From Anderseniella sp. (lineage in GTDB: Bacteria; Pseudomonadota; Alphaproteobacteria; Rhizobiales; Aestuariivirgaceae), in assembly GCA_028289645.1 (NCBI GenBank), contig JANQOK010000015.1:372001-436000 (forward strand): DNA of 64,000 bases, in the 5' to 3' direction. The position numbers and the translations under genes were made by a program. The notes beneath the pieces were generated by a model. The model was not told where the DNA came from and ran no database searches. It worked only from the letters and a program-made list of their open reading frames with translations. Of the stretch, positions 1-64,000 are shown piece by piece. Every line of letters starts with the position of its first letter. Positions within the stretch are counted from its first letter, which is position 1.

Positions 1-1
1 G

Positions 2-1051
2 GGCCGCGTGCTCTATGTGCCGATGAAGGAGGTCAATGCCGCCGACGGCACGGTGACATTTGAAGACGAGGACGGAACCGATGTCACGCTGCCGGTCACC
101 GGCGGCAATGTGAAGCTGCAGTGGAAGCCGGATTTCGGCGCCCGCTGGGCCGCGCTCGGCGTGGACTTTGAAATGTACGGCAAGGATCACCAGACCAACA
201 CGCCGATCTACGACGGCATCTGCCGGGCGCTCGGCGGTCACGCGCCGGAACACTATGTCTATGAGCTGTTCCTGGACCAGAACGGCGAGAAGATCTCCAA
301 GTCCAAGGGCAATGGCCTGACCATCGACGAATGGCTCACCTACGCCCCGACCGAGAGCCTGGCCATGTTCATGTTCCAGAAACCGCGCACGGCGAAGCGC
401 CTGTATTTCGACGTTATTCCGCGCGCCGTGGATGAGTATTTTCAGCATCTGGCGGCTTTCGAGAGACAGCATAATTCGCAGGATCTAAAAGCCCAGCTCA
501 CGAATCCGGCCTGGCACATCCATGAAGGCAATCCGCCGAAGGCCGACATGCCGGTCACCTTTGCGCTGCTGCTCAACCTGGCAGCGGTGGCCAATGCAGA
601 GACCAAGGACGGCCTGTGGGCGTTTATCCAGCGCTATTCACCCGACACCAGCCCTGCAACCCATCCGCATATCGACCAGCTTGCCGGGTTTGCGCTGCGC
701 TATTTCGAGGACTTTGTCAGGCCTGCCAAACAGTACCGCGCGGCTACAGACGATGAGGCAGTTGCCCTGCGAGACCTGTCAGATGCACTGGCCAAGTTGC
801 CGGCGGGCGCGACACCGGAAGACATCCAGTCGGCCGTTTATGATGTCGGCCGCAGGGAGCCGTATACCAAGCAGAACAAGGACGGCAGCACCGGCGTATC
901 GCTGGCCTGGTTCAACACACTGTATGAAATCCTGCTCGGCGAGAAACAGGGGCCGCGATTTGGCTCGTTTGTGGCGCTTTACGGCATCGAGGAAACCCGC
1001 GCCCTGATCGGACGCGCCCTGGCCGGTGAGCTGGTCAAGGTGGATGCATGA
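2..1051 (+). CDS. lysK: Lysine--tRNA ligase, class I (5' truncated)
   Basis: The reading frame is already open at the first base, so the gene starts outside the window. About 349 residues are visible; class I LysRS is usually about 530, so roughly the first third, including the HIGH motif, is missing. The visible part has the class I signature KISKSKGNG near residues 95-103 (the KMSKS loop that holds ATP). It also has the [12 protein letters not shown] and [18 protein letters not shown] blocks typical of this archaeal-type enzyme, which is common in alphaproteobacteria. The enzyme charges tRNA-Lys in the cytoplasm. The stop TGA overlaps the next ATG (ATGA), so the following peptidase gene is probably co-translated. 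Confidence 0.95.
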
Positions 1052-2214
1052 CGACACCGGCGCGCGGCTTTGACCTGTCCGAGTTCGAAGCGCGTCATGA
1101 ACGGGCGCAGGCGGAAATGACCGCCCGCAGCCTAGATGCTGTAGTTGTCACCGCCCCGCCCAACTGGCGCTATTTTGCCGGTTTTGCCACCCAGTTCTGG
1201 GAAAGTCCGACGCGGCCGTGGTTTCTCGTCCTGCCGCGTGACGGTGAGCCAGTGGCGGTCATCCCGACCATTGGCGAGCCTGGCATTGCCAGGACCTGGG
1301 TGAAGGATATCCGCACCTGGCCGGCGCCGCAGCCCGAAGATGACGGTGTGTCGTTGATGGCTGAGGTGCTGGCAGACTGCCCGCACCGCTTCGGCCGTGT
1401 CGGCTGGGAGATGGGACGCGAGAGTGTCATTCGCATGCCGATTGCCGACTTTGACCGTATCCGGTCAGCCTGCTCCGGTATAGAGTTTGCCGACGCATCG
1501 CCGCTGATCTGGCGCCTTCGCATGGTCAAGTCGCCGGCGGAAATCGCGAAGATTGAACGGGCCTGCCGGATCGGCAGCGAGGCCTATGCCGCGCTGCCCG
1601 GGCAATTGTCCGCCGGCATGAACGAGCATGACATCGCCCGCACGTTCCGGGCCGAACTGACCCGGCAGGGTGCCGACGCTATACCGTTCATGGCCGTGAC
1701 CGCCGGGGCAGGCGGCTATAACCAGATCATCGTCGGGCCCAATGACCGGGATCTCGCCGCCGGCGATGTGCTGTTCATCGACCTCGGCGCCACGTTCGAC
1801 GGTTACTTCTGTGACTTCGACCGCAATTTTGCCTGCTGCGATGTGGATGACGAGACCAAGAAGACCCAGGACATTGTCTGGCGCGCCACCGAAGCCGGCA
1901 TCGCCGCGGCGCGGCCTGGAGCAACTCCGGCGGACCTTGCCGCCGCCATGGTGTCGGTGATGGCCGATGCCGGGGCGACGGGTGGCAATGTAGGGCGCCT
2001 CGGACACGGGCTTGGCCTGCAGCTCACCGAGCCGCCATCGAACATGGCGGGTGACGGGACCGTGCTCGAGCCCGGCATGGTGATGACAATCGAGCCGGGC
2101 ATGGACTATGGCGACGGCAAGATGCTGGTGCATGAGGAAAACGTGGTCATCACCGAAGACGGCTGCCGTCTGCTGACTACACGCGCCCCGCGCGAGATGT
2201 GGCGTGTCGGTTAA
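1048..2214 (+). CDS. M24-family metallopeptidase (Xaa-Pro aminopeptidase-like)
   Basis: 388 residues. The N-terminal third is the creatinase/prolidase N-domain ([11 protein letters not shown]). The C-terminal pita-bread domain carries the dinuclear metal ligands: Asp in [18 protein letters not shown], His in GHGLGL, Glu in TIEPGM and Glu in VHEENVVIT. Members cleave X-Pro bonds or hydrolyse C-N bonds of small substrates such as creatine. Substrate cannot be read from the sequence. DddP (DMSP lyase) also uses this fold, but nothing here specifically points to it. The gene overlaps lysK by 4 bp, and its stop overlaps the convergent MFS gene. Confidence 0.88.
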
Positions 2215-3461
2215 TCCTGCAGATCCGCGCCGCGCTCCGTCCACCACATGACGATCAGTGATATTGCGCCCAGTATTGCGAACCCCGCAATCAGCGGTAC
2301 CACCGTGTTGTCGAACCGGTAGCCGATGGCCCAGCCCAGCGGCAGCGAGATGAATGTCGACACGGATCCGACGAAGGCGGCTCCCAGTCCGGCCATGTGG
2401 CCCAGTGGCTCCATGGCCAGCGCGTTGAAATTGCCGAACAGGATACCGGTGGCAAAGAATGCCGCCAGCAGCCAGACCATGAACGACCACAGGGGCGGCA
2501 CGCCGTCGAACTGCCACACGACCAGCAGGAACAGGGCCGAGATCAGGGTGACGGCGTACAGGGCGCGCCAGGTCATGAAACGCATGCCGAGCCGCATCAC
2601 GACACTGGAGTTGAAGACGCTGGCCGCGCCGATGGCAAGCGCCGCCACACCGAAATAGATGGCAAACAGCTTGCCGGTGCCGTAGACGCTCTGGAATACC
2701 TGTTGCGCCGAGCTGAGGTAACCCAGAAAGGCGCCGAATATGATGCCCGATGCAATGGTGTATCCCACCGCGGCACGGAAGCCGCAGGCTTCCCGGATGC
2801 CGCCGGCAATGTTGCGCAGGGAAAACGTTCGCCGTTCTGACACTGCCAGGGTTTCCGGCTGCCGGGCCGCAAACCAAACCGAGGCGATGATTGCCATCGC
2901 CAGCAGCAGGCCGAAGATCGCCCGCCAGTCGGCAACCAGCAGCACCGCTTCGCCGATCAACGGCGCAATGGCCGGCACCAGAATGAAGATGGCCATGACA
3001 ATCGACATGATGCGCGCCATGGCACGGCCTTCATAGCCGTCGCGCACCAGGGCCAGGCTGACAATGCGAGGCGCCGCGGCGCCCAGACCCTGCAGCACCC
3101 GTCCTGCCAGCATGACCTCGAACACCGTTGCCGTCATCGACAGGATGCACCCGGCGATGAAGATCATATAGCCTGCATAGATCACCGGCTTGCGGCCGAA
3201 ACTGTCCGACAGCGGCCCGGCGGCGATCTGCCCGGCGGCGAACCCTAAGAACATGCCTGATACGATCAGCTGGGTGTCGTTGGCGTCCTCGACGCCGAGA
3301 TCGCTGCCGATCCGGCCGAGTGCCGGCAGCATGGCATCGATCGACAGAGCCAGGATCGAGACCATCGTCGCCAGCAGGGTGACGAATTCCGCCAGGCTCA
3401 AGGGTTTGGTCGGTGCGTTCATCGCTGCCGGATAAGACATTGTGCGTGCCGGCGCAATCAC
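2211..3461 (-). CDS. MFS multidrug efflux transporter, Bcr/CflA type
   Basis: 416 residues with about 12 hydrophobic segments. The N-terminal block has Asp in TM1 (ALSIDAMLPALGRIG) and the A-loop GPLSDSFGRKP after TM2, both characteristic of the Bcr/CflA drug:H+ antiporter branch of the major facilitator superfamily. It sits in the inner membrane and probably exports a small amphipathic compound of unknown identity. The frame opens with GTG at 3461; ATG codons at 3440 and 3422 are alternatives, and 3422 (MNAPTKPLS) gives the length nearest to relatives. The 3' end overlaps the convergent M24 peptidase gene by 4 bp. Confidence 0.85.
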   Translation of the reverse strand: MIAPARTMSYPAAMNAPTKPLSLAEFVTLLATMVSILALSIDAMLPALGRIGSDLGVEDANDTQLIVSGMFLGFAAGQIAAGPLSDSFGRKPVIYAGYMIFIAGCILSMTATVFEVMLAGRVLQGLGAAAPRIVSLALVRDGYEGRAMARIMSIVMAIFILVPAIAPLIGEAVLLVADWRAIFGLLLAMAIIASVWFAARQPETLAVSERRTFSLRNIAGGIREACGFRAAVGYTIASGIIFGAFLGYLSSAQQVFQSVYGTGKLFAIYFGVAALAIGAASVFNSSVVMRLGMRFMTWRALYAVTLISALFLLVVWQFDGVPPLWSFMVWLLAAFFATGILFGNFNALAMEPLGHMAGLGAAFVGSVSTFISLPLGWAIGYRFDNTVVPLIAGFAILGAISLIVMWWTERGADLQD

Positions 3462-3477
3462 CTCTACTGCATAACTG

Positions 3478-4494
3478 CTATGGCTTTTGCGGCGCCAGAT
3501 TTATAGAGCTGTCCCAGATGCGCTTCCAGAACAATGGCAGGCGGGATGTGTCACGTATCGCGGACATACGTTCGTTGGCCGGTTTCATGCTGCCGTCTGC
3601 AACAATGTCGGCAACCTTGAAGCTGAACACATAGGAGCCTTCAACACCCATTCTGAGATCAGTGATGACCACTTCGGAAGGTGTTGGCTGCGAGACCCGG
3701 TAGAAGCCATGGCTGAACCATTGCAGCCGCTTCACATACCAGTTGTCGGCAATTGCCTGCAGCAGGTCGGTGCGGCTTTCATAGCGGGTGAAGCGGATGT
3801 CCTTGCTGTCGTCGAGGATTGAGTAGTAGCCGACATAGTAACCGTCGTCCTGCATGGCCACAAAGCGCCACAACAGCGTGTTGAACGGCGCCGGAGTTGA
3901 CAGAAGATGGTTGTGGGTCAGCCCCTGTTTCTCCATGGAACGGTCCGCAATATCCGTGACATAGGCCTTGGCGGCCATCGTCCACGCCAGATAGGTGCCG
4001 GCAAGAGCCAGGCAGACCGTATTGACCCGGTGGCCGAACTGGTGTTGCCGGTTGAAGGCCAGAGCCGCGATGACACCGATGACCAGCCACAGGGTAAACG
4101 CGGGGTCAATGATGAAGGTGGACGACCCCGACACCGGGTATTCGGTGATCGGCCAGAACAATTGCGTGCCGTAGACCGTAAAGGCATCCAGCAGCACATG
4201 GGTGATCAGCACCAGCCAGACCATGGCCATCCAGTGTTTCAGGCTGGCAATGCCGTGCAGCCGGTGCAGCGCCCAGCCGATTGCAGGAGTGGCGGCTGTA
4301 AGCACCAGCATTGAGTGCGAAAACCCGCGATGATAGGTGAAATCCTCAATGGCGCCGCCAAAGGGGATGAATACGTCGAGGTCAGGCAGTGTCCCGAGCA
4401 AGGCACCGTAAAGGCTTGCCTTGCGCCCGATGGCACGGCCGATAACCAGTTCGGCAACCGAGGCTCCGAGCAATGCTTGGGTAAGGGAATCCAT
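3478..4494 (-). CDS. YdjM/DUF457 membrane-bound metal-dependent hydrolase-like protein
   Basis: 338 residues. The N-terminus has the DUF457 pattern: MDSLTQALLGASV, then GTLPDLDV with acidic residues, then a FTYHRGFSHS block whose His residues are the likely metal ligands. Several membrane segments follow (about 60-185), then a soluble C-terminal region of about 150 residues. The family includes the LexA-regulated YdjM of E. coli and is annotated as a membrane-bound hydrolase, but no substrate is established. It lies just upstream of the Bcr/CflA gene on the same strand (16 bp gap) and may share its transcript. Confidence 0.8.
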   Translation of the reverse strand: MDSLTQALLGASVAELVIGRAIGRKASLYGALLGTLPDLDVFIPFGGAIEDFTYHRGFSHSMLVLTAATPAIGWALHRLHGIASLKHWMAMVWLVLITHVLLDAFTVYGTQLFWPITEYPVSGSSTFIIDPAFTLWLVIGVIAALAFNRQHQFGHRVNTVCLALAGTYLAWTMAAKAYVTDIADRSMEKQGLTHNHLLSTPAPFNTLLWRFVAMQDDGYYVGYYSILDDSKDIRFTRYESRTDLLQAIADNWYVKRLQWFSHGFYRVSQPTPSEVVITDLRMGVEGSYVFSFKVADIVADGSMKPANERMSAIRDTSRLPLFWKRIWDSSINLAPQKP

Positions 4495-4537
4495 GTGGTC
4501 TTAACGCAAACTTGGCTTTAGCGGATGTATTGAGGAC

Positions 4538-5164
4538 TTATTGGCTGGTCCAGACGATTCGCGCCATCCATTTGATGTCGCTGCGCTGAAGGGTGATTAG
4601 GGGCAGTTGCGGGTTGAAGCAGGCAAGTTCAAGCACCGTGCCGGTGTCGCGATTGAGCCGTCTGGCCATGACCTCGCCGTCATGGGTCCTGACCACGACG
4701 CGGTCGCCGGGCCGTACCGCCGCTGCCGGCGATACGATAACCATGTCGCCGTCGCGATACACCGGCTTCAGCTGATCGCCGCTGACGTGCAGCGCATAGG
4801 CACACGGGTCGTCTATGCCGGGCAGGTCGATCCGGTTCCAGTTATCCCCGGCCGGCCGGCCGGCATCATCGAAAGCACCGGGTGCGCCGGCTTGCGCCAA
4901 ACTGATGCTCGGCACTGTGCGCTGCAGCCGTTTTGCTCCATGCACCAGACCGGCAAAGTCGCCCAGGCTGGTCCGCGTCACTGCAAGGCATTTGGCAACG
5001 CTTTCGGTCGTTGGCCAGCGCGGCCTGCCCTGTGGCGTCTCGCGTTTCGACTTGTTGAACGCGGTGGCGTCCAGTCCCGCTGCCCTGGCCAGGCCCGATG
5101 CCGACATGCCGTTAGCCTCAGCCAGCCGGTCAATGGCCTGCCAGATCTGTGAATGTGAAAACAA
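4538..5164 (-). CDS. LexA/S24-like HTH transcriptional repressor, catalytic dyad apparently lost
   Basis: 208 residues if started at TTG 5164. I prefer this start because GGGAG lies about 6 nt upstream and the protein then begins at the conserved FSHSQIW; the open frame extends upstream to 5347 without family similarity. Residues 1-65 form an HTH domain (ASGLARAAGLDATAFNKSKR). Residues 115-205 match the S24 peptidase/repressor domain (YALHVSGD...VYRDGDMVIVSP...GDRVVVR). In active members the nucleophile Ser lies in GDSM; here the motif reads GDQL (Gln131). The general-base Lys in the VMAK-type motif is Arg (R168). Self-cleavage therefore looks impossible. It probably acts as a DNA-binding regulator. 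It is divergent from the DUF952 gene. Confidence 0.85.
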   Translation of the reverse strand: MFSHSQIWQAIDRLAEANGMSASGLARAAGLDATAFNKSKRETPQGRPRWPTTESVAKCLAVTRTSLGDFAGLVHGAKRLQRTVPSISLAQAGAPGAFDDAGRPAGDNWNRIDLPGIDDPCAYALHVSGDQLKPVYRDGDMVIVSPAAAVRPGDRVVVRTHDGEVMARRLNRDTGTVLELACFNPQLPLITLQRSDIKWMARIVWTSQ

Positions 5165-5336
5165 GGCCGTCTCTCCCAGGAGCGCATCCGGTCGCAACTG
5201 CTCCCCCCGAGAATGCTTCCTGACTGCTTTAACATTTGCGGAAACTTTACCTTTCCGTTTCGTCGTGCACAAGCTGGGGCCTGGAGCGAATGGGTGCTTG
5301 TCTTGCCGGCACACGGCGAATAGGTTCGCTGCCAAC

Positions 5337-5681
5337 ATGGCAATCATCTACAAGATCATCGATCGCGACGAGTGGGACGCCGCCCGCGGCTGTGGCAGGT
5401 ATGCCGGTTCAAAAGATGACCGGCGTGACGGCTTCATTCACTTTTCAACGAAACAGCAGGTTATCGAAACGGCGGCAAAGCACTTCGCTGGCCGGGACAA
5501 CCTGTTGCTGCTGGCCGTTGACGGTGCGGGCCTGGGCACAAACCTGAAATGGGAGGCATCTCGCGGCGGTGCCCTGTTTCCGCACCTCTACAAGCCAATG
5601 CCGGTATCGTCGGTTGTTCAGTCGTGGCCATTGCGCGTCAACGAAGATGGCACTCACGAGTTTCCGGACGACATGCCATGA
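5337..5681 (+). CDS. DUF952 domain protein
   Basis: 114 residues starting MAIIYKIID at ATG 5337; the frame is open upstream but only this start gives the family N-terminus. It shows the DUF952 hallmarks: DGFIHFST in the middle and a FPHLYKPMP block near the end. It is a small cytoplasmic protein of unknown function, structurally related to glutathione-S-transferase-adjacent and ADP-ribosyl-like small folds only by distant inference. It overlaps pyrD by 4 bp (ATGA), so it is co-expressed with pyrimidine biosynthesis. Confidence 0.85.
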   Translation: MAIIYKIIDRDEWDAARGCGRYAGSKDDRRDGFIHFSTKQQVIETAAKHFAGRDNLLLLAVDGAGLGTNLKWEASRGGALFPHLYKPMPVSSVVQSWPLRVNEDGTHEFPDDMP

Positions 5682-6769
5682 GCCGCCTGTTTTCACTGGC
5701 ACGTCCGGTCCTGCACGCGCTCGACCCCGAAACCGCCCACAACCTGACCATCGCCACATTGAATTCAGGTGTGTTGCAGGCAGGTGCTGTTCCGGCGGAT
5801 GTGCGGTTGCAGGTAAACTGCATGGGGCTGGATTTCCCCAACCCGCTTGGTCTTGCAGCCGGCTTCGACAAAAACGCCGAAGTGCCCGACGCCATGCTGG
5901 GTCAGGGGTTCGGGTTCGTCGAGATTGGCTCGGTCACCCCGCGTCCGCAAAACGGCAATGACAGGCCGCGCCTGTTTCGCCTGCCGGAAGACAATGCGGT
6001 GATCAATCGCATGGGTTTCAACAATGACGGTCACGCCCGGGTGTTCGATCGGCTGGCCGAACGTGGTGACCGCGGCGGCATTGTCGGTGTCAATCTCGGG
6101 GCCAACAAGGACTCCGATGACCGCATTGCCGACTATGCGCTGGGCGCGGCTGCATTCAACCGGCTGGCCAGCTACATCACGGTCAATATCTCGTCTCCCA
6201 ACACGCCCGGATTGCGCGCCCTGCAGTCACGCGGTGAACTGGAAACCCTGATCGGTCGCGTCCGCGATGCCGTGATTGCAGCCGCCGCTGAAGACGGGCG
6301 CCAGGCGCCGCTGGTGCTGAAGATAGCGCCTGACCTGGTGGAAGATGAGCTTACCGATATCGCCACGGTGTGCCTGGATATGAAGGTGGATGCGGTTATC
6401 GTGTCGAACACGACAATCTCGCGCCCGCCGCTGAAGTCGAAGCACGCGCAGGAGGCCGGAGGACTGTCCGGCGCCCCGCTGTTCCGGCTGTCGACGGTGC
6501 AGCTGGCCCGCATGCATGCCATGACCGACGGCAAGCTGGTCCTGATCGGTGCCGGCGGCATCGCCAGTGCCGAAGATGCCTGGCAGAAGCTGCGCGCCGG
6601 TGCGTCTCTGCTGCAGCTTTACTCCGCGCTGGTCTATCAGGGCCCGCAACTCGTTGCCGACATTCTGCAGGGCCTGTCAAATCGGCTGGATGAACACGGG
6701 TTTTCCGGCCTGCGCCAGGTCACCGGCAGTGGCCGGCAGGAGTGGATTGACGGCGGGCCGCGACCCTGA
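5678..6769 (+). CDS. pyrD: Dihydroorotate dehydrogenase (quinone), class 2
   Basis: 363 residues. It oxidises dihydroorotate to orotate, passing electrons through FMN to the membrane quinone pool: step 4 of de novo pyrimidine synthesis. The N-terminal amphipathic segment (LFSLARPVLHALDPETAHNL) is the quinone/membrane contact typical of class 2 enzymes. The FMN barrel carries NPLGLAAGFDKN, INRMGFNNDG, VNISSPNTPGLR (with the catalytic Ser region) and VSNTTISR. The ATG at 5678 overlaps the DUF952 stop. A longer open frame starting at 5549 is not needed by homology. Confidence 0.95.
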   Translation: MSRLFSLARPVLHALDPETAHNLTIATLNSGVLQAGAVPADVRLQVNCMGLDFPNPLGLAAGFDKNAEVPDAMLGQGFGFVEIGSVTPRPQNGNDRPRLFRLPEDNAVINRMGFNNDGHARVFDRLAERGDRGGIVGVNLGANKDSDDRIADYALGAAAFNRLASYITVNISSPNTPGLRALQSRGELETLIGRVRDAVIAAAAEDGRQAPLVLKIAPDLVEDELTDIATVCLDMKVDAVIVSNTTISRPPLKSKHAQEAGGLSGAPLFRLSTVQLARMHAMTDGKLVLIGAGGIASAEDAWQKLRAGASLLQLYSALVYQGPQLVADILQGLSNRLDEHGFSGLRQVTGSGRQEWIDGGPRP

Positions 6770-6795
6770 TTGTCGCGGATCCCGCCTGGCCTTGC

Positions 6796-7644
6796 TCAGA
6801 CCTTGCCGCGCACCACCGTCTGACGTTGCGACCCGAGCCCGTCGATACCGAGTTCCATCACGTCCCCCGGCTTCACGAACACAGGCGGTTTCATGCCCAG
6901 GCCGACACCTGCAGGCGTGCCGGTGATGACGATGTCGCCTGGCCGCAAGGTCATGAACCGTGACAGGTAGGAGACGATGAACTTGATCGGAAAGATCATG
7001 TTCCTGGTCGTGCCGTCCTGCATGCGCTTTCCGTTGATGTCGCACCAAAGGTTGAGTTTCTGCGGGTTGGGAACCTCGTCACGCGTCACCAGCCAGGGAC
7101 CGATGGGACCGTAAGTGTCGTGGGATTTGCCCTTCACCCACTGCCCGCCGTGTTCGATCTGGTTCTCGCGCTCCGACACGTCATTGCACACGAAGTAGCC
7201 GGCCACATGGCTCAGTGCCTTGGACTGTGAAACGCTCTTGGCCTCGCTGCCAATGACAAACCCGATCTCCACCTCCCAATCGGTCTTCGCCGAGTTCTTT
7301 GGCAGGACCACATCGTCGTTTGCACCTGCAATGCAGCTCGTGTGCTTGGAGAAGATCACCGGCTCGGTGGGAATCGGGTGGCCGGTTTCTTCGGCATGGT
7401 CGGTGTAGTTCAGGCCGACGCAGATGAAGTTGCCGACGCCGGTCAGTGGCGGTCCGAAGCGGGGTTTGCCCTTGACCAGCGGCAGCCGGGCCGGATTGAT
7501 CCTGGCGAGTTTTGCCAGTGCCTTGTCCGACAACTGGTCCGGCGTGATGTCGGCAATGCGATCCGACAGGTCGCGCAGTTTTCCATCCGCATCGATCAGG
7601 CCCGGTTTTTCCCTGCCGGCCCGGCCATAACGTACAAGCTTCAT
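6796..7644 (-). CDS. Fumarylacetoacetate hydrolase (FAH) family protein
   Basis: 282 residues. The N-terminal part resembles the small cap region (MKLVRYGRAGREKPGLIDADG). The C-terminal FAH domain begins about residue 70 (FICVGLNYTDHAEE) and has the acidic metal ligands in DWEVEIGFVIG and the NDVSERE block, ending with VITGTPAGVG. Family members hydrolyse C-C bonds of acylpyruvates and similar diketo acids, or act as 2-oxo-hept-3-ene-dioate hydratases; the real substrate is unknown. Downstream of the unrecognised 7658-8293 gene and regulator on the same strand, it could belong to the same catabolic operon. Confidence 0.88.
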   Translation of the reverse strand: MKLVRYGRAGREKPGLIDADGKLRDLSDRIADITPDQLSDKALAKLARINPARLPLVKGKPRFGPPLTGVGNFICVGLNYTDHAEETGHPIPTEPVIFSKHTSCIAGANDDVVLPKNSAKTDWEVEIGFVIGSEAKSVSQSKALSHVAGYFVCNDVSERENQIEHGGQWVKGKSHDTYGPIGPWLVTRDEVPNPQKLNLWCDINGKRMQDGTTRNMIFPIKFIVSYLSRFMTLRPGDIVITGTPAGVGLGMKPPVFVKPGDVMELGIDGLGSQRQTVVRGKV

Positions 7645-7657
7645 TTCTGATTGCCTC

Positions 7658-8293
7658 TTAAGATTTGTCTCCGGCCCGCTTTACGCTGTGGTGCCAGATC
7701 GGTTGATAACCCGCGTGCAAAATGCGCGCGATTGTCGGCGGTGTCAAAACCTCAACTTCGATATTCAGATCAAGGGGTACGGCTGTGCCGTATCCAGACG
7801 CTGTCCAGGGCAGGAGATTGCCGCTGCGAACGGCAAATATGTCGCCATCGAAACGAACCATGGCACCATCCGGCAGAGAACCCGGCGCGGCCGACCAGGT
7901 GATCTTCCCACCGCCCTTCGCCCGCCGTTCACTTGACAGCATCCGGTCCATGTCCGGTGCCTTGGGAGGGGCCGCAAGGGCCTGTGAGGTTTGCCAGGCT
8001 GACTGGAACATCAGCGCATCCCGGCGCCGGCATTCAAAACAGGGCCGGTGCCCGGCTGCCAGCGCGGTCACCTCGTCCATGAAGAACAGCTCGGTATATC
8101 CCTGGCCCATCACCTGGCGCTGGCGCGACTTGAATTGCAGCACGCAGGTGATCCACTGCCGCGAGCTTTGTGTCCTGACAAGGGTCCGGGACTCGGGATC
8201 GTGGATTCTGCCACCGCGGTTGCCCATTAGCATGCCGCGTGCTGGCGAAACGACAATCTCACCATCGGGTCTCACGCGATTCTGCAACGGCAT
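7658..8293 (-). CDS. Conserved-looking hypothetical protein with CxxC-type motif
   Basis: 211 residues; I do not recognise the family. Visible features are a cysteine pair in HRPCFECRRRDA near residue 95, a stretch rich in Arg/Gln before it (FKSRQRQVMGQGYTELFF), and no signal peptide or membrane segment. It is preceded by the FadR-like regulator (gap 6 bp) and followed by the FAH-family gene (gap 13 bp) on the same strand, so the three are probably one transcript. The CFEC motif could bind metal, but this is a guess. Confidence 0.7.
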   Translation of the reverse strand: MPLQNRVRPDGEIVVSPARGMLMGNRGGRIHDPESRTLVRTQSSRQWITCVLQFKSRQRQVMGQGYTELFFMDEVTALAAGHRPCFECRRRDALMFQSAWQTSQALAAPPKAPDMDRMLSSERRAKGGGKITWSAAPGSLPDGAMVRFDGDIFAVRSGNLLPWTASGYGTAVPLDLNIEVEVLTPPTIARILHAGYQPIWHHSVKRAGDKS

Positions 8294-8299
8294 GGCGAT

Positions 8300-9067
8300 C
8301 TACTTCCGGATATTGTGCCGGTCCAGGCGGCGTTCAGCGGTTTGGTTCCGCGCGGCTTCGGCATCGCTTTCACGCCATGCCGCGCCGACCGATTTCATGT
8401 GGGCCCTGACCGCAGCCTCGGCCCGGTCGGGATCGCGTGCCATCACCCCGTCATAGATGGCGCGGTGCTGCTCAAGCAGCGCATCGCGACCGCCCTTGTG
8501 ACCATACAGAAGGTAGCGATTGTAAAACACCCCGTGCTCCAGAAGATTGTAGATCGAGCGCAGCGACTGGATCATCACGATGTTGTGGCTGGCATCGCTG
8601 ACCGCGATGTGCAGCTCGACATCCAGTTGCGCCTCCTCGTCCGGATCCTCCTTCTCGTGCGCGGCTTCCATGCGCTGCATGATGGATGTCAGGATTTCAT
8701 GATCGGCGCTGGTGGCGCGCTCGGCCGCCCAGCGCGCGGCCTGTGCCTCGATACCCTCGCGGAATTCCAGGTAGTCACCGGTTGCCTTCTCGTGCTTGCC
8801 GAACAGCCCGATAATCGGTTCACCGAAAATCGAGTGCATGACGTCGGCCACGTAGGTGCCGCCGCCCTGTCTTGCAGTGAGCAGGCCCGATGCTTCCAGT
8901 TTACCGAGTGCTTCGCGCAGGGTTGGACGCGACACGCCGAATTCACCGGCCAGGTCACGCTCCGCCGGCAGCCGGTCGCCGGGGCGCAGAACGCCTTCCA
9001 GTATCAATTGCTCGATCTGGTGTACGATTTCCGATGATACCCGTCCCTGCCCCACGGGGTGAAACAT
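8300..9067 (-). CDS. GntR/FadR-family transcriptional regulator (FCD domain)
   Basis: 255 residues from ATG 9067, chosen because GGAGG lies 8 nt upstream; an ATG at 9106 is in frame but has no ribosome site. Residues about 10-75 are a winged HTH with the GntR signature GDRLPAERDLAGEFGVSRPTLREAL. The rest is an FCD ligand domain with Asp/His residues that usually bind a metal and a carboxylate effector (LDVELHIAVSDASHN). It is divergent from a TRAP transporter operon and heads a run with an unknown gene and an FAH hydrolase. The likely effector is therefore a carboxylic acid taken up by the TRAP system. Confidence 0.88.
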   Translation of the reverse strand: MFHPVGQGRVSSEIVHQIEQLILEGVLRPGDRLPAERDLAGEFGVSRPTLREALGKLEASGLLTARQGGGTYVADVMHSIFGEPIIGLFGKHEKATGDYLEFREGIEAQAARWAAERATSADHEILTSIMQRMEAAHEKEDPDEEAQLDVELHIAVSDASHNIVMIQSLRSIYNLLEHGVFYNRYLLYGHKGGRDALLEQHRAIYDGVMARDPDRAEAAVRAHMKSVGAAWRESDAEAARNQTAERRLDRHNIRK

Positions 9068-9127
9068 ACAACCGACCTCCGGTACTAAATTCACTTTATT
9101 TGACATAGATCAAACAAGGGTCTTGCA

Positions 9128-9152
9128 AATTGGTCAAGTTAATTGTCCAATT
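9128..9152. promoter_or_regulatory. Palindromic operator candidate for the FadR-like regulator
   Basis: A near-perfect 25-bp inverted repeat with arms AATTGGTCAA and TTGTCCAATT (one mismatch) and a 5-bp centre lies in the divergent promoter region between the regulator (start 9067) and the TRAP operon (start 9305). FadR-subfamily regulators bind short AT-flanked palindromes containing GGT/ACC or GGTC cores. Binding here is inferred from symmetry and location, not shown. Confidence 0.55.
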
Positions 9153-9304
9153 GTTTCGACGCCACTGGTGTCGCCTACCGAAAGGCTGGCCTTGTGTTCG
9201 GGGCAGGCTGGATTTGAAAACTGGGAGTGCTCTTTGACTGGCGCCCGTCACTGAATGATCGGGCGAAGTGTGAAGTGTAAAACGTGCTAGGGAGGAATCT
9301 GCAC

Positions 9305-10345
9305 ATGAAGAAATTACTTACGGCAGCCGTTGTCGGCGCATCCATGGTTGCCATGTCGGCGGTCAGTACGATGGCTGAACCTGTCCGCCTCAAGATGGCG
9401 TCCACATATCCGTCAAGCCTGACGCAGCTCGGAACGCTCGGCAAGACTTTGGAAGCCAATATCAATTCCATGTCCGGCGGTGAAGTGCAGATCAAGTACT
9501 TCGAGCCCGGTGCACTGGTGCCGGCGCTGGAAGTGTTCGATGCCGTCAAGAACGGGTCGGTTGACGCGGCCTGGTCAACACCGGGCTACTGGCAGGGCAA
9601 GGAACCGTCACTGGCACTGTTCTCGGCCGTGCCGTTCGGACCCGATGCCCGTGAATATGGTGCCTGGCTGTTGCATGGCGACGGCGAGAAGCTGATGCAG
9701 AAGGTTTATGAAAAGCACAATATCCATTCCTTCATCTGCGGCGTCATCGCGCCTGAGGCATCCGGATGGTTCCGCGAGCCGCTCAAGTCCATTGACGACC
9801 TGAAGGGCAAGAAGATGCGCTTCTTCGGCCTCGGTGCCAAGGTGATGCAGAAGCTCGGCGTTGACACCCAGCTGCTGGGTGCTGCCGACATCTATCCGGC
9901 GCTGGAGCGGGGCACCATTGATGCCACCGAATTCTCCATGCCGGCGATTGACCTCAATCTCGGCTTCTACCAGATCGCCAAGCACTACTACTTCCCCGGA
10001 TGGCATCAGCAGTCCACGTCTTTTGAGCTGATGATCAACATGGACAAGTGGAAGTCCATGAGCGATCAGCAGAAGAAGATAATTGAAGTGGCATGCCGCG
10101 CCAACTATGCACTCGGCATGGCCGAAGGTGAGTACATTCAGGGCGCAGCTCTGGCCGAACTGAAGTCCAAGGGCGTCACGGTTCACAAATGGTCGGATGC
10201 CGATCTCGCCAAGCTCAAGGAAACCTGGGAAAGCCTCGTCGTGGAAATCGCCGCTGGTGATCCCGCGTTCAAGGAAGCCTGGGATAATCTGCAGAAGTTC
10301 CGCGCCGAATATGCAGACTGGAAAGACCTCGGCTACTTGAAGTAG
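9305..10345 (+). CDS. TRAP transporter substrate-binding protein (DctP family)
   Basis: 346 residues from ATG 9305, preceded by GGAGGA at 9291-9296. Residues 1-27 are a Sec signal peptide (KKLLTAAVVGASM...TMAEP), so the mature protein is periplasmic. The body has the DctP pattern: VRLKMASTYP, MSGGEVQIKYFEPGALV, LKGKKMRF, GAADIYPALERGTIDATEF. The Arg in KKMRF is the usual carboxylate anchor. It captures a carboxylate or related solute for the two membrane subunits that follow. The branch resembles the mannitol/chloroaromatic group, but the ligand is unknown. Confidence 0.92.
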   Translation: MKKLLTAAVVGASMVAMSAVSTMAEPVRLKMASTYPSSLTQLGTLGKTLEANINSMSGGEVQIKYFEPGALVPALEVFDAVKNGSVDAAWSTPGYWQGKEPSLALFSAVPFGPDAREYGAWLLHGDGEKLMQKVYEKHNIHSFICGVIAPEASGWFREPLKSIDDLKGKKMRFFGLGAKVMQKLGVDTQLLGAADIYPALERGTIDATEFSMPAIDLNLGFYQIAKHYYFPGWHQQSTSFELMINMDKWKSMSDQQKKIIEVACRANYALGMAEGEYIQGAALAELKSKGVTVHKWSDADLAKLKETWESLVVEIAAGDPAFKEAWDNLQKFRAEYADWKDLGYLK

Positions 10346-10371
10346 GCTGACTGAGGCTGACTGAGGCTGAC
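10345..10371 (+). repeat. 10-bp tandem repeat after dctP
   Basis: GGCTGACTGA is repeated 2.7 times directly after the dctP stop codon, in frame with nothing. It is a short slippage-type repeat with no known role. Confidence 0.7.
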
Positions 10372-10380
10372 AATCTGTTG

Positions 10381-10422
10381 CCGGTCCGGTGTTGCTCGCG
10401 TCATGCGAGCCCACCGGACCGG
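10381..10422 (+). terminator. Strong hairpin between dctP and dctQ (attenuator or mRNA-stability element)
   Basis: Perfect 11-bp arms CCGGTCCGGTG and CACCGGACCGG enclose a second 6-bp hairpin GCTCGC/GCGAGC. A loose T-rich stretch follows from about 10429. Such structures commonly lie after genes for abundant binding proteins and lower expression of the downstream permease genes. Confidence 0.65.
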
Positions 10423-10469
10423 TTGCGGTTTTCGATCGATGGGGTTGGTCGTCATAAAAGGGCAGGGCT

Positions 10470-11033
10470 GTGGGTGGACTTTTGAGAATAAGCGGCGGCA
10501 TAGACCGGACGCTGGAGTTCTTTACAAAAATTGGAATGTGGTGCGGTTTGGCGCTGGTTGTCGTGGTTTGCTACGATGTGCTGTCGCGCTATTTCGGTGT
10601 GCCGAAACCGTTTGGCCTCAACTCCACAATGGTGCAGGAGTTCGAGTACTGGCTGCACACGTTCCTGTTCGCGCTGGTGATCGGCTATACCTACACCAGG
10701 CAGGGTCACGTCCGTATTGATCTGATCAGGGACAAGCTGCCCCTCAAGGCGAAATACGCCATTGAGATGTTCGGCTGCCTGTTCTTCCTGATTACCTATG
10801 CCGTCGTGGCCGGGATCTACTGCTACCAATATGCATTGGCCTCGTTCTACGAAGGCGAGGCGTCCAAGTCGGTGATCGGGCTGTCCCACATCTGGATCCT
10901 GAAATCCGCGCTGCCCATCCTGTTTTTGCTGCTCGGCCTTGCCGGCATTTCGCAACTCATCAAGTCCACAGCCGGTTTCCTCGGCAAGCTGCCGGAAGAC
11001 AAGATAGCCGAGACCGTTGGGGGAGACCTGTAG
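10470..11033 (+). CDS. TRAP transporter small permease (DctQ family)
   Basis: 187 residues with four predicted transmembrane helices (about 18-40, 60-80, 95-120, 145-170). It has the DctQ features: a conserved amphipathic start (RISGGIDRTLEFFTKIGMWCGLALV) and the cytoplasmic loop after TM2 (YTYTRQGHVRIDLI). It pairs with the large permease to form the Na+-coupled transporter in the inner membrane. It lies between the binding protein and the large permease, 2 bp from the latter. Confidence 0.88.
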   Translation: MGGLLRISGGIDRTLEFFTKIGMWCGLALVVVVCYDVLSRYFGVPKPFGLNSTMVQEFEYWLHTFLFALVIGYTYTRQGHVRIDLIRDKLPLKAKYAIEMFGCLFFLITYAVVAGIYCYQYALASFYEGEASKSVIGLSHIWILKSALPILFLLLGLAGISQLIKSTAGFLGKLPEDKIAETVGGDL

Positions 11034-11035
11034 TC

Positions 11036-12508
11036 ATGACATTCGCTGAGTCTCTTCCGCTGCTGATGTTCGCAGCGCTGGCAATCCTGCTGTTCTCCGG
11101 CTACCCGGTGGCGTTTGTTCTGGGCGGCATTGGCCTCGGCTTCGCCTTTCTTGCCATCTACATCGATCCTTGGCTGTTCGACTGGCCGCAGTTCGGCGCC
11201 ATCCCGTCGCGCATCTTTGGCGCCATAGCCGAAAACCTGATCCTGACTGCGATTCCGATGTTCATATTCATGGGGACCATGCTGGAGCGCTCAGGCGTGG
11301 CGCGTGACCTGTTGAACTGCCTGCAGGTCCTGCTGCGCCGGGTTCCCGGCGGCCTGGCGCTGGCGGTGACCCTGATGGGCACCATCCTGGCTGCCACGAC
11401 CGGCATCATCGGAGCCTCGGTGGTGATGATGTCGTTGCTGGCATTGCCGGTCATGACCCAGCGCGAGTATGCACCGACGCTGGCTACTGGCACTATTGCA
11501 GCGTCTGGCACGCTTGGCATCCTGATCCCGCCGTCAATCATGCTGGTGATCATGGCGGACCTTCTGGGCCGCTCTGTCGGCAACCTGTTTGTGGCAGCGG
11601 TCATTCCGGGCTTCATGCTGTCGGCGCTCTACATCATCTATATCATCACCCGCTGCACCATCTCGCCGCAGCTGGCGCCCAAGCTGCCGTCTGACATGGG
11701 ACCGCAGACCGCAGGCGGTGTTGCCGTCATGGTGCTGCGCAGCTTTATTCCACCGCTGGTGTTGATCGTGCTGGTGCTCGGGTCGATCCTGGGTGGCTTC
11801 GCCACGCCGACCGAAGCAGCCGGCGTCGGTGCCATGGGCGCGATCCTGCTGGCCTTCATGAATCTTGTGGTCCTGCCCTTGTGCGGCGTGCCGGAAATGA
11901 AATTCGAAGGCCAGGCCGATGTTGACCTCGGTGACAAGATCGAAGGCATGTCGTTCAATGAGAGAATGGCCGGGTTCTGGCGGGTTCTCTCCCAGGTTGT
12001 CTACCGGGCCGCGCTGACCAACGGCATGCTGTTCGGCATCTTCATTGGTGCGACATTGTTCTCGTTCGTGTTCAGGTCGCTGGGCGGAGATGACATCGTC
12101 ATCCATCTGGTCAATTCACTGGGCCTCGGGTCATGGGGCCTGCTGTTCCTGCTGATGGGGATCGTATTCTTTCTCGGCTTCTTCTTCGACTGGATCGAGA
12201 TCACCCTGATCGTGCTGCCGGTGTTCTCGCCGATCATCGGCCTGCTCGATTTCGGTGACCACATCGCCAAGCAGGACGTGGTGTATTGGTTCGCCATCCT
12301 GCTGGCAGTGAACCTGCAGACGTCGTTCCTGACGCCGCCGTTCGGTTTTGCACTGTTTTACATGAAGGCGGTGGCGCCAAAGTCGATCAAGATCGAACAG
12401 ATCTATCGCGGCATCATACCGTTTGTGATGCTGCAGCTGATCGGTCTCGGTCTGGTCATGAGCTTCCCGCAACTGGCCATGTGGCTGCCCAACAAGCTGC
12501 TCAACTGA
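11036..12508 (+). CDS. TRAP transporter large permease (DctM family)
   Basis: 490 residues, about 12 hydrophobic segments. Characteristic DctM blocks are AENLILTAIPMFIFMGTMLERSG, AATTGIIGASVVMMS and the helical hairpin TIAASGTLGILIPPSIMLV. It has the longer mid-region (about 270-320) of the mannitol/chloroaromatic subtype. It is the ion-coupled translocating subunit, working with the small permease and the periplasmic binding protein upstream. The operon ends at a bidirectional terminator at 12537-12570. Confidence 0.93.
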   Translation: MTFAESLPLLMFAALAILLFSGYPVAFVLGGIGLGFAFLAIYIDPWLFDWPQFGAIPSRIFGAIAENLILTAIPMFIFMGTMLERSGVARDLLNCLQVLLRRVPGGLALAVTLMGTILAATTGIIGASVVMMSLLALPVMTQREYAPTLATGTIAASGTLGILIPPSIMLVIMADLLGRSVGNLFVAAVIPGFMLSALYIIYIITRCTISPQLAPKLPSDMGPQTAGGVAVMVLRSFIPPLVLIVLVLGSILGGFATPTEAAGVGAMGAILLAFMNLVVLPLCGVPEMKFEGQADVDLGDKIEGMSFNERMAGFWRVLSQVVYRAALTNGMLFGIFIGATLFSFVFRSLGGDDIVIHLVNSLGLGSWGLLFLLMGIVFFLGFFFDWIEITLIVLPVFSPIIGLLDFGDHIAKQDVVYWFAILLAVNLQTSFLTPPFGFALFYMKAVAPKSIKIEQIYRGIIPFVMLQLIGLGLVMSFPQLAMWLPNKLLN

Positions 12509-12536
12509 CACTCAATTCACAACTGGGGAACGGGAG

Positions 12537-12570
12537 CAAAAAAAGCCGGCAGAATCCTCTGCCGGCTTTT
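12537..12570. terminator. Bidirectional intrinsic terminator
   Basis: Arms GCCGGCAGA (12545-12553) and TCTGCCGGC (12558-12566) pair perfectly across a 4-nt loop. An A-tract precedes and a T-tract follows, so it can end both the plus-strand TRAP operon and the minus-strand cytochrome gene. Confidence 0.85.
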
Positions 12571-12591
12571 GCATTTTATGGGATACTGGAG

Positions 12592-12975
12592 TTACTTGCC
12601 CAGGGAAGCGAGATAGGCGACCACATCCTTGCGCTCGTTTTCCTTGCGCAGCTTGAAGGTCATTTTTGACTTGCCGCCGATATAGGCCTTTGGATCGGCA
12701 AGATATTCAATAAGCTCGGCTTCATCCCACTCGCCGATCTTTTCCGCTGCGTCGGTGATGCCCTTGCCATACTTGTAAGCTTCGATGGACGCAGCCTGAC
12801 GTCCGACAATACCGACCAAATGCGGGCCGACCTTGTTCTTCTCTTTTGCCACCTCGTGACAAGCCTTGCATTTCCTGAAGACTTTCTCACCCTTGGCCGA
12901 ATCGCCTTCCGCCCACGCGCTGGCTGACATGGTGCCCAGCGCAACAGCGGCGGCGATCACTAAATTAAAACGCAT
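12592..12975 (-). CDS. Periplasmic class I cytochrome c
   Basis: 127 residues. A Sec signal peptide (about 1-22, ending ASAWAEG) is followed by one heme c site CKACH at residues 36-40. An axial Met is probably in KSKMTF near residue 105. The VGPHLVGIVGR block and the C-terminal helix VVAYLASLGK are typical of the c-550/c2-like group, soluble electron carriers between bc1 and terminal oxidases or dehydrogenases. It is monocistronic. Being a few kilobases from a periplasmic-type molybdoenzyme, it is a possible electron acceptor for it, by inference only. Confidence 0.9.
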   Translation of the reverse strand: MRFNLVIAAAVALGTMSASAWAEGDSAKGEKVFRKCKACHEVAKEKNKVGPHLVGIVGRQAASIEAYKYGKGITDAAEKIGEWDEAELIEYLADPKAYIGGKSKMTFKLRKENERKDVVAYLASLGK

Positions 12976-13206
12976 TTCATTCCTCCGGTATCGGTCGTTC
13001 GATAATTGCCCGCTCTCATATAGCTCCTATATGGGACCTACACGAATATAGCGCAACAGGATCAGAACGGTAGTTACATGTTGCCACATCATTAATCCGT
13101 GAAATATGGGGCAAAAAAACCGCCACATAGTGGAATGAATCGTTGAAATGGCGGCCCCGGCATGCTGAATGCGGGCATAATCACGATAAACCGGGAAAAT
13201 CTGTAC

Positions 13207-15378
13207 ATGGCTGAGACTGTGAAACACGGCGGTTTGACCGTCGCGAAAGACCTTTACGAATTCGTCAATGGTGAAGCACTGCCGGGAACCGGAGTGGAGC
13301 CGGACAGTTTCTGGTCGGCGGCAGATGAGATCATTCACAAGTTCTCGCCGAAGATCCGCACCCTGCTGCGCAAGCGCAAGTCGCTGCAGAACAAGCTCAA
13401 CCGCTGGCACCGGCAACGGGCCGGCCAGGCCATAAACCCCGGTGAGTACCGAAGCTTCCTGGAGGAAATCGGCTACCTGGTGCCCGACAAGGGCGACTGC
13501 AGGATAGCCACCCGCAACACCGACGATGAGATCGCCAGGGTGGCAGGCTCGCAGCTGGTGGTGCCGGTGATGAACGCGCGTTATGCGCTCAACGCCGCCA
13601 ATGCCCGTTACGGCTCGCTGTATGACGCGCTGTATGGCACCGACGCCATTTCCGAAGACGACGGCGCGGAGCGCAGCGGCAGCTTCAACCCTGTGCGCGG
13701 CCAGAAGGTGATCGCCTGGGCAAGAAAGTTTCTCGACGATGCCGTGCCGCTGTTCGGCGGCAGCCATGCCGATGTGACACGCTATTTCGTCAAGGGCCGC
13801 AAGCTGGCCGTGTCGCTGTCATCCGGCTCGGTCACCGGGCTGGTAGACAATGCCCAGTTCAGGGGCTTCAAGGGCGACAAGGCCAATCCGACCGCCATCC
13901 TGCTGGTCAACAACGGCCTGCACATCGAAATAGCCATTGACCGCACCCATGTCATCGGCGGCTCCGACGATGCCGGGGTCGCTGACGTGGTCATTGAAAG
14001 TGCCATGTCGACCATTATGGACTGCGAGGACTCCGTTGCCGCCGTCGATACCGAAGACAAGCTGGTCGTCTACCGCAACTGGCTCGGCCTGATGAAAGGT
14101 GATCTGACCGACACCTTTGAAAAGGGCGGCATGATGATGACCCGCAAGCTGGTCGCCGACCGCGAGTACACCGCCGTCAATGGCAAGCCGCTGGCCCTGC
14201 ACTCGCGCTCGCTGATGCTGGTGCGCAATGTCGGCTTGCTGATGACCATCGGCACCATCACCGACAGCGCCGGCAACGACATCCCCGAAACACTGCTCGA
14301 CGCATTGGTCAACACGGCCATCGCCCTGCACGATGTCGGGCCCAATGGGGCGTTCCGGAACTCCCGCAAGGGCTCGATTTACGTGGTCGTGCCGAAAATG
14401 CACGGGCCCAGGGAAGCCGCCCTGGTCAACCAGCTCTACACGGCCATCGAAAAAGCCTTCGCCATGAAGCGCAACACTGTGAAGATGGGCATCATGGACG
14501 AGGAGCGCCGCACCACCATCAACCTGAAGGAATGCATCCGTGCAGCACGCTCGCGGGTATTCTTCATCAATACCGGTTTCCTCGACCGTACCGGCGACGA
14601 GATTCACACCTCCATGGAGGCCGGCCCGATGATCCGCAAGGCCGACATGAAGGCATCGACCTGGATCGACGCCTATGAGCGCTGGAACGTGGATATCGGC
14701 CTTGAATGCGGCCTGCCCGGTGCCGCCCAGATCGGCAAGGGCATGTGGGCCATGCCGGATCTGATGGCCGACATGCTGGAGCAGAAGATCGTGCATCCCA
14801 AGGCCGGGGCCAACACTGCCTGGGTGCCGTCTCCGACGGCGGCCACGCTGCACGCGACCCACTATCACCAGGTCAATGTGAGTGAAGTGCAAAAAGCCCT
14901 GGCATCGCGCGAAAAGGCCAAGCTGGAGGACATCCTGTCGATCCCGCTGGCACCGAACCCGAACTGGGACCGCAAGGAAATCCAGAACGAGATCGAGAAC
15001 AACTGCCAGGGCATTCTTGGCTATGTGGTACGCTGGGTCGACCAGGGCGTCGGCTGCTCCAAGGTGCCCGACATCAACAATGTCGGCCTGATGGAAGACC
15101 GCGCCACGCTGCGGATTTCTGCCCAGCACTTGGCCAACTGGCTGCGCCACAAGGTGGTCACAAGAGGCAAGGTGATGAAGGCCATGAAGAAGATGGCGGC
15201 GATCGTCGACCAGCAGAATGCCGGCGACCCGGCCTACCGGCCCATGGCCGACGACTTTGACAACTCCATCGCATTCAAGGCAGCCTGCGACCTGGTGTTC
15301 GAGGGCCGCAAGCAGCCATCCGGTTATACCGAACCGGTATTGCATGCCCGGCGCATTGAGTTGAAGGCGAAGGCATGA
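13207..15378 (+). CDS. glcB: Malate synthase G
   Basis: 723 residues from ATG 13207 (MAETVKHGG), the normal length of the G isoform; an upstream in-frame start at 13162 has no homologous extension. It condenses glyoxylate with acetyl-CoA to malate. Recognisable blocks are [31 protein letters not shown] (Mg2+ and glyoxylate site), [48 protein letters not shown] and the C-terminal [30 protein letters not shown] region, which contains the catalytic Asp. It overlaps the next gene by 4 bp. That link, and the ureohydrolase beyond, suggest the glyoxylate source is a catabolic pathway rather than only the acetate shunt. Confidence 0.96.
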
Positions 15379-16265
15379 ACATAGGCTTCATCGGTTTGGG
15401 TGCCATGGGTCTTCCCATGGCTGTCAATCTGGTCAAGACCGGCCATACGGTTACCGCGTTTGATGTCAACCGGGAGGCGCTCAACGCATTTGCCGGCGAT
15501 GGCGGCCAGGTCGCAGACAGTGCTGCGGATGCCGCCCGTGCGGCGGAGTTTTTCGTGCTGATGGTGGTCAATGGCGATCAGGCCGATGATGTCCTGTTCG
15601 GGTCCGGCAAGGCGGCGGAAGCGCTGCCACCGGGCGCCTGTGTCATCGCCTCGTGCACCCAGCCACCGGCCCAGGCAAAGGCCCTGGGTGAGAAGCTGGC
15701 ACAACACCAGCTCACATTGGTAGACGCGCCGGTTTCCGGCGGCGTGGCCGGCGCACAGACCGGCACGCTGACCATCATGGCGTCGTGCCCGGCACACGTC
15801 TTTGAAACCGCCCGGCCACTGCTCGACGGTGTCGGCCGCAATATCTTCCATGTCGGCGAGGAGCATGGTGCCGGCTCCACCGCCAAGCTGATCAACCAGC
15901 TGCTGTGTGGCGTTCATATCGCTGCCGCGGCCGAAGCGCTGCAACTGGCCGAAGCCGCCGGCGTCAGCCCGAAGTCGGTGTTCGACATCGTGTCGGTATC
16001 GGCAGCGTCGAGCTGGATGCTGAATGACCGCGGTCCACGCATGCTGGAGGACGACCCCGAGGTGCGCTCCGCGGTGGACATATTCGTCAAGGATCTCGGC
16101 ATTGTGCTCGATCACGGCCGCGCGGCGCGGCACGGGCTGCCCCTTTCGGCCGCCGCGCATCAGATGTTCCTGGCTGCGTCCGGCGGCGGCCTTGGCCGGG
16201 CAGACGACAGCCAGGTCATCGAGGCCTACCGCTCGCTCAACAAAAGGTCAGCTGAAAAGGGGTGA
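15375..16265 (+). CDS. Beta-hydroxyacid dehydrogenase (3-hydroxyisobutyrate dehydrogenase / L-threonate dehydrogenase family)
   Basis: 296 residues. The N-terminal Rossmann fold carries [19 protein letters not shown] (GxGxxG), and the DVNR after beta-2 suggests NAD preference. The substrate signature [16 protein letters not shown] and the catalytic Lys in [12 protein letters not shown] (about residue 170) follow. Members oxidise 3-hydroxyisobutyrate, tartronate semialdehyde, L-threonate or similar hydroxyacids. Coupling to malate synthase by an ATGA overlap would fit tartronate/glycerate-type chemistry, but the substrate is not determined by sequence alone. Confidence 0.88.
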
Positions 16266-16270
16266 TCGCC

Positions 16271-17233
16271 ATGGCCTCAGGGTTCAACCAGCCGCTTGGC
16301 GGCAACGACATGCCGCGCTTTGCGGGACCGGCCACCATGATGCGCCTGCCGACAGCCAAGACGGCGCGTGGCCTGGATGCCTGTTTCGTCGGCGTGCCCA
16401 TGGACATTGGCACCTCGAACCGCTCCGGCACCCGGCACGGGCCGCGCCAGATCCGGGCGGAAAGCTGCATGCTCAGACCCTACAATATGGCAACCGGTGC
16501 GGCGCCGTTCGATTCGCTGCAGGTCGCCGATATCGGTGATGTGGCTGTCAACACTTTCGACCTGAAGAAATCCGTCAAGATCATCGAGAAGGCGTTTGAC
16601 CGCATCCTGGCGCAGGACTGCGTGCCGCTGACGCTGGGTGGCGATCACACCCTGACCTTGCCCATCCTGCGCGCCATGCACAAAAAGCACGGGCCAGTGG
16701 CGCTCCTGCACGTCGACGCCCATGCCGACATCAACAAGCACATGTTCGGCGAGAAAATCGCCCACGGCACGCCGTTCCGCCGCGCCGTCGAGGAAGGCCT
16801 CCTGGCCAACGACAAGGTGTTCCAGATCGGCCTGCGCGGCACCGGCTATGAACCGGCGGATTTCGACTGGCCGCGCGAGCAGGGCTTCACCGTGGTCACC
16901 GCGGAAGAGTGCTGGCACAAGTCGCTGACCCCACTGATGGGCGAGGTGCGCGAGAAGATCGGCGACCACCCGTGCTATTTCACCTACGACATCGACAGTC
17001 TCGACCCGGCCTTCGCACCGGGCACCGGCACGGTGGAGATCGGCGGCCTAATCACCTGGCAGGCACTGGAGATCGTGCGCGGTGCCAGGGGCCTGAACCT
17101 CATCGGCGGCGACCTTGTGGAAGTCTCGCCACCCTATGACCCGTCCGGCAACACCGCCCTGATCGGCGCCAACATCCTCTATGAAATGCTCTGTGTGCTG
17201 CCCGGCGTGAAGTATCCTGACGGCGGGTTGTGA
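16271..17233 (+). CDS. Agmatinase/guanidinobutyrase-like ureohydrolase
   Basis: 320 residues from ATG 16271, preceded by AAGGGG; an ATG at 16262 overlapping the previous stop is also possible. Arginase-superfamily Mn ligands are visible: GGDHT near residue 125, HVDAHADIN near 150, and YDIDSLDPAFAPGTGT near 245. The insertion FGEKIAHGTPFRRAVEEG matches the guanidinobutyrase/guanidinopropionase branch rather than arginase. It releases urea from a guanidino compound. It is the last gene of the glcB set (separated by 5 bp). Confidence 0.88.
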   Translation: MASGFNQPLGGNDMPRFAGPATMMRLPTAKTARGLDACFVGVPMDIGTSNRSGTRHGPRQIRAESCMLRPYNMATGAAPFDSLQVADIGDVAVNTFDLKKSVKIIEKAFDRILAQDCVPLTLGGDHTLTLPILRAMHKKHGPVALLHVDAHADINKHMFGEKIAHGTPFRRAVEEGLLANDKVFQIGLRGTGYEPADFDWPREQGFTVVTAEECWHKSLTPLMGEVREKIGDHPCYFTYDIDSLDPAFAPGTGTVEIGGLITWQALEIVRGARGLNLIGGDLVEVSPPYDPSGNTALIGANILYEMLCVLPGVKYPDGGL

Positions 17234-17272
17234 TGACCGCCTGTCATGCAAGCCAATAAGCCATCCCGCGAT

Positions 17273-17359
17273 CGTCATTCCCGCGAAAGCGGGAATCCAA
17301 TCCACGCCGGATAAACTTGCCGATCTGGCATTGGATCCCGGTTTTCACAGGGACGACGG
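17273..17359 (+). repeat. 87-bp dispersed intergenic element, copy A
   Basis: It begins with CGTCATTCCCGC GAAA GCGGGAAT, a perfect 8-bp hairpin, and ends TTCACAGGGACGACGG. Aligned by hand it matches the reverse complement of 39995-40081 over all 87 positions with about 14 differences. This is typical of a non-autonomous palindromic repeat family. No coding potential was seen in the 17234-17587 gap. Confidence 0.8.
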
Positions 17360-17416
17360 TTGGGCAGGCTTTCAATAGCGCTGTCAGGCAAGTGATTTGC
17401 CCGACGCTCACCACAC

Positions 17417-17505
17417 CCGTCACCCCAGCGCAGGCTGGGGTCCAACACCACCTCGAGGTAATGTATGCGTTGAGGGATGGATTCCAGCCTTCGCTGGAAT
17501 GACGG
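17417..17505 (+). repeat. Related dispersed intergenic element, copy C (divergent)
   Basis: Same architecture as copy A: CCGTCA followed by the hairpin CCCCAGC GCAG GCTGGGG, about 40 bp of spacer, then hairpin ATTCCAGC CTTC GCTGGAAT and ATGACGG. Stem sequences differ but are compensated. It is placed in tandem with copy A, 57 bp apart. Confidence 0.7.
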
Positions 17506-17587
17506 CAATAGCAGACTGACATATTCTGCCCGTCGCGCCACATTTGAGCGGTGAGGGGCACAATGGCGCAGGGCCGCCGATTGTCCT

Positions 17588-18283
17588 GTGCAACTGCCTG
17601 GTCAGCGCTTATATATCACTCAACACAAAACCAGTTTTGAGGCGCTGCCCTTGCGGTCCGTAAAAGTTACCAATATTGCCGATTACGCGGCCACCACGGC
17701 GGACGGCTGGCACCAGGTGTTCGCCGAGACAATCGAGATGGTGCCGGCGCCGGTGGAAATGCAGCCCAACGGCTTCATCCAGGCCAACTGGCGCGACCGG
17801 CCTTACGGCCAGCTCGCCAGTCTCAAGGCGCAGTCGGTGCATGACGGCACCAGTATCGCTGTGCGCCTGCGCTGGGCGTCGGACAAGCCCGAGACCGGCG
17901 GCCGCGAGGGGTTTCCGGACGGTGCGGCCATCGCCTTCCCGATCAGGGGCGAGCCGGTGCTGTGGACCATGGGCACCGAAGACGAGCCGGTGCAGTTCAT
18001 CCAGTGGCAGGCCATGAAGAACAAGGTCCGCTCGGTCGTTGCATGGGGCATCGGGTCTTCCGTTCCCGGCACCGCTGTCAGCGAAAGCGTGACGGCCGGA
18101 TGGTCGCAAGGCTATTGGACAATTGTAATGTTGCGCACCCTTGCAGGCGGGCCGGAAGCCGCTAACCTGCAACCCGGCACCGACACCCAGATCGGCTTTG
18201 CGGTCTGGAACGGCTCCAACGAGGAGCGCGCCGGCATCAAGGCGGTGTCGGAGGACTGGTCGCCATTAACAATCGAGGCCTGA
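17588..18283 (+). CDS. Heme b-type gamma subunit of a type II DMSO-reductase-family molybdoenzyme
   Basis: 231 residues. The protein matches the ethylbenzene dehydrogenase-related gamma domain: FIQANWRDRPYGQL, VRLRWASDKPE, FPDGAAIAFPI, and WNGSNEERAGIKAVS near the end. In known enzymes this subunit binds heme b and passes electrons to periplasmic cytochrome c. The frame opens with GTG 17588; TTG 17651, with GAGG 8 nt upstream, is an alternative. A stop at 17552-17554 leaves no room for a signal peptide, which is odd because characterised gamma subunits are periplasmic. Gene order is gamma-beta-alpha-chaperone, not the alpha-beta-gamma-delta of ebd or ddh. Confidence 0.82.
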   Translation: MQLPGQRLYITQHKTSFEALPLRSVKVTNIADYAATTADGWHQVFAETIEMVPAPVEMQPNGFIQANWRDRPYGQLASLKAQSVHDGTSIAVRLRWASDKPETGGREGFPDGAAIAFPIRGEPVLWTMGTEDEPVQFIQWQAMKNKVRSVVAWGIGSSVPGTAVSESVTAGWSQGYWTIVMLRTLAGGPEAANLQPGTDTQIGFAVWNGSNEERAGIKAVSEDWSPLTIEA

Positions 18284-18299
18284 AGGAGCTTACGTCGAT

Positions 18300-19391
18300 A
18301 TGAGCAAACGCCAGGTGGCAATGGTCATCGATCTCAACAAATGCATCGGCTGCCAGACCTGCACGGTGGCCTGCAAGACCTCGTGGACCTCCAGCGAGGG
18401 CCAGGAGGGCATGTGGTGGAATCAGGTCTACACTGCGCCTGGCCACGGCACGCCGAAGGACTGGGAGCAGATGGGCGGCGGCTTCAAGGACGGCGAGCCG
18501 CAGAAGGGCGTGCGCCCGGCGCAGGGTGATTTCGGCGAGGGCTTCGAGCTCAACTACAAGGAGGCGCTGTTCTCCGGCGCCGGCAACGAGGCCCTGAAAC
18601 CCATTGGCGACGAACCGCAATGGGGCATGAACTGGGACGAGGACGTGGGCGCCGGCGACTATCCCAACTCCTACTTCTTCTACATCCCGCGCATCTGCAA
18701 TCACTGCACCAAGCCTGCGTGCATGGAAGCCTGCCCGCGCGGCGCCATCACCAAGCGCGACGAAGACGGCATCGTGGTGATCAACGAAGATCACTGCCGC
18801 GGCCTGCGTTTCTGCCAGTCGGCATGCCCCTACAAGGAAATCTACTACAACCACGTCACCGGCCATGCGCAGAAATGCGTGTTCTGCTTGCCGCGTATCG
18901 AGAAGGGCGTCGCCACGGCGTGCTCGCGCCAGTGCCCGGGCCGGGTCAGGTTCTTAGGGTTTCTGGAGGATGAGGACGGGCCGATCCACAAGCTGGTCAA
19001 CGTGCACAAGGTGGCGCTGCCGCTGCACCCGGAATACGAGACCGAGCCCAACGTGTTCTACATCCCGCCGCTGTCGCCGGAGAAATTCGACGACGACGGC
19101 AACCCGACCGGCGAGGACCGCATTCCGCTTGGGTATCTGGAAAGCCTGTTCGGCCCCGAGGTCGGCCCGGCGCTGGAGCGCATAAAGCAGGGCCGTGCCG
19201 ACAAGCAGGCCGGCAAGGGCTCCGACCTCATGGACACGCTGATCTCGAAGAACTTCCTCGACCTGTTCGGGCCGTTTGACAAGCATCCGCGCGAGGTCGA
19301 GCGCATTGCCGCCGAGCTCGAGCGCGAGCCGGTGATCGTGCCGCCGGAAATCGACATCGCCTATCGCGGCCCGGGAGGCTCCAGCCAGTGA
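18300..19391 (+). CDS. Four-cluster iron-sulfur beta subunit of type II DMSO-reductase-family enzyme
   Basis: 363 residues, RBS GAAGGAG upstream. The first cluster motif is CIGCQTCTVACK (residues about 17-28). A second set follows near 137-150 (CNHCTKPACMEACP), a third at about 170 (CRGLRFCQSACPYK), and a fourth in KCVFCLPRIEKG...CSRQCPGR. In the third motif the expected second Cys is Leu, as in relatives that carry a [3Fe-4S] cluster there. It relays electrons between the Mo-cofactor alpha subunit and the gamma heme. It overlaps the alpha gene by 4 bp. Confidence 0.93.
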   Translation: MSKRQVAMVIDLNKCIGCQTCTVACKTSWTSSEGQEGMWWNQVYTAPGHGTPKDWEQMGGGFKDGEPQKGVRPAQGDFGEGFELNYKEALFSGAGNEALKPIGDEPQWGMNWDEDVGAGDYPNSYFFYIPRICNHCTKPACMEACPRGAITKRDEDGIVVINEDHCRGLRFCQSACPYKEIYYNHVTGHAQKCVFCLPRIEKGVATACSRQCPGRVRFLGFLEDEDGPIHKLVNVHKVALPLHPEYETEPNVFYIPPLSPEKFDDDGNPTGEDRIPLGYLESLFGPEVGPALERIKQGRADKQAGKGSDLMDTLISKNFLDLFGPFDKHPREVERIAAELEREPVIVPPEIDIAYRGPGGSSQ

Positions 19392-22306
19392 CCAGCACAC
19401 TGACACGGCGCAATTTTCTTAAAAGCGGGGCGGCGGTCACCGCCGCGCTGGCGCTGCCGGATTTCGTGACCAGCTCCGGCCAGTCGCTGACCGCACTGGC
19501 AGGCTCGCGTCCGCCCGACTATCAGAAAATCGTCGACATCTACCGCAACAAGTGGACCTGGGACAAAACCGTCCGCGGCACCCACATGATCAACTGCTGG
19601 TACCAGGCCCACTGCGCGTTCGATGTCTATGTGCGCGACGGCATCGTGTTCCGCGAGGAACAGGCGGCCGACTACCCGCAGCTCAACGACGACGTGCCCG
19701 ACATGAACCCGCGCGGCTGCCAGAAGGGCTGTTCGTTCTCCAAGCGCATGTACGAAGAAAGCCGCATCCGCTATCCGCTCAAGCAGGCTGGCGAACGCGG
19801 TTCGGGCCAGTGGGAGCGGGTCACCTGGGACGAGGCGCTCGACGACATCGCCGACACCTTTCTCGACGTGGTCACCCAGGAAGGCACCGACCGGGTCATC
19901 TGGGACATGGGGCCGGACATTAATGTGGGTGCGGCCAATGCCGGCCAGGCCCGGTTTGCCCAGCTCACCCATTCCATTTCGCTCGATTCCAACTCGTCAA
20001 ACGGCGATGGCCATCGCGGTGCGTTCGAGACCTTCGGCAACATCTACATGGACCGCTCGCTGGAGGATTATTTCTATTCCGACGTGATCCTGATCTGGGG
20101 TTCGAACCCGATCGTCACCTCGATCCCCAACGCGCACATGTTCACCGAGGCCCGCTATAACGGCTCCAAGATCGTGTGCATCGCGCCGGACTATTCGCCG
20201 TCCGCCATCAAAGCCGATCTGTGGGTGCCACTGGCGCCGGGCACCGACGCCGCGCTGGCGCTGGCCGTGGCCCGCGAGATCGTGTTCGGCGGTCACGTCA
20301 ACGAGGAATTCGTTGCCGAACAGACCGACCTGCCGCTGCTGGTGCGCACCGACACCGGCAAACTGCTCACGGAAAAGGACGCCAAGCAGGGCCGCACCGA
20401 CCGCTTCATCGTGATTGACAAGGTGCGCGGGCCCTCGACCGCGCCGGCCAAGTCGCTGAAGCTCGGCATCCTTGAGCCGCAGCTCGACGTCGACACCGAG
20501 ATCGAAGTGCTCGGCGGCGGCAAGGTTGCGGTGCGTTCGGTCTATTCGCTGCTCAAGGATCGGCTCGAGCCGTACACATTCGAGGCCGTCTCGAAGATGA
20601 CCGGCACGCCGGTCAAGGTGATCAAGAAATTCGCGCGTCTCTGCATCAACGCCAAGGCCCTGTCGAACGTCTCCGGCAGTTCCATGAACAAGTACTTCCA
20701 CGGCAACCTGACCGAGCGCGCCATGATCCTGATCTGGGCCCTGCAGGGCCAGATGGGCAGGCCCGGCGCCGGCTATTCGGCGTTCGCCTTCCTGGCCAAT
20801 GACGGCTGGGAGGATTATGTATCGGGCTTCCGCAATGGCGACCGGATGAAGTTCGGCACCGATATCGGGCTTGACCTCCTGACCGACCTCGCCGCCGGTG
20901 ACACGGCGGAGATGTTCTTTAAAAAGCTCGGCAACAATTCATTTGTCGACATTGGCGGCAACCTGCCGATCTGGACCTCCGCCGCCTTGTTCTGGCAGGT
21001 CCATGGCGGGGTCATGGAACTGGCCGAGCAGGCGGACAAATGGGTGCCGGGCCTGAAGAAACCTGTGCGCGAGGCCGTGAAAGAGTCACTCGACAACAAG
21101 TGGTTGCCGCTGCAGCCGCCGGCCGGCACCGATCCGCGCATCATGTTCCACTATTGCGCCAATCCGTTGCGCTCGGTGCGTGGCTCGCAGAAGCTCACCG
21201 AGGTGCTGTGGCCGAAGCTGAAACTGTCCGTGGTGGTGGATTTCCGCATGTCGTCCACCGCCCAGATGGCCGATTATATCCTGCCTGCAGCTGCCTGGTA
21301 CGAGGTCACCGACCACAAATGGGTGACGCCGCTGGTGCCGTACAACCACGTCACCAACAAGGCGGTCGAGCCGCTCGGTGAATCGAAGCCCGACTTCTGG
21401 ATTTTCACCATGCTCACCAAGCATGTTCAGAAGCGCGCCCGCGAGCGCGGCATTAGCTCCATCGTCTCGCATCTCGGCAAGACGGTTAAGCTCGACAACC
21501 TCTATGAAGATATGACCATGGGCGGGCGCTTCCTGGAAGACGACACCGACAAGGCCGCCGGCGCCATCATTGATGCCTCCAGCAACCTGTCGCACGTGTC
21601 GTGGGAGGAGCAGAAGGAGAAGGGCTATACGCGCTACAACTCCATCGGCATCTCGCCGCTCGCCATCGGCAATGCCGGCAAGCTGGAAGAGGGCAAACCA
21701 TTCATCCCGCTGACCTACCATATTCACGACAAGCTGCCCTATCCGACCCAGACCCGGCGCATCCAGTTCTATCTCGACAACGACCTCTATCTTGAGCATG
21801 ACGAGGCACTGCCGGTGTACAAGGCGCCGCCGCCCATCGGCGGTGACTATCCGCTGATGATGACCGGCGGCCATACGCGCTGGTCGGTGCACGGCGTGTG
21901 GCGCGACAACCGGCTGATGAACCGCTTAAATCGCGGCCAGCCCTATATCATGATCGGCATCAAGGACGCCGCCGACCGCGGCATTGCCGATGGCGACTGG
22001 GTGCGCTGCCACAACGATGTCGGCGAGTTTGAGATCCGCGTCAAGGTCACCCATGCCATGCGCCCGGGCCAGGTGTTCATGTACCACGCCTGGGAAAACT
22101 ACCAGTTTGCCGGCACCGGTTCGCCGCGCGAGGTGTCGCCGTCGCCGATCAACCCGGTCGAGCTGGCCGGCGACCATGCCCATTTGAAGGTCGGCATGCT
22201 GGAAGGCCAGCCCAACAGCTTCGACCGCGACACCCGCATCGAGATCACCAGGATCTCCGGGCCGCAGGCCGGTGCGGCCGGCCAGGGCAGCAATGACGCC
22301 GCTTGA
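19388..22306 (+). CDS. Molybdopterin oxidoreductase alpha subunit, type II DMSO-reductase family, Tat-exported
   Basis: 972 residues, GTG start overlapping the beta stop. A Tat signal RRNFLKSGAAV at residues 7-17 indicates export in folded form. The [4Fe-4S] site uses His and Cys (THMINCWYQAHC, then RGCQKGC), the pattern of nitrate reductase/ethylbenzene dehydrogenase relatives. The presumed Asp ligand to Mo is in NGDGHRGAFETFG. Mo-bis-MGD binding blocks are LIWGSNPIVTSIPNAH, VPLAPGTDAALALAVA and the C-terminal RWSVHGVWRDN. Family reactions include anaerobic hydrocarbon hydroxylation, dimethylsulfide oxidation, and selenate or (per)chlorate reduction. The substrate here is unassigned. Confidence 0.93.
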   Translation: MTSTLTRRNFLKSGAAVTAALALPDFVTSSGQSLTALAGSRPPDYQKIVDIYRNKWTWDKTVRGTHMINCWYQAHCAFDVYVRDGIVFREEQAADYPQLNDDVPDMNPRGCQKGCSFSKRMYEESRIRYPLKQAGERGSGQWERVTWDEALDDIADTFLDVVTQEGTDRVIWDMGPDINVGAANAGQARFAQLTHSISLDSNSSNGDGHRGAFETFGNIYMDRSLEDYFYSDVILIWGSNPIVTSIPNAHMFTEARYNGSKIVCIAPDYSPSAIKADLWVPLAPGTDAALALAVAREIVFGGHVNEEFVAEQTDLPLLVRTDTGKLLTEKDAKQGRTDRFIVIDKVRGPSTAPAKSLKLGILEPQLDVDTEIEVLGGGKVAVRSVYSLLKDRLEPYTFEAVSKMTGTPVKVIKKFARLCINAKALSNVSGSSMNKYFHGNLTERAMILIWALQGQMGRPGAGYSAFAFLANDGWEDYVSGFRNGDRMKFGTDIGLDLLTDLAAGDTAEMFFKKLGNNSFVDIGGNLPIWTSAALFWQVHGGVMELAEQADKWVPGLKKPVREAVKESLDNKWLPLQPPAGTDPRIMFHYCANPLRSVRGSQKLTEVLWPKLKLSVVVDFRMSSTAQMADYILPAAAWYEVTDHKWVTPLVPYNHVTNKAVEPLGESKPDFWIFTMLTKHVQKRARERGISSIVSHLGKTVKLDNLYEDMTMGGRFLEDDTDKAAGAIIDASSNLSHVSWEEQKEKGYTRYNSIGISPLAIGNAGKLEEGKPFIPLTYHIHDKLPYPTQTRRIQFYLDNDLYLEHDEALPVYKAPPPIGGDYPLMMTGGHTRWSVHGVWRDNRLMNRLNRGQPYIMIGIKDAADRGIADGDWVRCHNDVGEFEIRVKVTHAMRPGQVFMYHAWENYQFAGTGSPREVSPSPINPVELAGDHAHLKVGMLEGQPNSFDRDTRIEITRISGPQAGAAGQGSNDAA

Positions 22307-22814
22307 GCGCTCCGCCGTCTATGGCGGCTTTGCCTCAGCCTTCCGCAAGGCCGACGGTGGCACCGACGTGCTGGATGATACCCTGGTTCCGCCGCCACCA
22401 GAGGGTGCAAGCAAGGCCTTTATGGCCGCCTTCGACCCGTCGGTGTCAAAAACGGCCGTCTCCCTGCACGCCTCTGCCCACACCGAGCGCGACCAGACCG
22501 ACCTCTACCAGGAGCTGATCCGCTGGTACGACCATTTCGGCCTCAAGCGCCGCGACGGCGGCGAATTACCGGACCATGTGTCGGTGATGCTGGAGTTCCT
22601 GCAGTTCCTGACCGCGCAGGAGGCGGCCAATGCCGGCGATGCTGCGGCGGTCGGCAGCCTGCACAAGGCGCAAGGCGATTTTATTGAGCGCCAGGTGTTG
22701 CCGTTGGTGGAGGCGATGAGCGGCAAACTGGAGACGGACGCGGAGCGTTATCAGGTCCTACCGCAGGGCCTGCGTGCATTCCTTGAAGAAGAGCTGACTG
22801 CACTGACACAGTGA
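22293..22814 (+). CDS. TorD/DmsD-family cytoplasmic chaperone for the molybdoenzyme
   Basis: 173 residues from ATG 22293 (MTPLERSAVYGGFASAFRK), overlapping the alpha gene by 14 bp. It is all-helical by composition. The pattern ...DLYQELIRWYDHFGL...PDHVSVMLEFLQFL has the PDH block conserved in TorD-like proteins that bind the Tat signal and proofread cofactor insertion. Known operons of this enzyme class end with such a delta protein, which is not part of the mature complex. A degenerate paralogous 3' fragment is found at 27313-27531. Confidence 0.9.
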   Translation: MTPLERSAVYGGFASAFRKADGGTDVLDDTLVPPPPEGASKAFMAAFDPSVSKTAVSLHASAHTERDQTDLYQELIRWYDHFGLKRRDGGELPDHVSVMLEFLQFLTAQEAANAGDAAAVGSLHKAQGDFIERQVLPLVEAMSGKLETDAERYQVLPQGLRAFLEEELTALTQ

Positions 22815-22940
22815 GGCCAACCCTGTTTTCGACCGTTGCACATCATGGAATAACAGCCCGGTACACCTTGTCACGGACCGATGCCTTCATACACACTTCC
22901 GCACTTGTCTGTGGACGGTGCGCCAACAGGGAGAATTGAG

Positions 22941-24197
22941 ATGAAGGGTTTGCTTAGTTTAATCGCGACTGCCGGTGTCGCCTTGGCCGGTGCGATGCCT
23001 GCAGCGCTCGCCGACACGACTGATGTGAAATGGCAGAACAAGGTGGTGATTGAAAAGAAAGGCAATCATTGCGTCGACGATCCCAATTGCTTCAATCGCT
23101 ACCATCCGGCGATTCCGCCCGTATCCCGTGCGAAACCCGGTGACATGATCACCTTTCACACCCGCGATGCGCTGGACTCGGATCTCAATCTGACCTCGGT
23201 CGCTGATGACCTAGCCGCCATCGACTTGAATCTGGTCCACCCGATGACCGGGCCGGTGCACATCGAAGGTGCCAAGCGCGGCGATGTTCTGGCCATCACT
23301 TTGGTTGATATTGAACCTGACCAATACGGGTACACCGTGATTGTGCCCGGCTTTGGCTTCCTGCGCGACATCTATACCAAGCCCCATCTGGTCAACTGGA
23401 AACTGACCCGTAACCATGCCGTTTCCGAACAGATGCCCGGCGTCAAGGTGCCATACGAAGCCTTCATGGGGTCGGTAGGCGTGCTGCCCGGTGAGCCTGA
23501 GACCAAGGCATGGCTGGCGCGCGAGGCGGCATTGGGCGCAGCCAAGGGTATCGCGCTTCCGCCGCAGCCGGTTGGTGCGCTGCCGAGCGCTGTTTGCGGT
23601 CCAAACGGCTCGCACAAGGATGCCTGTCTGCGGACCATCCCGCCGCGCGAAAACGGCGGCAATATGGATGTCCAGCAAATGCAGGTGGGTACAACCCTGC
23701 TGCTGCCCTGCTTTATCGACGGCTGCGGCCTGTTCGTCGGCGACGTACACTATGCCCAGGGTGACGGTGAGGTTTCCGGCACGGCGATCGAAACCGGTGC
23801 GGTTGTCACCGTCAGGACTGAAATCCGCCCGGGCCAGGGCGCCCAGATCACCAGCCCGGAAGTTGAAGGCGGTTCGCAGATCAAGGACATCGAGCCATCC
23901 AAATTCTACCAGACCATCGGCCTGCCCATCAAAAAGGCGGGCGAAATCCCGGAACAGCTGAAATATCTGGAAAGCGAGAAAATCAAGGACCTGGAAAACC
24001 TGTCCGAAGATCTCACGCTCGCAGCACGTGACGCATTGATCAAGATGATAGCCTATATCCAGCGCGAACACGGGTTGTCTGCCGAGCAGGCATATATTCT
24101 TGCCAGTGTCGCGGTCGACCTGCGTGTCGGACAGGTGGTGGACGTGCCCAACTATGTTGTCACCGCTGTCCTCAACCTCGACGTGTTCGATAAGTGA
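22941..24197 (+). CDS. Secreted acetamidase/formamidase-family protein
   Basis: 418 residues from ATG 22941, preceded by AGGGAGAA. A Sec signal peptide (MKGLLSLIATAGVALAG...ALADT) is evident, which is unusual because most FmdA/AmdA enzymes are cytoplasmic. Family blocks are LVHPMTGPVHIEGAKRGDVL, GNMDVQQMQVGTTLLLP and DVHYAQGDGEVSGTAIE. The family hydrolyses short-chain amides to acid and ammonia. It is 126 bp downstream of the chaperone gene and overlaps the next gene by 4 bp, so it may be functionally tied to the molybdoenzyme cluster. Confidence 0.85.
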   Translation: MKGLLSLIATAGVALAGAMPAALADTTDVKWQNKVVIEKKGNHCVDDPNCFNRYHPAIPPVSRAKPGDMITFHTRDALDSDLNLTSVADDLAAIDLNLVHPMTGPVHIEGAKRGDVLAITLVDIEPDQYGYTVIVPGFGFLRDIYTKPHLVNWKLTRNHAVSEQMPGVKVPYEAFMGSVGVLPGEPETKAWLAREAALGAAKGIALPPQPVGALPSAVCGPNGSHKDACLRTIPPRENGGNMDVQQMQVGTTLLLPCFIDGCGLFVGDVHYAQGDGEVSGTAIETGAVVTVRTEIRPGQGAQITSPEVEGGSQIKDIEPSKFYQTIGLPIKKAGEIPEQLKYLESEKIKDLENLSEDLTLAARDALIKMIAYIQREHGLSAEQAYILASVAVDLRVGQVVDVPNYVVTAVLNLDVFDK

Positions 24198-24736
24198 ACC
24201 GCCGGGAATTTCTGTGGGTCCCGGTTCTGCTTGCCGGCTGGCAGACGGCCGGGGCTCACACGCCTTACAGGCAGTGGGTCGTCTATCGCAAAAAACATCT
24301 CCTGATCGGCGCTCACCGGGCTGATCCGACGACCTATGATCTGGCCAAGAAGCTGGCGGCAGTGCTGGCCCACAGCCTGCCGAAATCCAGATGCCGGGTG
24401 GCTCGCGCGCCCACGGCGCAACGTCTTGCAAGTCTCATTGGCACGGATCAGCTCGATGTTGCCGTGCTCGATCCCGCCGATGCGGTCGCCATGCTGCGCG
24501 GATCGGGTCGGTTTGAACCTTATGGGCCGATCTCCATTAGGCAGCTTGCGAGTATCGGCGAGCGTCTTCTGGTCGCCCATGAACGTCTGCCGGCCAGGCA
24601 CGCGTGGCTCATAGCTGCCACGCTGGATCAGGCCCGGACCATAGACATGCGCACATTGAAACCGAACCCGGATCTTGGTTGGCATGCCGGCGCCTTGTCA
24701 TACCGGCGCGGCCAGCCGCAACCCGGATCAGAATAA
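24194..24736 (+). CDS. Tat-signal periplasmic small protein, binding-protein-like
   Basis: 180 residues, GTG start overlapping the formamidase-like stop (GTGA). The N-terminus MNRREFLWVPVLLAGW is a twin-arginine signal. The mature part has alternating alpha/beta character, with DQLDVAVLDPADAVAML resembling lobes of periplasmic solute-binding proteins of the PhnD/TAXI type, but at about 155 residues it could form only one lobe. I do not recognise a named family. Its placement suggests it is exported together with the molybdoenzyme and formamidase-like protein. Confidence 0.65.
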   Translation: MNRREFLWVPVLLAGWQTAGAHTPYRQWVVYRKKHLLIGAHRADPTTYDLAKKLAAVLAHSLPKSRCRVARAPTAQRLASLIGTDQLDVAVLDPADAVAMLRGSGRFEPYGPISIRQLASIGERLLVAHERLPARHAWLIAATLDQARTIDMRTLKPNPDLGWHAGALSYRRGQPQPGSE

Positions 24737-24749
24737 TGGGGAGCCGCAT

Positions 24750-25598
24750 ATGCTGTGCAGGATAGGTGACGTCGAGGTCTGGCGCATTCTGGAGATAAAC
24801 GGGCCGTTCCGGACCCCGGAAGAGCTGTTTCCAACCGCCGGGCCGGAGGCGCGCGAAACCATCGAGGCGCACGTGCCCGACCAGTTGTGCGCGGCGACCG
24901 GGCGGCTGATCCTGCCCATACAGGGGTTTCTGCTGAAAACGCGATCGCACGTCGTCCTGGTCGACAGTTGTGTCGGCAACGACAAGACCAACCCCAACAC
25001 GCCGGACTGGAACCAGCGCGCCGATGGCCGCTTCATGGCGGCGCTGGCTGCGGCCGGCATCGGCCCGGCGGATGTCGACTATGTGCTGTGCACTCACCTG
25101 CACGCCGACCATGTCGGCTGGAACACCCGGCTTGAGGACGGGCGCTGGGTGCCCACATTCCCCAATGCGCGCTACCTGATGCCGGCGGCGGACGAGGAGT
25201 TCTATCGCGATGCCGGCGGCAACGCCTATGCCGAAAGCGTGCTGCCGGTGATCGAGGCCGGGCAGACCGAGCTGGTCAGCGCCGGTCACATGCTCGGCGA
25301 GCACATCACCTTGCTGCCGACGCCCGGCCACACCCCGGGCCATGTCTCGGTGCTGGTGAAGAGCGGTGCTGCCGAGGCGATCATCACCGGTGATGCCCTG
25401 CACACATCGGCCCAGTGCTGGCGGCCGGACTGGCACTTCGTCTATGACAGCGACCCGGAGCAGGCCGCCGTCTCGCGCCGGCGCCTGCTGGAAGACGCCA
25501 CCGAAGCCGACCGCAAAGTGCTCGGCACCCATTTCGCCCTGCCGTCCATCGGCCGGGTGAAGGTGCACGGCGATGCCTTCAGGTGGGTGGATGATTGA
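24750..25598 (+). CDS. MBL-fold metallohydrolase
   Basis: 282 residues from ATG 24750. The metallo-beta-lactamase zinc motif is THLHADHVGW near residue 117, with further ligands in LLPTPGHTPGHVS (His), ITGDALH (Asp) and GTHFALPS (His). It has the long N-terminal extension typical of the lactonase-like (AttM/N-acyl homoserine lactonase-related) and quinate-type groups. No signal peptide is visible. Substrate unknown. It lies 13 bp after the Tat-type gene and overlaps the GMC oxidoreductase gene, consistent with a catabolic unit. Confidence 0.85.
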   Translation: MLCRIGDVEVWRILEINGPFRTPEELFPTAGPEARETIEAHVPDQLCAATGRLILPIQGFLLKTRSHVVLVDSCVGNDKTNPNTPDWNQRADGRFMAALAAAGIGPADVDYVLCTHLHADHVGWNTRLEDGRWVPTFPNARYLMPAADEEFYRDAGGNAYAESVLPVIEAGQTELVSAGHMLGEHITLLPTPGHTPGHVSVLVKSGAAEAIITGDALHTSAQCWRPDWHFVYDSDPEQAAVSRRRLLEDATEADRKVLGTHFALPSIGRVKVHGDAFRWVDD

Positions 25599-27201
25599 AT
25601 TCGACTTTGTCATTGTCGGCGCCGGCTCGGCCGGGTGTGTGCTCGCGTCGCGGCTGGTCGAGGACGCCAAGCTGACGGTCTGCCTGCTCGAGGCCGGCCC
25701 GCCCGACCGGCATCCGATGATCCATGTCCCGGTCGGCTGGATGAAGCTGATGAAGAACGCGAGCTACAACTGGATGTACGAGGCGGAAAGCTCGCCGTGG
25801 ACCGGCGGCCGCCGCATTCCGGTGCCCCGCGGCAAGACGCTGGGCGGCTCGTCGTCGATCAATGGCAATGTCTTCAACCGCGGCGCGCCGTCGGATTTCG
25901 ACCACTGGGCCCAGCGCGGCAATCCCGGCTGGAGCTATGCGGATGTGCTGCCGCTGTTTCGCCGCATGGAAAGCTGGCTCGGGCCGGACAGTGATGGGAA
26001 ACGCGGGCGAAGCGGCAAGCTGAGGGTCACCCCCAGCCCCTGGTCGCATCCGCTGTGCGAGGCGTTTCTCGACGGCGCGGCAAGCCTCGGCATTCCGCGC
26101 AACCCGGACTACAACGCCGGCCAGCAGTTCGGCGCCGCCTATTCCCAGCGCACCATTGCAAACGGCCGCCGGCAGAGTGCCGCGCAGGCGTTTCTGCGGC
26201 CCGCTCTGAAGCGCCGGAACCTGTCGGTCGTCACCCATGCCCACGTCACCGAAATCCTGTTCGACGGCCGGGCCGCCACCGGGGTCCGTTACCGGCGCAA
26301 GGGACGCATGGAGGAAATCCACGCCCGCCGCGAGGTCATCCTGTGCGGCGGCGTCATCAATTCCCCGCAATTGCTGCAGCTTGCAGGTATCGGCGATCCG
26401 GCCCATCTGGCCGAGATCGGTGTCCCGGTGCGCCACGCCGCCCCCGGCGTCGGCGCCAACCTGCGCGATCACTATACGCCGCGCTTTACCGCCCGGGTGC
26501 AGGGCATCGACACGTTCAACCAGAAGGCGCGCGGGCTGGCCTTCGGGGCTGAGGTTGCGAAATGGCTCATCGGACAGCCGTCCATTCTGAGCCTGCCGTC
26601 GACGGCGTGCTATGCCTTTGCCAAGTCCGATCCCGTCCTCGACGACAGCGACCTGCAGATCACCTTCATGCCGGCCAGCTATAAGGAGGGCCATCAGAGC
26701 CAGCTGGACGACGAGCCGGGCATGACGCTGGCCGCCTGGCAGCAGCGGCCCGAGAGTGTCGGCTCGGTCCGGGCGCGCTCGTCAGACCCGTTCCAGGCGC
26801 CCGAGATCAGGCCCAACTATCTAAGTGCCGAGGTCGACCGCAAGGTGCTGCTGGCCGGGCTGCGCCTGGCCCGCCGGCTGATGCGCACCGACGCCATGGC
26901 GCCGTACTTCGCCGGCGAACTGTATCCGGGAGACGGCGTCCAGACGGACGAGGAACTTCTCGACACCGCCCGTGAGCGCGGCACGACAACGTTCCACATG
27001 ATCGGCACCTGCCGCATGGGGCCTGAGCACGATGCCAGTGCCGTCGTGGATCATGAACTGCGAGTCCGGGGCATCGAGCGCCTGCGCGTCGCCGACGCCT
27101 CGATCATGCCGACCATGCCCGCCGCCAACACCAACGCAGCTGCGTTGATGATAGGGGAGAAGGCGGCGGATTTGGTCAGGGCTGAGTTTGGCGAGAGGTG
27201 A
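25591..27201 (+). CDS. GMC-family FAD-dependent oxidoreductase (choline/alcohol dehydrogenase-like)
   Basis: 536 residues from ATG 25591, overlapping the MBL gene by 8 bp. The N-terminal FAD site is FVIVGAGSAGCVLASRL; the GMC signature RGKTLGGSSSINGNVFNRG follows near residues 80-98. The second signature is GGVINSPQLLQLAGIG. The catalytic His lies in FHMIGTCRMG, and the C-terminal block is PAANTNAAALMIGEKAADL. It oxidises a primary alcohol to an aldehyde (or further) with FAD; choline dehydrogenase is one relative, but the real alcohol is unknown. Confidence 0.9.
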   Translation: MIEFDFVIVGAGSAGCVLASRLVEDAKLTVCLLEAGPPDRHPMIHVPVGWMKLMKNASYNWMYEAESSPWTGGRRIPVPRGKTLGGSSSINGNVFNRGAPSDFDHWAQRGNPGWSYADVLPLFRRMESWLGPDSDGKRGRSGKLRVTPSPWSHPLCEAFLDGAASLGIPRNPDYNAGQQFGAAYSQRTIANGRRQSAAQAFLRPALKRRNLSVVTHAHVTEILFDGRAATGVRYRRKGRMEEIHARREVILCGGVINSPQLLQLAGIGDPAHLAEIGVPVRHAAPGVGANLRDHYTPRFTARVQGIDTFNQKARGLAFGAEVAKWLIGQPSILSLPSTACYAFAKSDPVLDDSDLQITFMPASYKEGHQSQLDDEPGMTLAAWQQRPESVGSVRARSSDPFQAPEIRPNYLSAEVDRKVLLAGLRLARRLMRTDAMAPYFAGELYPGDGVQTDEELLDTARERGTTTFHMIGTCRMGPEHDASAVVDHELRVRGIERLRVADASIMPTMPAANTNAAALMIGEKAADLVRAEFGER

Positions 27202-27312
27202 CGGGCTGTCTCGGGCCACAGCTCACTGGCGGTTCATAGCAGCCGTTGGTCCGTTGCGAAAATCTAATCGGTAATTAGCGCGTTTAGTAAACTGTCGCTG
27301 AAATTCGTAACT

Positions 27313-27531
27313 CTGGAGTTCCTGCGGTTCCTGACCGCACAGGAGGGGGCGAACGCCGGGGATGTTGAGGCGGTGGGGAGTTTGCGTGCGGCGCAGTGGG
27401 ACTTTATTGAGCGGCTGGTGTTGCCGCTAGTGGAGGCGGTGGTCGGGAAGCTCGAAACGGACGAAGCGCGGAATCGGGCGCTGCCGCGGGCAGTGTGTAG
27501 GGGGTATCTGGAGGATGAACTTGCGGTGTAA
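27313..27531 (+). pseudogene. 3' fragment of a second TorD-like chaperone gene
   Basis: Translated from 27313 the frame reads LEFLRFLTAQEGANAGD... through ...LVLPLVEAVVGKLETDE and ends at TAA 27529-27531, 73 codons with no internal stop. By hand alignment it is about two thirds identical to residues 100-173 of the chaperone encoded at 22293-22814, but the first ~99 residues are missing and no start codon is placed sensibly. The 27202-27312 stretch before it has no coding sense. It marks the junction with the AT-rich island. Confidence 0.85.
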
Positions 27532-27857
27532 AATATGAACTTTCGGTGTCGAGGAATAAGGGTATGAATTAGTTGCTTTGTTAGGGTCTGGTCCGATCCA
27601 TTGATTAAGAATGCTCATACTGCAGGCAAATGTCTTAGAGAGGGACGAGTGACTTCCATATTCGCGCAAACAGCATAGTCAATATGATCGTACTTTTGGT
27701 CCGATCTGCAATCTGCCGAGGATTTCTCTAACGGGGATGCAGCCAGCAAGTTGAGCGTTTCAGCTAAGGTTGCAATCCGCTGTTGAGTGTCATCTACGAG
27801 AGCAGTAGTGTGCCCCAAAGTATTTCGTTACCCAGTCAGAGAAAAGTTGAAATACAA
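27532..27857. other. AT-rich intergenic leader of the defence operon
   Basis: About 325 bp with no convincing gene. Base composition drops here from GC-rich to AT-rich. A TTG-initiated extension of hsdM to 27783 exists but has no RBS or homology. No clear sigma-70 promoter, integrase or tRNA end was found. The hsdM promoter must lie here by position. Confidence 0.6.
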
Positions 27858-29279
27858 ATGGAACCAACCAATGTTGTCCAAAAGATCTGGAATCTTTGTA
27901 ACATTTTGCGTGGCGATGGAATTACCTATTATCAATATGTATCGGAATTATCGTATCTATTGTTCTTGAAGATCGCACAGGAGAACGGATCTGAGGAATT
28001 GCTCCCCGAAGGCTATCGTTGGGCTGACTTGGTAGAACATGATGAAGATGGCCTACTGGGTTTCTATCAGGAAATGCTTACTCATTTAGGAGCGGTGGCG
28101 GAAAACCAAGTAGTAAAGGCAATCTACGCATTTCCGACCACCGTTTTTTCCCATTCTGAGAACCTTAAGGCGGTGATTAATGGCATTGCCAAGATCGAAT
28201 GGCATGAAGTGGGAAAAGACAGATTCGGCGACGTATACAGCGGCTTGATTGCTAAGAGTATGGACGCTCGGTCCGGTGCAGGGCAATACTTCACGCCCAG
28301 CGCACTAGTCGGAACTATTGTGGAACTTGTACGGCCAGAGCTAGGCGAGGTGATCCAAGATCCCGCCGCGGGTAGTGGCGGTTTTTTGGTTGCCGCGGAC
28401 AATTTCGTCCGAAAAATGGAGTCTGGACGAAAATATGAAAAAAATGCACCCAGCTACCAAGGAATGGAAATCGAGAAAAGCACGCGTCGAATTTGCCTCA
28501 TGAACACGTTTTTGCATGGTTTAGATGCAGAGATATTTCTTGGGGATGCGCTGACTGAAGACGCTGCAGGTCTTGTTCCAGCGGACGTAATTTTAGCCAA
28601 TCCGCCATTTGGATCCAAAGCCGGAAGCCATCGCGCCCTGCGTACTGATATACCTTACCCAAGCACAAACAAGCAGTTGGCCTTTCTCCAGCATGTTTTT
28701 CTGGGGTTGAAAGAAGGTGGCCGAGCTGCAGTGGTAGTCCCTGACAACGTGCTATTTGAGGATGGGATAGGCAAAGCAGTTCGACAAGAACTCATGAAGG
28801 TATGTAACCTCCACACGGTTTTGCGACTTCCAAACGGAATATTTCAAGGTGCAGGCGTAAAAACCAATGTACTATTCTTCAATAAACTCAAAAAGAATTT
28901 GAACGGAACGGAAGCCACGTGGTTCTATGATTTACGCACCAACATGCCGTCCTTCGGTAAGACAAACGCGCTGACTGCCCATCAATTCGAAGAATTCAAA
29001 AGCCTCTACGGTCCCGATTCCCTAGGTAGTACGGAACGGCGAGAAGAGGGTGAAGAACGTCGTTGGCGATGTTTGACCCGCGATCAGATCGCTAAACGAA
29101 ATGAGAACCTCGATTGGATCTGGCTCCGCGATGAAACCGGCGATCCGAAAGACGACTTGGCCGAGCCGGATGAGATTGCCGTCGCGATCATGGGGCATTT
29201 GCGTGCAGCGCTCGATGAGATTGAGGCGTTGAGCGAAGACATAGAATACAACGCGAAACAGCGTGAGGTTGTCGAATGA
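27858..29279 (+). CDS. hsdM: Type I restriction-modification methyltransferase subunit
   Basis: 473 residues from ATG 27858. The N-terminal HsdM helical domain (VVQKIWNLCNILRGDGITYYQYV) is followed by the SAM site DPAAGSGGFLVAA near residue 168. The N6-adenine methylase motif NPPFGS lies near residue 247, and DNVLFEDGIGKAVR follows. It methylates adenine in a bipartite site chosen by HsdS. It starts a run of four overlapping plus-strand genes (hsdM, hsdS, ATPase, HNH) with markedly lower GC than both flanks, indicating horizontal acquisition. No hsdR is present beside it. Confidence 0.94.
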   Translation: MEPTNVVQKIWNLCNILRGDGITYYQYVSELSYLLFLKIAQENGSEELLPEGYRWADLVEHDEDGLLGFYQEMLTHLGAVAENQVVKAIYAFPTTVFSHSENLKAVINGIAKIEWHEVGKDRFGDVYSGLIAKSMDARSGAGQYFTPSALVGTIVELVRPELGEVIQDPAAGSGGFLVAADNFVRKMESGRKYEKNAPSYQGMEIEKSTRRICLMNTFLHGLDAEIFLGDALTEDAAGLVPADVILANPPFGSKAGSHRALRTDIPYPSTNKQLAFLQHVFLGLKEGGRAAVVVPDNVLFEDGIGKAVRQELMKVCNLHTVLRLPNGIFQGAGVKTNVLFFNKLKKNLNGTEATWFYDLRTNMPSFGKTNALTAHQFEEFKSLYGPDSLGSTERREEGEERRWRCLTRDQIAKRNENLDWIWLRDETGDPKDDLAEPDEIAVAIMGHLRAALDEIEALSEDIEYNAKQREVVE

Positions 29280-30811
29280 ATAGTGCCATTCCGTCAAATT
29301 GGACCAATGCAGCAATCGGCGAGCTTTGCGGTCTAATTAACGGGCGCGCATTCAAACCGACCGAATGGACAGAAAACGGCCTTCCAATCGTACGCATTCA
29401 AAATCTTAACGATCCGAAAAAGCCTTTTAATAGGTACAACGGGGAAGTAAGCGAGCGGTTTCTGATCAATAAGGGCGATTTACTTTTCGCTTGGTCCGGA
29501 ACACCAGGTACATCGTTCGGCGCTCACATTTGGAATGGTGGAAAGTCAGTGTTGAATCAGCACATTTTTAAAGTCGAATTCAATCAAGAATTTCTGGATC
29601 GAGATTTTTTCCGACTCGCCATCAATCAAAAACTTAGTGAACTGACTGCCAAAGCACATGGGGGCGTGGGTTTGCGTCATGTCACTAAAGGGAATTTTGA
29701 AAAAACTCGAATTATACTTCCACCAGTGGCCGAGCAACGGCGGATTGTTTGGAAAATTGAAACACTAAACGTTCGCGTCACTACCGCCCGCGCACACCTC
29801 GCAGTCATCGAGGGGTTAATAGAGCGATATCGCCAGTCGGTCATTGATACTGCTTTCGCGTCGTTGGAGCTTTCGAATCCGCTGTTCGAACTAGTGGATC
29901 AGGATATCGGCATTCCGTACGGAATAGTGCAGACAGGTGAGCATAAAGCGGAGGGCATCCCCACTGTTCGAGCTGGCGACATCAAAGGCTTTAAGTTACT
30001 GGAAGGTCAACTGAAGCGTGTTGACCCCGAAGTAGCGTCGCAGTACTCGCGGACCCGATTGAAAGGTGGCGAAGTTCTGATCACCATTCGTGGATCCGTT
30101 GGGGAAACATGCATTGTTCCTTCTTCAATGGAAGGAAACAACATCAGCAGAGAGGTGGCCTTGATACCTGTTGCTCATGGAATCAGTGCAGCATTCATTA
30201 TGTATTTTTTGAAGTCGAACCAAGCTGCGGAGTATATCAAAAAGAATACTAAAGGTGTGGCGCAAACGGGCATAAATTTGCGTGATTTGAAGAGGCTGCC
30301 CTCGCCCAGTATTGACGAAGAGGATCAACGCGAAATCGTCTGCAGCATCGAAGCCGCCTTGACCAAAATGAGCCGTCTTGAGGCCGAGGTACAAAATTCA
30401 TTGAAAATGATCGACCGGCTGGATGAACGAATTCTAGCTGAAGCGTTTGCAGGTAAACTCGTCCCTCAAGATCCAGATGACGAACCAGGCGGAGCGCTCC
30501 TGCAACGCATCCGACATGAACGAGCTTCTCGATCGCTTGAAAAGAGGCGTTCGACTGTTCGCCGACGTGCAGAGCGACAAACGAAAAAAAAGGCGATTGA
30601 TATGAGTAGTAAGAAGCGTGTGGATGTAGCTGAGAATCATCTCAGCGAACTGCTTAACGAGCTTGGAGGGTCGCTGGAAGCACGAGATCTGTGGATCAAG
30701 AGTGAGATGGAGCTTAATGAGTTCTACAAGCTCCTTCGAGACGAAGTGGCATCAGGACGGATCAAGGAGGCTAGCGACAAGGAGAAGCTGGTAATTGGAA
30801 ATGCGGCTTGA
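29276..30811 (+). CDS. hsdS: Type I restriction-modification specificity subunit with C-terminal extension
   Basis: 511 residues, ATGA-coupled to hsdM. The two target-recognition domains lie at about 1-165 and 205-350. The central conserved helix is at about 150-200 (EQRRIVWKIETL...IERYRQSVID) and the distal one at about 345-405 (DQREIVCSIEAALTKM...ILAEAFAGKLVPQ). The usual C-terminal end (ALLQRIRHERA) is reached near residue 422. A further ~90 residues follow: a basic linker (KRRSTVRRRAERQTKKK) and a helical module with SLEARDLWIKSEMELNEFY. The extension directly precedes the ATPase gene and could be a docking module; that is inference. Confidence 0.93.
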   Translation: MNSAIPSNWTNAAIGELCGLINGRAFKPTEWTENGLPIVRIQNLNDPKKPFNRYNGEVSERFLINKGDLLFAWSGTPGTSFGAHIWNGGKSVLNQHIFKVEFNQEFLDRDFFRLAINQKLSELTAKAHGGVGLRHVTKGNFEKTRIILPPVAEQRRIVWKIETLNVRVTTARAHLAVIEGLIERYRQSVIDTAFASLELSNPLFELVDQDIGIPYGIVQTGEHKAEGIPTVRAGDIKGFKLLEGQLKRVDPEVASQYSRTRLKGGEVLITIRGSVGETCIVPSSMEGNNISREVALIPVAHGISAAFIMYFLKSNQAAEYIKKNTKGVAQTGINLRDLKRLPSPSIDEEDQREIVCSIEAALTKMSRLEAEVQNSLKMIDRLDERILAEAFAGKLVPQDPDDEPGGALLQRIRHERASRSLEKRRSTVRRRAERQTKKKAIDMSSKKRVDVAENHLSELLNELGGSLEARDLWIKSEMELNEFYKLLRDEVASGRIKEASDKEKLVIGNAA

Positions 30812-32378
30812 TTGGCTAGAGATTGAGAAATTCAAAAATTTGGAAAATTTCAAGATCGATTTCGATCAGGGAGAACTCTCAACTGTACTCATCGGTGAGA
30901 ACGGCACTGGGAAATCCAACGTGATCGAGGCGTTGGTTACAATTTTTCGCGATCTTGACCTCCAAAACCGCACAGATTTTGCCTACGCTATTTCCTACCA
31001 TTGCCACGGTCGGTGTGTTGAGATTGATGCCGGTCTATCAACAAACGGGTTCACGGTAAAGGTCGATAAAAAGACTATATCGCGCACTGATTTTAACAAA
31101 AGGAGTGCTGAATACTTACCGGACAACGTTTTCGGTTATTACTCCGGTGCGAGCCGTCGACTAGAGCAGCTTTTTGATCCACATCAGACTCGCTATTATC
31201 GTCGTGTGATTTCTCCAGACTCTGAAAAAGATGATATTGAACAAATTGACTTACGTCGCCTTTTTTATTGTAGATCTACATACGGTCAACTCGCTCTACT
31301 TACATACTTCTCGCAAGGTTCAGACTCTGCAAGAGCATTCCTTAAACAACAAATGCGTATCACGGGTTTCGACAGTGCCTTGCTAGTGCTTCGCAAGCCT
31401 CGCTGGGCTGGATCGAAGCCAACAAAGAACCAACTAGAAAATGGAGATCCAAGATTTTGGCATGCGGCTGGATTGGTTCGTTCCTTGTTGGGACAACTGT
31501 GGAAACACTCTCTCGCACCGATCAATTACAAGAGCCGCGAACATGAAGACTACCGTACCAAATCTGCCACTGAGGATCAGATCTACATATTCATTCGCGA
31601 CGAACAAGCTCTAAGAGATATTGCGAGCCATTTCGGCAGCGAAAAAACATTTTTTGCACTACTGGAGACATTGGACATATCCGACTTGATTCGAGAGGTA
31701 CGCATCTGGGTAAAACGCGAAAATGCAGATGGAGAAATTCCATTTCACGAAATCAGCGACGGTGAAAAACAGCTCCTTAGCGTACTTGGTTTGATGCGGT
31801 TCACAGGCCGTGATGAGAGCTTGTTTCTTTTGGACGAGCCCGATACTCATCTGAACCCAGCATGGAAATGGGACTATTTGCCACTGGTGCGTGAGGTCGT
31901 CCAAGGGAATCGCGAAAGTCACATAATAATGACAAGTCATGATCCGCTGACAATGGGTGGCTTAAAGGCCTCACAAGTGCTGGTGATGTATCGGGGCAAC
32001 AATGAAAGATTGATTGCGAGCCCACCAGAAGTTGAGCCACGCGGGCTTGGCTTCACAAGCATACTTACGCAAATTTTCGGATTACCAACCACCGTGGACC
32101 CTGAAACACAACGGAAGCTGGATGATCGGAACGCGCTTCTTCAGATAGATCAACGGACAGAAAAACAGCAGAAAAAGCTTGTTGAGCTTTCGAGCGAGCT
32201 CAAGCGGCTAGGCTTCATGATCGAAGACCGCGAGCCTGAATACGCACTATTCCTTCGCGCTCTGGAAAGTTTGAAAGACGAGAAACGCGCGACCTTCACG
32301 CCAGATGAAATTTTGGCCAAGAATGAAGCCGCCAAACGTCTCCTAAAGGAGATTATGACGGGCGAAGGGTCTGAATAA
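30801..32378 (+). CDS. ABC/SMC-type AAA ATPase (PtuA-like), defence-associated
   Basis: 525 residues from ATG 30801 (TTG 30795 also possible); overlaps hsdS by 11 bp. Walker A is GENGTGKS at residues 32-39. The ABC signature-like ISDGEKQLLSVLGL lies near 318, Walker B SLFLLDEPDTHLNPAW near 342, and the H-loop TSHDPLTMGG near 377. A charged coiled-coil tail follows (about 440-500: QRTEKQQKKLVELSSELKRLG). The head resembles RecF/OLD/PtuA ATPases that sense or clamp DNA and control a partner nuclease. Followed by an HNH gene with a TAATG overlap, it is most like the Septu ATPase. Confidence 0.88.
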   Translation: MRLDWLEIEKFKNLENFKIDFDQGELSTVLIGENGTGKSNVIEALVTIFRDLDLQNRTDFAYAISYHCHGRCVEIDAGLSTNGFTVKVDKKTISRTDFNKRSAEYLPDNVFGYYSGASRRLEQLFDPHQTRYYRRVISPDSEKDDIEQIDLRRLFYCRSTYGQLALLTYFSQGSDSARAFLKQQMRITGFDSALLVLRKPRWAGSKPTKNQLENGDPRFWHAAGLVRSLLGQLWKHSLAPINYKSREHEDYRTKSATEDQIYIFIRDEQALRDIASHFGSEKTFFALLETLDISDLIREVRIWVKRENADGEIPFHEISDGEKQLLSVLGLMRFTGRDESLFLLDEPDTHLNPAWKWDYLPLVREVVQGNRESHIIMTSHDPLTMGGLKASQVLVMYRGNNERLIASPPEVEPRGLGFTSILTQIFGLPTTVDPETQRKLDDRNALLQIDQRTEKQQKKLVELSSELKRLGFMIEDREPEYALFLRALESLKDEKRATFTPDEILAKNEAAKRLLKEIMTGEGSE

Positions 32379-33226
32379 TGATCTATATCTTTCAAGATCA
32401 GACGAAGATACCTGCCGCTTGGCTTAAGAAGGTTGCTGCGCTTCAAGCTGAATTGGAACACTTACCAGATGTAGATGCTCGCAAGGCGTTCATTGACAGG
32501 CATTCTGTCGTCTGGGGCGAGATCAAGAATCAACTCCTAGAAATGTCCGCTGGTAAATGCTGGTACTCCGAAGCGCCAGATGCGGTGTCCGATTGGCACG
32601 TTGATCACTTTCGGCCAAAAAAGCGCGCCCTGGACGCGGATCGGACAGAGCACGAAGGCTATTATTGGTTAGCATTCGACTGGAAAAATTACCGCATCGC
32701 TGGCAGCTACCCCAACTCGCCGCATCGCGATGAAACGGGAGTTACTCGGGGAAAATGGGACTATTTCCCCTTGGCTGATGGCTGTGGCCGAGCGTCTTGG
32801 AACAATCGCGATTGTTCCGGCGAAGTATGCCTTCTCCTTGATCCGACGAATCCTGAAGATCCTAAGCTTCTTACCTTCGATGAGACTGGGCTACCGAGAC
32901 CTTCCGCCCCCCAAGTGGGTGTTGTCAAAAAAAGGGTAGCGGCTACCGTGCATTTTCTGAATCTTGATCATCAACGTCTTGTGCGGGCTCGGAAACAAAA
33001 GTGGCGCGAAACATCTGACTGGATAGAAGAGCTGCTCAAGGCTAGCCCTCCTGACCCGGATGCTTGTACCCCGCAAGATCACGAAAGGTTCACGAGAGTG
33101 AATAGAAAGTTGTCAGAACTTACCGCGCCATCGTCACCTTATGCAGCCACTGCCAGAGCATGTCTTGAAGCGCATGGGTTGTCTGCTTTTGTGAATCGAC
33201 CGGAGGAAATCAACGCGGCGGCATAG
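32378..33226 (+). CDS. HNH endonuclease (PtuB-like), defence-associated
   Basis: 282 residues, start overlapping the ATPase stop (TAATG). The HNH core is SDWHVDHFRPKKR (His74, His77) followed by YYWLAFDWKNYR with Asn104, the pattern seen in PtuB/TIGR02646-type nucleases. Relatives usually hold a zinc with CxYC and a later CxxC; here they read CWYS and AGSYPN, so the structural zinc appears lost. It probably cleaves DNA or RNA under control of the ATPase. It is the last gene of the island operon; no following hsdR exists. Confidence 0.85.
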   Translation: MIYIFQDQTKIPAAWLKKVAALQAELEHLPDVDARKAFIDRHSVVWGEIKNQLLEMSAGKCWYSEAPDAVSDWHVDHFRPKKRALDADRTEHEGYYWLAFDWKNYRIAGSYPNSPHRDETGVTRGKWDYFPLADGCGRASWNNRDCSGEVCLLLDPTNPEDPKLLTFDETGLPRPSAPQVGVVKKRVAATVHFLNLDHQRLVRARKQKWRETSDWIEELLKASPPDPDACTPQDHERFTRVNRKLSELTAPSSPYAATARACLEAHGLSAFVNRPEEINAAA

Positions 33227-33662
33227 GACATCGTATGAGGTTTGTGGCGAGGTCTTGTGACAATTTGGCTAGTCGCCAGGAAACGATAATCTTTCCCTAA
33301 ACCCCGAGTACCGCTCGAAAGAAGCAGTTTGTTGTCCTGGTTCCTAGGACCTGGTGCTCTCAATCTGGGTGGTATTTCTTTCGTTACGCTCCAGCAGCCA
33401 CGCCTAAAACAAAAACCACCGCAATGTGATGAATCACACATTCACCGGCTTGTTTCCGGCCTATGGTCCTCATCAACAACAAGGTGACAAACAAATAGCT
33501 GGTTCCCCCGACACCCCCTGCCAAACCACCGGACAACCAGTAATAAAAAGACGACCCGTCACCAGGACCTGAGCAACGTACGTACCCAAGGTCTGACGCG
33601 CCCGATCTTCCGGTCCCCTCCCTGCCGGAAATCGGGCGCAACGCTTTTCAGCGGCCGAAACG
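33227..33662. other. Right edge of the defence island, no gene seen
   Basis: About 436 bp between the HNH gene and soxG. Composition changes back to GC-rich near 33590. Short minus-strand reading frames here (33384-33641, 33139-33441) lack ribosome sites or family resemblance. A strong hairpin occupies 33598-33639. No integrase or direct repeat matching the left edge was found by eye. Confidence 0.6.
33598..33639. terminator. Long hairpin at island/sox junction
   Basis: Arms GCGCCCGAT and ATCGGGCGC pair perfectly, extended inward by TTCCGG/CCGGAA around a 11-nt loop. On the plus strand a short T-run (CTTTT) follows 6 nt later, so it may end plus-strand transcription from the island. For the minus-strand sox operon no T-run is seen. 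Confidence 0.5.
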
Positions 33663-34265
33663 TCAGCGGATCTCGTAGCCCCACTCCAGCGCCAGTTCGC
33701 ACACGCCCAGCCAGAAGCCCTCGGCGAAGCTGCGCAGCACGCTGAGTTCGAAACTGTTCTCAGCCGTACAGGCGATCAGCACGCCGACATGGCCGATCTG
33801 GGTGGCGGCGCACATGCCCGGTGTGAACTTGTCCGGCCTGAGGTCGACCGCCGTCCCCTTGCCGAGCACGTCGCGCGCCCGCGCGCCTGCCATGCGCATC
33901 ACCGTGCGCCCGTGCGACTGGTCGCTCACCATCGCCATCGCGCCGAGCTTCTTCTCAAGCTTCTGCGCCAGGCTGCCGGCGGCGGCATCCGGGGCCACGG
34001 CCAGCCATTGCTCAGGCCCGTTGCCGTGCAGGCTCATACCGCGCGCGCTGGCCGAGGCGCCCATGCCGGGCAGGTCGAGGCCGAAGTCCTTCTTCATCGC
34101 GGCCGTGAGCGCCCGCGCCTTGCCCTTGGCCGCGATCACCGTCACCACCTCGCAAGGATGCACCAGCGACAGCGCCACGCCGGGGCCTTCCGGCAGCGAG
34201 CGGCCGAAGCGGCCCGGCACGATCATGTCATCCAGCGCGGAAATCTGTGTCAGCATGTCAGCCAT
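33663..34265 (-). CDS. soxG: Sarcosine oxidase gamma subunit
   Basis: 200 residues from ATG 34265 (MADMLTQISALDD), overlapping soxA by 8 bp; longer in-frame extensions run through soxA and are not used. The subunit has a GcvT-like fold: DLPGMGASASARGMSLHGNGPEQWLAVAP, VVDQSHGRTV-type block (VSDQSHGRTVMRMAG), and LPxxCAATQIGHV (FTPGMCAATQIGHVGVLI). It contacts the FMN region of the heterotetramer that demethylates sarcosine to glycine, H2O2 and 5,10-methylene-THF. It is the last gene of soxBDAG. Confidence 0.9.
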   Translation of the reverse strand: MADMLTQISALDDMIVPGRFGRSLPEGPGVALSLVHPCEVVTVIAAKGKARALTAAMKKDFGLDLPGMGASASARGMSLHGNGPEQWLAVAPDAAAGSLAQKLEKKLGAMAMVSDQSHGRTVMRMAGARARDVLGKGTAVDLRPDKFTPGMCAATQIGHVGVLIACTAENSFELSVLRSFAEGFWLGVCELALEWGYEIR

Positions 34266-37212
34266 GGGCCTTCTCCTGTGCCGGATCAAAGAACACCGGA
34301 TCGCAGACCTCCGCCTGCATCTGAACATCGCGCAGGCCGTCCCACAGCACGATTTTCTCGCCGTGCCGGTCGCGGCCGCGCTTCAGCATGGCCAGCCCGA
34401 CCCAGCTCTCCAGCATCGGCGAATAGGCGACAGACGACACATAGCCCTGGTCGGTCTTAAGACTCGCCTTGTCGCCCGGATTGACCAGGTGGCAGCCGGC
34501 CCTAAAGCGCCAGTCGGGATTGACCGGCCTGACGCCGACAAGCTGCTCCCGGTCGGGATCGTTCAATCCCTCGCGCTCGCTCATCATGCGCCCGATATAG
34601 TCTTTCTTCTTCGACAGCATGCGCCCCATGCCGACGTCGCCCGCCGTCACCCGGCCGTTGATCTCGTTGTGGGTGACAAAGCCCTTCTCGATGCGCATGG
34701 CCGACAGCGCTTCAAGCCCGTACGGCCCGATGCCGTAGGGCTCGCCCGCATGCATGATGGCGTTGGCCACCGCCTCGCCGTAGCCCGCCGGCACCGCCAG
34801 CTCATAGGCCAGCTCGCCGGAGAACGAGATCCGGAACAGCATGCCGGGTACCGAACCCATGACCTTGACCTGGCGCGCCGCCAGGAAGGGGAACGCCTCG
34901 TTGGACAGGTCGGCGTCGACGATCTTGCCGAGCACGTCGCGCGAGCTAGGCCCGGCAATGGCCATCTGCGCCCACTGGTCGGTGACCGAGGCATACTGCA
35001 CGTCGAGCTCCGGCCACAGCGCCTGGTGGGCAAACTCGATGTCGCGCATGGTAGCCGCTGCATGCCCGGTGGTGGTGGTCATGAAGTAGTGGGTGTCCGA
35101 CAACCGGCTGGTGGTGCCGTCATCGCCGACAAAGCCGTCCTCGCGCAGCATCAGGCCATAGCGCGCCTTGCCCACCGGCAGCTTGGCGAAGGCGTTGCAA
35201 TACAGCCGGTTGATGAACTCGGTGGCATCGGAACCCTTGATGTCGATCTTGCCCAGCGTCGACACGTCGCAAAGCCCGACATGGGCGCGGGTGTTGAGCA
35301 CTTCGCGGGTCATCGCCGCCAGCCAGTCGTCGCCTTCCTCCGGGAACCAGCTTGAGCGGTACCACAGCCCGGTCTCGACGAACTCCGCGCCCAGATCCGC
35401 GGCCCAGTTGTGCAGCGGCGACATGCGCACCGGGGAGAAATGCTCATTGACGTGCTGGCCGCCGAGCGCCCCGAACGACACCGGCGTGTAGAACGGCCGG
35501 AACGTGGTGGTGCCGATCTCGTGCATGTCGCGGCCCGTGGCGTCGGCCAGGATGCCGATGGCGTTGACATTGCCGAGCTTGCCCTGGTCGGTGGCCATGC
35601 CGGAGGTGGTGTAGCGCTTGGCCAGCTCGATATGGTCATAGCCCTCGCGTGCCGCCAGCGGCAGGTCCTTGGCGGTGACGTCGTTCTGGTAGTCGACGAA
35701 CGGCTTGCCGGTCGACTGTTTCACCCACCACACCGGCGCCGAGGTATGCGAGGCATCGTCCATGCCCTTCGGCACAGCCGTCTTCGTGGTCTTAAAACCG
35801 GCCAGCTTCGCTGCCTGTTCACCGCGCGCTGCGCCGTCGGCCAGGCACTTGCTCAGCTGCCAGACCGCGTTGGCGGAGCCTGCCGCGATGATCGCCGGGT
35901 TGTCCTGCGGCGGCATAAAGCAATATTCATCCTCGTCCCACGACGGGCGCGCGCCCTGGTGGCAGGCCAGATGCACCACCGGGCTCCAGCCGCCGGACAT
36001 GGCCAGCGACTGGCACGGAATGGTCTCGTGGCCGCGGCCGCGGTCGATCTCTATGGCCTTCATGCCGTGCTTGCCGCCGTCGACATTGGTGACCACGGCG
36101 CCGGTCAGCACCGGCACGCCCTGGGTCTCGATGTCGGGCGCGTCGGCGCGGGCATCGATGATGGCTTCTACGTGAAGCCCGTGTGCTTTCATGTCGCGCG
36201 CCGTGCGGTAGCCGGAATCCGACGCGGTGAACACGCAGGCAGACCGCCCCGGGGCGACGGCATACTGGTTGGCATAGGCGCGCATGGCCGAGGCGGTCAT
36301 CACGCCGGGCCGGTCGTTGCCGCCGAACACGATCGGGCGCTCCTCGGCTCCGGTCGCCATCACACAAGCCTTGGCCACGATGCGCCACAGCTTTTCCACC
36401 GGCACGTCATGGTCGGGCAGGGCGACGTGCTTCTGCACCCGCTCCAGCGCCCCGAACACGCCCTGGTCATAGGCGCCGATCACCGTGGTGCGCGCCATGA
36501 TGGTGACGTTTGCCATGGCGGCCAGCTCGCCCAGTGTTGCAGCCGCCCACTCATGGCCTTCCTGCCCGGCAATCTCCTCGCGCTCCCTTAACAGCGACCC
36601 GCCACAGGCTGCATGCTCGTCGGCCAGGATGACGCTGGCGCCGCTGCGTGCCGCCGCCAGCGCGGCCATCAGCCCGGTCGGGCCGGAGCCGACCACCAGC
36701 ACGTCGCAATGGGCATAGGCCTTTTCATAGCGGTCCGGATCGTCCTCGTGGCTCAGGTGCCCGAGCCCGGCGGCGCGCCGGATGATCGGCTCGTAGATGG
36801 CTTCCCAGAACCGTTTCGGCCACATGAAGGTCTTGTAGTAGAACCCGGCCACGAACAATGACGAGGCGATGGAGTTGATGGCGCCGAAATCGCGCTCCAG
36901 CGTCGGCCAGCGGTTCTGGCTCTTTGCCACCAGCCCGTCATAGAGCTCCTGCATGGTAGCGCGCGTATTGGGCTCAAGGCGGCCGCCTTCGCCGATCTCC
37001 ATCAGCGCGTTCGGCTCCGCTGCGCCGGCGGTGATCACCGAGCGCGGCCGGTGGTATTTGAACGACCGGCCCATCAGCAACTGGCCATTGGCCAACAGCG
37101 CCGAGGCCAGCGTGTCGCCGTGATGGCCGTGCAGAGTTTTGCCGTCAAAGCTGAACTCGATCACCGAGCTGCGGTCGATCAGGCCGCCTGTGTCAAACCG
37201 GAACGAGGTCAT
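34258..37212 (-). CDS. soxA: Sarcosine oxidase alpha subunit
   Basis: 984 residues. The N-terminal part has a ferredoxin-like segment with the SoxA blocks SFKYHRPRSVITAGAAEPNALM. An NAD-binding Rossmann site CDVLVVGSGPTGLMAALAAA lies near residue 168. The C-terminal half (about 600-984) is a GcvT/aminomethyltransferase-like domain for tetrahydrofolate (HVGLCDVSTLGKIDIKG, ELAYELAVPAGYGEAV, GPYGLEALSAMRIEKGF). It binds NAD+ and THF and channels methylene from sarcosine to folate. It overlaps soxD by 4 bp and soxG by 8 bp. Confidence 0.96.
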   Translation of the reverse strand: MTSFRFDTGGLIDRSSVIEFSFDGKTLHGHHGDTLASALLANGQLLMGRSFKYHRPRSVITAGAAEPNALMEIGEGGRLEPNTRATMQELYDGLVAKSQNRWPTLERDFGAINSIASSLFVAGFYYKTFMWPKRFWEAIYEPIIRRAAGLGHLSHEDDPDRYEKAYAHCDVLVVGSGPTGLMAALAAARSGASVILADEHAACGGSLLREREEIAGQEGHEWAAATLGELAAMANVTIMARTTVIGAYDQGVFGALERVQKHVALPDHDVPVEKLWRIVAKACVMATGAEERPIVFGGNDRPGVMTASAMRAYANQYAVAPGRSACVFTASDSGYRTARDMKAHGLHVEAIIDARADAPDIETQGVPVLTGAVVTNVDGGKHGMKAIEIDRGRGHETIPCQSLAMSGGWSPVVHLACHQGARPSWDEDEYCFMPPQDNPAIIAAGSANAVWQLSKCLADGAARGEQAAKLAGFKTTKTAVPKGMDDASHTSAPVWWVKQSTGKPFVDYQNDVTAKDLPLAAREGYDHIELAKRYTTSGMATDQGKLGNVNAIGILADATGRDMHEIGTTTFRPFYTPVSFGALGGQHVNEHFSPVRMSPLHNWAADLGAEFVETGLWYRSSWFPEEGDDWLAAMTREVLNTRAHVGLCDVSTLGKIDIKGSDATEFINRLYCNAFAKLPVGKARYGLMLREDGFVGDDGTTSRLSDTHYFMTTTTGHAAATMRDIEFAHQALWPELDVQYASVTDQWAQMAIAGPSSRDVLGKIVDADLSNEAFPFLAARQVKVMGSVPGMLFRISFSGELAYELAVPAGYGEAVANAIMHAGEPYGIGPYGLEALSAMRIEKGFVTHNEINGRVTAGDVGMGRMLSKKKDYIGRMMSEREGLNDPDREQLVGVRPVNPDWRFRAGCHLVNPGDKASLKTDQGYVSSVAYSPMLESWVGLAMLKRGRDRHGEKIVLWDGLRDVQMQAEVCDPVFFDPAQEKAHG

Positions 37213-37568
37213 GTCTTTGCTCCTCGTACTGCTTTTCTTGCAGGCGTTTTACGCGCCGTAGTCTTGCGGCCTGTCGTTTTTCTAGCCGGGGTCGAAGACC
37301 CCTTCCACTTGCTTGCCGGTGTTACCGCGTAGATCTCATGGCTCACCGTGTCGCGCTCGACAACCAGCCATTGCCGGCAGCCGCCGGTGTGGTGCCAGTG
37401 TTCGGCCATGCGCCCGCGCACGTTTTCGCGGATGTGCACATAGTCGTGCCAGGTGTCCAGTGTGCCGTCACCGATGGTCTCCGGACGCTGCTTGGAGGCA
37501 TCGCCCTTGATGTAGAACTCGTCCGAGGGGCGCGGGCCGCAAAAAGGACAGTTGATCAGGTAAGCCAT
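37209..37568 (-). CDS. soxD: Sarcosine oxidase delta subunit with basic C-terminal tail
   Basis: 119 residues. The core (1-90) has the zinc site of SoxD: Cys7 and Cys10 in INCPFCGPR, then HWHHTGGCRQW with His and Cys64. Residues 91-119 form a tail rich in Lys/Arg/Thr/Ala with TxARK-like repeats (TPARKTTGRKTTARKTPARK), resembling a histone H1-type tail. Delta subunits are usually near 90-100 residues, so the tail is extra. It lies 12 bp after soxB and is coupled to soxA. Confidence 0.93.
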   Translation of the reverse strand: MAYLINCPFCGPRPSDEFYIKGDASKQRPETIGDGTLDTWHDYVHIRENVRGRMAEHWHHTGGCRQWLVVERDTVSHEIYAVTPASKWKGSSTPARKTTGRKTTARKTPARKAVRGAKT

Positions 37569-37580
37569 GGTCGTGTCCCC

Positions 37581-38831
37581 TTAATGCAGGTTTGCCTGCG
37601 CGCCGTGCGCGGTTTCGTCCATCACGTAGCCGGTGCGGAACCGGTCCAGCCGCATGGCCGAATTGAGCTCGTGCGGCGCGTCGTTGGCGATGGTGTGGGC
37701 AAAACACCAGCCCGATGCCGGTGTCGCCTTGAAACCGCCATAGCACCAGCCGGCATTGAGGTAGAGATTGTCGATATCAGTCTTGTCGATGATCGGCGAG
37801 CCATCCATGGACATGTCCATGATGCCGCCCCACGAGCGCAGCACCCGGGCCCGCGACAAAGATGGGATCATCGCCAGCCCGCATTCGACCACGTGCTCCA
37901 CCGTCGGCAGGTTGCCGCGCTGGGCATAGGAGTTGTAGCCGTCGATATCGCCGCCGAACACCAGGCCGCCCTTGTCCGACTGGGAAATGTAGAAGTGCCC
38001 GACCCCGAAGGTGACCACATTGTCGAGCCACGGCTTGATGCCTTCCGACACGAACGCCTGCAGCACGTGACTCTCAATCGGCAGCTCCAGCCCGGCCATT
38101 TTCGCCACGGTGGTCGAGTTGCCGGCCGCTGCCAGGCCGAGTTTCTTGCAGCCGATGAAGCCCTTGCTGGTCTCGACGCCGACGACGCGACCCTTTTCGC
38201 GTTTGATGCCGGTGACCTCGCAGTGCTGGATCACGTCGACGCCGCGCATATCGGCGCCGCGGGCAAAGCCCCAGGCCACCGCGTCATGGCGCACCGTGCC
38301 GCCGCGCCTTTGCATCAGCCCGCCCATGATCGGGAAGCGGCCATTGTCGAAATTCAGGAACGGCAGCATGTCGCGCAATGAGTGCTGGTCGATGATTTCC
38401 GCGTCGACGCCGTGAATGCGCATGGCGTTGCCGCGCCGCACATAGGCGTCGCGCTGGCCGTCGGAGTGGAAAAGGTTGATGACACCGCGCTGCGACACCA
38501 TGGCGTTGAAGTTGAAATCCTGCTCCAGGCCTTCCCACAATTGCAGCGATTTCTCGTAGAACGGGTTGTTGCCGGGCAGCAGGTAGTTGGAGCGGATGAT
38601 GGTGGTGTTGCGGCCGATATTGCCGCTGCCCAGGTAGCCCTTCTCCAGCACCGCGACATTGGTGATGCCGTGCAGCTTGGCCAGGTAATAGGCCGTGGCC
38701 AGCCCGTGGCCGCCGCCGCCGACAATGATCACGTCGTATTCCGGCTTCGGATCCGGCGAGCGCCAGGCCGGTTGCCAGTTCTTGTGGCCGGACAGCGCAT
38801 TGCGGGCCAGGGAGAAAATCGAGTACTTCAT
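37581..38831 (-). CDS. soxB: Sarcosine oxidase beta subunit
   Basis: 416 residues from ATG 38831 (MKYSIFSLARNALSGH), the normal family length; an upstream in-frame start at 38861 is not needed. The FAD site is YDVIIVGGGGHGLATAYYLAK (GxGxxG near residues 38-43). The GTVRHDAVAWG block near residue 182 carries the His that binds FMN covalently in characterised enzymes. It oxidises the N-methyl group of sarcosine. It is first in soxBDAG and faces the divergent AraC-type regulator across 105 bp. Confidence 0.96.
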   Translation of the reverse strand: MKYSIFSLARNALSGHKNWQPAWRSPDPKPEYDVIIVGGGGHGLATAYYLAKLHGITNVAVLEKGYLGSGNIGRNTTIIRSNYLLPGNNPFYEKSLQLWEGLEQDFNFNAMVSQRGVINLFHSDGQRDAYVRRGNAMRIHGVDAEIIDQHSLRDMLPFLNFDNGRFPIMGGLMQRRGGTVRHDAVAWGFARGADMRGVDVIQHCEVTGIKREKGRVVGVETSKGFIGCKKLGLAAAGNSTTVAKMAGLELPIESHVLQAFVSEGIKPWLDNVVTFGVGHFYISQSDKGGLVFGGDIDGYNSYAQRGNLPTVEHVVECGLAMIPSLSRARVLRSWGGIMDMSMDGSPIIDKTDIDNLYLNAGWCYGGFKATPASGWCFAHTIANDAPHELNSAMRLDRFRTGYVMDETAHGAQANLH

Positions 38832-38936
38832 GACGGGCATCCGTTTCAGAGACCGGGGCAAAACCGGGCGAAAGTATAGGTGCCGGATGCGGAATATCTG
38901 TTGTCTCTACGGGCCGTTTACTTTACTCATAGCGAC

Positions 38937-39932
38937 ATGAGCTCGATGCCGTCATCATCGCCGCAAGTGTTCGCGTTCCTGCTCGTGGACGGGTTTGCCC
39001 TGATGTCGTTCGCCTCCGCGGTGGAGCCGTTGCGCGCTGCCAACACGCTGGCCGGCCGTGAACTGTACCGCACCATCTGCGTCTCCCATGACGGCAATCC
39101 GGTCACCTCGTCCGTCGGCACGGTGCAGCCGTGCGAGGCCAGGGTCGGCGACATGATCGACGCCAGCACGCTGTTCGTGTGTGCCGGCGGCCGGCCGTGG
39201 TCATACGGTGACAAGAAGACATTCGCCTGGCTCAGGCTGTTGTCGCGGCGCGGCGTGCGCATTGGCGGCGTGTCCGGCGGGCCGTATGTGCTGGCCCGCT
39301 CCGGTATCATGGAAGGCCGCCACATGACCATCCACTGGGAGCATGCGCCGGCCCTGTCTGAGGAATATCCCGACCTGTTGCTGACCCGCTCGCGTTACAT
39401 CATCGACCGCGACCGGGTCACCTGTGCCGGCGGCATCGCCGCGCTCGACATGATGCACGCCATTATTGCCGAACAGCACGGCAAGGCATTTGCCACCCAG
39501 GTGTCCGACTGGTTTTTACATCGCGACGTGGCGCTGGCGACCTCGCCGCAGCGTGCCTCACTGACCCAGCGCTACGGCATTCACCGCCAGGACGTGATCT
39601 ATGCGCTCGAACTGATGGAAAGCAACATCGCCACACCGCTCGACCGGGCAGCCATCGCCAAGCGGGTCGGGCTGTCGACCCGGCAGATCGACCGGCTGTT
39701 CGCCAGCCTGCTCGGGGCCAGCTTTGCCGATCACTACCGGACCTTGCGGCTGGAGCGGGCCCGCAACCTGTTGATGCAGTCCACCCTGCCGATCACCGAG
39801 GTGGCACTGGCCTGCGGGTTCGCCAATGCCAGCCATTTCTCGCGTGCCTATTCAGCCAAGTTCGGCATTCCGCCGCGCCGCGACCGGGTCCAGGCCGGCC
39901 GCCTGTCGGCGCCGGTCGAGCAGGACTCCTGA
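38937..39932 (+). CDS. GlxA/GbdR-like AraC-family transcriptional regulator
   Basis: 331 residues from ATG 38937. Residues about 10-190 form a DJ-1/PfpI-like amidotransferase-type domain (FAFLLVDGFALMSFASAVEPLRAAN, GGVSGGPYVLARSG). Two AraC HTH motifs follow at about 225-320 (RAAIAKRVGLSTRQIDRLF and PITEVALACGFANASHFSRAY). This build is that of GbdR/SouR, activators of glycine betaine-dimethylglycine-sarcosine catabolism. Its divergent position to soxBDAG supports that it controls sarcosine oxidase, probably sensing a methylated glycine. Confidence 0.9.
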   Translation: MSSMPSSSPQVFAFLLVDGFALMSFASAVEPLRAANTLAGRELYRTICVSHDGNPVTSSVGTVQPCEARVGDMIDASTLFVCAGGRPWSYGDKKTFAWLRLLSRRGVRIGGVSGGPYVLARSGIMEGRHMTIHWEHAPALSEEYPDLLLTRSRYIIDRDRVTCAGGIAALDMMHAIIAEQHGKAFATQVSDWFLHRDVALATSPQRASLTQRYGIHRQDVIYALELMESNIATPLDRAAIAKRVGLSTRQIDRLFASLLGASFADHYRTLRLERARNLLMQSTLPITEVALACGFANASHFSRAYSAKFGIPPRRDRVQAGRLSAPVEQDS

Positions 39933-39994
39933 CGGGTCAGTCGCCGTTGCTGGGCGGCGGTGAGATTTTTTCATCTACCCCGCAACACCCACTG

Positions 39995-40081
39995 CCGTCA
40001 TCCCCGTGAAGACGGGGATCCATTGCCGGATCCGCACATGTATGCGGCGTGGATTGGATTCCCACTTTCGTGAGAATGACG
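39995..40081 (-). repeat. 87-bp dispersed intergenic element, copy B
   Basis: Reverse complement of the copy at 17273-17359, with about 84% identity over 87 positions counted by hand. Both ends carry 8-bp hairpins: ATCCCCGT GAAG ACGGGGAT at 40000-40019 and ATTCCCAC TTTC GTGAGAAT at 40058-40077 (one mismatch). Terminal CCGTCAT and ATGACG(A)CGG form short inverted ends. Confidence 0.8.
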
Positions 40082-40136
40082 ACGGTGTGATGAAGGCTGA
40101 ATCCCGGTCTCAGCAATTTGCCCGGACAGCAGCAGG

Positions 40137-40442
40137 TCAGTCGCGATAGCGTGACCGGTTGTAGCCGCGCGGGTCGCTAACGCTGCTGGCATCGATGTAG
40201 CAGCGTGCCTCGCGCGGACCGCCACCGCGGCGCACCTGGTACACGTCACGCCCGTACACCCGGCGGCAGCTTTCCCAGACGTCCTCGTCCGCAAAGGCGC
40301 GGATGTACACCCAGATTGCGGTACGCCCCGCATCCCTGTAGGACCCGGCATTTGCAGTTGTCGTTGTGCCCACGGCCAGGGTGGCGAAGGCGAGTGCGCC
40401 GGCAATCCCGGCAAGGGTAAGGCTGTTGGTGATCTTCGTCAT
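40137..40442 (-). CDS. Small secreted hypothetical protein
   Basis: 101 residues from ATG 40442, with AAGGAA upstream. A clear Sec signal peptide (MTKITNSLTLAGIAGALAFATLAVG...ANAGS) ends near residue 33. The mature 68 residues are basic and contain two Cys (ESCRR, ARCYID), which may form a disulfide, and an Arg/Tyr-rich end (RGYNRSRYRD). I do not recognise a family. It is monocistronic, between the sarcosine regulator and the phosphonate region. Confidence 0.7.
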   Translation of the reverse strand: MTKITNSLTLAGIAGALAFATLAVGTTTTANAGSYRDAGRTAIWVYIRAFADEDVWESCRRVYGRDVYQVRRGGGPREARCYIDASSVSDPRGYNRSRYRD

Positions 40443-40651
40443 AACGGCACCATTCCTTTCATTCGTTTTGTTGTTGTCAGCCATTATACGGGCCGGATCC
40501 CCGAACGTACCAATCACAATCAATCAGCAACAGGTGACGTGAGTGTGGCCGGATTGTCCGACGGGTCCGGTTTTCGAAACTCGCTGAGGCTGCCCCGTTC
40601 GACATTGCAGCACAGGTGAACGTCGCCGTGCCGGCTGCATTTATCCACAGG

Positions 40652-40695
40652 CTGTAACACAACCGTCATGCAAGCATTCAGCAACTGTCACAAAC
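40652..40695 (+). promoter_or_regulatory. Pho box array upstream of phnC
   Basis: Four consecutive 11-bp units: CTGTAACACAA, CCGTCATGCAA, GCATTCAGCAA, CTGTCACAAAC. The first, second and fourth match the PhoB half-site CTGTCAT plus AT-rich tail at exact 11-bp spacing; the third is weak. The array ends 55 bp before the phnC ATG at 40751. The rest of the 40443-40750 gap shows no gene. Confidence 0.8.
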
Positions 40696-40750
40696 CGGCA
40701 CTAGTCCTGCCTGCCGGATGAAGCGGATTTCGGGATGTGGGACGTATTGC

Positions 40751-41614
40751 ATGGCTTGCGCTGTATCGGTTGAAAAACTGTCCAAGACATTTGGCGGCAC
40801 CAGGGCGCTGGACAATGTCTCGATTGCCGTCGAGCCCGGCGAGATGGTCGCCCTGATCGGTGCATCCGGGTCGGGCAAATCAACCCTTTTGCGCCACATT
40901 GCCGGTCTGGTTGAGGCCGATAAAACCGGCGATGGCGCCATTTCCATCCTGGGCCGCACCATGCAGGCCAATGGCCGCATCACGGCCGATGCGCGCGCCA
41001 TCCGCTCCAGCGTCGGCGTGGTGTTCCAGCAGTTCAACCTGGTCGGCCGCCTTAAGGTGCTGACCAATGTGCTGATCGGCAATCTCGGCAACATGCCGCG
41101 GCTCAAGGGCTGTCTGTCGCTGTTCACCGGGGAGCAGAAGAAAGCCGCCATGCGGGCGCTGCACCGGGTCGGCATTGCGCAGCAGGCCATGCAGCGCGGC
41201 TCAACCCTGTCAGGCGGCCAGCAGCAGCGCGCCGCCATTGCCCGCAGCCTGGTGCAGGGCGCGCGGGTGCTGATTGCCGATGAGCCGATCGCCTCGCTCG
41301 ACCCGTCTTCGGCGCGCAAGGTGATGGACATTCTCGGCGATCTCAATCGCCGTGACGGCATCACCGTCCTGGTGTCGCTGCACCAGGTCGAATATGCGCT
41401 CAACTACTGCCGGCGCACAATCGCGTTGCGAAACGGACAGGTTGTTTATGACGGTCCGTCCGAAGCCCTGACGCCGGAGTTCCTCGGCGAACTGTATGGC
41501 GCGGAAAGCGAGGAACTTTTCCTGCCCGGCCTCGACGCCGCTGCCGGCAAGGCAGAGCCGAAACCGCGGCGGGCGGTTGCCTCGCTCGCGCCGGCCGCCG
41601 CTGCCGCTTATTGA
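40751..41614 (+). CDS. phnC: Phosphonate ABC transporter ATP-binding protein
   Basis: 287 residues from ATG 40751 ([16 protein letters not shown]); an upstream start at 40718 lacks homology. Walker A is GASGSGKST, the signature [15 protein letters not shown], Walker [14 protein letters not shown], and the H-loop SLHQVEYAL. The phnC-specific segment [22 protein letters not shown] is clear. It powers import of phosphonates with PhnD and PhnE. A Pho box array lies just upstream. The C-terminal ~30 residues are Ala/Pro-rich and unconserved. Confidence 0.95.
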
Positions 41615-41653
41615 ATTTTTGTGACCTTTCGTGGAGCAACAAGGAGAACTTCA

Positions 41654-42655
41654 ATGCTCAAGAAAACCCTGATTGCAGCCGTCCTGGCCGCCGGCGCGCT
41701 GTCCGTCACCGGGGCACAGGCTGAAGACCGCAAGGAAATCAACTTCGGCATTATCTCGACGGAGTCGACCTCCAACCTGAAAGCCACCTGGCAGCCGTTC
41801 CTCGAGGCCATGGAAAAGGGCACCGGCATCAAGGTCAATGCCTTCTTCGCACCAGACTATGCAGGCGTCATCGAGGGCATGCGCTTCAACAAGGTGCATG
41901 TGGCCTGGTACGGCAACAAGTCGGCCATGGAAGCAGTCGACCGGGCCGAAGGAGAGGTCTTCGCCCAGACCGTTGATAACGAAGGCAACCCTGGTTACTG
42001 GTCGCTGCTGGTCACCCACAAGGACAGCGCCGTTAACAGCCTCGACGACGTGCTCAAGTGTGGCGGCACGATGAATTTCGGCATTGGCGATCCAAACTCA
42101 ACCTCCGGCTTCCTGGTGCCGACCACCTACATTTTCGCCAAGAACAACGTCGAACCGTCCAAGTGCTTCAAGACGGTCCGCAATGCCAACCACCAGGCCA
42201 ACGCCATGGCGGCCGCCAACAAGCAGGTCGATGTCGCCACCAACAACACCGAGAACATGCGCCGGCTTGAGAAGACCAATCCGGATGCATTCAACAATCT
42301 GAAGATCGTCTGGAAATCGCCGTTGATCCCGTCCGATCCGCTGGTCTGGCGCAAGGACCTGGACGAAGACATCAAGTCAAAGCTGTATACCTTCGTCATG
42401 ACCTATGGCCGCATCGGCACGCCGGAAGAAGTCGCTTCGGCACGCAAGGTGCTCAGCGAATTGCAGTGGGCGCCGTTCCGTCCGTCGTCCGACGCCCAAC
42501 TGTATCCGATCCGCATCTTGGCCCTGAACAAGGACATGCTTAAAGTGCGCGGTGACGACAAGATGAGCGCCGAGGACAAGAAGGCGAAACTGGCTGAGCT
42601 GCAGGCGCAGGCAGATGCCATCAGCAAGCTCGCTGACACCGTTCCGAGCATGTAA
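41654..42655 (+). CDS. phnD: Phosphonate ABC transporter substrate-binding protein
   Basis: 333 residues from ATG 41654, RBS AAGGAG at 41641. Sec signal peptide (LKKTLIAAVLAAGALSVTGAQA) then EINFGIISTESTSNLKATWQPFLEAMEKGTG. The ligand region has HVAWYGNKSAMEAVDRA and the PhnD block GIGDPNSTSGFLVPTTYIFAKNN. It is a periplasmic binder with highest affinity in characterised proteins for 2-aminoethylphosphonate. It is third component of phnCDE, followed by an attenuator-type hairpin. Confidence 0.95.
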   Translation: MLKKTLIAAVLAAGALSVTGAQAEDRKEINFGIISTESTSNLKATWQPFLEAMEKGTGIKVNAFFAPDYAGVIEGMRFNKVHVAWYGNKSAMEAVDRAEGEVFAQTVDNEGNPGYWSLLVTHKDSAVNSLDDVLKCGGTMNFGIGDPNSTSGFLVPTTYIFAKNNVEPSKCFKTVRNANHQANAMAAANKQVDVATNNTENMRRLEKTNPDAFNNLKIVWKSPLIPSDPLVWRKDLDEDIKSKLYTFVMTYGRIGTPEEVASARKVLSELQWAPFRPSSDAQLYPIRILALNKDMLKVRGDDKMSAEDKKAKLAELQAQADAISKLADTVPSM

Positions 42656-42683
42656 CTTCACTCCCCGCGAAGCATGCTTTTCC

Positions 42684-42717
42684 TGCCCGTCTCCAGTCTT
42701 TCGGAGGCGGGCATTTT
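42684..42717 (+). terminator. Intrinsic terminator/attenuator between phnD and phnE
   Basis: Arms TGCCCGTCTCC and GGAGGCGGGCA (one G-U pair) enclose an 8-nt loop and are followed by TTTT. It probably keeps the binding-protein message in excess over the permease message. Confidence 0.75.
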
Positions 42718-42760
42718 CCAATCGTCTCCGTCCATTTTCAACGTGCGATAGCCAGGTGCC

Positions 42761-43573
42761 ATGACAAGCCAGACCGCTGCAGACCATGCGACAATCGACG
42801 TTCCGCGCGAGCCGCTGCGTGAGCGGGCCTACAAATGGGCCATAGGACTGGTCATTGCCGGCCTGCTGGTGTGGAGCTGGCATCCGGCCGAGATGTTCCG
42901 CTGGATCAACCTGTTCACTGACGCCGGCAACATGGCCGAGTTCGCCAGGGGTTTCCTGTCGCCCAACTTCCGTGACTGGGACATCTACCTGGCCGACATG
43001 GTTGTCACCGTCCAGATCGCCGTCTGGGGCACTTTCCTGTCGGTGGTGTTCGGCATTCCGTTCGCCATCATGTCGTCGTCTAACGTCTGCCCGGTGTGGA
43101 TCGTGCAGCCGGTCCGGCGCCTGATGGACGCCTGCCGTGCCATCAATGAAATCGTGTTTGCGCTGCTGTTCGTGGTTGCCGTCGGCCTCGGGCCGTTTGC
43201 CGGTGTCATGGCCTTGTTCATTCACAATCTCGGTGTCGTGGCCAAGCTGTTTTCGGAAGCCGTGGAGGCCATTGATCCGCGTCCGGTCGAGGGCATTCGG
43301 GCAACCGGGGCCAGCAAACTGCAGGAAATCATCTTCGGCGTCATCCCCCAGGTCACGCCGCTGTGGATATCGTTTGGCCTGTACCGGTTTGAAACCAATG
43401 TGCGCTCGGCAACGGTGCTGGGCATTGTCGGCGCCGGCGGCATCGGGCAGTTGCTGTGGGAAAACATCCGCAGTTTTGCATATGCAGAAACCGCTGCCAT
43501 AATGGTCATCATCGTGGTGTCGATCACCCTGATCGACATGCTGTCGCAACGCCTGCGCAAATGGGCCATCTGA
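42761..43573 (+). CDS. phnE: Phosphonate ABC transporter permease
   Basis: 270 residues, about six membrane segments. PhnE blocks are [24 protein letters not shown] and the permease loop [33 protein letters not shown], which holds the EAA-type contact with PhnC. The end shows [17 protein letters not shown]. It forms the inner-membrane channel for phosphonates. Many rhizobia have two phnE genes; only one is seen here. Its 3' end overlaps the DUF1045 gene by 13 bp. Confidence 0.94.
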
Positions 43574-44253
43574 CGGTTGAGCGTGTGCCAAACCAGAGCT
43601 CCTATGAACGTTATGCGGTCTACTATGCACCGCGGCCCCACTCGGCTCTCGGTCGGCTGGGCGAGCGCTGGCTCGGCCTGTGTGCGCAAACGGGCACCCG
43701 GCACAGCGCGCCGAACCGGTTTGTCGCCGGTCCGCGCCGCTACGGTTTCCATGCCACGCTGAAAGCGCCGATGCGGCTGGCTCCGGGCGTGACCGAGGGT
43801 GATTTTCTCGGTTCGGTTAGGTCGCTGGCCGGGCTGCTGCAACCCGTCACTCTGGGGATTCTGGAACCGCGCCGGTTGGGCGGTTTCCTGGCACTGATGC
43901 AGGCCAACGGCAACCACGGCGAGGTCTCCAGCCTGGCCTGGTCCTGTGTCCGGTCGCTGGATCACCTGCGCGCCCGCCTGACGCCTGAGGACCTTGCCCG
44001 CCGGCCCGGCCTGACCGGCATCGAGAAGGACAACCTGCTGCAATGGGGCTACCCGTATGTGGCTGATCAGTTCCGCTTTCACATGACGCTGACATCGGCC
44101 CTCGGTGACGACGAGTTCGACGAAGCGCGGGTCGCTTTTCTTGAATCGGCAGGCAGCGTGCTGGACGAGCCGGTGATATTGGATGCGATCAGCGTTTACG
44201 GCGACCCCGGCGCGCCAGACACATTCGGGCTGATTGAGCGGTTTGCGCTGTAA
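43561..44253 (+). CDS. DUF1045 phosphonate-metabolism protein, 2H phosphoesterase-like
   Basis: 230 residues from ATG 43561, overlapping phnE by 13 bp. It matches the family annotated as putative phosphonate metabolism protein ([39 protein letters not shown]). Two HxT motifs are at His64-Thr66 (FHATLKAP) and His174-Thr176 (FHMTLTSA), the active-site signature of 2H phosphoesterases, which open cyclic phosphates. No phnP gene is in the window, so it may do the PhnP step on ribosyl 1,2-cyclic phosphate; that is an inference. The 3' end overlaps convergent phnN by 65 bp. Confidence 0.88.
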
Positions 44254-44821
44254 GCCTGAGCAACAGGCCGGTCATGGCTGTGATGGCGTCTTGTGCAACC
44301 CCGTCATTGTGAATGGTGTGCACGCAGTGCCCGTGACGCCAGTCTGCAACCTGCCGTGCCTGTCGGGCGGAAACGTCGGCAGCACTTTCCCGGCCCCGCG
44401 CGCGCAACCGCTGGGCGATGATGCCGGGCGCGGCGGTTATCTCGATGACCTGCATGCGTTCAAACACCGAGGCAGCATCGCTGAGTGATGTACGCGACAC
44501 GTTGCACACAATGTGTTGTCCGCCCCGCACATCCGCGACCACGCCCTGTGACAGCCCGTAGTGAAGCTGATGCGCCGACCAGAACAGGCAGAATTCTCCT
44601 CGCTCCTTCATGTGCCGGAAGTCGGTTTCGCTGACGGAGATATGGTTTTCGCCGCCGGCATCTTCCGGTCGGGTGATATAGCGTTGCGGAAACCTGAAGC
44701 GCCGGTTCGCCGACAGACATGACCTTGCGCCCGCCAGCACGGTGTCCTTGCCGGCACCGCTGGCACCGACCACCGCGAAAAACACCCCAGGTATCACGCC
44801 GTCGCGCCGGTCCGCAGACAC
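44189..44821 (-). CDS. phnN: Ribose 1,5-bisphosphate phosphokinase
   Basis: 210 residues. Guanylate-kinase-like fold with Walker A GASGAGKDT near residue 20, the RYITRPEDAGGENHISVSE block typical of PhnN, and LFWSAHQLHYGL. It converts ribose 1,5-bisphosphate to PRPP, the last step of the C-P lyase route. It overlaps the HD gene by 28 bp. The final ~21 residues (basic) run past the family end and overlap the DUF1045 gene on the other strand, suggesting loss of an earlier stop. Confidence 0.92.
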   Translation of the reverse strand: MSADRRDGVIPGVFFAVVGASGAGKDTVLAGARSCLSANRRFRFPQRYITRPEDAGGENHISVSETDFRHMKERGEFCLFWSAHQLHYGLSQGVVADVRGGQHIVCNVSRTSLSDAASVFERMQVIEITAAPGIIAQRLRARGRESAADVSARQARQVADWRHGHCVHTIHNDGVAQDAITAMTGLLLRLTAQTAQSARMCLARRGRRKR

Positions 44822-45351
44822 CGGGCCGCATAGCTCATGAAGTGCGCGACATCCGGCGTTTCCCTGTCGGGATCCTTCGCCTTGTCGTCCCAGATCCGCA
44901 GCCGCACCGCGTCGCGATGATGAGGATTGGCTTCGAATGCCGCGATCTCCGCTTCGGACATCGGGCCGCCCTGCAACTGCAGAGACAGCACTGAAGCCTC
45001 CGACAACCGGGCAAAATAGCTGCTGTCAACCGCACAAAGGTAACGCTTTGCGGCAACATGCAGCTTGACTGGTTGGGTCACCGCTTCACCGAACCAGTCA
45101 TTGAGAAAGCGCTCACCGACGTCCTCATGGACGAGGTCCTGGCTCTCTGCGAGCGAGGTTTCGAATTCCGGGTCAAGCACGTGGCCGACGTCGTGCAGCA
45201 ATGCCGCGGTGACAAGCTGAGCCGATGCGCCGTCGGCCTCGGCAAGTGCAGCACATTGCAGGGCGTGCTGGGTCTGGGTAACCGCCTCGCCGCCATAAAG
45301 ACCGCTGCCATTGTCTGCCAGCATGGAAGAAATACGTTCGATGATATTCAT
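44794..45351 (-). CDS. PhnZ-like HD-domain mixed-valent diiron oxygenase
   Basis: 185 residues. It matches the family described as phosphonate degradation-associated HDIG domain protein. The residues line up with PhnZ: Tyr19 and Glu22 (PhnZ Tyr24/Glu27), His29, His53-Asp54 in ALLHDVGH, and His75, all at the same spacing. PhnZ cleaves 2-amino-1-hydroxyethylphosphonate to glycine and phosphate with O2. No phnY hydroxylase is in the window, so the substrate is not fixed. It lies between phnM and phnN in the C-P lyase operon. Confidence 0.88.
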   Translation of the reverse strand: MNIIERISSMLADNGSGLYGGEAVTQTQHALQCAALAEADGASAQLVTAALLHDVGHVLDPEFETSLAESQDLVHEDVGERFLNDWFGEAVTQPVKLHVAAKRYLCAVDSSYFARLSEASVLSLQLQGGPMSEAEIAAFEANPHHRDAVRLRIWDDKAKDPDRETPDVAHFMSYAARCLRTGATA

Positions 45352-45360
45352 TGCAACTCC

Positions 45361-46503
45361 CTAAGCTATTCGCGCGCCTTCGCGCCAGACTTCCCTCACG
45401 CTGGGCAGATCACCGTCCAGCCGGTAGCGCACCAGGTCGGCGCGCTTGCCAGGTGCAATCTCGCCCCTGTCGTCAAGCCCGACCTTGCGAGCCGGGTTGC
45501 GGCTGACTGAGGCAATGGCCTGCGGTAGCGTAATGCGGTCGACAGTCTTCTCGAGCAGTGTTGCGCCGTACAACAAAGAGAACGGCACATAGTCGCTCGA
45601 CAGAATGTCCAGATAGCCCAGGTCAGCCAGCTCCCGGGCCGATACATTGCCGGAATGGGATTGGCCGCGTACCACGTTCGGTGCCCCCATCAATACCGCG
45701 AGACCGTTTTCATGGCTGGCTCTGGCGGCCTCGATGGTGGTGGGAAACTCAGCCACCACGATACCGTCTTCAACCGCCTCGCTGACATGGTCCTGCGTTG
45801 CATCGTCATGGCTGGCAATGGCCAGGTCTCGAGCATGGGCCTGGCGGACCACCTCGCGCCGGTTGGACTGCGCATAGAGCTGATGATCCTCGCAACGCCG
45901 ATCCATGTAGGCGTGCATCTCGCTGTCGGAGAAACCGTACTTGGCCTTGTAATAGTTGAAATAGGTGTCCATGGAGGCGAACTGGCGCTGGCCCGGCGTG
46001 TGGTCCATGATCGACACCAGTGCGGTCCGTGAGTTGGCTATCAGCGGTTCCAGATGCGCCATGATGTCCCGGCACGACACCTCGCAACGCCAGTGCATGA
46101 AGTGTTCCGCCTTTAACGAGCCCCGCGCGTTCAGCGTCGAAACTGCACAGGACATTTCCTCCAGCAGCATGCTTGAGCGGGAACCGGTATCGGCGTGGCC
46201 CACTGACAGGGCATCGAAAACCGTGGTGATGCCGGCTGCGGTCAGCTCCCGGTCGTGGTTGAACACTGCTGCCTGAACCGGCCAGTACGACTTTGGCCGC
46301 GGCATAATGTGGCGTTCGAGGTTGTCGGTGTGCAGTTCGACCAGACCGGGAATGATGAAGTCGCCGTCCACATCCAGCGCACCTCGTGTAACGGACGGCC
46401 CGCTGCTGACATCGGCGATCTTGCCGTCCCGCAGCAGCAGCGATCCGTGTATCTCTTCGTCCGCCAGCACCAGCCTTGCATTGCAGATCACCTGTTCAGG
46501 CAT
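45361..46503 (-). CDS. phnM: Alpha-D-ribose 1-methylphosphonate 5-triphosphate diphosphatase
   Basis: 380 residues from ATG 46503 (MPEQVICNARLVL). Amidohydrolase fold with the metal block GLVELHTDNLERHIMPRPKSYWP and the later ASHDDATQDHV and SSDYVP motifs. It removes pyrophosphate from RPnTP to give the substrate of PhnJ. It overlaps phnL by 8 bp and precedes the PhnZ-like gene by 9 bp. Confidence 0.94.
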   Translation of the reverse strand: MPEQVICNARLVLADEEIHGSLLLRDGKIADVSSGPSVTRGALDVDGDFIIPGLVELHTDNLERHIMPRPKSYWPVQAAVFNHDRELTAAGITTVFDALSVGHADTGSRSSMLLEEMSCAVSTLNARGSLKAEHFMHWRCEVSCRDIMAHLEPLIANSRTALVSIMDHTPGQRQFASMDTYFNYYKAKYGFSDSEMHAYMDRRCEDHQLYAQSNRREVVRQAHARDLAIASHDDATQDHVSEAVEDGIVVAEFPTTIEAARASHENGLAVLMGAPNVVRGQSHSGNVSARELADLGYLDILSSDYVPFSLLYGATLLEKTVDRITLPQAIASVSRNPARKVGLDDRGEIAPGKRADLVRYRLDGDLPSVREVWREGARIA

Positions 46504-47212
46504 GGACCGTTTCCTCCCTGCCACAGGTGGTCATATCGATGTCTCGGGCGCCGAGGGTCTTACGGTCTGCCGGATCATGAAAGATACCCAGCACGGCGGT
46601 ACCGCTGTCGCGCAGGCCGGCGATCATCTGCAGCACGGTGGCGCGGTTTTCCGGATCGAGCGAGGCGGTCGGCTCGTCGAACAGCATCAGCGGCCGCGGT
46701 GCCGCCATGGCACGTGCAATATTGACTCGTTGCTGTTCACCGCCGGAAAACGTCGACGGCGACAGCTTGAACAGGCTGTCCGGAATCCGCAGGCGCCGCA
46801 GCAGGTCCGCTGCCCGCGCCCGGGCATCGTCCGGCGTCACACCCTGTTCAATGGCCGGATCGGCGACGATGTCGAGCGCCGGCACCCGCGGGATCACGCG
46901 CAGGAATTGCGAAACGTAACCGATGGTGTTGCGGCGCAGGGCCGATATTGTTCGCGGCGCCGCTGTTGCAACATCTATGGTGTCATCGCCATGGCGCACC
47001 AGAATGCGCCCGCCATTGACCCGGTAGGTGCCGTAGACCGCCTTGAGCAGCGAGCTTTTGCCGGCGCCCGACGGCCCGCACAGCGCGGCGATCTCGACGG
47101 CACTGACTGCGAGGGACGTGCCGCGCAGCACATCAAGGATGGCACCGTTCTGTGTGTGCAGCACGAACTGCTTGTCGATCTGTTCAACACTGAGAACCGG
47201 TTTCCTGGTCAT
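46496..47212 (-). CDS. phnL: C-P lyase complex ATPase subunit
   Basis: 238 residues. ABC ATPase without membrane partner: Walker A CGPSGAGKSSLLKAVYGTY, signature STFSGGEQQRVNIARAM, Walker B LMLFDEPTASLDPENR. It binds on PhnK in the C-P lyase core and is needed for phosphonate breakdown. It is separated from phnK by 3 bp and overlaps phnM. Confidence 0.94.
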   Translation of the reverse strand: MTRKPVLSVEQIDKQFVLHTQNGAILDVLRGTSLAVSAVEIAALCGPSGAGKSSLLKAVYGTYRVNGGRILVRHGDDTIDVATAAPRTISALRRNTIGYVSQFLRVIPRVPALDIVADPAIEQGVTPDDARARAADLLRRLRIPDSLFKLSPSTFSGGEQQRVNIARAMAAPRPLMLFDEPTASLDPENRATVLQMIAGLRDSGTAVLGIFHDPADRKTLGARDIDMTTCGREETVHA

Positions 47213-47215
47213 GGC

Positions 47216-47986
47216 CTACACCTGCAACACGGACGACACGAGAAGCTGCGAGTAGGCCGCCTGCGGGTCTTCGAGCACCTGGTCAGTCAGACCCTGCTCG
47301 ATGACACGGGCGTCCTTCATCACCATCAGCCGGGTCGACAGCAGCCGTGCCACGGCCAGGTCATGGGTCACCACGATGGCCGACAGCCCCAGGTCGCGCA
47401 CCAGTGAGCGGATCAGGTCCAGCAGCCGGGCCTGCACCGAGACATCCAGCCCGCCGGTCGGTTCGTCCATGAACACCAGGCGCGGGCTGGTGACCAGGTT
47501 GCGGGCAATCTGCAGGCGCTGCTGCATGCCGCCGGAAAACGTGCGCGGCAGATCGTCGATGCGCGCCTCGTCAATCTCGACCGCAGCCAGCCATTTCAGT
47601 GCTTCGGTTCTGATGTCGGCATAGTGGCGCCAGTTGTTGGCCATCAGCCGCTCGCCGATATTGGCACCGGCAGACACGTTCAGCCGCAAGCCGTCGCGCG
47701 GATGCTGGTGGACAAAAGCCCACTCAGTGCGCTGCAGGCGCCGCAGCTCCGGCTCGCTCATGAGATGCACGTCAACTTCGCCGCCGGTTGCGCGATAGTT
47801 GATCTCGCCGCTATCGGGTTCGATCAGCCCGGCGATCGAGCGCAGCAGCGTGGTCTTGCCGGATCCGCTTTCCCCGACAATGCCGAGCACCTCGCCGGGC
47901 CACAGGTCAAACGAGATGTCGTCGCAGGCGATGGTTGTGCCGAAACGTTTGTTCAGCGACGAAACACTCAGCAGCGGTGTGGTCAT
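47216..47986 (-). CDS. phnK: C-P lyase complex ATPase subunit
   Basis: 256 residues from ATG 47986 (MTTPLLSVSSLNKRFG), overlapping phnJ by 4 bp. Walker A GESGSGKTTLLRSIAGL, signature RTFSGGMQQRLQIARNLV, Walker B RLVFMDEPTGGLDV. The block EWAFVHQHPRDGLRLNVSAGANIGERLM is specific for PhnK. It docks on PhnJ and couples ATP turnover to the reaction. Confidence 0.95.
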   Translation of the reverse strand: MTTPLLSVSSLNKRFGTTIACDDISFDLWPGEVLGIVGESGSGKTTLLRSIAGLIEPDSGEINYRATGGEVDVHLMSEPELRRLQRTEWAFVHQHPRDGLRLNVSAGANIGERLMANNWRHYADIRTEALKWLAAVEIDEARIDDLPRTFSGGMQQRLQIARNLVTSPRLVFMDEPTGGLDVSVQARLLDLIRSLVRDLGLSAIVVTHDLAVARLLSTRLMVMKDARVIEQGLTDQVLEDPQAAYSQLLVSSVLQV

Positions 47987-48855
47987 TCTGCAGCCTCGCT
48001 GGCGGCCATCCGTCGGCTGGCGCAATAGTCGGTGTCGGAACACACGAACATGCGTCCGCCCTTGTCATCGATAATCACTTCATCCAGATAGCTGTCGCGC
48101 GCGCCGCACAGCTCGCACGGATGCTCCCATGCCTGGACCTGGAACGGATGGTCCTCGAAGTCGAGGCTGACCACCGATGTAAACGGCGGCAGCGCGTAGA
48201 TGCGCTTTTCCCGTCCGGCTCCAAACAATTGCAGGGCGGCGCAGTTGTCCATCTTCGGGTTGTCAAACTTCGGTGTCGGCGACGGGTCCATCACATAACG
48301 CCCCTCCACCTTGACCGGATAGGCGTAGGTGGTGGCGATGTGACCGTGCTGGGAAATGTCCTCATACAGCTTCACATGCATGAGGCCGTAGTCCTCGAAC
48401 GCGTGCATCTTGCGCGTCTCGGTTTCACGTGGTTCCAGAAACCTCAAAGGTTCCGGAATCGGCACCTGGTAGACCAGTATCTGGTCGGGCCCGAGCGCGC
48501 GCTCTGGAATGCGGTGCCGGGTCTGGATCACCGTGGCCTGCGCCGTTGCCTCGGTTGTCGCCACACCGGCGGTGCGCCTGAAGAACTTGCGGATGGAGAC
48601 CGCATTGGTGGTGTCGTCAGCCCCCTGGTCGATCACCTTCAGAACGTCTTCCGGCGTCAGTATTGACGCCGTCACCTGCACGCCGCCGGTGCCCCAGCCG
48701 TATGGCATCGGCATTTCCCGGCTGGCGAACGGCACCTGGTAGCCGGGAATGGCCACCGCCTTGAGCAAGGCGCGGCGGATCATCTTCTTAGTCTGCTCGT
48801 TGAGATAGGCGAAATTGTATCCGCTGTCCCGGCAGCCTGCAGGTTCGATGCTCAT
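47983..48855 (-). CDS. phnJ: Alpha-D-ribose 1-methylphosphonate 5-phosphate C-P-lyase
   Basis: 290 residues. The radical-SAM-type enzyme that breaks the C-P bond to give alkane and ribosyl 1,2-cyclic phosphate. Cys247, Cys250, Cys272 and Cys278 (CELC...VCSDTDYC) match the E. coli set at 241, 244, 266, 272 with a constant offset of 6. Gly38 in AIPGYQVPF lines up with the glycyl radical residue (Gly32 in E. coli). It is the core of a 4-bp-overlapping phnGHIJK run. Confidence 0.97.
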   Translation of the reverse strand: MSIEPAGCRDSGYNFAYLNEQTKKMIRRALLKAVAIPGYQVPFASREMPMPYGWGTGGVQVTASILTPEDVLKVIDQGADDTTNAVSIRKFFRRTAGVATTEATAQATVIQTRHRIPERALGPDQILVYQVPIPEPLRFLEPRETETRKMHAFEDYGLMHVKLYEDISQHGHIATTYAYPVKVEGRYVMDPSPTPKFDNPKMDNCAALQLFGAGREKRIYALPPFTSVVSLDFEDHPFQVQAWEHPCELCGARDSYLDEVIIDDKGGRMFVCSDTDYCASRRMAASEAAE

Positions 48856-49946
48856 TCCGCTGCCTCCTGCCGGTCCGCACCCTGTTCGCGCCGCATGCGC
48901 CGGACCAGTTCAAGCTCGGACTGGAAATCCACATAATGCGGCAGTTTCAGGTGCTCGACGAAGCCGGTGGCCTGCACGTTGTCGCAGTGCGACAGCACGA
49001 ATTCCTCATCCTGGGCGGGCGCGGTCCGGTCCTCATCCAGCTCACCGGCCCTGAGCGCCCGGTCGACCTGGGCCATCGACATGGCCTTGCGCTCGCAATG
49101 GCCGAAGCTGATGCCGTAGCCTCGGGTGAATTGCGGCGGGGCAGATTTTGATCCCTTGAACTGGTTGACCATCTCGCATTCGGTGATCTCGATGTCGCCG
49201 ATGCAGACGGCAAACCCCAGCTCTTCCGGCACGAAGCAGACCTCGACCATCCCGACCCTGATTTCACCAGCGAACGGATGGTTGCGAGCATAGCCGCGCT
49301 GGGTGGAATAACCAAGCGCCAGCAGGAAGCCTTCGTCGCCACGCGCCAGCATCTGCAGGCGTACATCGCGGTCGACCGGAAAGCTCAGCGGATCACGCGT
49401 CATGTCGCCGGGCTCACTCTCGGCCTGAGCACCGCCAGATGAAGCCGGTTCAATCAGGCCTTGCTTGTCCAGCAAGCCGAGCACGTGCGGTGTGGCCTCG
49501 TCGCTCACAGGCGCCATTGCAGCTGGTTCAGGGCTTGAGTCGGTTTCCAGTCCGCAGTCCAACAGACGGTGAGTATAGTCGAAGGTCGGTCCCAGCACCT
49601 GGCCGCCCGGCAGGTCCTTGAAGGTCGCCGAAATACGCCTGCTGATTTCCATGGCGCCGGTGTCAATTGCAACTGAATAGCCGAACCGCGCCAGCGTGGT
49701 CCTGCTGGCCCGCACCAGGAACACGGCCTCGATCATGTCGCCGCGGGCCTGCTTGATCGCCAGTGCAGCGAGCCCGCGGTCATACAGCGAGCCTTCCGAC
49801 ATGACCCGGTCGACCCCGAGCGCCAGTTGTTCGGATATCTGCTCAGGCGTAATGTCCGCCAGGCTCCGGTTGCCGCGGCGTTTTTCCGCCAGCAGCCGGT
49901 GTGCATTGTCGATGGCCCGCTCGCCGCCTTTTACCGCCACGTACAT
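48852..49946 (-). CDS. phnI: C-P lyase core subunit (RPnTP synthase subunit)
   Basis: 364 residues starting MYVAVKGGERAIDNAHRLL, a strongly conserved PhnI start. Later blocks are LALGVDRVMSEGSLYDRGLAALAIKQARGDMIEAVFLVRA and YGISFGHCERKAMSMAQVDRAL. With PhnG and PhnH it catalyses the exchange of adenine of ATP for phosphonate, forming RPnTP. Overlaps phnJ and shares an A with phnH (start/stop overlap). Confidence 0.96.
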   Translation of the reverse strand: MYVAVKGGERAIDNAHRLLAEKRRGNRSLADITPEQISEQLALGVDRVMSEGSLYDRGLAALAIKQARGDMIEAVFLVRASRTTLARFGYSVAIDTGAMEISRRISATFKDLPGGQVLGPTFDYTHRLLDCGLETDSSPEPAAMAPVSDEATPHVLGLLDKQGLIEPASSGGAQAESEPGDMTRDPLSFPVDRDVRLQMLARGDEGFLLALGYSTQRGYARNHPFAGEIRVGMVEVCFVPEELGFAVCIGDIEITECEMVNQFKGSKSAPPQFTRGYGISFGHCERKAMSMAQVDRALRAGELDEDRTAPAQDEEFVLSHCDNVQATGFVEHLKLPHYVDFQSELELVRRMRREQGADRQEAAE

Positions 49947-50542
49947 CAGGCCGCCTCCTCAACGCGTACGGTACGCGGCAGCGCCGTCAGGCAATTCGGC
50001 CCGGCCAGTATGATGTCGATGCCCAGCGGGAAGCTCCGGTCGGAGGTGTTGAGCCATGTCCAGAACCCGTCCGGCAGACCAGTTGCGGCCAGACGATGGA
50101 CCGTTTCAATGCCGGGCCCTGTCAGCATCACGCCGTCGGGGCCATTGCTCAGGTCCTCAACCTGGATGACCAGTGTTGCAGAGGCATCCGGATAGTCTGG
50201 CGATCCGATGGCGAAACTGTTCAGCACATGCCGGTCGGGGCAGGCGGCGAAGAAACCGAAGGCGGCCGCCGATGTGTCAGCAGTGATCGGGGCACCACAA
50301 TGAAACCGGATATAGTCGGCTGCCTCGTCGCCGGCCGATGCGTCCAGCCACACCGGGCTTTCATGATCACACAGGGTCAATGCGATCATCACCGATGCCG
50401 GATTCAGCCCACCGGCGGACGGCAGGCCTGCGGTTATCGGTTGTACCAGGCCGGGCCGTGACATGGCGTTCAGCAGGACGCGGAAACACCGGGCCGACTC
50501 CGCTGACGGGTCCGAGAAGCCGGGCTTCAGGGCGGCGGCCAT
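49946..50542 (-). CDS. phnH: C-P lyase core subunit
   Basis: 198 residues, PhnH family (LKPGFSDPSAESARCFRVLLNAMSRPGLVQ, and GPGI near 160). Structural subunit of the PhnGHIJ core, homodimer-related to a PLP-fold but catalytically silent in known structures. Overlaps phnG and phnI. Confidence 0.93.
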   Translation of the reverse strand: MAAALKPGFSDPSAESARCFRVLLNAMSRPGLVQPITAGLPSAGGLNPASVMIALTLCDHESPVWLDASAGDEAADYIRFHCGAPITADTSAAAFGFFAACPDRHVLNSFAIGSPDYPDASATLVIQVEDLSNGPDGVMLTGPGIETVHRLAATGLPDGFWTWLNTSDRSFPLGIDIILAGPNCLTALPRTVRVEEAA

Positions 50543-51000
50543 CAGTCATCCTCCCCGCGCACCAGCGTGAAGAAGTCAACCTTGGTGGCGGCGACCTTGC
50601 CGCGGTGCAGTTGCCGGGCCTCGTCGTGCGCCTGTTGCAGCGGCTGGATGATGGCGCGGTGCAGGTCCGCGAACAGGCTTGCATCCTGCAGTCCGGCATC
50701 GATTTCGGCCGCAGAGCGGGCATGGTTCACATCCCGTCCCAGCACGTAGGCATGGCCGGTCCTACCGGTGCTGGAGATCACCGAACACCGGGTGACGGTG
50801 GCCTCGCCCATATTGAACTGCGCGCCTTCGCCACCGGCCCTGGCGCGCACCATGACGAGCCCGGTTTCCGGTTCGCGCAGGGACCTGAACTCAGGCTTTG
50901 CGTCAAACGCTGACCACAGCTCGCCGAGCAGTTGTGCCGGTGCCCGGGCCAGGACCGCCATCCAGTCCTGCCGGTCAGATGTGGTGAATTGCTGTGTCAT
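50542..51000 (-). CDS. phnG: C-P lyase core subunit
   Basis: 152 residues from ATG 51000 (MTQQFTTSDRQDWMAVLARAP); the longer frame to 51048 is not needed. PhnG blocks are EFRSLREPETGLVMVRARAGGEGAQFNMGEATVTRC and GHAYVLGRDVNHARSAAEIDAGL. Together with PhnH and PhnI it transfers phosphonate to ribose. First of the phn genes on this strand, following the glycosyltransferase by 48 bp that contains a Pho-like palindrome. Confidence 0.93.
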   Translation of the reverse strand: MTQQFTTSDRQDWMAVLARAPAQLLGELWSAFDAKPEFRSLREPETGLVMVRARAGGEGAQFNMGEATVTRCSVISSTGRTGHAYVLGRDVNHARSAAEIDAGLQDASLFADLHRAIIQPLQQAHDEARQLHRGKVAATKVDFFTLVRGEDD

Positions 51001-51037
51001 CAAGAGCGCCTCGTTTCCAGCACCCTGATTGCTCCTG

Positions 51038-51059
51038 TCACATGACAATCATGCGACAG
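51038..51059 (-). promoter_or_regulatory. Pho-box-like repeat and palindrome before phnG
   Basis: On the minus strand CTGTCGCATGA and TTGTCATGTGA are two adjacent 11-bp units similar to PhoB half-sites. The same bases plus flanks form a 12-bp inverted repeat (CCTGTCGCATGA / TCATGTGACAGG, one mismatch, 3-nt loop). It overlaps the end of the glycosyltransferase gene. It could be an internal PhoB promoter, an attenuator hairpin, or both. Confidence 0.55.
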
Positions 51060-52128
51060 GACCGGTCTTCGTGGTGGAATAATTACCAGCTGGATCAGCG
51101 CGCCGGCGGCCGGGCTTGGCGCGGCTGGCCGGCACCAGCGACGCTTCGAACTGTTCGGTCACCCGGTCCCACGAAAACCTTCTGGCGAACGCGACGCAAT
51201 TCTGCCTATCCAACATCAGGGCTTCGCCTATGGCCGTTGCCAGGTCGTCGTCGAGAACGCCGGCGGAGGCTGAGGTGATGACGTCGATGGGGCCTTCGAC
51301 CGGGTAGGCGGCCACCGGCACGCCGCAGGCCAGCGCTTCCAGCATGACCAGCCCGAACGTGTCGGTCCGACTTGGAAACACAAACACGTCCGCCGACGAC
51401 AGGGTGCGGGCCAGGTCGTCGCCGGTTCGGTAGCCGGTGAATACAACGCGCGGGTAGCGCTGTTTCAGGTCGCCCAGTTGCGGACCGTCGCCGACCACCA
51501 CCTTGCTGCCCGGTACATCGGTTTCCAAAAACGCCTCGATGTTCTTTTCTATCGCCACCCGCCCGGCGCACAGCATGATCGGGCGTTCGAGCCCGTCGAA
51601 CACATTTGCGCGATGCGGCCTGAACTGGTTGGTGTCCACGCCACGGGCCCAGGTTCTCAGGCGTGAAAAGCCCAATCCTGCCAGTCGCCTGGTCACCGTC
51701 GGTGTCGGCACCAGCGTCACCTCGGCCGGGTTGTGAAACCGGCGCAGCAGAACATATGCCAGGCGCTCGAGCCCGGGTACCGGTAGCCGGTTGACCAGCA
51801 TTTCCGGAAACCGGGAGTGAAAGCTGCTGGTAAATGCCAGCCCGTGTTTCAGGCAGTGCCGCCGCGCCATCCAGCCCAGCGGGCCTTCGGTGGCAATATG
51901 AATGCAGTCCGGCTCGAAGGCCGCGATCCGACGGCTGACTTCGCCGGGTGTGACCAGGGCAAGGCGGATTTCCGGGTAGGTCGGCATAGGCATTGTGCGG
52001 ACGCGGTCGGGCGTCAGGCACAACACCTCGTGGCCGTTGTCGCGCAAGCCCGCGACAGTGCGGGTCAGGGTGCGGACGACGCCGTTAACCTGCGGGTGCC
52101 AGGCGTCCGTTGCCAGCAGTATGCGCAT
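51049..52128 (-). CDS. GT4-family glycosyltransferase, Agt-like (lipid glycosylation)
   Basis: 359 residues. GT-B fold: N-terminal LLATDAWHPQVNGVVRTL and the C-terminal nucleotide-sugar site DVFVFPSRTDTFGLVMLEALACGVPVAAYPVEGP with the E-x7-E signature. Homologues sit next to plcP in alphaproteobacteria; in Agrobacterium the enzyme (Agt) makes glycosyl-diacylglycerols from UDP-sugars under phosphate limitation. The plcP neighbour supports that role. Its start overlaps plcP by 44 bp, so the pair is tightly co-expressed. Confidence 0.85.
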   Translation of the reverse strand: MRILLATDAWHPQVNGVVRTLTRTVAGLRDNGHEVLCLTPDRVRTMPMPTYPEIRLALVTPGEVSRRIAAFEPDCIHIATEGPLGWMARRHCLKHGLAFTSSFHSRFPEMLVNRLPVPGLERLAYVLLRRFHNPAEVTLVPTPTVTRRLAGLGFSRLRTWARGVDTNQFRPHRANVFDGLERPIMLCAGRVAIEKNIEAFLETDVPGSKVVVGDGPQLGDLKQRYPRVVFTGYRTGDDLARTLSSADVFVFPSRTDTFGLVMLEALACGVPVAAYPVEGPIDVITSASAGVLDDDLATAIGEALMLDRQNCVAFARRFSWDRVTEQFEASLVPASRAKPGRRRADPAGNYSTTKTGPVA

Positions 52129-52921
52129 GCCTCTTCTCCGGTTCGCCTATGGATATGGGGCTTGCCGCGCGCCAGTCCAAGAGTTCGAAGCTGCCGTCGA
52201 AGTGCTCCACCAGGGCGGAGCAGCTTTCCACCCAGTCGCCGTCATTGAAGTATTCGATACCATCAATGATGCGCATCTCCGGCGTGTGCACATGGCCGCA
52301 GATCACCCCGTGCGCATTGCGCCGTTTGGCCTCGCGCACCATGGCGTGCTCGAAGTTGGACAGGAACTCCACGGCCTTCTTCACCCGGTGCTTCAGGTAC
52401 GCGGACAACGACCAGTACGGCCGGCCGAGCAGGCGCCGCACTTTGTTGAGCAAGATGTTGGCAGAGATCGCCATCTCGTAGGCATTGTCGCCGAGATAGG
52501 CCAGCCACCTGGCATATTTCACCACGCCGTCAAATTCATCGCCGTGCATGACCAGGTAGCGTTTGCCGGTGGCGGAGATGTGAATGTCCGATAATCGCAC
52601 CGCCATGCGGCCGAACTGGCTGCCGGCAAAGTCACGGAAGTTCTCGTCATGATTGCCGGGAATATAGATCACCCTGGTGCCCTTGCGCGCTTTGCGCAAC
52701 AGCTTCTGGATCACGTCATTGTGCAACTGGTCCCACTGCCAGGTCTTCTTCAGCGCCCAGTTGTCGACAATGTCGCCGACCAGGTACAGGGTCTCCGACT
52801 CGGTGACCCGCAGGAAGTCCAGCAGCAACTCCGCCTGCGCCCGCCTGGTGCCCAGGTGAAAGTCCGAAATCCAGATAGCGCGGTACCGGGACTGGCGCGG
52901 ACTTGGCGCGTGCACGTTCAT
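52085..52921 (-). CDS. plcP: Phospholipase C-type metallophosphoesterase PlcP
   Basis: 278 residues from ATG 52921, overlapping btaB by 4 bp. Calcineurin-like metal sites: WISDFHLGTRRA (DxH), YLVGDIVDNW (GD), IYIPGNHDENF (GNHD), VMHGDEFDG, and CGHVHTPEM (GHxH). The sequence class is that of UDP-2,3-diacylglucosamine hydrolase-like PlcP of rhizobia and marine bacteria, which splits phosphatidyl lipids to diacylglycerol. The DAG is then used by BtaA and the Agt-like enzyme encoded beside it. Confidence 0.9.
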   Translation of the reverse strand: MNVHAPSPRQSRYRAIWISDFHLGTRRAQAELLLDFLRVTESETLYLVGDIVDNWALKKTWQWDQLHNDVIQKLLRKARKGTRVIYIPGNHDENFRDFAGSQFGRMAVRLSDIHISATGKRYLVMHGDEFDGVVKYARWLAYLGDNAYEMAISANILLNKVRRLLGRPYWSLSAYLKHRVKKAVEFLSNFEHAMVREAKRRNAHGVICGHVHTPEMRIIDGIEYFNDGDWVESCSALVEHFDGSFELLDWRAASPISIGEPEKRHAHTAGNGRLAPAG

Positions 52922-53661
52922 GGGATCATCTTGTGTATGAAGGAGGCGTCGTCGTCCGCTGTGTCGACCGATAACGGTTTCATGGCAACCGGGTCTCTGG
53001 ACACCGCGATCAGCACGGCATAGCCGCCGGCCAGTGCGCGGGCGCTGGTCGAAAATCCTCTCTGTGTTGCCAGGGTCTCGACGATGCGCGTCATGCCGGC
53101 GCGCGGCTCCACATGAAACCCGGCCAGCCATTTTCTCATAGATCTGCGGGCAAAGCCGGGCCAGTGCTCCATTTCGCCAAAGTCGACAATGTGCAGCTGC
53201 CCGCCGGGGTCAAGCTGGTCGAGTGCGTTGCTGAAGGCGCGCTGCCAGTCCGGCACCATGGACAGGCTGTAGGAGAAAAACACCCGCTGGAAACCGGCAA
53301 GCTGGAATGACCGGCGTGCATCGAAGGTCTCTGCATCGCCGGCCACGGTGATGACGCGCTCGCCGATGCCGGCCTTCGCCGCCTTGGCGCTGGCCGTCTT
53401 CAGCATTTGCGCTGAAATGTCGACCCCGTAGAACAGCGCCTGCGGATTGGCACGCGCCGCCATCACCAGGTTGCGCCCGGTGCCGCAGCCGATCTCCAGC
53501 ACCCTGGCACCGTCGGGAATCTCCAGGCTGCCGAGCAGTGTGTCGCGGCCGAACAGGTAGTATTTGCGGGTCAGGTCATAGATGAAGCGCTGGTAGCGGT
53601 AGACATCATCCATGGTGCGGGCGTGGCGGGTGGCCGGCAAGGCGTGGCTGTGCTGTTTCAT
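52918..53661 (-). CDS. btaB: S-adenosylmethionine-dependent betaine lipid N-methyltransferase
   Basis: 247 residues from ATG 53661, overlapping btaA by 4 bp. SAM site VLEIGCGTGRNLVMAA near residue 58; BtaB blocks are MDDVYRYQRFIYDLTRKYYLFGRD and SLSMVPDWQRAFSNALDQLDPGG. It adds three methyl groups to diacylglyceryl-homoserine to give DGTS, a phosphorus-free substitute for phosphatidylcholine. As in other bacteria, BtaA and BtaB are separate proteins. Confidence 0.93.
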   Translation of the reverse strand: MKQHSHALPATRHARTMDDVYRYQRFIYDLTRKYYLFGRDTLLGSLEIPDGARVLEIGCGTGRNLVMAARANPQALFYGVDISAQMLKTASAKAAKAGIGERVITVAGDAETFDARRSFQLAGFQRVFFSYSLSMVPDWQRAFSNALDQLDPGGQLHIVDFGEMEHWPGFARRSMRKWLAGFHVEPRAGMTRIVETLATQRGFSTSARALAGGYAVLIAVSRDPVAMKPLSVDTADDDASFIHKMIP

Positions 53662-54914
53662 GGGCGAAGCTCGTACACATGGAAACCACCATAGATCGCC
53701 GAGCGGTCCTGCGCCGTGCCTTGTTTCGAGGCTGCCGCATCGTAGCTCCAGCGCTCCAGCACGGCTTTTGCAACGCGTCCCTGCAGCGGCGATTGCCGCG
53801 CCGCGGTGCGGAAGATCACGCGTGCGCCCGGCGCGGCTGCCCGTGTCGCCGCCGCCCACAGGGCATTGAGCTGGTCGTCGGACATCCAGTCCTGAGCATC
53901 CAGCAGCACGATTCGGTCCACGCTTTGAGGCTCGGCCTCGGCCAGCACGTCGGTCACCGACCGGTTGTGGGCGCTGACCCGGTCGATGCGGGCGCGCAGC
54001 GTCTGCCAGTTTTTCGCTTCCAGGTAGGGCGGCAGGGCCGCGCCGGTCGAACCGGTTTCCGGCGCATCGCCATAGCTGCGGCCGAACGCCTGGCGGGCGA
54101 AGTAGTTCTCAGACAGCGGAAAGTCGCAGCAAAGCTTGCCGAGCCGCTCGCGCAGCACGTCCGCCATGTGCCGGCCTTCGGCCAGTTCGGTGTACTGAGC
54201 CGGCGGTATGCCGAGGCCATACAGCGACATCGGCGACGAGGTCAGCCAGCGGATTCCACGCTGGTCGAACAGGGGTGACAGCTTGTCGGCAAAGAACCGG
54301 CGCTGCTTATCCAGCGTCCGCGCCTCCATGATGTCAGCCGGGTTGACGCCGTACACCCGCGCTGCCAGGTGCGCGGCTGTGATGAAGCGGCCGAGCAGGC
54401 CGTGGCGGTAGAAGTTGCCGGCAAACAGTTCGATGCGCGGGTTGGCAAAGCTGCGTTCGCCCGACCAGTATTGCCGTGCCTCGTCATCGAGCCGGTGCGC
54501 CAGCAACTGGTCGTAGAGTTCGACATTCAGCGGGCTGCCGCCGCCGGCAAAGAAGCGTGCGAAATCCTCATGCGCCAGCAGATGCTTGATGGCGGCCTGT
54601 TTCAGTTTCAACAGCGACAGGTGCGCCTGGTTCAGGTCAACGGCGGTGATCCGGGCCGGATCGGCCGTCAGGTAGGACAGCACGTTGCAGCCGCCTGACG
54701 TGATCGCCACCACGTGATGGCCCGGCTCGATGGCCATGGCCTTCATGTCGACCACCGGGTCTTCCCAGATCTGCGGATACACCAGCCCGTCGAACACGTA
54801 TGCGAACAGCCGCTCCAGCACACCCTGCCGCGAGGCCTTGGCGCTGCGAAACACCGCACGTTTCAAGGGAGTCGCCGGCGCGCCGACTGTGCTGTCTAAA
54901 ACCTTGTCCTGCAT
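53658..54914 (-). CDS. btaA: S-adenosylmethionine:diacylglycerol 3-amino-3-carboxypropyl transferase
   Basis: 418 residues. Transfers the aminocarboxypropyl group of SAM to diacylglycerol, the first step of betaine lipid synthesis. BtaA blocks are FDGLVYPQIWEDPVVDMKAM, VVAITSGGCNVLSYL, ITAVDLNQAHLSLLKLK, and the central GNFYRHGLLGRFI. First gene of the lipid-remodelling set; a Pho box array lies 56 bp upstream of its ATG, nearly the same distance as for phnC. Confidence 0.94.
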   Translation of the reverse strand: MQDKVLDSTVGAPATPLKRAVFRSAKASRQGVLERLFAYVFDGLVYPQIWEDPVVDMKAMAIEPGHHVVAITSGGCNVLSYLTADPARITAVDLNQAHLSLLKLKQAAIKHLLAHEDFARFFAGGGSPLNVELYDQLLAHRLDDEARQYWSGERSFANPRIELFAGNFYRHGLLGRFITAAHLAARVYGVNPADIMEARTLDKQRRFFADKLSPLFDQRGIRWLTSSPMSLYGLGIPPAQYTELAEGRHMADVLRERLGKLCCDFPLSENYFARQAFGRSYGDAPETGSTGAALPPYLEAKNWQTLRARIDRVSAHNRSVTDVLAEAEPQSVDRIVLLDAQDWMSDDQLNALWAAATRAAAPGARVIFRTAARQSPLQGRVAKAVLERWSYDAAASKQGTAQDRSAIYGGFHVYELRP

Positions 54915-54969
54915 GCAAGCCCCAAAACAGTGGTCATGGGGCTGGTGGGTTAAGCCGAGTCGGTAACCG

Positions 54970-55002
54970 CAACGCTACAATGGCGTGACAAGATGATGAC
55001 GA
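54970..55002 (-). promoter_or_regulatory. Pho box array upstream of btaA
   Basis: Read on the minus strand: TCGTCATCATC, TTGTCACGCCA, TTGTAGCGTTG, three adjacent 11-bp units; the first two fit the PhoB core GTCA(T/C) at exact spacing and the third is weak. It ends 55 bp before btaA. Confidence 0.7.
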
Positions 55003-55155
55003 TCGCTGCGTCGGTACGCTGCATATATAATTCCGGACACGGTTGAATTTGATCGCAACAGGTCGGCCGTGTCGGTATAAGGCTCGTTCATCGCCGCAGG
55101 TCCATGGCAGACATGGCCCAGCAGTCACAAGAGGTTGCCTGTCTTGAATCCAACC

Positions 55156-55698
55156 ATGAAACTTCATCTCGCCAGTTCCGTCGGGCTGTTGCTGGGCGTA
55201 ACGCCGATCTATGCGGTGGTCGAGGTGTTCGTGCTGCAGATGGACCCCCTGGTGTCGCTCAAGGCCCGGCTGCTGGTGGCCATGCTGGCCTTTCTGGGGC
55301 TTGGGTTCCTGTATGCCTCGCTGCGCCAGAAGTCGAAGCGCCTGTTCAACATCGGCGATACGGCCGATGCAAACCTGGCCATTTCGATCCACGATCTGTT
55401 GTTTCTCATCGCCTTCAACCTGGCTTTGACCCCGACGCTGTACCTGGTTTCAGGCGCCAGTTTCACCGAGATCATCCTGGGCACCGGCTTTGCCCTGCTG
55501 ATGGCTGTGTTCAACGGGCCGGTCAACGGGTTCCTGGTCGACCTGGCCGGCGACCTGACCGGCTGCAAGCCGTCCGCCAGGCTGCCGGGCGCGATCCGGG
55601 AGCTGGCGCCGGGACGCAAGAAGCTTGTGTTCACCGCCCTGGTCGGCACCATGATTGTTGTGCTGGCGCTGGTCTACGGGCTGCTGATCTTCCGCTGA
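55156..55698 (+). CDS. AlaE-like membrane protein (putative L-alanine/amino acid exporter)
   Basis: 180 residues from ATG 55156; TTG codons at 55135 and 55144 are alternatives. Four hydrophobic segments. The pattern resembles AlaE: PIYAVVEVFVLQ with Glu in TM1, a later ALTPTLYLVSGA segment, and the closing NGPVNGFLVDLAGDL. E. coli AlaE exports L-alanine. Similarity is partial and was judged by eye. It lies divergent to btaA and convergent to the NRPS gene (12 bp gap). Confidence 0.6.
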   Translation: MKLHLASSVGLLLGVTPIYAVVEVFVLQMDPLVSLKARLLVAMLAFLGLGFLYASLRQKSKRLFNIGDTADANLAISIHDLLFLIAFNLALTPTLYLVSGASFTEIILGTGFALLMAVFNGPVNGFLVDLAGDLTGCKPSARLPGAIRELAPGRKKLVFTALVGTMIVVLALVYGLLIFR

Positions 55699-55710
55699 TC
55701 GCCCAGCGCG

Positions 55711-58700
55711 CTATTCCGCAGCCTCGCGGTCGGTCTTCGACTTCGCCGTTTCCGCATACAGGCCGCGGAACCGGTTGGCCAGGATCTCCGAAACGTCACG
55801 CAGAAGGCGCATGGCCATTTTGGTGTTCTTCTGCGCCAGTTGCTCGAAGGCTTCCGCCGACAGGGCATAGGCGACCCCGTCGGTGACAGCGCGCAGCGAG
55901 AAGGTCCTCGGGCCCGCGTCGAGGAAGGCAAGTTCGCCGATGACACTGTTGGGGCCCAGGGTTCGAACCGGTATGTCCGGCCCCTTGGCCCGGTTGTACA
56001 CGTCGAGATAGCCGTCGGATATGACCAGCAGATCGCGCCCGATCTCGCCTTCCCGGACCACGTAGTCACCGGCCGAAAACGGCAGCATTGTCATCTCGCT
56101 CAACAGCGCATTCCAGCTGTTGGTGTCGAACGTCGCCAGCGACGGCAGCAGGCTGGTACGCTTGCTGCCGCGGCGCAGGGTGATGTCGACCTGGTCGGCA
56201 ACCGCCTTGACGAACGGAAACGACATCAGGTTTTCGTGGGTGCCCGGAACCACGTGAGAAACGACGCCGGTCCTTGTGACCTCGCGCCACTCCGTTTCAA
56301 TCTGCTTGAGCGTCGCGATCCGGGTCTCCTGGTCTTCAGTCCCGTCGCGTGCCTGCAGCAGTAGGAGTTTTGCCCCGCACGGTCCCCAACTGTAGTTTGC
56401 CAGCATCTGTGCCGCGCCCATGTAGGAGCGCAGAAACGGTGCCGCGAAGGACTTGATGATCTCCGGATCCAGAACCTTGGCCTCATTGAGGGCAGCCAGC
56501 ACCGTGTCAAGGCGTTTGTCCGGGTCCAGTGCCGACAATGTTGCCTCGCTGACCGGCAGGTCGCTGCCGGACAGGCGCTCCAGGTCGCGCACCGCCATGT
56601 CGAGTGAAAGGGCATTGTTTTCGGCGAGCGGGCCGAGCGTGTCGACGATCACCGACACCGTCGGCAGCCGGGCATCGATCAGGAACACCATGGCGACCTG
56701 CTCTCCGGCTGCTTCCAGCTGGCGGCACATTTCATAGGCGATCACGCCGCCCAGCGACCAGCCGCCCAGCCAGTACGGACCCGCCGGCTGCTGTTTGCGG
56801 ATCAGTTTCACATAGGCCTTCGCTGTGGCGACAAGGTCCGATGCCTCGTTCGGATCGTCCGGCTGGTCTATCGGTGCCTCGATCCCGAACACGGCACGCT
56901 GGCTGTGGATGCCTTCCACAAGCGTGCGGTAGCACAGTGATGAACCGCCGGCCGGGTGCACCAGAAACAGCGCCGGGCTGGTGCCCTGCTGCAGTGGCCG
57001 CAATTGCGGCAGCGCGGGATCGTCGCTGAACTGGCCGCTCGCGCCGCCCGTTCCATTGATCCAGCTCACCGCCTTTTCCGATGCCGCTTCATAGGACATG
57101 GTGGCCAGCGGCGCGTCGGCTCCTGCCAGCGCGTGGTTGCGCGCCGTGATCCGTTCGGCCAGCTCGCCGATCGTACGGTGCATGAATACGTCGTTGACGG
57201 ATATCGGCATGCCGGCGGCGCCGGCCGCCAGCACCACGTTCATCACCGACAGTGAATCGCCGCCGATATCGAAAAAATCGTCCTCGATGCCGATGCCGGT
57301 GCTGCCGGTCACCTGTTGCCAGACCTCGGCAAGCTTGATCTCGATCGGGGTCCGGGGCGCTATGCTGTTGACGTGCCGGGCGTGACTGTCGTCGGGTTCC
57401 GGCAGCGCCGCCTCGTCCAGCTTGCCGTTCGGCGTCAGCGGCAGGGCGTCGATGGGAATGATCCACGACGGCAGCATGTTCTTCGGCAACAGCGCCTGCA
57501 GTCGGTCATGCAGGGTCTCAGGTGACACATCGCTGCCGGCCGCAACGTAATAGGCGACAAGCCGGGTGCCACTGGCGCCGGTCTTGCGGGTCACCACGGC
57601 ACAGGTCGCGACCTCGTCGAACCCGGCCAGGACGGCCTCGATCTCCCCGAGCTCGACCCGGAAACCGCGGATCTTCACCTGCCGGTCACGGCGGCCCAGG
57701 TGCTCGATCTCGCCGGACGGCAGAAACCGGCCCAGGTCGCCGGTCCGGTACACCTGCGCGCCAGCGTCATCCGAGAACGGGTCGGCAAAGAAATGCTGCG
57801 CGCTGAGCTCCGGGCGGTTGAGATAGCCGCGCGCAACGCCGTCGCCGCCGATCAGGATTTCGCCCGGCACGCCGTGCGACACCAGCTTCAGATTGTCGTC
57901 GACGATGTAGATGCTCGTATTGGCGACCGGGCGGCCGATCAGGCATTTGGCGAACCCGTCGCCCGGCACCTGCCATGCCGTGGCCAAGACCGTGGCTTCG
58001 GTCGGCCCGTACAGGTTCATCACCGTAGCGGCGTGGCTTTGCATGCGCCGCGCCAGCTCCGGTGCCAGTGCTTCGCCGCCGGCCATCAGCAGGCTCAAAG
58101 GTTCGTGCTGGTGCTGCTCGCGAGCATCCAGTATTGGCGCCAGCAGGCTCGGCGTGGCGCACAGCGCCGTCACATCATGCTGCTGCATCAGCGACACCAG
58201 CGCCATTGGGTCGGCGATCTCTTCCAGTCCCGGCAGCACGACCGTGGCTCCCTGGGCCAGCACCCACCAGGATGACAGCACCGATGCATCGAAGGCCAGC
58301 GAGAACACGTGCATGAACGCATCGCCCCCGCCGAGCCGGAATGATGCCGTTGCCCAGTGGCCGCGGTCGGCAACGTGGCGGTGCTCGATCATCACTCCCT
58401 TGGGTTTGCCGGTGGTGCCGGAGGTGTAGATGACATAGGCGAGATCGTCCGCCGATACTTTCACAACCGGCCGGTGATCGTCCGCGGCTGCAATCGCCTC
58501 GTGCTCAGCGTCGAGGTTCAGTATCTCCAGGTCATGGCTGCTGAGCCGATCAAACCTGGATTCATCGCAGATCACCAGTCTGGCCTCTGAGTCCCCGGCT
58601 AGCATGGCGACCCGGTCCGCCGGATCCTGCGCCGCAGCCGGCACATAGGCTGCCCCGGCCTTCAGCACGCCAAGCAGCGCCACCAGGTGGCTGGCCGCCC

Positions 58701-61700
58701 TGTCCGTCCACACCAGCACCAGGTCGTCTGGCCCGACGCCGTGCCCGGCAAGGTGATGGGCGAGCTGGTTGGCCTGCCGGTCCAGCTCGGCATAGCTCAG
58801 CTGCTTGCCATCATGGATGACGGCGGTTGCATACGGCGTCCGGTCGCACTGCGCCTCGACCAGTTCGTGCAGCAGCGCCGGGCCGTCATAGCTTACGCCT
58901 GTGTCGTTCCATTCGGTCAGCACCTTGAGGCGTTCCGCCCGGCTCAGCAGCGAGATGTCGTTGTGGTCGCGGGCCGGGTTGTCCGCCACCTGCTCGAGCA
59001 CATGAACATAGCGCTCGAACAGCTGCTGCACGGTGTCGTGGCTCAGGATGTCGGTATTGTATTCCACCCGGCCGATGATCTCGCCATTGCGCTCGTCCAG
59101 TTCGACCGACATGTCCAGTTTCGACGTGTCGGTATGGACATCAAGCTGCGACAGCTCCCAGTCGCCCACGTCTTCGGTGAAGGCCGGTTCCAGCACGAAG
59201 GCGATGTTGCCGAAAGTGGCGGTTTTCGAACCCGACAGCTTGCGCACGTTCTGCAGCGGCAGCTCCTTGTTGTCATAGGCTTCCAGGCAGCTTTGCCGGA
59301 CCAGCGCCAGCACGTCGTGGAAACTGCCCTCATCCGGTATCTCCGTGCGCAGCAGCACGGTGTTCATGAAACACCCGACGAGGCCTTCGGCGCCGCGCGG
59401 CAGTTGCGCCACGGCGGCCGTGGCGATGGTGATGTCGGACTGGTTCAGCAGTTTCTTCAGCAGGATCTTGAAAGCCGTCGCCAGGGTGATGAACAAGGTC
59501 GCATTGCCGGCCACCGACAGCGACCGTAGCCGGGCGATCAGGCCTGCCGGGATCGACACTTTGAGGCGCGCGCCGGCAAATGACGGTGTGCTGCCGCGCG
59601 GGCTGTCGCCGGCCATGTTCATCTCCGCCAAACCGGCGAGCTTGCTGCGCCAGTAGGCGCCCTGCGCTTTGATCTTTGCGTCCCGGGTCCTGATCGCGGC
59701 GAGCACATAGTCGGGATAGCTGTCTGCAGGCTCAGCATGGGCCGCTTTCCGGCCGGCGGCGATGGCCCGGTAGGTCTTCTGCAGTTCCGGCAGTATCACC
59801 CGGTACATGGAGACGCCGTCGAACACCAGGTGGTGCGCCACCATGTCGAGCCGGTACTCGGCCTGCTTGAGCCGGACGATCTGGAACCGCACCGGCGCAT
59901 CGTGCGCTAGGTCGAACGGCCGTTTCGCTTGCCTGGTCGCCAGCTCCGTGGCCTCGCGGCGCGCCACGGCGTTCGGCAGGTGGCGCAGGTCGATGAACTC
60001 GACCGCGATCGGCTCTGATGCCGCATCGGCAAAGCGTTGCATGACGCCGCTGTCGGTCAGCTCGAAGCGGCTGCGCAACGCCTCGTGGCGCGCCACCAGG
60101 TGCCGGATCGCGGCCACGAGCGCGTCCACGTCGATCTGCTCCGGCACGGTGACGGTTATAGGCTCGTTGTAGAACGGCAGCTCCGGCGCCTGCTGCTGGT
60201 GCAGCCAGATCTGCTCCTGGTGCGGCGACAGTGGCAGCGGGTCCTTGCCGTTCCAGCGCTCCTCAGGCGTATCGGACGCGGCTGTTGCCCTGGCCTTGCC
60301 CGGCTGTTTGGCGAAATCGGCCACGGTGCGGCACTCGAACAGGGTCGACACCGGCAGCGTGATCTTGAACGCCGTTTCGATCTCGGCCAGCACCTGGATG
60401 CCAGACAGCGAGTCGCCGCCCAGGTCGAAGAAGCCGTCATCCGGCCCGATGGCCGCAACGTCGCACTTGAGCTGCCGCGCCCAGATGTCGGCGATCACCG
60501 CCTCGCTGCCGGTGAACCCGGCGTGCCCGCCCGTGTCCTGCAGCGGCTCGAACCGTATACTCGCCAGCTTGGCCCGGTCCACCTTGTCCATGGACAGCAG
60601 CGGAAACCGCTCGACCCGGTAGAACCGGGACGGGACCATGTAGGTCGGCAGGGTCCTGCCCAGGTGCGCCCTGATCTGGCGCACGTCGGGCAGCTCGCTG
60701 GTCGAGTTGAGGTAGGCCGACAACGCCTTGGTGCCGGCCGCCCCGTCGTCGCTGACCAGGATCACCGCGCCGTCGATGGCCGGGTGCGCGGTCAGGGTGT
60801 TCTCGATCTCCTCCAGCTCGATGCGATGGCCGCGGATCTTGACCTGGTTGTCGACGCGCCCGACGAACACGCAAGTCCCGTCCGGCAGACGCCGCACGAT
60901 GTCGCCGGTGCGGTATTGCAGCTCGTCCGACCAGGCGGTGCGGATGAACTTTTCCGCGGTGCGTTCAGCATCGCCGAAATAGCCCAGCGCCAGGCCCGGG
61001 CCGGAGACCAGCAGCTCGCCCTGGGCGGGCCCGTCGATGGGTGTCAGGCTCTCGTCGACCAGCACCGAGGCGCTGTTGGCGATGTCGCGGCCGATGGGGA
61101 TCGGCGCGCCGTCGTCCGGCACGTCGTGAAACTCGTGGGTCAGCGAGAATGTGGTGTTCTCGGTCGGGCCGTAGCCGTTGATCACGTGCCGCGGCCGCGC
61201 CGGCGACGACATGATGCGGCGCACGATGTCCGGCGACGCGGCCTCGCCGCCGAACAGCAGGTATTTCAGCCCGGCAAACATCGACACGTCCGACAGTACG
61301 TGCTGGCTGAACAGGCCGAACGTCAGCCACATGGTGGTGATGCCGGCCTCCTCGATCTTCGCCTTCAGCCGCCGGTGGTCGAGTGCCACGTCGCGCTCGA
61401 CAATTTCCACCCTGGCCCCGTTCAAGAGCGGCCCCCAGATCTCCAGGGTCGAGGCGTCGAACGCCACGTTGGACAGGTGCGCGACTGCGTCATCGGCGGC
61501 GAACTCGATATAGTTCGTGTCCAGCACCAGCCGGACGATGCCGCGGTGCGGGATCGCCACGCCCTTCGGCCGGCCGGTGGAGCCGGACGTGTACATGACA
61601 TAGGCCAGGCTGTCGGCGCTGTTGCGGGTCTCATGAGCTCCCGGGCCGTCCGCCGGTGGCTCGTCGCGCGCCGCCGGGATCAGCTCCACCGCGATGGTGC

Positions 61701-62097
61701 GTTCAGCCTGTTTCAGCGCCTTGCTGAGCCGCGTCCGGTTGGCCTCGTCGCACACGATGAAGCCGGCGCCGATGTCGTCCAGGATGTAGCGGATGCGCTC
61801 GTCGGGAAAGTCCGGGTCGATCGGCACGAAGGCGCAGCCCCCATAAAGCGCGCCCAGCATCAGCTCGGTGCGGGCGATGGAAGGCTGCATGCAGAAAGCC
61901 ACCAGGCCGGGCCCGTCGCTGCTCGCGCCATCGCCCGCCGGGCCGAGGCCGTCGAGCCAGGTCGCCAGCCGCTTGGCGCCGGCATTAAGCTGGTCATAGG
62001 TGATGCTGGTTCCGTTATGGGCCACGGCAACCCGGTTCGGGTGGCGGTGCGCGGCGGCGGCGAAGATCTCGTCCACTGGTCTGGAAAGGTCAGGCAA
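55711..62097 (-). CDS. Nonribosomal peptide synthetase A-T-C-A-T-TE with C-terminal cyclic-nucleotide-binding domain
   Basis: 2128 residues, TTG start at 62097 with GGAG 9 nt upstream (an in-frame stop lies just before). Adenylation 1 (about 1-500) has YTSGSTGRPKGV and YGPTENT. Carrier Ser 562 lies in DLGGDSLSG. The condensation domain (about 610-1050) has HHLVFDG near 755. Adenylation 2 (about 1080-1560) has YTSGTTGKPKGV and YGPTEAT. Carrier Ser near 1614 is in DIGGDSLS. The thioesterase (about 1690-1950) has Ser 1781 in GGWSLGG. Residues about 1995-2115 form a CRP-type domain (AGDYVVREGEIGRDLLVIS, then GPNSVIGELAFL). Two-module architecture predicts a dipeptide-type product. No other NRPS genes or PPTase are in the window. 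Confidence 0.93.
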   Translation of the reverse strand: MPDLSRPVDEIFAAAAHRHPNRVAVAHNGTSITYDQLNAGAKRLATWLDGLGPAGDGASSDGPGLVAFCMQPSIARTELMLGALYGGCAFVPIDPDFPDERIRYILDDIGAGFIVCDEANRTRLSKALKQAERTIAVELIPAARDEPPADGPGAHETRNSADSLAYVMYTSGSTGRPKGVAIPHRGIVRLVLDTNYIEFAADDAVAHLSNVAFDASTLEIWGPLLNGARVEIVERDVALDHRRLKAKIEEAGITTMWLTFGLFSQHVLSDVSMFAGLKYLLFGGEAASPDIVRRIMSSPARPRHVINGYGPTENTTFSLTHEFHDVPDDGAPIPIGRDIANSASVLVDESLTPIDGPAQGELLVSGPGLALGYFGDAERTAEKFIRTAWSDELQYRTGDIVRRLPDGTCVFVGRVDNQVKIRGHRIELEEIENTLTAHPAIDGAVILVSDDGAAGTKALSAYLNSTSELPDVRQIRAHLGRTLPTYMVPSRFYRVERFPLLSMDKVDRAKLASIRFEPLQDTGGHAGFTGSEAVIADIWARQLKCDVAAIGPDDGFFDLGGDSLSGIQVLAEIETAFKITLPVSTLFECRTVADFAKQPGKARATAASDTPEERWNGKDPLPLSPHQEQIWLHQQQAPELPFYNEPITVTVPEQIDVDALVAAIRHLVARHEALRSRFELTDSGVMQRFADAASEPIAVEFIDLRHLPNAVARREATELATRQAKRPFDLAHDAPVRFQIVRLKQAEYRLDMVAHHLVFDGVSMYRVILPELQKTYRAIAAGRKAAHAEPADSYPDYVLAAIRTRDAKIKAQGAYWRSKLAGLAEMNMAGDSPRGSTPSFAGARLKVSIPAGLIARLRSLSVAGNATLFITLATAFKILLKKLLNQSDITIATAAVAQLPRGAEGLVGCFMNTVLLRTEIPDEGSFHDVLALVRQSCLEAYDNKELPLQNVRKLSGSKTATFGNIAFVLEPAFTEDVGDWELSQLDVHTDTSKLDMSVELDERNGEIIGRVEYNTDILSHDTVQQLFERYVHVLEQVADNPARDHNDISLLSRAERLKVLTEWNDTGVSYDGPALLHELVEAQCDRTPYATAVIHDGKQLSYAELDRQANQLAHHLAGHGVGPDDLVLVWTDRAASHLVALLGVLKAGAAYVPAAAQDPADRVAMLAGDSEARLVICDESRFDRLSSHDLEILNLDAEHEAIAAADDHRPVVKVSADDLAYVIYTSGTTGKPKGVMIEHRHVADRGHWATASFRLGGGDAFMHVFSLAFDASVLSSWWVLAQGATVVLPGLEEIADPMALVSLMQQHDVTALCATPSLLAPILDAREQHQHEPLSLLMAGGEALAPELARRMQSHAATVMNLYGPTEATVLATAWQVPGDGFAKCLIGRPVANTSIYIVDDNLKLVSHGVPGEILIGGDGVARGYLNRPELSAQHFFADPFSDDAGAQVYRTGDLGRFLPSGEIEHLGRRDRQVKIRGFRVELGEIEAVLAGFDEVATCAVVTRKTGASGTRLVAYYVAAGSDVSPETLHDRLQALLPKNMLPSWIIPIDALPLTPNGKLDEAALPEPDDSHARHVNSIAPRTPIEIKLAEVWQQVTGSTGIGIEDDFFDIGGDSLSVMNVVLAAGAAGMPISVNDVFMHRTIGELAERITARNHALAGADAPLATMSYEAASEKAVSWINGTGGASGQFSDDPALPQLRPLQQGTSPALFLVHPAGGSSLCYRTLVEGIHSQRAVFGIEAPIDQPDDPNEASDLVATAKAYVKLIRKQQPAGPYWLGGWSLGGVIAYEMCRQLEAAGEQVAMVFLIDARLPTVSVIVDTLGPLAENNALSLDMAVRDLERLSGSDLPVSEATLSALDPDKRLDTVLAALNEAKVLDPEIIKSFAAPFLRSYMGAAQMLANYSWGPCGAKLLLLQARDGTEDQETRIATLKQIETEWREVTRTGVVSHVVPGTHENLMSFPFVKAVADQVDITLRRGSKRTSLLPSLATFDTNSWNALLSEMTMLPFSAGDYVVREGEIGRDLLVISDGYLDVYNRAKGPDIPVRTLGPNSVIGELAFLDAGPRTFSLRAVTDGVAYALSAEAFEQLAQKNTKMAMRLLRDVSEILANRFRGLYAETAKSKTDREAAE

Positions 62098-62280
62098 TCC
62101 TCAAGGCTCCAAAAACAATCTTTATACGAATCATATCCCATAGCAGGTTCTGGCTGGCGAAGAAACACGGGATCACCCAGCGCGGCTTGTCAACTGTGGG
62201 CATCCATGCTCGATTTGCCTCTGCTCTGCCCGGAGCAGACAAATTGCCGTTCGGGTTTTTCAGTGCGAGGGGAGATCGCC

Positions 62281-63087
62281 ATGGCGGACCAGCAGCTCAC
62301 GCTTGCCTACGAGGCCAACCTGGCCGAGTGGTGGCAGGCCCACATCCTGGCCAATGGCGGCACGGCGGACCGCACCCACGGCCTCGACTGGTCGCTGGAC
62401 AAACACGGCGGCGGCAGCAGCATGCACCGCATCCGGCTCGACGAGGCGGGCTTCGACACGGTCATCGACCGTTGCCTCGACGAGGCCGCGCCTTATGGCT
62501 CGGCCGTGTGGGCCTATGTCACCCAGCACGCCACGCCGGCAGACGCCATCCAGCGCTTCCGGGCGATGGGCTTCCAGCACAACAAGCGCTTTGACGTGTT
62601 CATCCACCGCCTCGACGGGCTTCAGGCCCCGGCCCTCAACGCCGGCGTGACCATCGAGCGGCTGACCGGTCTCGACCGGTTCAGCAAACAGGTGCCGCAC
62701 CCCTATGTCGGGCCCATGACCACGCCCGCGCGCAGGCAGGCCATTGCCGCGGAGCACAGCCTCGCCCGGTCGCGCCCGGACGATTTCTTCTCCTGGCTGC
62801 TATGCATCGACGGCGAACCGGTCAGCTCGGTCACGGTGCTGATCACCGATGGCATGGCCGGTATCTACAATGTCGGCACGGTGGAAGCCGCCCGCGGCAA
62901 GGGCCATGCCGGGACCTTGCTCACCTACGCGCTGGACCAGGCCAGGCAAGCCGGCGCCACCGCCGCCGGCCTGATCGCCGTGGCGAAGGCAGAAGCCCTG
63001 TACGAACGTGTCGGCTTCAGGCCCGAGGGCTGGATATCGTGGCTGTACTACTCGAAGAGCAAGATGGCGAAGCGCGTGGTGGGGTAG
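62281..63087 (+). CDS. GNAT-family N-acetyltransferase
   Basis: 268 residues from ATG 62281 with GAGGGGAGA upstream; the much longer in-frame open reading frame lies antisense to the NRPS and is not used. The C-terminal GNAT domain (about 150-255) has the acetyl-CoA loop RGKGHAGTLL and a closing YERVGFRPEG. The N-terminal half is a degenerate GNAT-like lobe. Acceptor unknown. Divergent from the NRPS across 183 bp, it could act on its product, by location only. Confidence 0.85.
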   Translation: MADQQLTLAYEANLAEWWQAHILANGGTADRTHGLDWSLDKHGGGSSMHRIRLDEAGFDTVIDRCLDEAAPYGSAVWAYVTQHATPADAIQRFRAMGFQHNKRFDVFIHRLDGLQAPALNAGVTIERLTGLDRFSKQVPHPYVGPMTTPARRQAIAAEHSLARSRPDDFFSWLLCIDGEPVSSVTVLITDGMAGIYNVGTVEAARGKGHAGTLLTYALDQARQAGATAAGLIAVAKAEALYERVGFRPEGWISWLYYSKSKMAKRVVG

Positions 63088-63114
63088 GTGGGTTGTGATG
63101 GAATTTTTGGCTAG

Positions 63115-63326
63115 CGCTTGCACGACCTTCGACATAGTTTTGCCGGCGTTGCAGATGCTGGCGGAGCAAACTTTACGACAATTGGTGCGCTTTTTGTAAC
63201 ACCAATAGTTCGACTACGCGACGCTATTCACATCGCAATGATGATCTTCTAAGAGCTGCAACTGAATCGATTGACAATAAGGTTAGCGCTGCAATGACTG
63301 ATGATCAGTTGAAAGTCGAAGCTTAG
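63115..63326 (+). pseudogene. Tyrosine integrase C-terminal remnant with frameshift
   Basis: From 63115 the frame reads RLHDLRHSFAGVADAGG and on to IGALF, the HxLRH box of tyrosine recombinases with the catalytic Arg and His. After a length change near 63190-63200 the +1 frame continues NTNSSTTRRYSHRNDDLLRA and ends with a stop at 63324-63326. That part fits the GH-T-x3-T-x-RYxH box with catalytic Tyr (the GH is damaged). An in-frame TAG precedes 63115, so the 5' part is gone. Confidence 0.75.
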
Positions 63327-63482
63327 GGCCAAAAAATTATTTGGGCTCATCATATCGTTTGGCATGAAGAACAAGAATATTCGAAACATGAATCTGTAAC
63401 AAATGTTCTCTGAGTAATTCACAGCTCACAAATCGAAGCTGTTTTTGCTACTTTGGCAGCCAAACCTTCGGAGGAAGAGAGA
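63327..63482. other. AT-rich gap after integrase remnant
   Basis: About 155 bp of low-GC sequence with no gene seen. It ends in GGAGGAAG (63470-63477), the ribosome site for the next gene. Confidence 0.6.
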
Positions 63483-64000
63483 ATGCTGCTTGGTAAGAAC
63501 TTTGATGAGATCGACGCATCAACCATAGAACAACTGGTAAATGCTGGGGCAACCGAATCCGTGCATCTCGAATTCAAGAGATCGCCATACGGTAATGGCG
63601 ACTCTCACAAAAAAGAGCTTCTTAAAGACATATCGTCATTTGCGAATGCGTTGGGCGGTCATTTGTTAATCGGCGTCGATGAGAAGGATGGAGCGGCAAC
63701 CAGCATCATACCAATCTCTGGCTTGGATATTGATCAAGAGCTGCAGCGTTTGGAGAATGTTGCTCGTACCGCGATTGAGCCGCCTATCGTCGGGCTACGT
63801 ATGAAACGCGTTCAAGTTTCGGGTGGAGATGTAATCGTTATCTATGTGCCGCGCAGCTATAACCCGCCACACAGGCGAAACTTCAAAGGAAGCAGCAAAT
63901 TCCATGGTAGGAACTCATCAGGTGCTTATGAATTGCCAATGGAAGAACTGCGCCAGCTATTTGGACAGCAGCACACAGTTGAAGAGCGCGCACGAGCATT
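63483..64000 (+). CDS. AlbA_2-domain (Schlafen-like) putative DNA-binding/ATP-binding protein, 3' truncated
   Basis: 172 codons are visible from ATG 63483 (GGAGGAAG 5 nt upstream), and the frame runs off the window. The start has ESVHLEFKRSPYG, SFANALGGHLLIGVDE and IEPPIVG, the AlbA_2/COG2865 signature. VYVPRSYNPP-type block follows (IVIYVPRSYNPPHRR). In bacteria such proteins are often transcriptional regulators or island-borne ATPases. AT-rich composition and the integrase remnant beside it suggest a second mobile island beginning here. Confidence 0.8.
   Translation, partial: MLLGKNFDEIDASTIEQLVNAGATESVHLEFKRSPYGNGDSHKKELLKDISSFANALGGHLLIGVDEKDGAATSIIPISGLDIDQELQRLENVARTAIEPPIVGLRMKRVQVSGGDVIVIYVPRSYNPPHRRNFKGSSKFHGRNSSGAYELPMEELRQLFGQQHTVEERARA

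Follow-up and report, generated by a model that had tools for sequence, protein, structure and literature searches.

The locus described here raises the question of whether a type I methylase and a Septu-type ATPase-nuclease pair that share an operon also share a function. It lies in a 64,000-nucleotide stretch of Anderseniella sp. DNA (the window), and annotation by family models files its genes separately, under a type I system that is incomplete and under a Septu pair, thus hiding any coupling between the two. Four intact genes, without internal stops, follow one another on the + strand. The first, hsdM (27858..29279; the ATG at 27858 is favoured over a TTG at 27783, L025 homologue), encodes a type I adenine methyltransferase, and is followed by the specificity subunit gene hsdS (29276..30811), a gene for a PtuA-like ABC-type ATPase (30801..32378, its ATG lying inside an ORF at 30795-32378) and a gene for a PtuB-like HNH nuclease (32378..33226). 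Two hallmarks of type I systems are present, namely the SAM motif DPAAGSGGF and catalytic NPPF of HsdM and the two target-recognition domains of HsdS, which also has an extra C-terminal domain; this hsdM is the only N6_Mtase match in the whole genome. The coordinates and GC profile agree with the initial annotation, which had described four genes on one strand, overlapping by 4, 11 and 1 bp, in an AT-rich block: GC content is 46-53% from 27001 to 33000 (six kilobases), and every other kilobase of the window has 55-69% apart from the final one (47.5%). The short repeats flanking the island resemble chance. A promoter scan found 1 site where 5.4 were expected, and terminator-like sites numbered 14 against 7.6 expected, 12 of the 14 lying inside genes. 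A search of phage records returned a single match (24%).

PADLOC assigns the four proteins to MTase_I, Specificity_I, PtuA (637 bits; best model PDLC00293) and PtuB (299 bits; PDLC00343), the last two resembling the ATPase-HNH pair of type I Septu. The ATPase contains Walker A, signature, Walker B and H-loop motifs (ORF residues 34, 321, 345 and 382), and PtuA chains are among its solved-structure matches. The HNH protein contains KCWYSE, VDHFRPK and WKNYR and, further along, an N, all of which relatives share; its H77 and N104 are the putative equivalents of residues tested in Septu EcB88. It has a weak solved-structure match to PtuB (E 8e-6), and its own structure model (mean pLDDT 57.7) is too poor for an active-site check. 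Both the ATPase motifs and the HNH-type residues are kept across relatives. Because some published PtuAB pairs cut tRNA (tRNA-Tyr is depleted or cleaved in the cases of retron Eco7 and Septu EcB88) and others cut DNA, a DNA-restriction output is not to be assumed. Against the NCBIfam models for retron Ec78 PtuA and PtuB, the window proteins score 64 of 500 and 45 of 150 bits, below the cut-offs. With regard to retron type I-A (Septu type II), there is no reverse transcriptase among the island's four large ORFs, and Rfam, whose cover of retron RNAs is poor, gives no match at 27200-33660.

The arrangement recurs in several bacteria. In all 14 loci of the ATPase's clade, hsdM and hsdS adjoin the ATPase gene, which argues for an arrangement beyond chance. 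The hsdS gene always lies directly upstream of the ATPase gene, itself followed by the HNH gene (14/14), and this S-A-B order is invariant, while the position of hsdM varies (M-S-A-B in nine loci, S-A-B-M in five). Unlike type I Septu, the clade always occurred with hsdMS in the loci opened; 10 of the 37 plasmid records with an ATPase match were opened. The set of 14 excludes L046 (figures the same as L045), L103-L104 (contigs the same as L045-L046), L105, L106, the decayed L028, L029 (a PtuB-like fusion with no hsd genes, at 25% identity), and the more distant L022, L030-L032, L050-L060 and L065-L070. A scan of genome contigs with P0003 gave one distant locus, L022, which lacks hsdM and hsdS by profile.

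A reading of the operon as one composite defence machine, in which a type I methylase docks a Septu-type ATPase-HNH effector through HsdS, has in our estimation an even chance of being right. The HsdM2S complex would bind its bipartite DNA site and methylate it, marking self, while a winged helix on the HsdS C-terminus would dock the PtuA-like ATPase, which may carry and restrain the PtuB-like HNH nuclease. Unmethylated foreign sites, or some other disturbance by phage, would change the state of the ATPase and free the nuclease to cut nucleic acid, so that the pair would fill the effector place usual for HsdR, and would act beside HsdR in some relatives. Its computed support consists of the gene order, the intact motifs, the predicted tail, the co-variation of tail and ATPase and the absence of HsdR in carrier genomes; the docking contact itself, the control by methylation and the nature of the substrate are inferred. 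A bolder version, advanced tentatively and with somewhat less than even confidence, is a distinct architecture of sequence-programmed restriction, in which HsdM2S would gate the ATPase-HNH pair via the HsdS winged helix in place of a translocating HsdR, and a swap of the tail-ATPase-HNH cassette would re-arm the methylase with another effector.

No HsdR was found in the island, as initially noted, nor elsewhere in the genome (assembly 98.7% complete) by three models: SWI2_SNF2 PF18766, an 11-protein HsdR profile and HSDR_N PF04313. This absence extends to other carriers of the operon. All four carrier genomes lack HsdR genome-wide, one of them (G517) retaining only a 157-aa N-terminal fragment, compared with 1 of 58 decided control genomes (Fisher p=9e-6, or p=0.009 with all 22 undecided controls treated as HsdR-negative); the carrier sample is small, and the 80 controls were hand-picked in list order. 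Not scored as HsdR were a single sub-threshold PF18766 match in G109 and a 604-aa reading frame in G108 that matches in the helicase region. In our judgement EcoR124-type enzymes are missing from the HsdR profile, and negatives were therefore rechecked with PF18766, which was positive in 19 of the 20 profile-negative controls rechecked (of 33); the undecided controls comprise the other 13 and nine weak rows. HsdR adjoins the ATPase locus in four of the 14 clade loci (L027, L045, L047 and L049), and for this reason its replacement is not obligatory and its absence does not define the arrangement. HsdR loss is thus a common tendency but not a defining property, and the proposal in the initial annotation is supported in part.

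The effector may cut DNA in HsdR's stead or act as a guard resembling PrrC. PrrC, whose gene sits within a type I operon, is a tRNA nuclease that the type I enzyme holds latent until inhibition of that enzyme by T4 Stp activates the nuclease. By analogy, HsdM2S would use the tail to hold the ATPase-HNH pair as a latent toxin, HsdR would be dispensable, and phage anti-restriction proteins, by binding or occluding the methylase, would free the toxin, which would stop the cell, for example by tRNA cleavage. This is possible, though we think it unlikely. It has the PrrC precedent and the tRNA-Tyr targeting by the retron Eco7 and Septu EcB88 pairs in its favour, suits loci with and without HsdR, and predicts tail-ATPase co-variation equally well. 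However, it leaves the loss of HsdR in carriers, compared with decided controls, unexplained by itself. Moreover, HsdR is part of a PrrC locus that one paper cloned, and EcoprrI is termed a conventional type IC system, whereas the window clade has HsdR beside only 4 of 14 loci. The architecture is different as well, the window having separate ATPase and nuclease proteins, and an HNH rather than a PrrC nuclease.

For the composite machine, the proposed docking domain is the HsdS tail (30620..30808, about residues 449-511), whose roughly 63 residues form a winged helix in the structure model of the window protein, the only tail modelled. EcoKI HsdS has no counterpart: the conserved regions of HsdS from L023 and L027 match EcoKI HsdS up to the EcoKI C-terminus. 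Comparable tails close HsdS in all 14 loci (weakest and most diverged in L027), with only 7-33% identity in most locus pairs. Tail divergence follows ATPase divergence (Mantel r=0.83; partial 0.80 controlling for the HsdS core or HsdM), while the segment of HsdS that leads into the tail tracks HsdM (0.70). Pairs of loci suggest exchange. L027 and L026 have HsdM (83%) and the pre-tail region (81%) in common, but differ in tail (17%), ATPase (44%) and HNH (28%); L064 and L047 share little in HsdM (40%) and pre-tail (31%), yet resemble each other in tail (59%), ATPase (66%) and HNH (64%).

The tail could instead serve HsdS in DNA binding or as a structural extension, with no relation to the ATPase, its co-variation reflecting linkage only; we regard this as very unlikely. 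Winged helices often bind DNA, and since tail and ATPase gene are adjacent, recombination within conserved stretches of hsdS, followed by linkage, could yield the same correlation. Nevertheless, the pre-tail HsdS, at nearly the same distance, shows a correlation with the ATPase of only 0.42, which given HsdM drops to 0.19 (to 0.00 once two near-copies are left out), and strong tail matches occur in only 1 of 200 hsdS-bearing genomes that lack the ATPase-HNH pair, by a tail profile derived from pair-linked HsdS. That profile matched 26 genomes at E<=0.01, four of them below 1e-10. Four of the 22 genomes with weak matches were inspected: two matches resemble IHF/HU, one (G426) is an outer-membrane efflux protein, and one (G169) has no hsd gene by the hsd profiles. 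Plasmids searched with single tail sequences gave no match. The tail is not exclusive to pair-linked HsdS, since a tailed HsdS occurs in an R-M-YhcG-S locus (G372/L099) with neither ATPase nor HNH.

A very unlikely alternative is that an orphan hsdMS methylase and an independent Septu pair are chance neighbours in a defence island: both kinds of genes are common in defence and PADLOC matches them separately, but their association in every clade locus in fixed S-A-B order, the overlapping reading frames, the co-variation of tail and ATPase, and the lack of close ATPase relatives without hsdMS among loci opened all speak against it.

Among the closest known systems is TIGR04435 (NCBIfam restriction system-associated AAA family ATPase), where the ATPase likewise lies beside or near hsdS and HsdR is variable. 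The window ATPase clade resembles TIGR04435, a sister clade, which NCBI calls 'restriction system-associated'. The window ATPase scores 137 bits, below the cut-off of 300, and its relatives in L045, L062 and L023 score 132-156. Of 12 more distant loci (L030-L032, L050-L052, L065-L070), seven have HsdR nearby (L031, L050, L052, L065, L066, L068 and L069) and seven have a 347-386-aa gene directly after the ATPase gene; L031 and L052, the only two scored, exceed the cut-off, and L032 is annotated as TIGR04435. The partners tested in such loci score at most weakly as HNH, unlike the PtuB-like partner in the window, and their HsdS extensions, where present, differ in sequence from the window tail, which was not seen by eye in HsdS of L050, L066, L068 or L069. 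Compared with EcoKI-type (type IA) systems, HsdM and HsdS are alike, and the differences are the missing HsdR, the extra tail and the ATPase-HNH pair. MADS systems similarly have HsdM-like, HsdS-like and ATPase genes, with detectable similarity to the MAD2, MAD5 and MAD3 models, but the window proteins fall far below the cut-offs (80 of 720, 58 of 400 and 28 of 420, respectively), and MADS consists of eight genes, the window operon of four.

The interpretation given in the initial annotation is thus partly supported. Treatment of hsdMS and the ATPase-HNH pair as a single unit is supported by the recurrence in relatives, the HsdR loss in carriers and the tail-ATPase co-variation. The pair does not look like an independent Septu that hsdMS has recently acquired, the clade being found only with hsdMS among loci opened and resembling TIGR04435. 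The predicted winged-helix tail of HsdS is the new element; the component modules are known, and the coupling may have been described earlier. If the coupling is real, a Septu-type effector gains a trigger defined by sequence and methylation, type I enzymes may change their effector while retaining their mark, and the short, swappable tail would provide a direct experimental handle.

The island (27858..33226) comprises genes for HsdM (27858-29279), HsdS (29276-30811), an ABC-type, PtuA-like ATPase (30801-32378) and a PtuB-like HNH protein (32378-33226). These lie on the + strand with successive overlaps of 4, 11 and 1 bp, and all four retain intact reading frames and family motifs, upholding the four-gene operon proposed in the initial annotation. 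A GMC oxidoreductase gene (25573-27201) adjoins the island on the left and sarcosine oxidase genes (33663-38861) on the right. GC content is 46-53% across 27001-33000 and 55-69% in the remaining kilobases of the window, except the last. That kilobase (63001-64000), which closes the window on the right, has a GC content of 47.5% and perhaps marks another acquired block. An Rfam search of the island returned no match.

The ATPase clade of the window was found at 14 loci: the window, five plasmids (L023-L027), five viral contigs (L044, L045, L047, L048, L049) and three genomes (L062-L064), with hsdM and hsdS adjoining the ATPase gene in every case. The orders hsdM-hsdS-ATPase-HNH (nine loci) and hsdS-ATPase-HNH-hsdM (five) cover all 14, and the hsdS-ATPase-HNH run is therefore unbroken. 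An HsdR gene stands in front in two loci of each order, and this adjacency at 4/14 loci argues against a missing HsdR as a general trait of the arrangement. The 13 HsdM proteins linked to the ATPase-HNH pair in a 24-member HsdM tree do not form one clade, and its well-supported branches require four or more changes; the cassette was therefore moved between methylases or lost repeatedly. At L063 (9058-10805, genome G375) the ATPase gene is split over two frames, through a real frameshift or an assembly error. Vibrio anguillarum plasmid p15 (L028) carries a decayed hsdR-hsdM-hsdS-ATPase-HNH locus with many broken frames, near IS66-family tnpB genes. A different Septu-like architecture occurs on a Rhizobium etli plasmid (L029), where a 761-aa AAA ATPase includes a PtuB-like region; ABC-three-component genes lie close by, and hsdMS is missing.

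HsdS ends in a predicted winged helix of ~63 residues, the distances of which, over the 14 loci, correlate with those of the ATPase at r=0.83, versus 0.51 for the HsdS core and 0.42 for HsdM. The 60 residues preceding this tail follow HsdM (r=0.70, 14 loci), their correlation with the ATPase being 0.42 raw and 0.19 given HsdM, or 0.23 and 0.00 when two near-copies are dropped. Plasmid loci L027 and L026 are alike in methylase and in HsdS up to the tail but differ in tail, ATPase and HNH; L064 (genome) and L047 (viral contig) show the converse pattern. Such a shift where one domain gives way to the next favours tail and ATPase forming one unit, in which the two may be in contact; physical linkage of the two genes could add to the correlation. 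Viral contigs L045 and L047 are 85% identical in HsdM, 90% in the tail and 65% in the ATPase but only 30% in HNH, which appears to have been swapped inside the cassette.

When 398 genomes were searched with a profile of 13 tails, four had strong matches: three carriers of the ATPase clade, which match by construction because their own tails helped to build the profile, and G372. The latter holds a type I locus (L099, 7680-14843) of order hsdR-hsdM-YhcG-hsdS, whose HsdS has the tail, without ATPase or HNH; its YhcG-type nuclease gene may be an alternative partner. Strong tails are rare among 200 hsdS genomes lacking the pair, within the reach of a profile that may miss diverged tails. Weak matches at L077 and L084, probably due to chance, fall on N-terminal helices of proteins that we take to be IHF/HU-like.

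The claimed absence of hsdR holds across the window's own genome, where three separate HsdR tests were negative and the island hsdM is the sole N6_Mtase match. Scanning 398, 387 and 239 genomes, in sets that partly overlap, for the ATPase yielded three further carriers: G109 and G375, in which neither the profile nor HSDR_N detected HsdR and nothing passed the PF18766 cut-off, and G517, whose HsdR content is one 157-aa fragment. Controls were 80 genomes with hsdS and no match to the window-type ATPase profile, chosen by hand, non-randomly, in list order with some rows skipped, from the 203/398 hsdS genomes. The HsdR profile scored 38 of them strong (E < 1e-60), nine weak and 33 negative; PF18766 retesting of the first 20 negatives recovered 19, and HsdR is therefore present in 57/58 decided controls, 22/80 being undecided. 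HsdR is thus lacking in 4/4 carriers versus 1/58 decided controls (p=9e-6; p=0.009 if every undecided control is counted as lacking it). For the carriers that are plasmids (four) or viral contigs (two) and have no HsdR next to the cassette, the search covered the plasmid or contig record itself, as opposed to the host genome, and it gave no HsdR; the viral contigs may be fragments.

A restriction-associated ATPase is already named at NCBI as TIGR04435, whose cut-off is exceeded by distant loci L031 and L052, whereas the window ATPase and three tested relatives fall below it. Seven loci (L031, L032, L052, L065, L066, L067, L070) pair a TIGR04435-like ATPase with a following 347-386-aa protein of at most weak HNH score; several of their HsdS end in a different C-terminal extension, and the extensions gave no match to the tail profile. 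Sections of the PADLOC paper report a retron and the Hma operon as neighbours of Septu, and do not mention hsdMS beside it (PMC8565338). Among the matches listed from the open-licence literature, no title or abstract dealt with a winged helix at the end of HsdS or with an operon that joins hsdMS to Septu and lacks HsdR.

In portions of two PtuAB papers (PMC11555353, PMC13096335), PtuAB of retron Eco7 and of Septu EcB88 is described as causing loss or cleavage of tRNA-Tyr, EcB88 defence as requiring its ATPase and HNH residues, and another Septu is cited as cutting DNA. A guard resembling PrrC, described in passages of two reviews (PMC12707154, PMC3874165), is a tentative possibility, ranked next after replacement of HsdR with methylation-gated cutting. 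Coupling of hsdMS with the ATPase-HNH pair is well supported by comparative sequence evidence, and in the leading, putative reading, to which we give roughly even chances, the pair would replace HsdR, with cutting gated by methylation.
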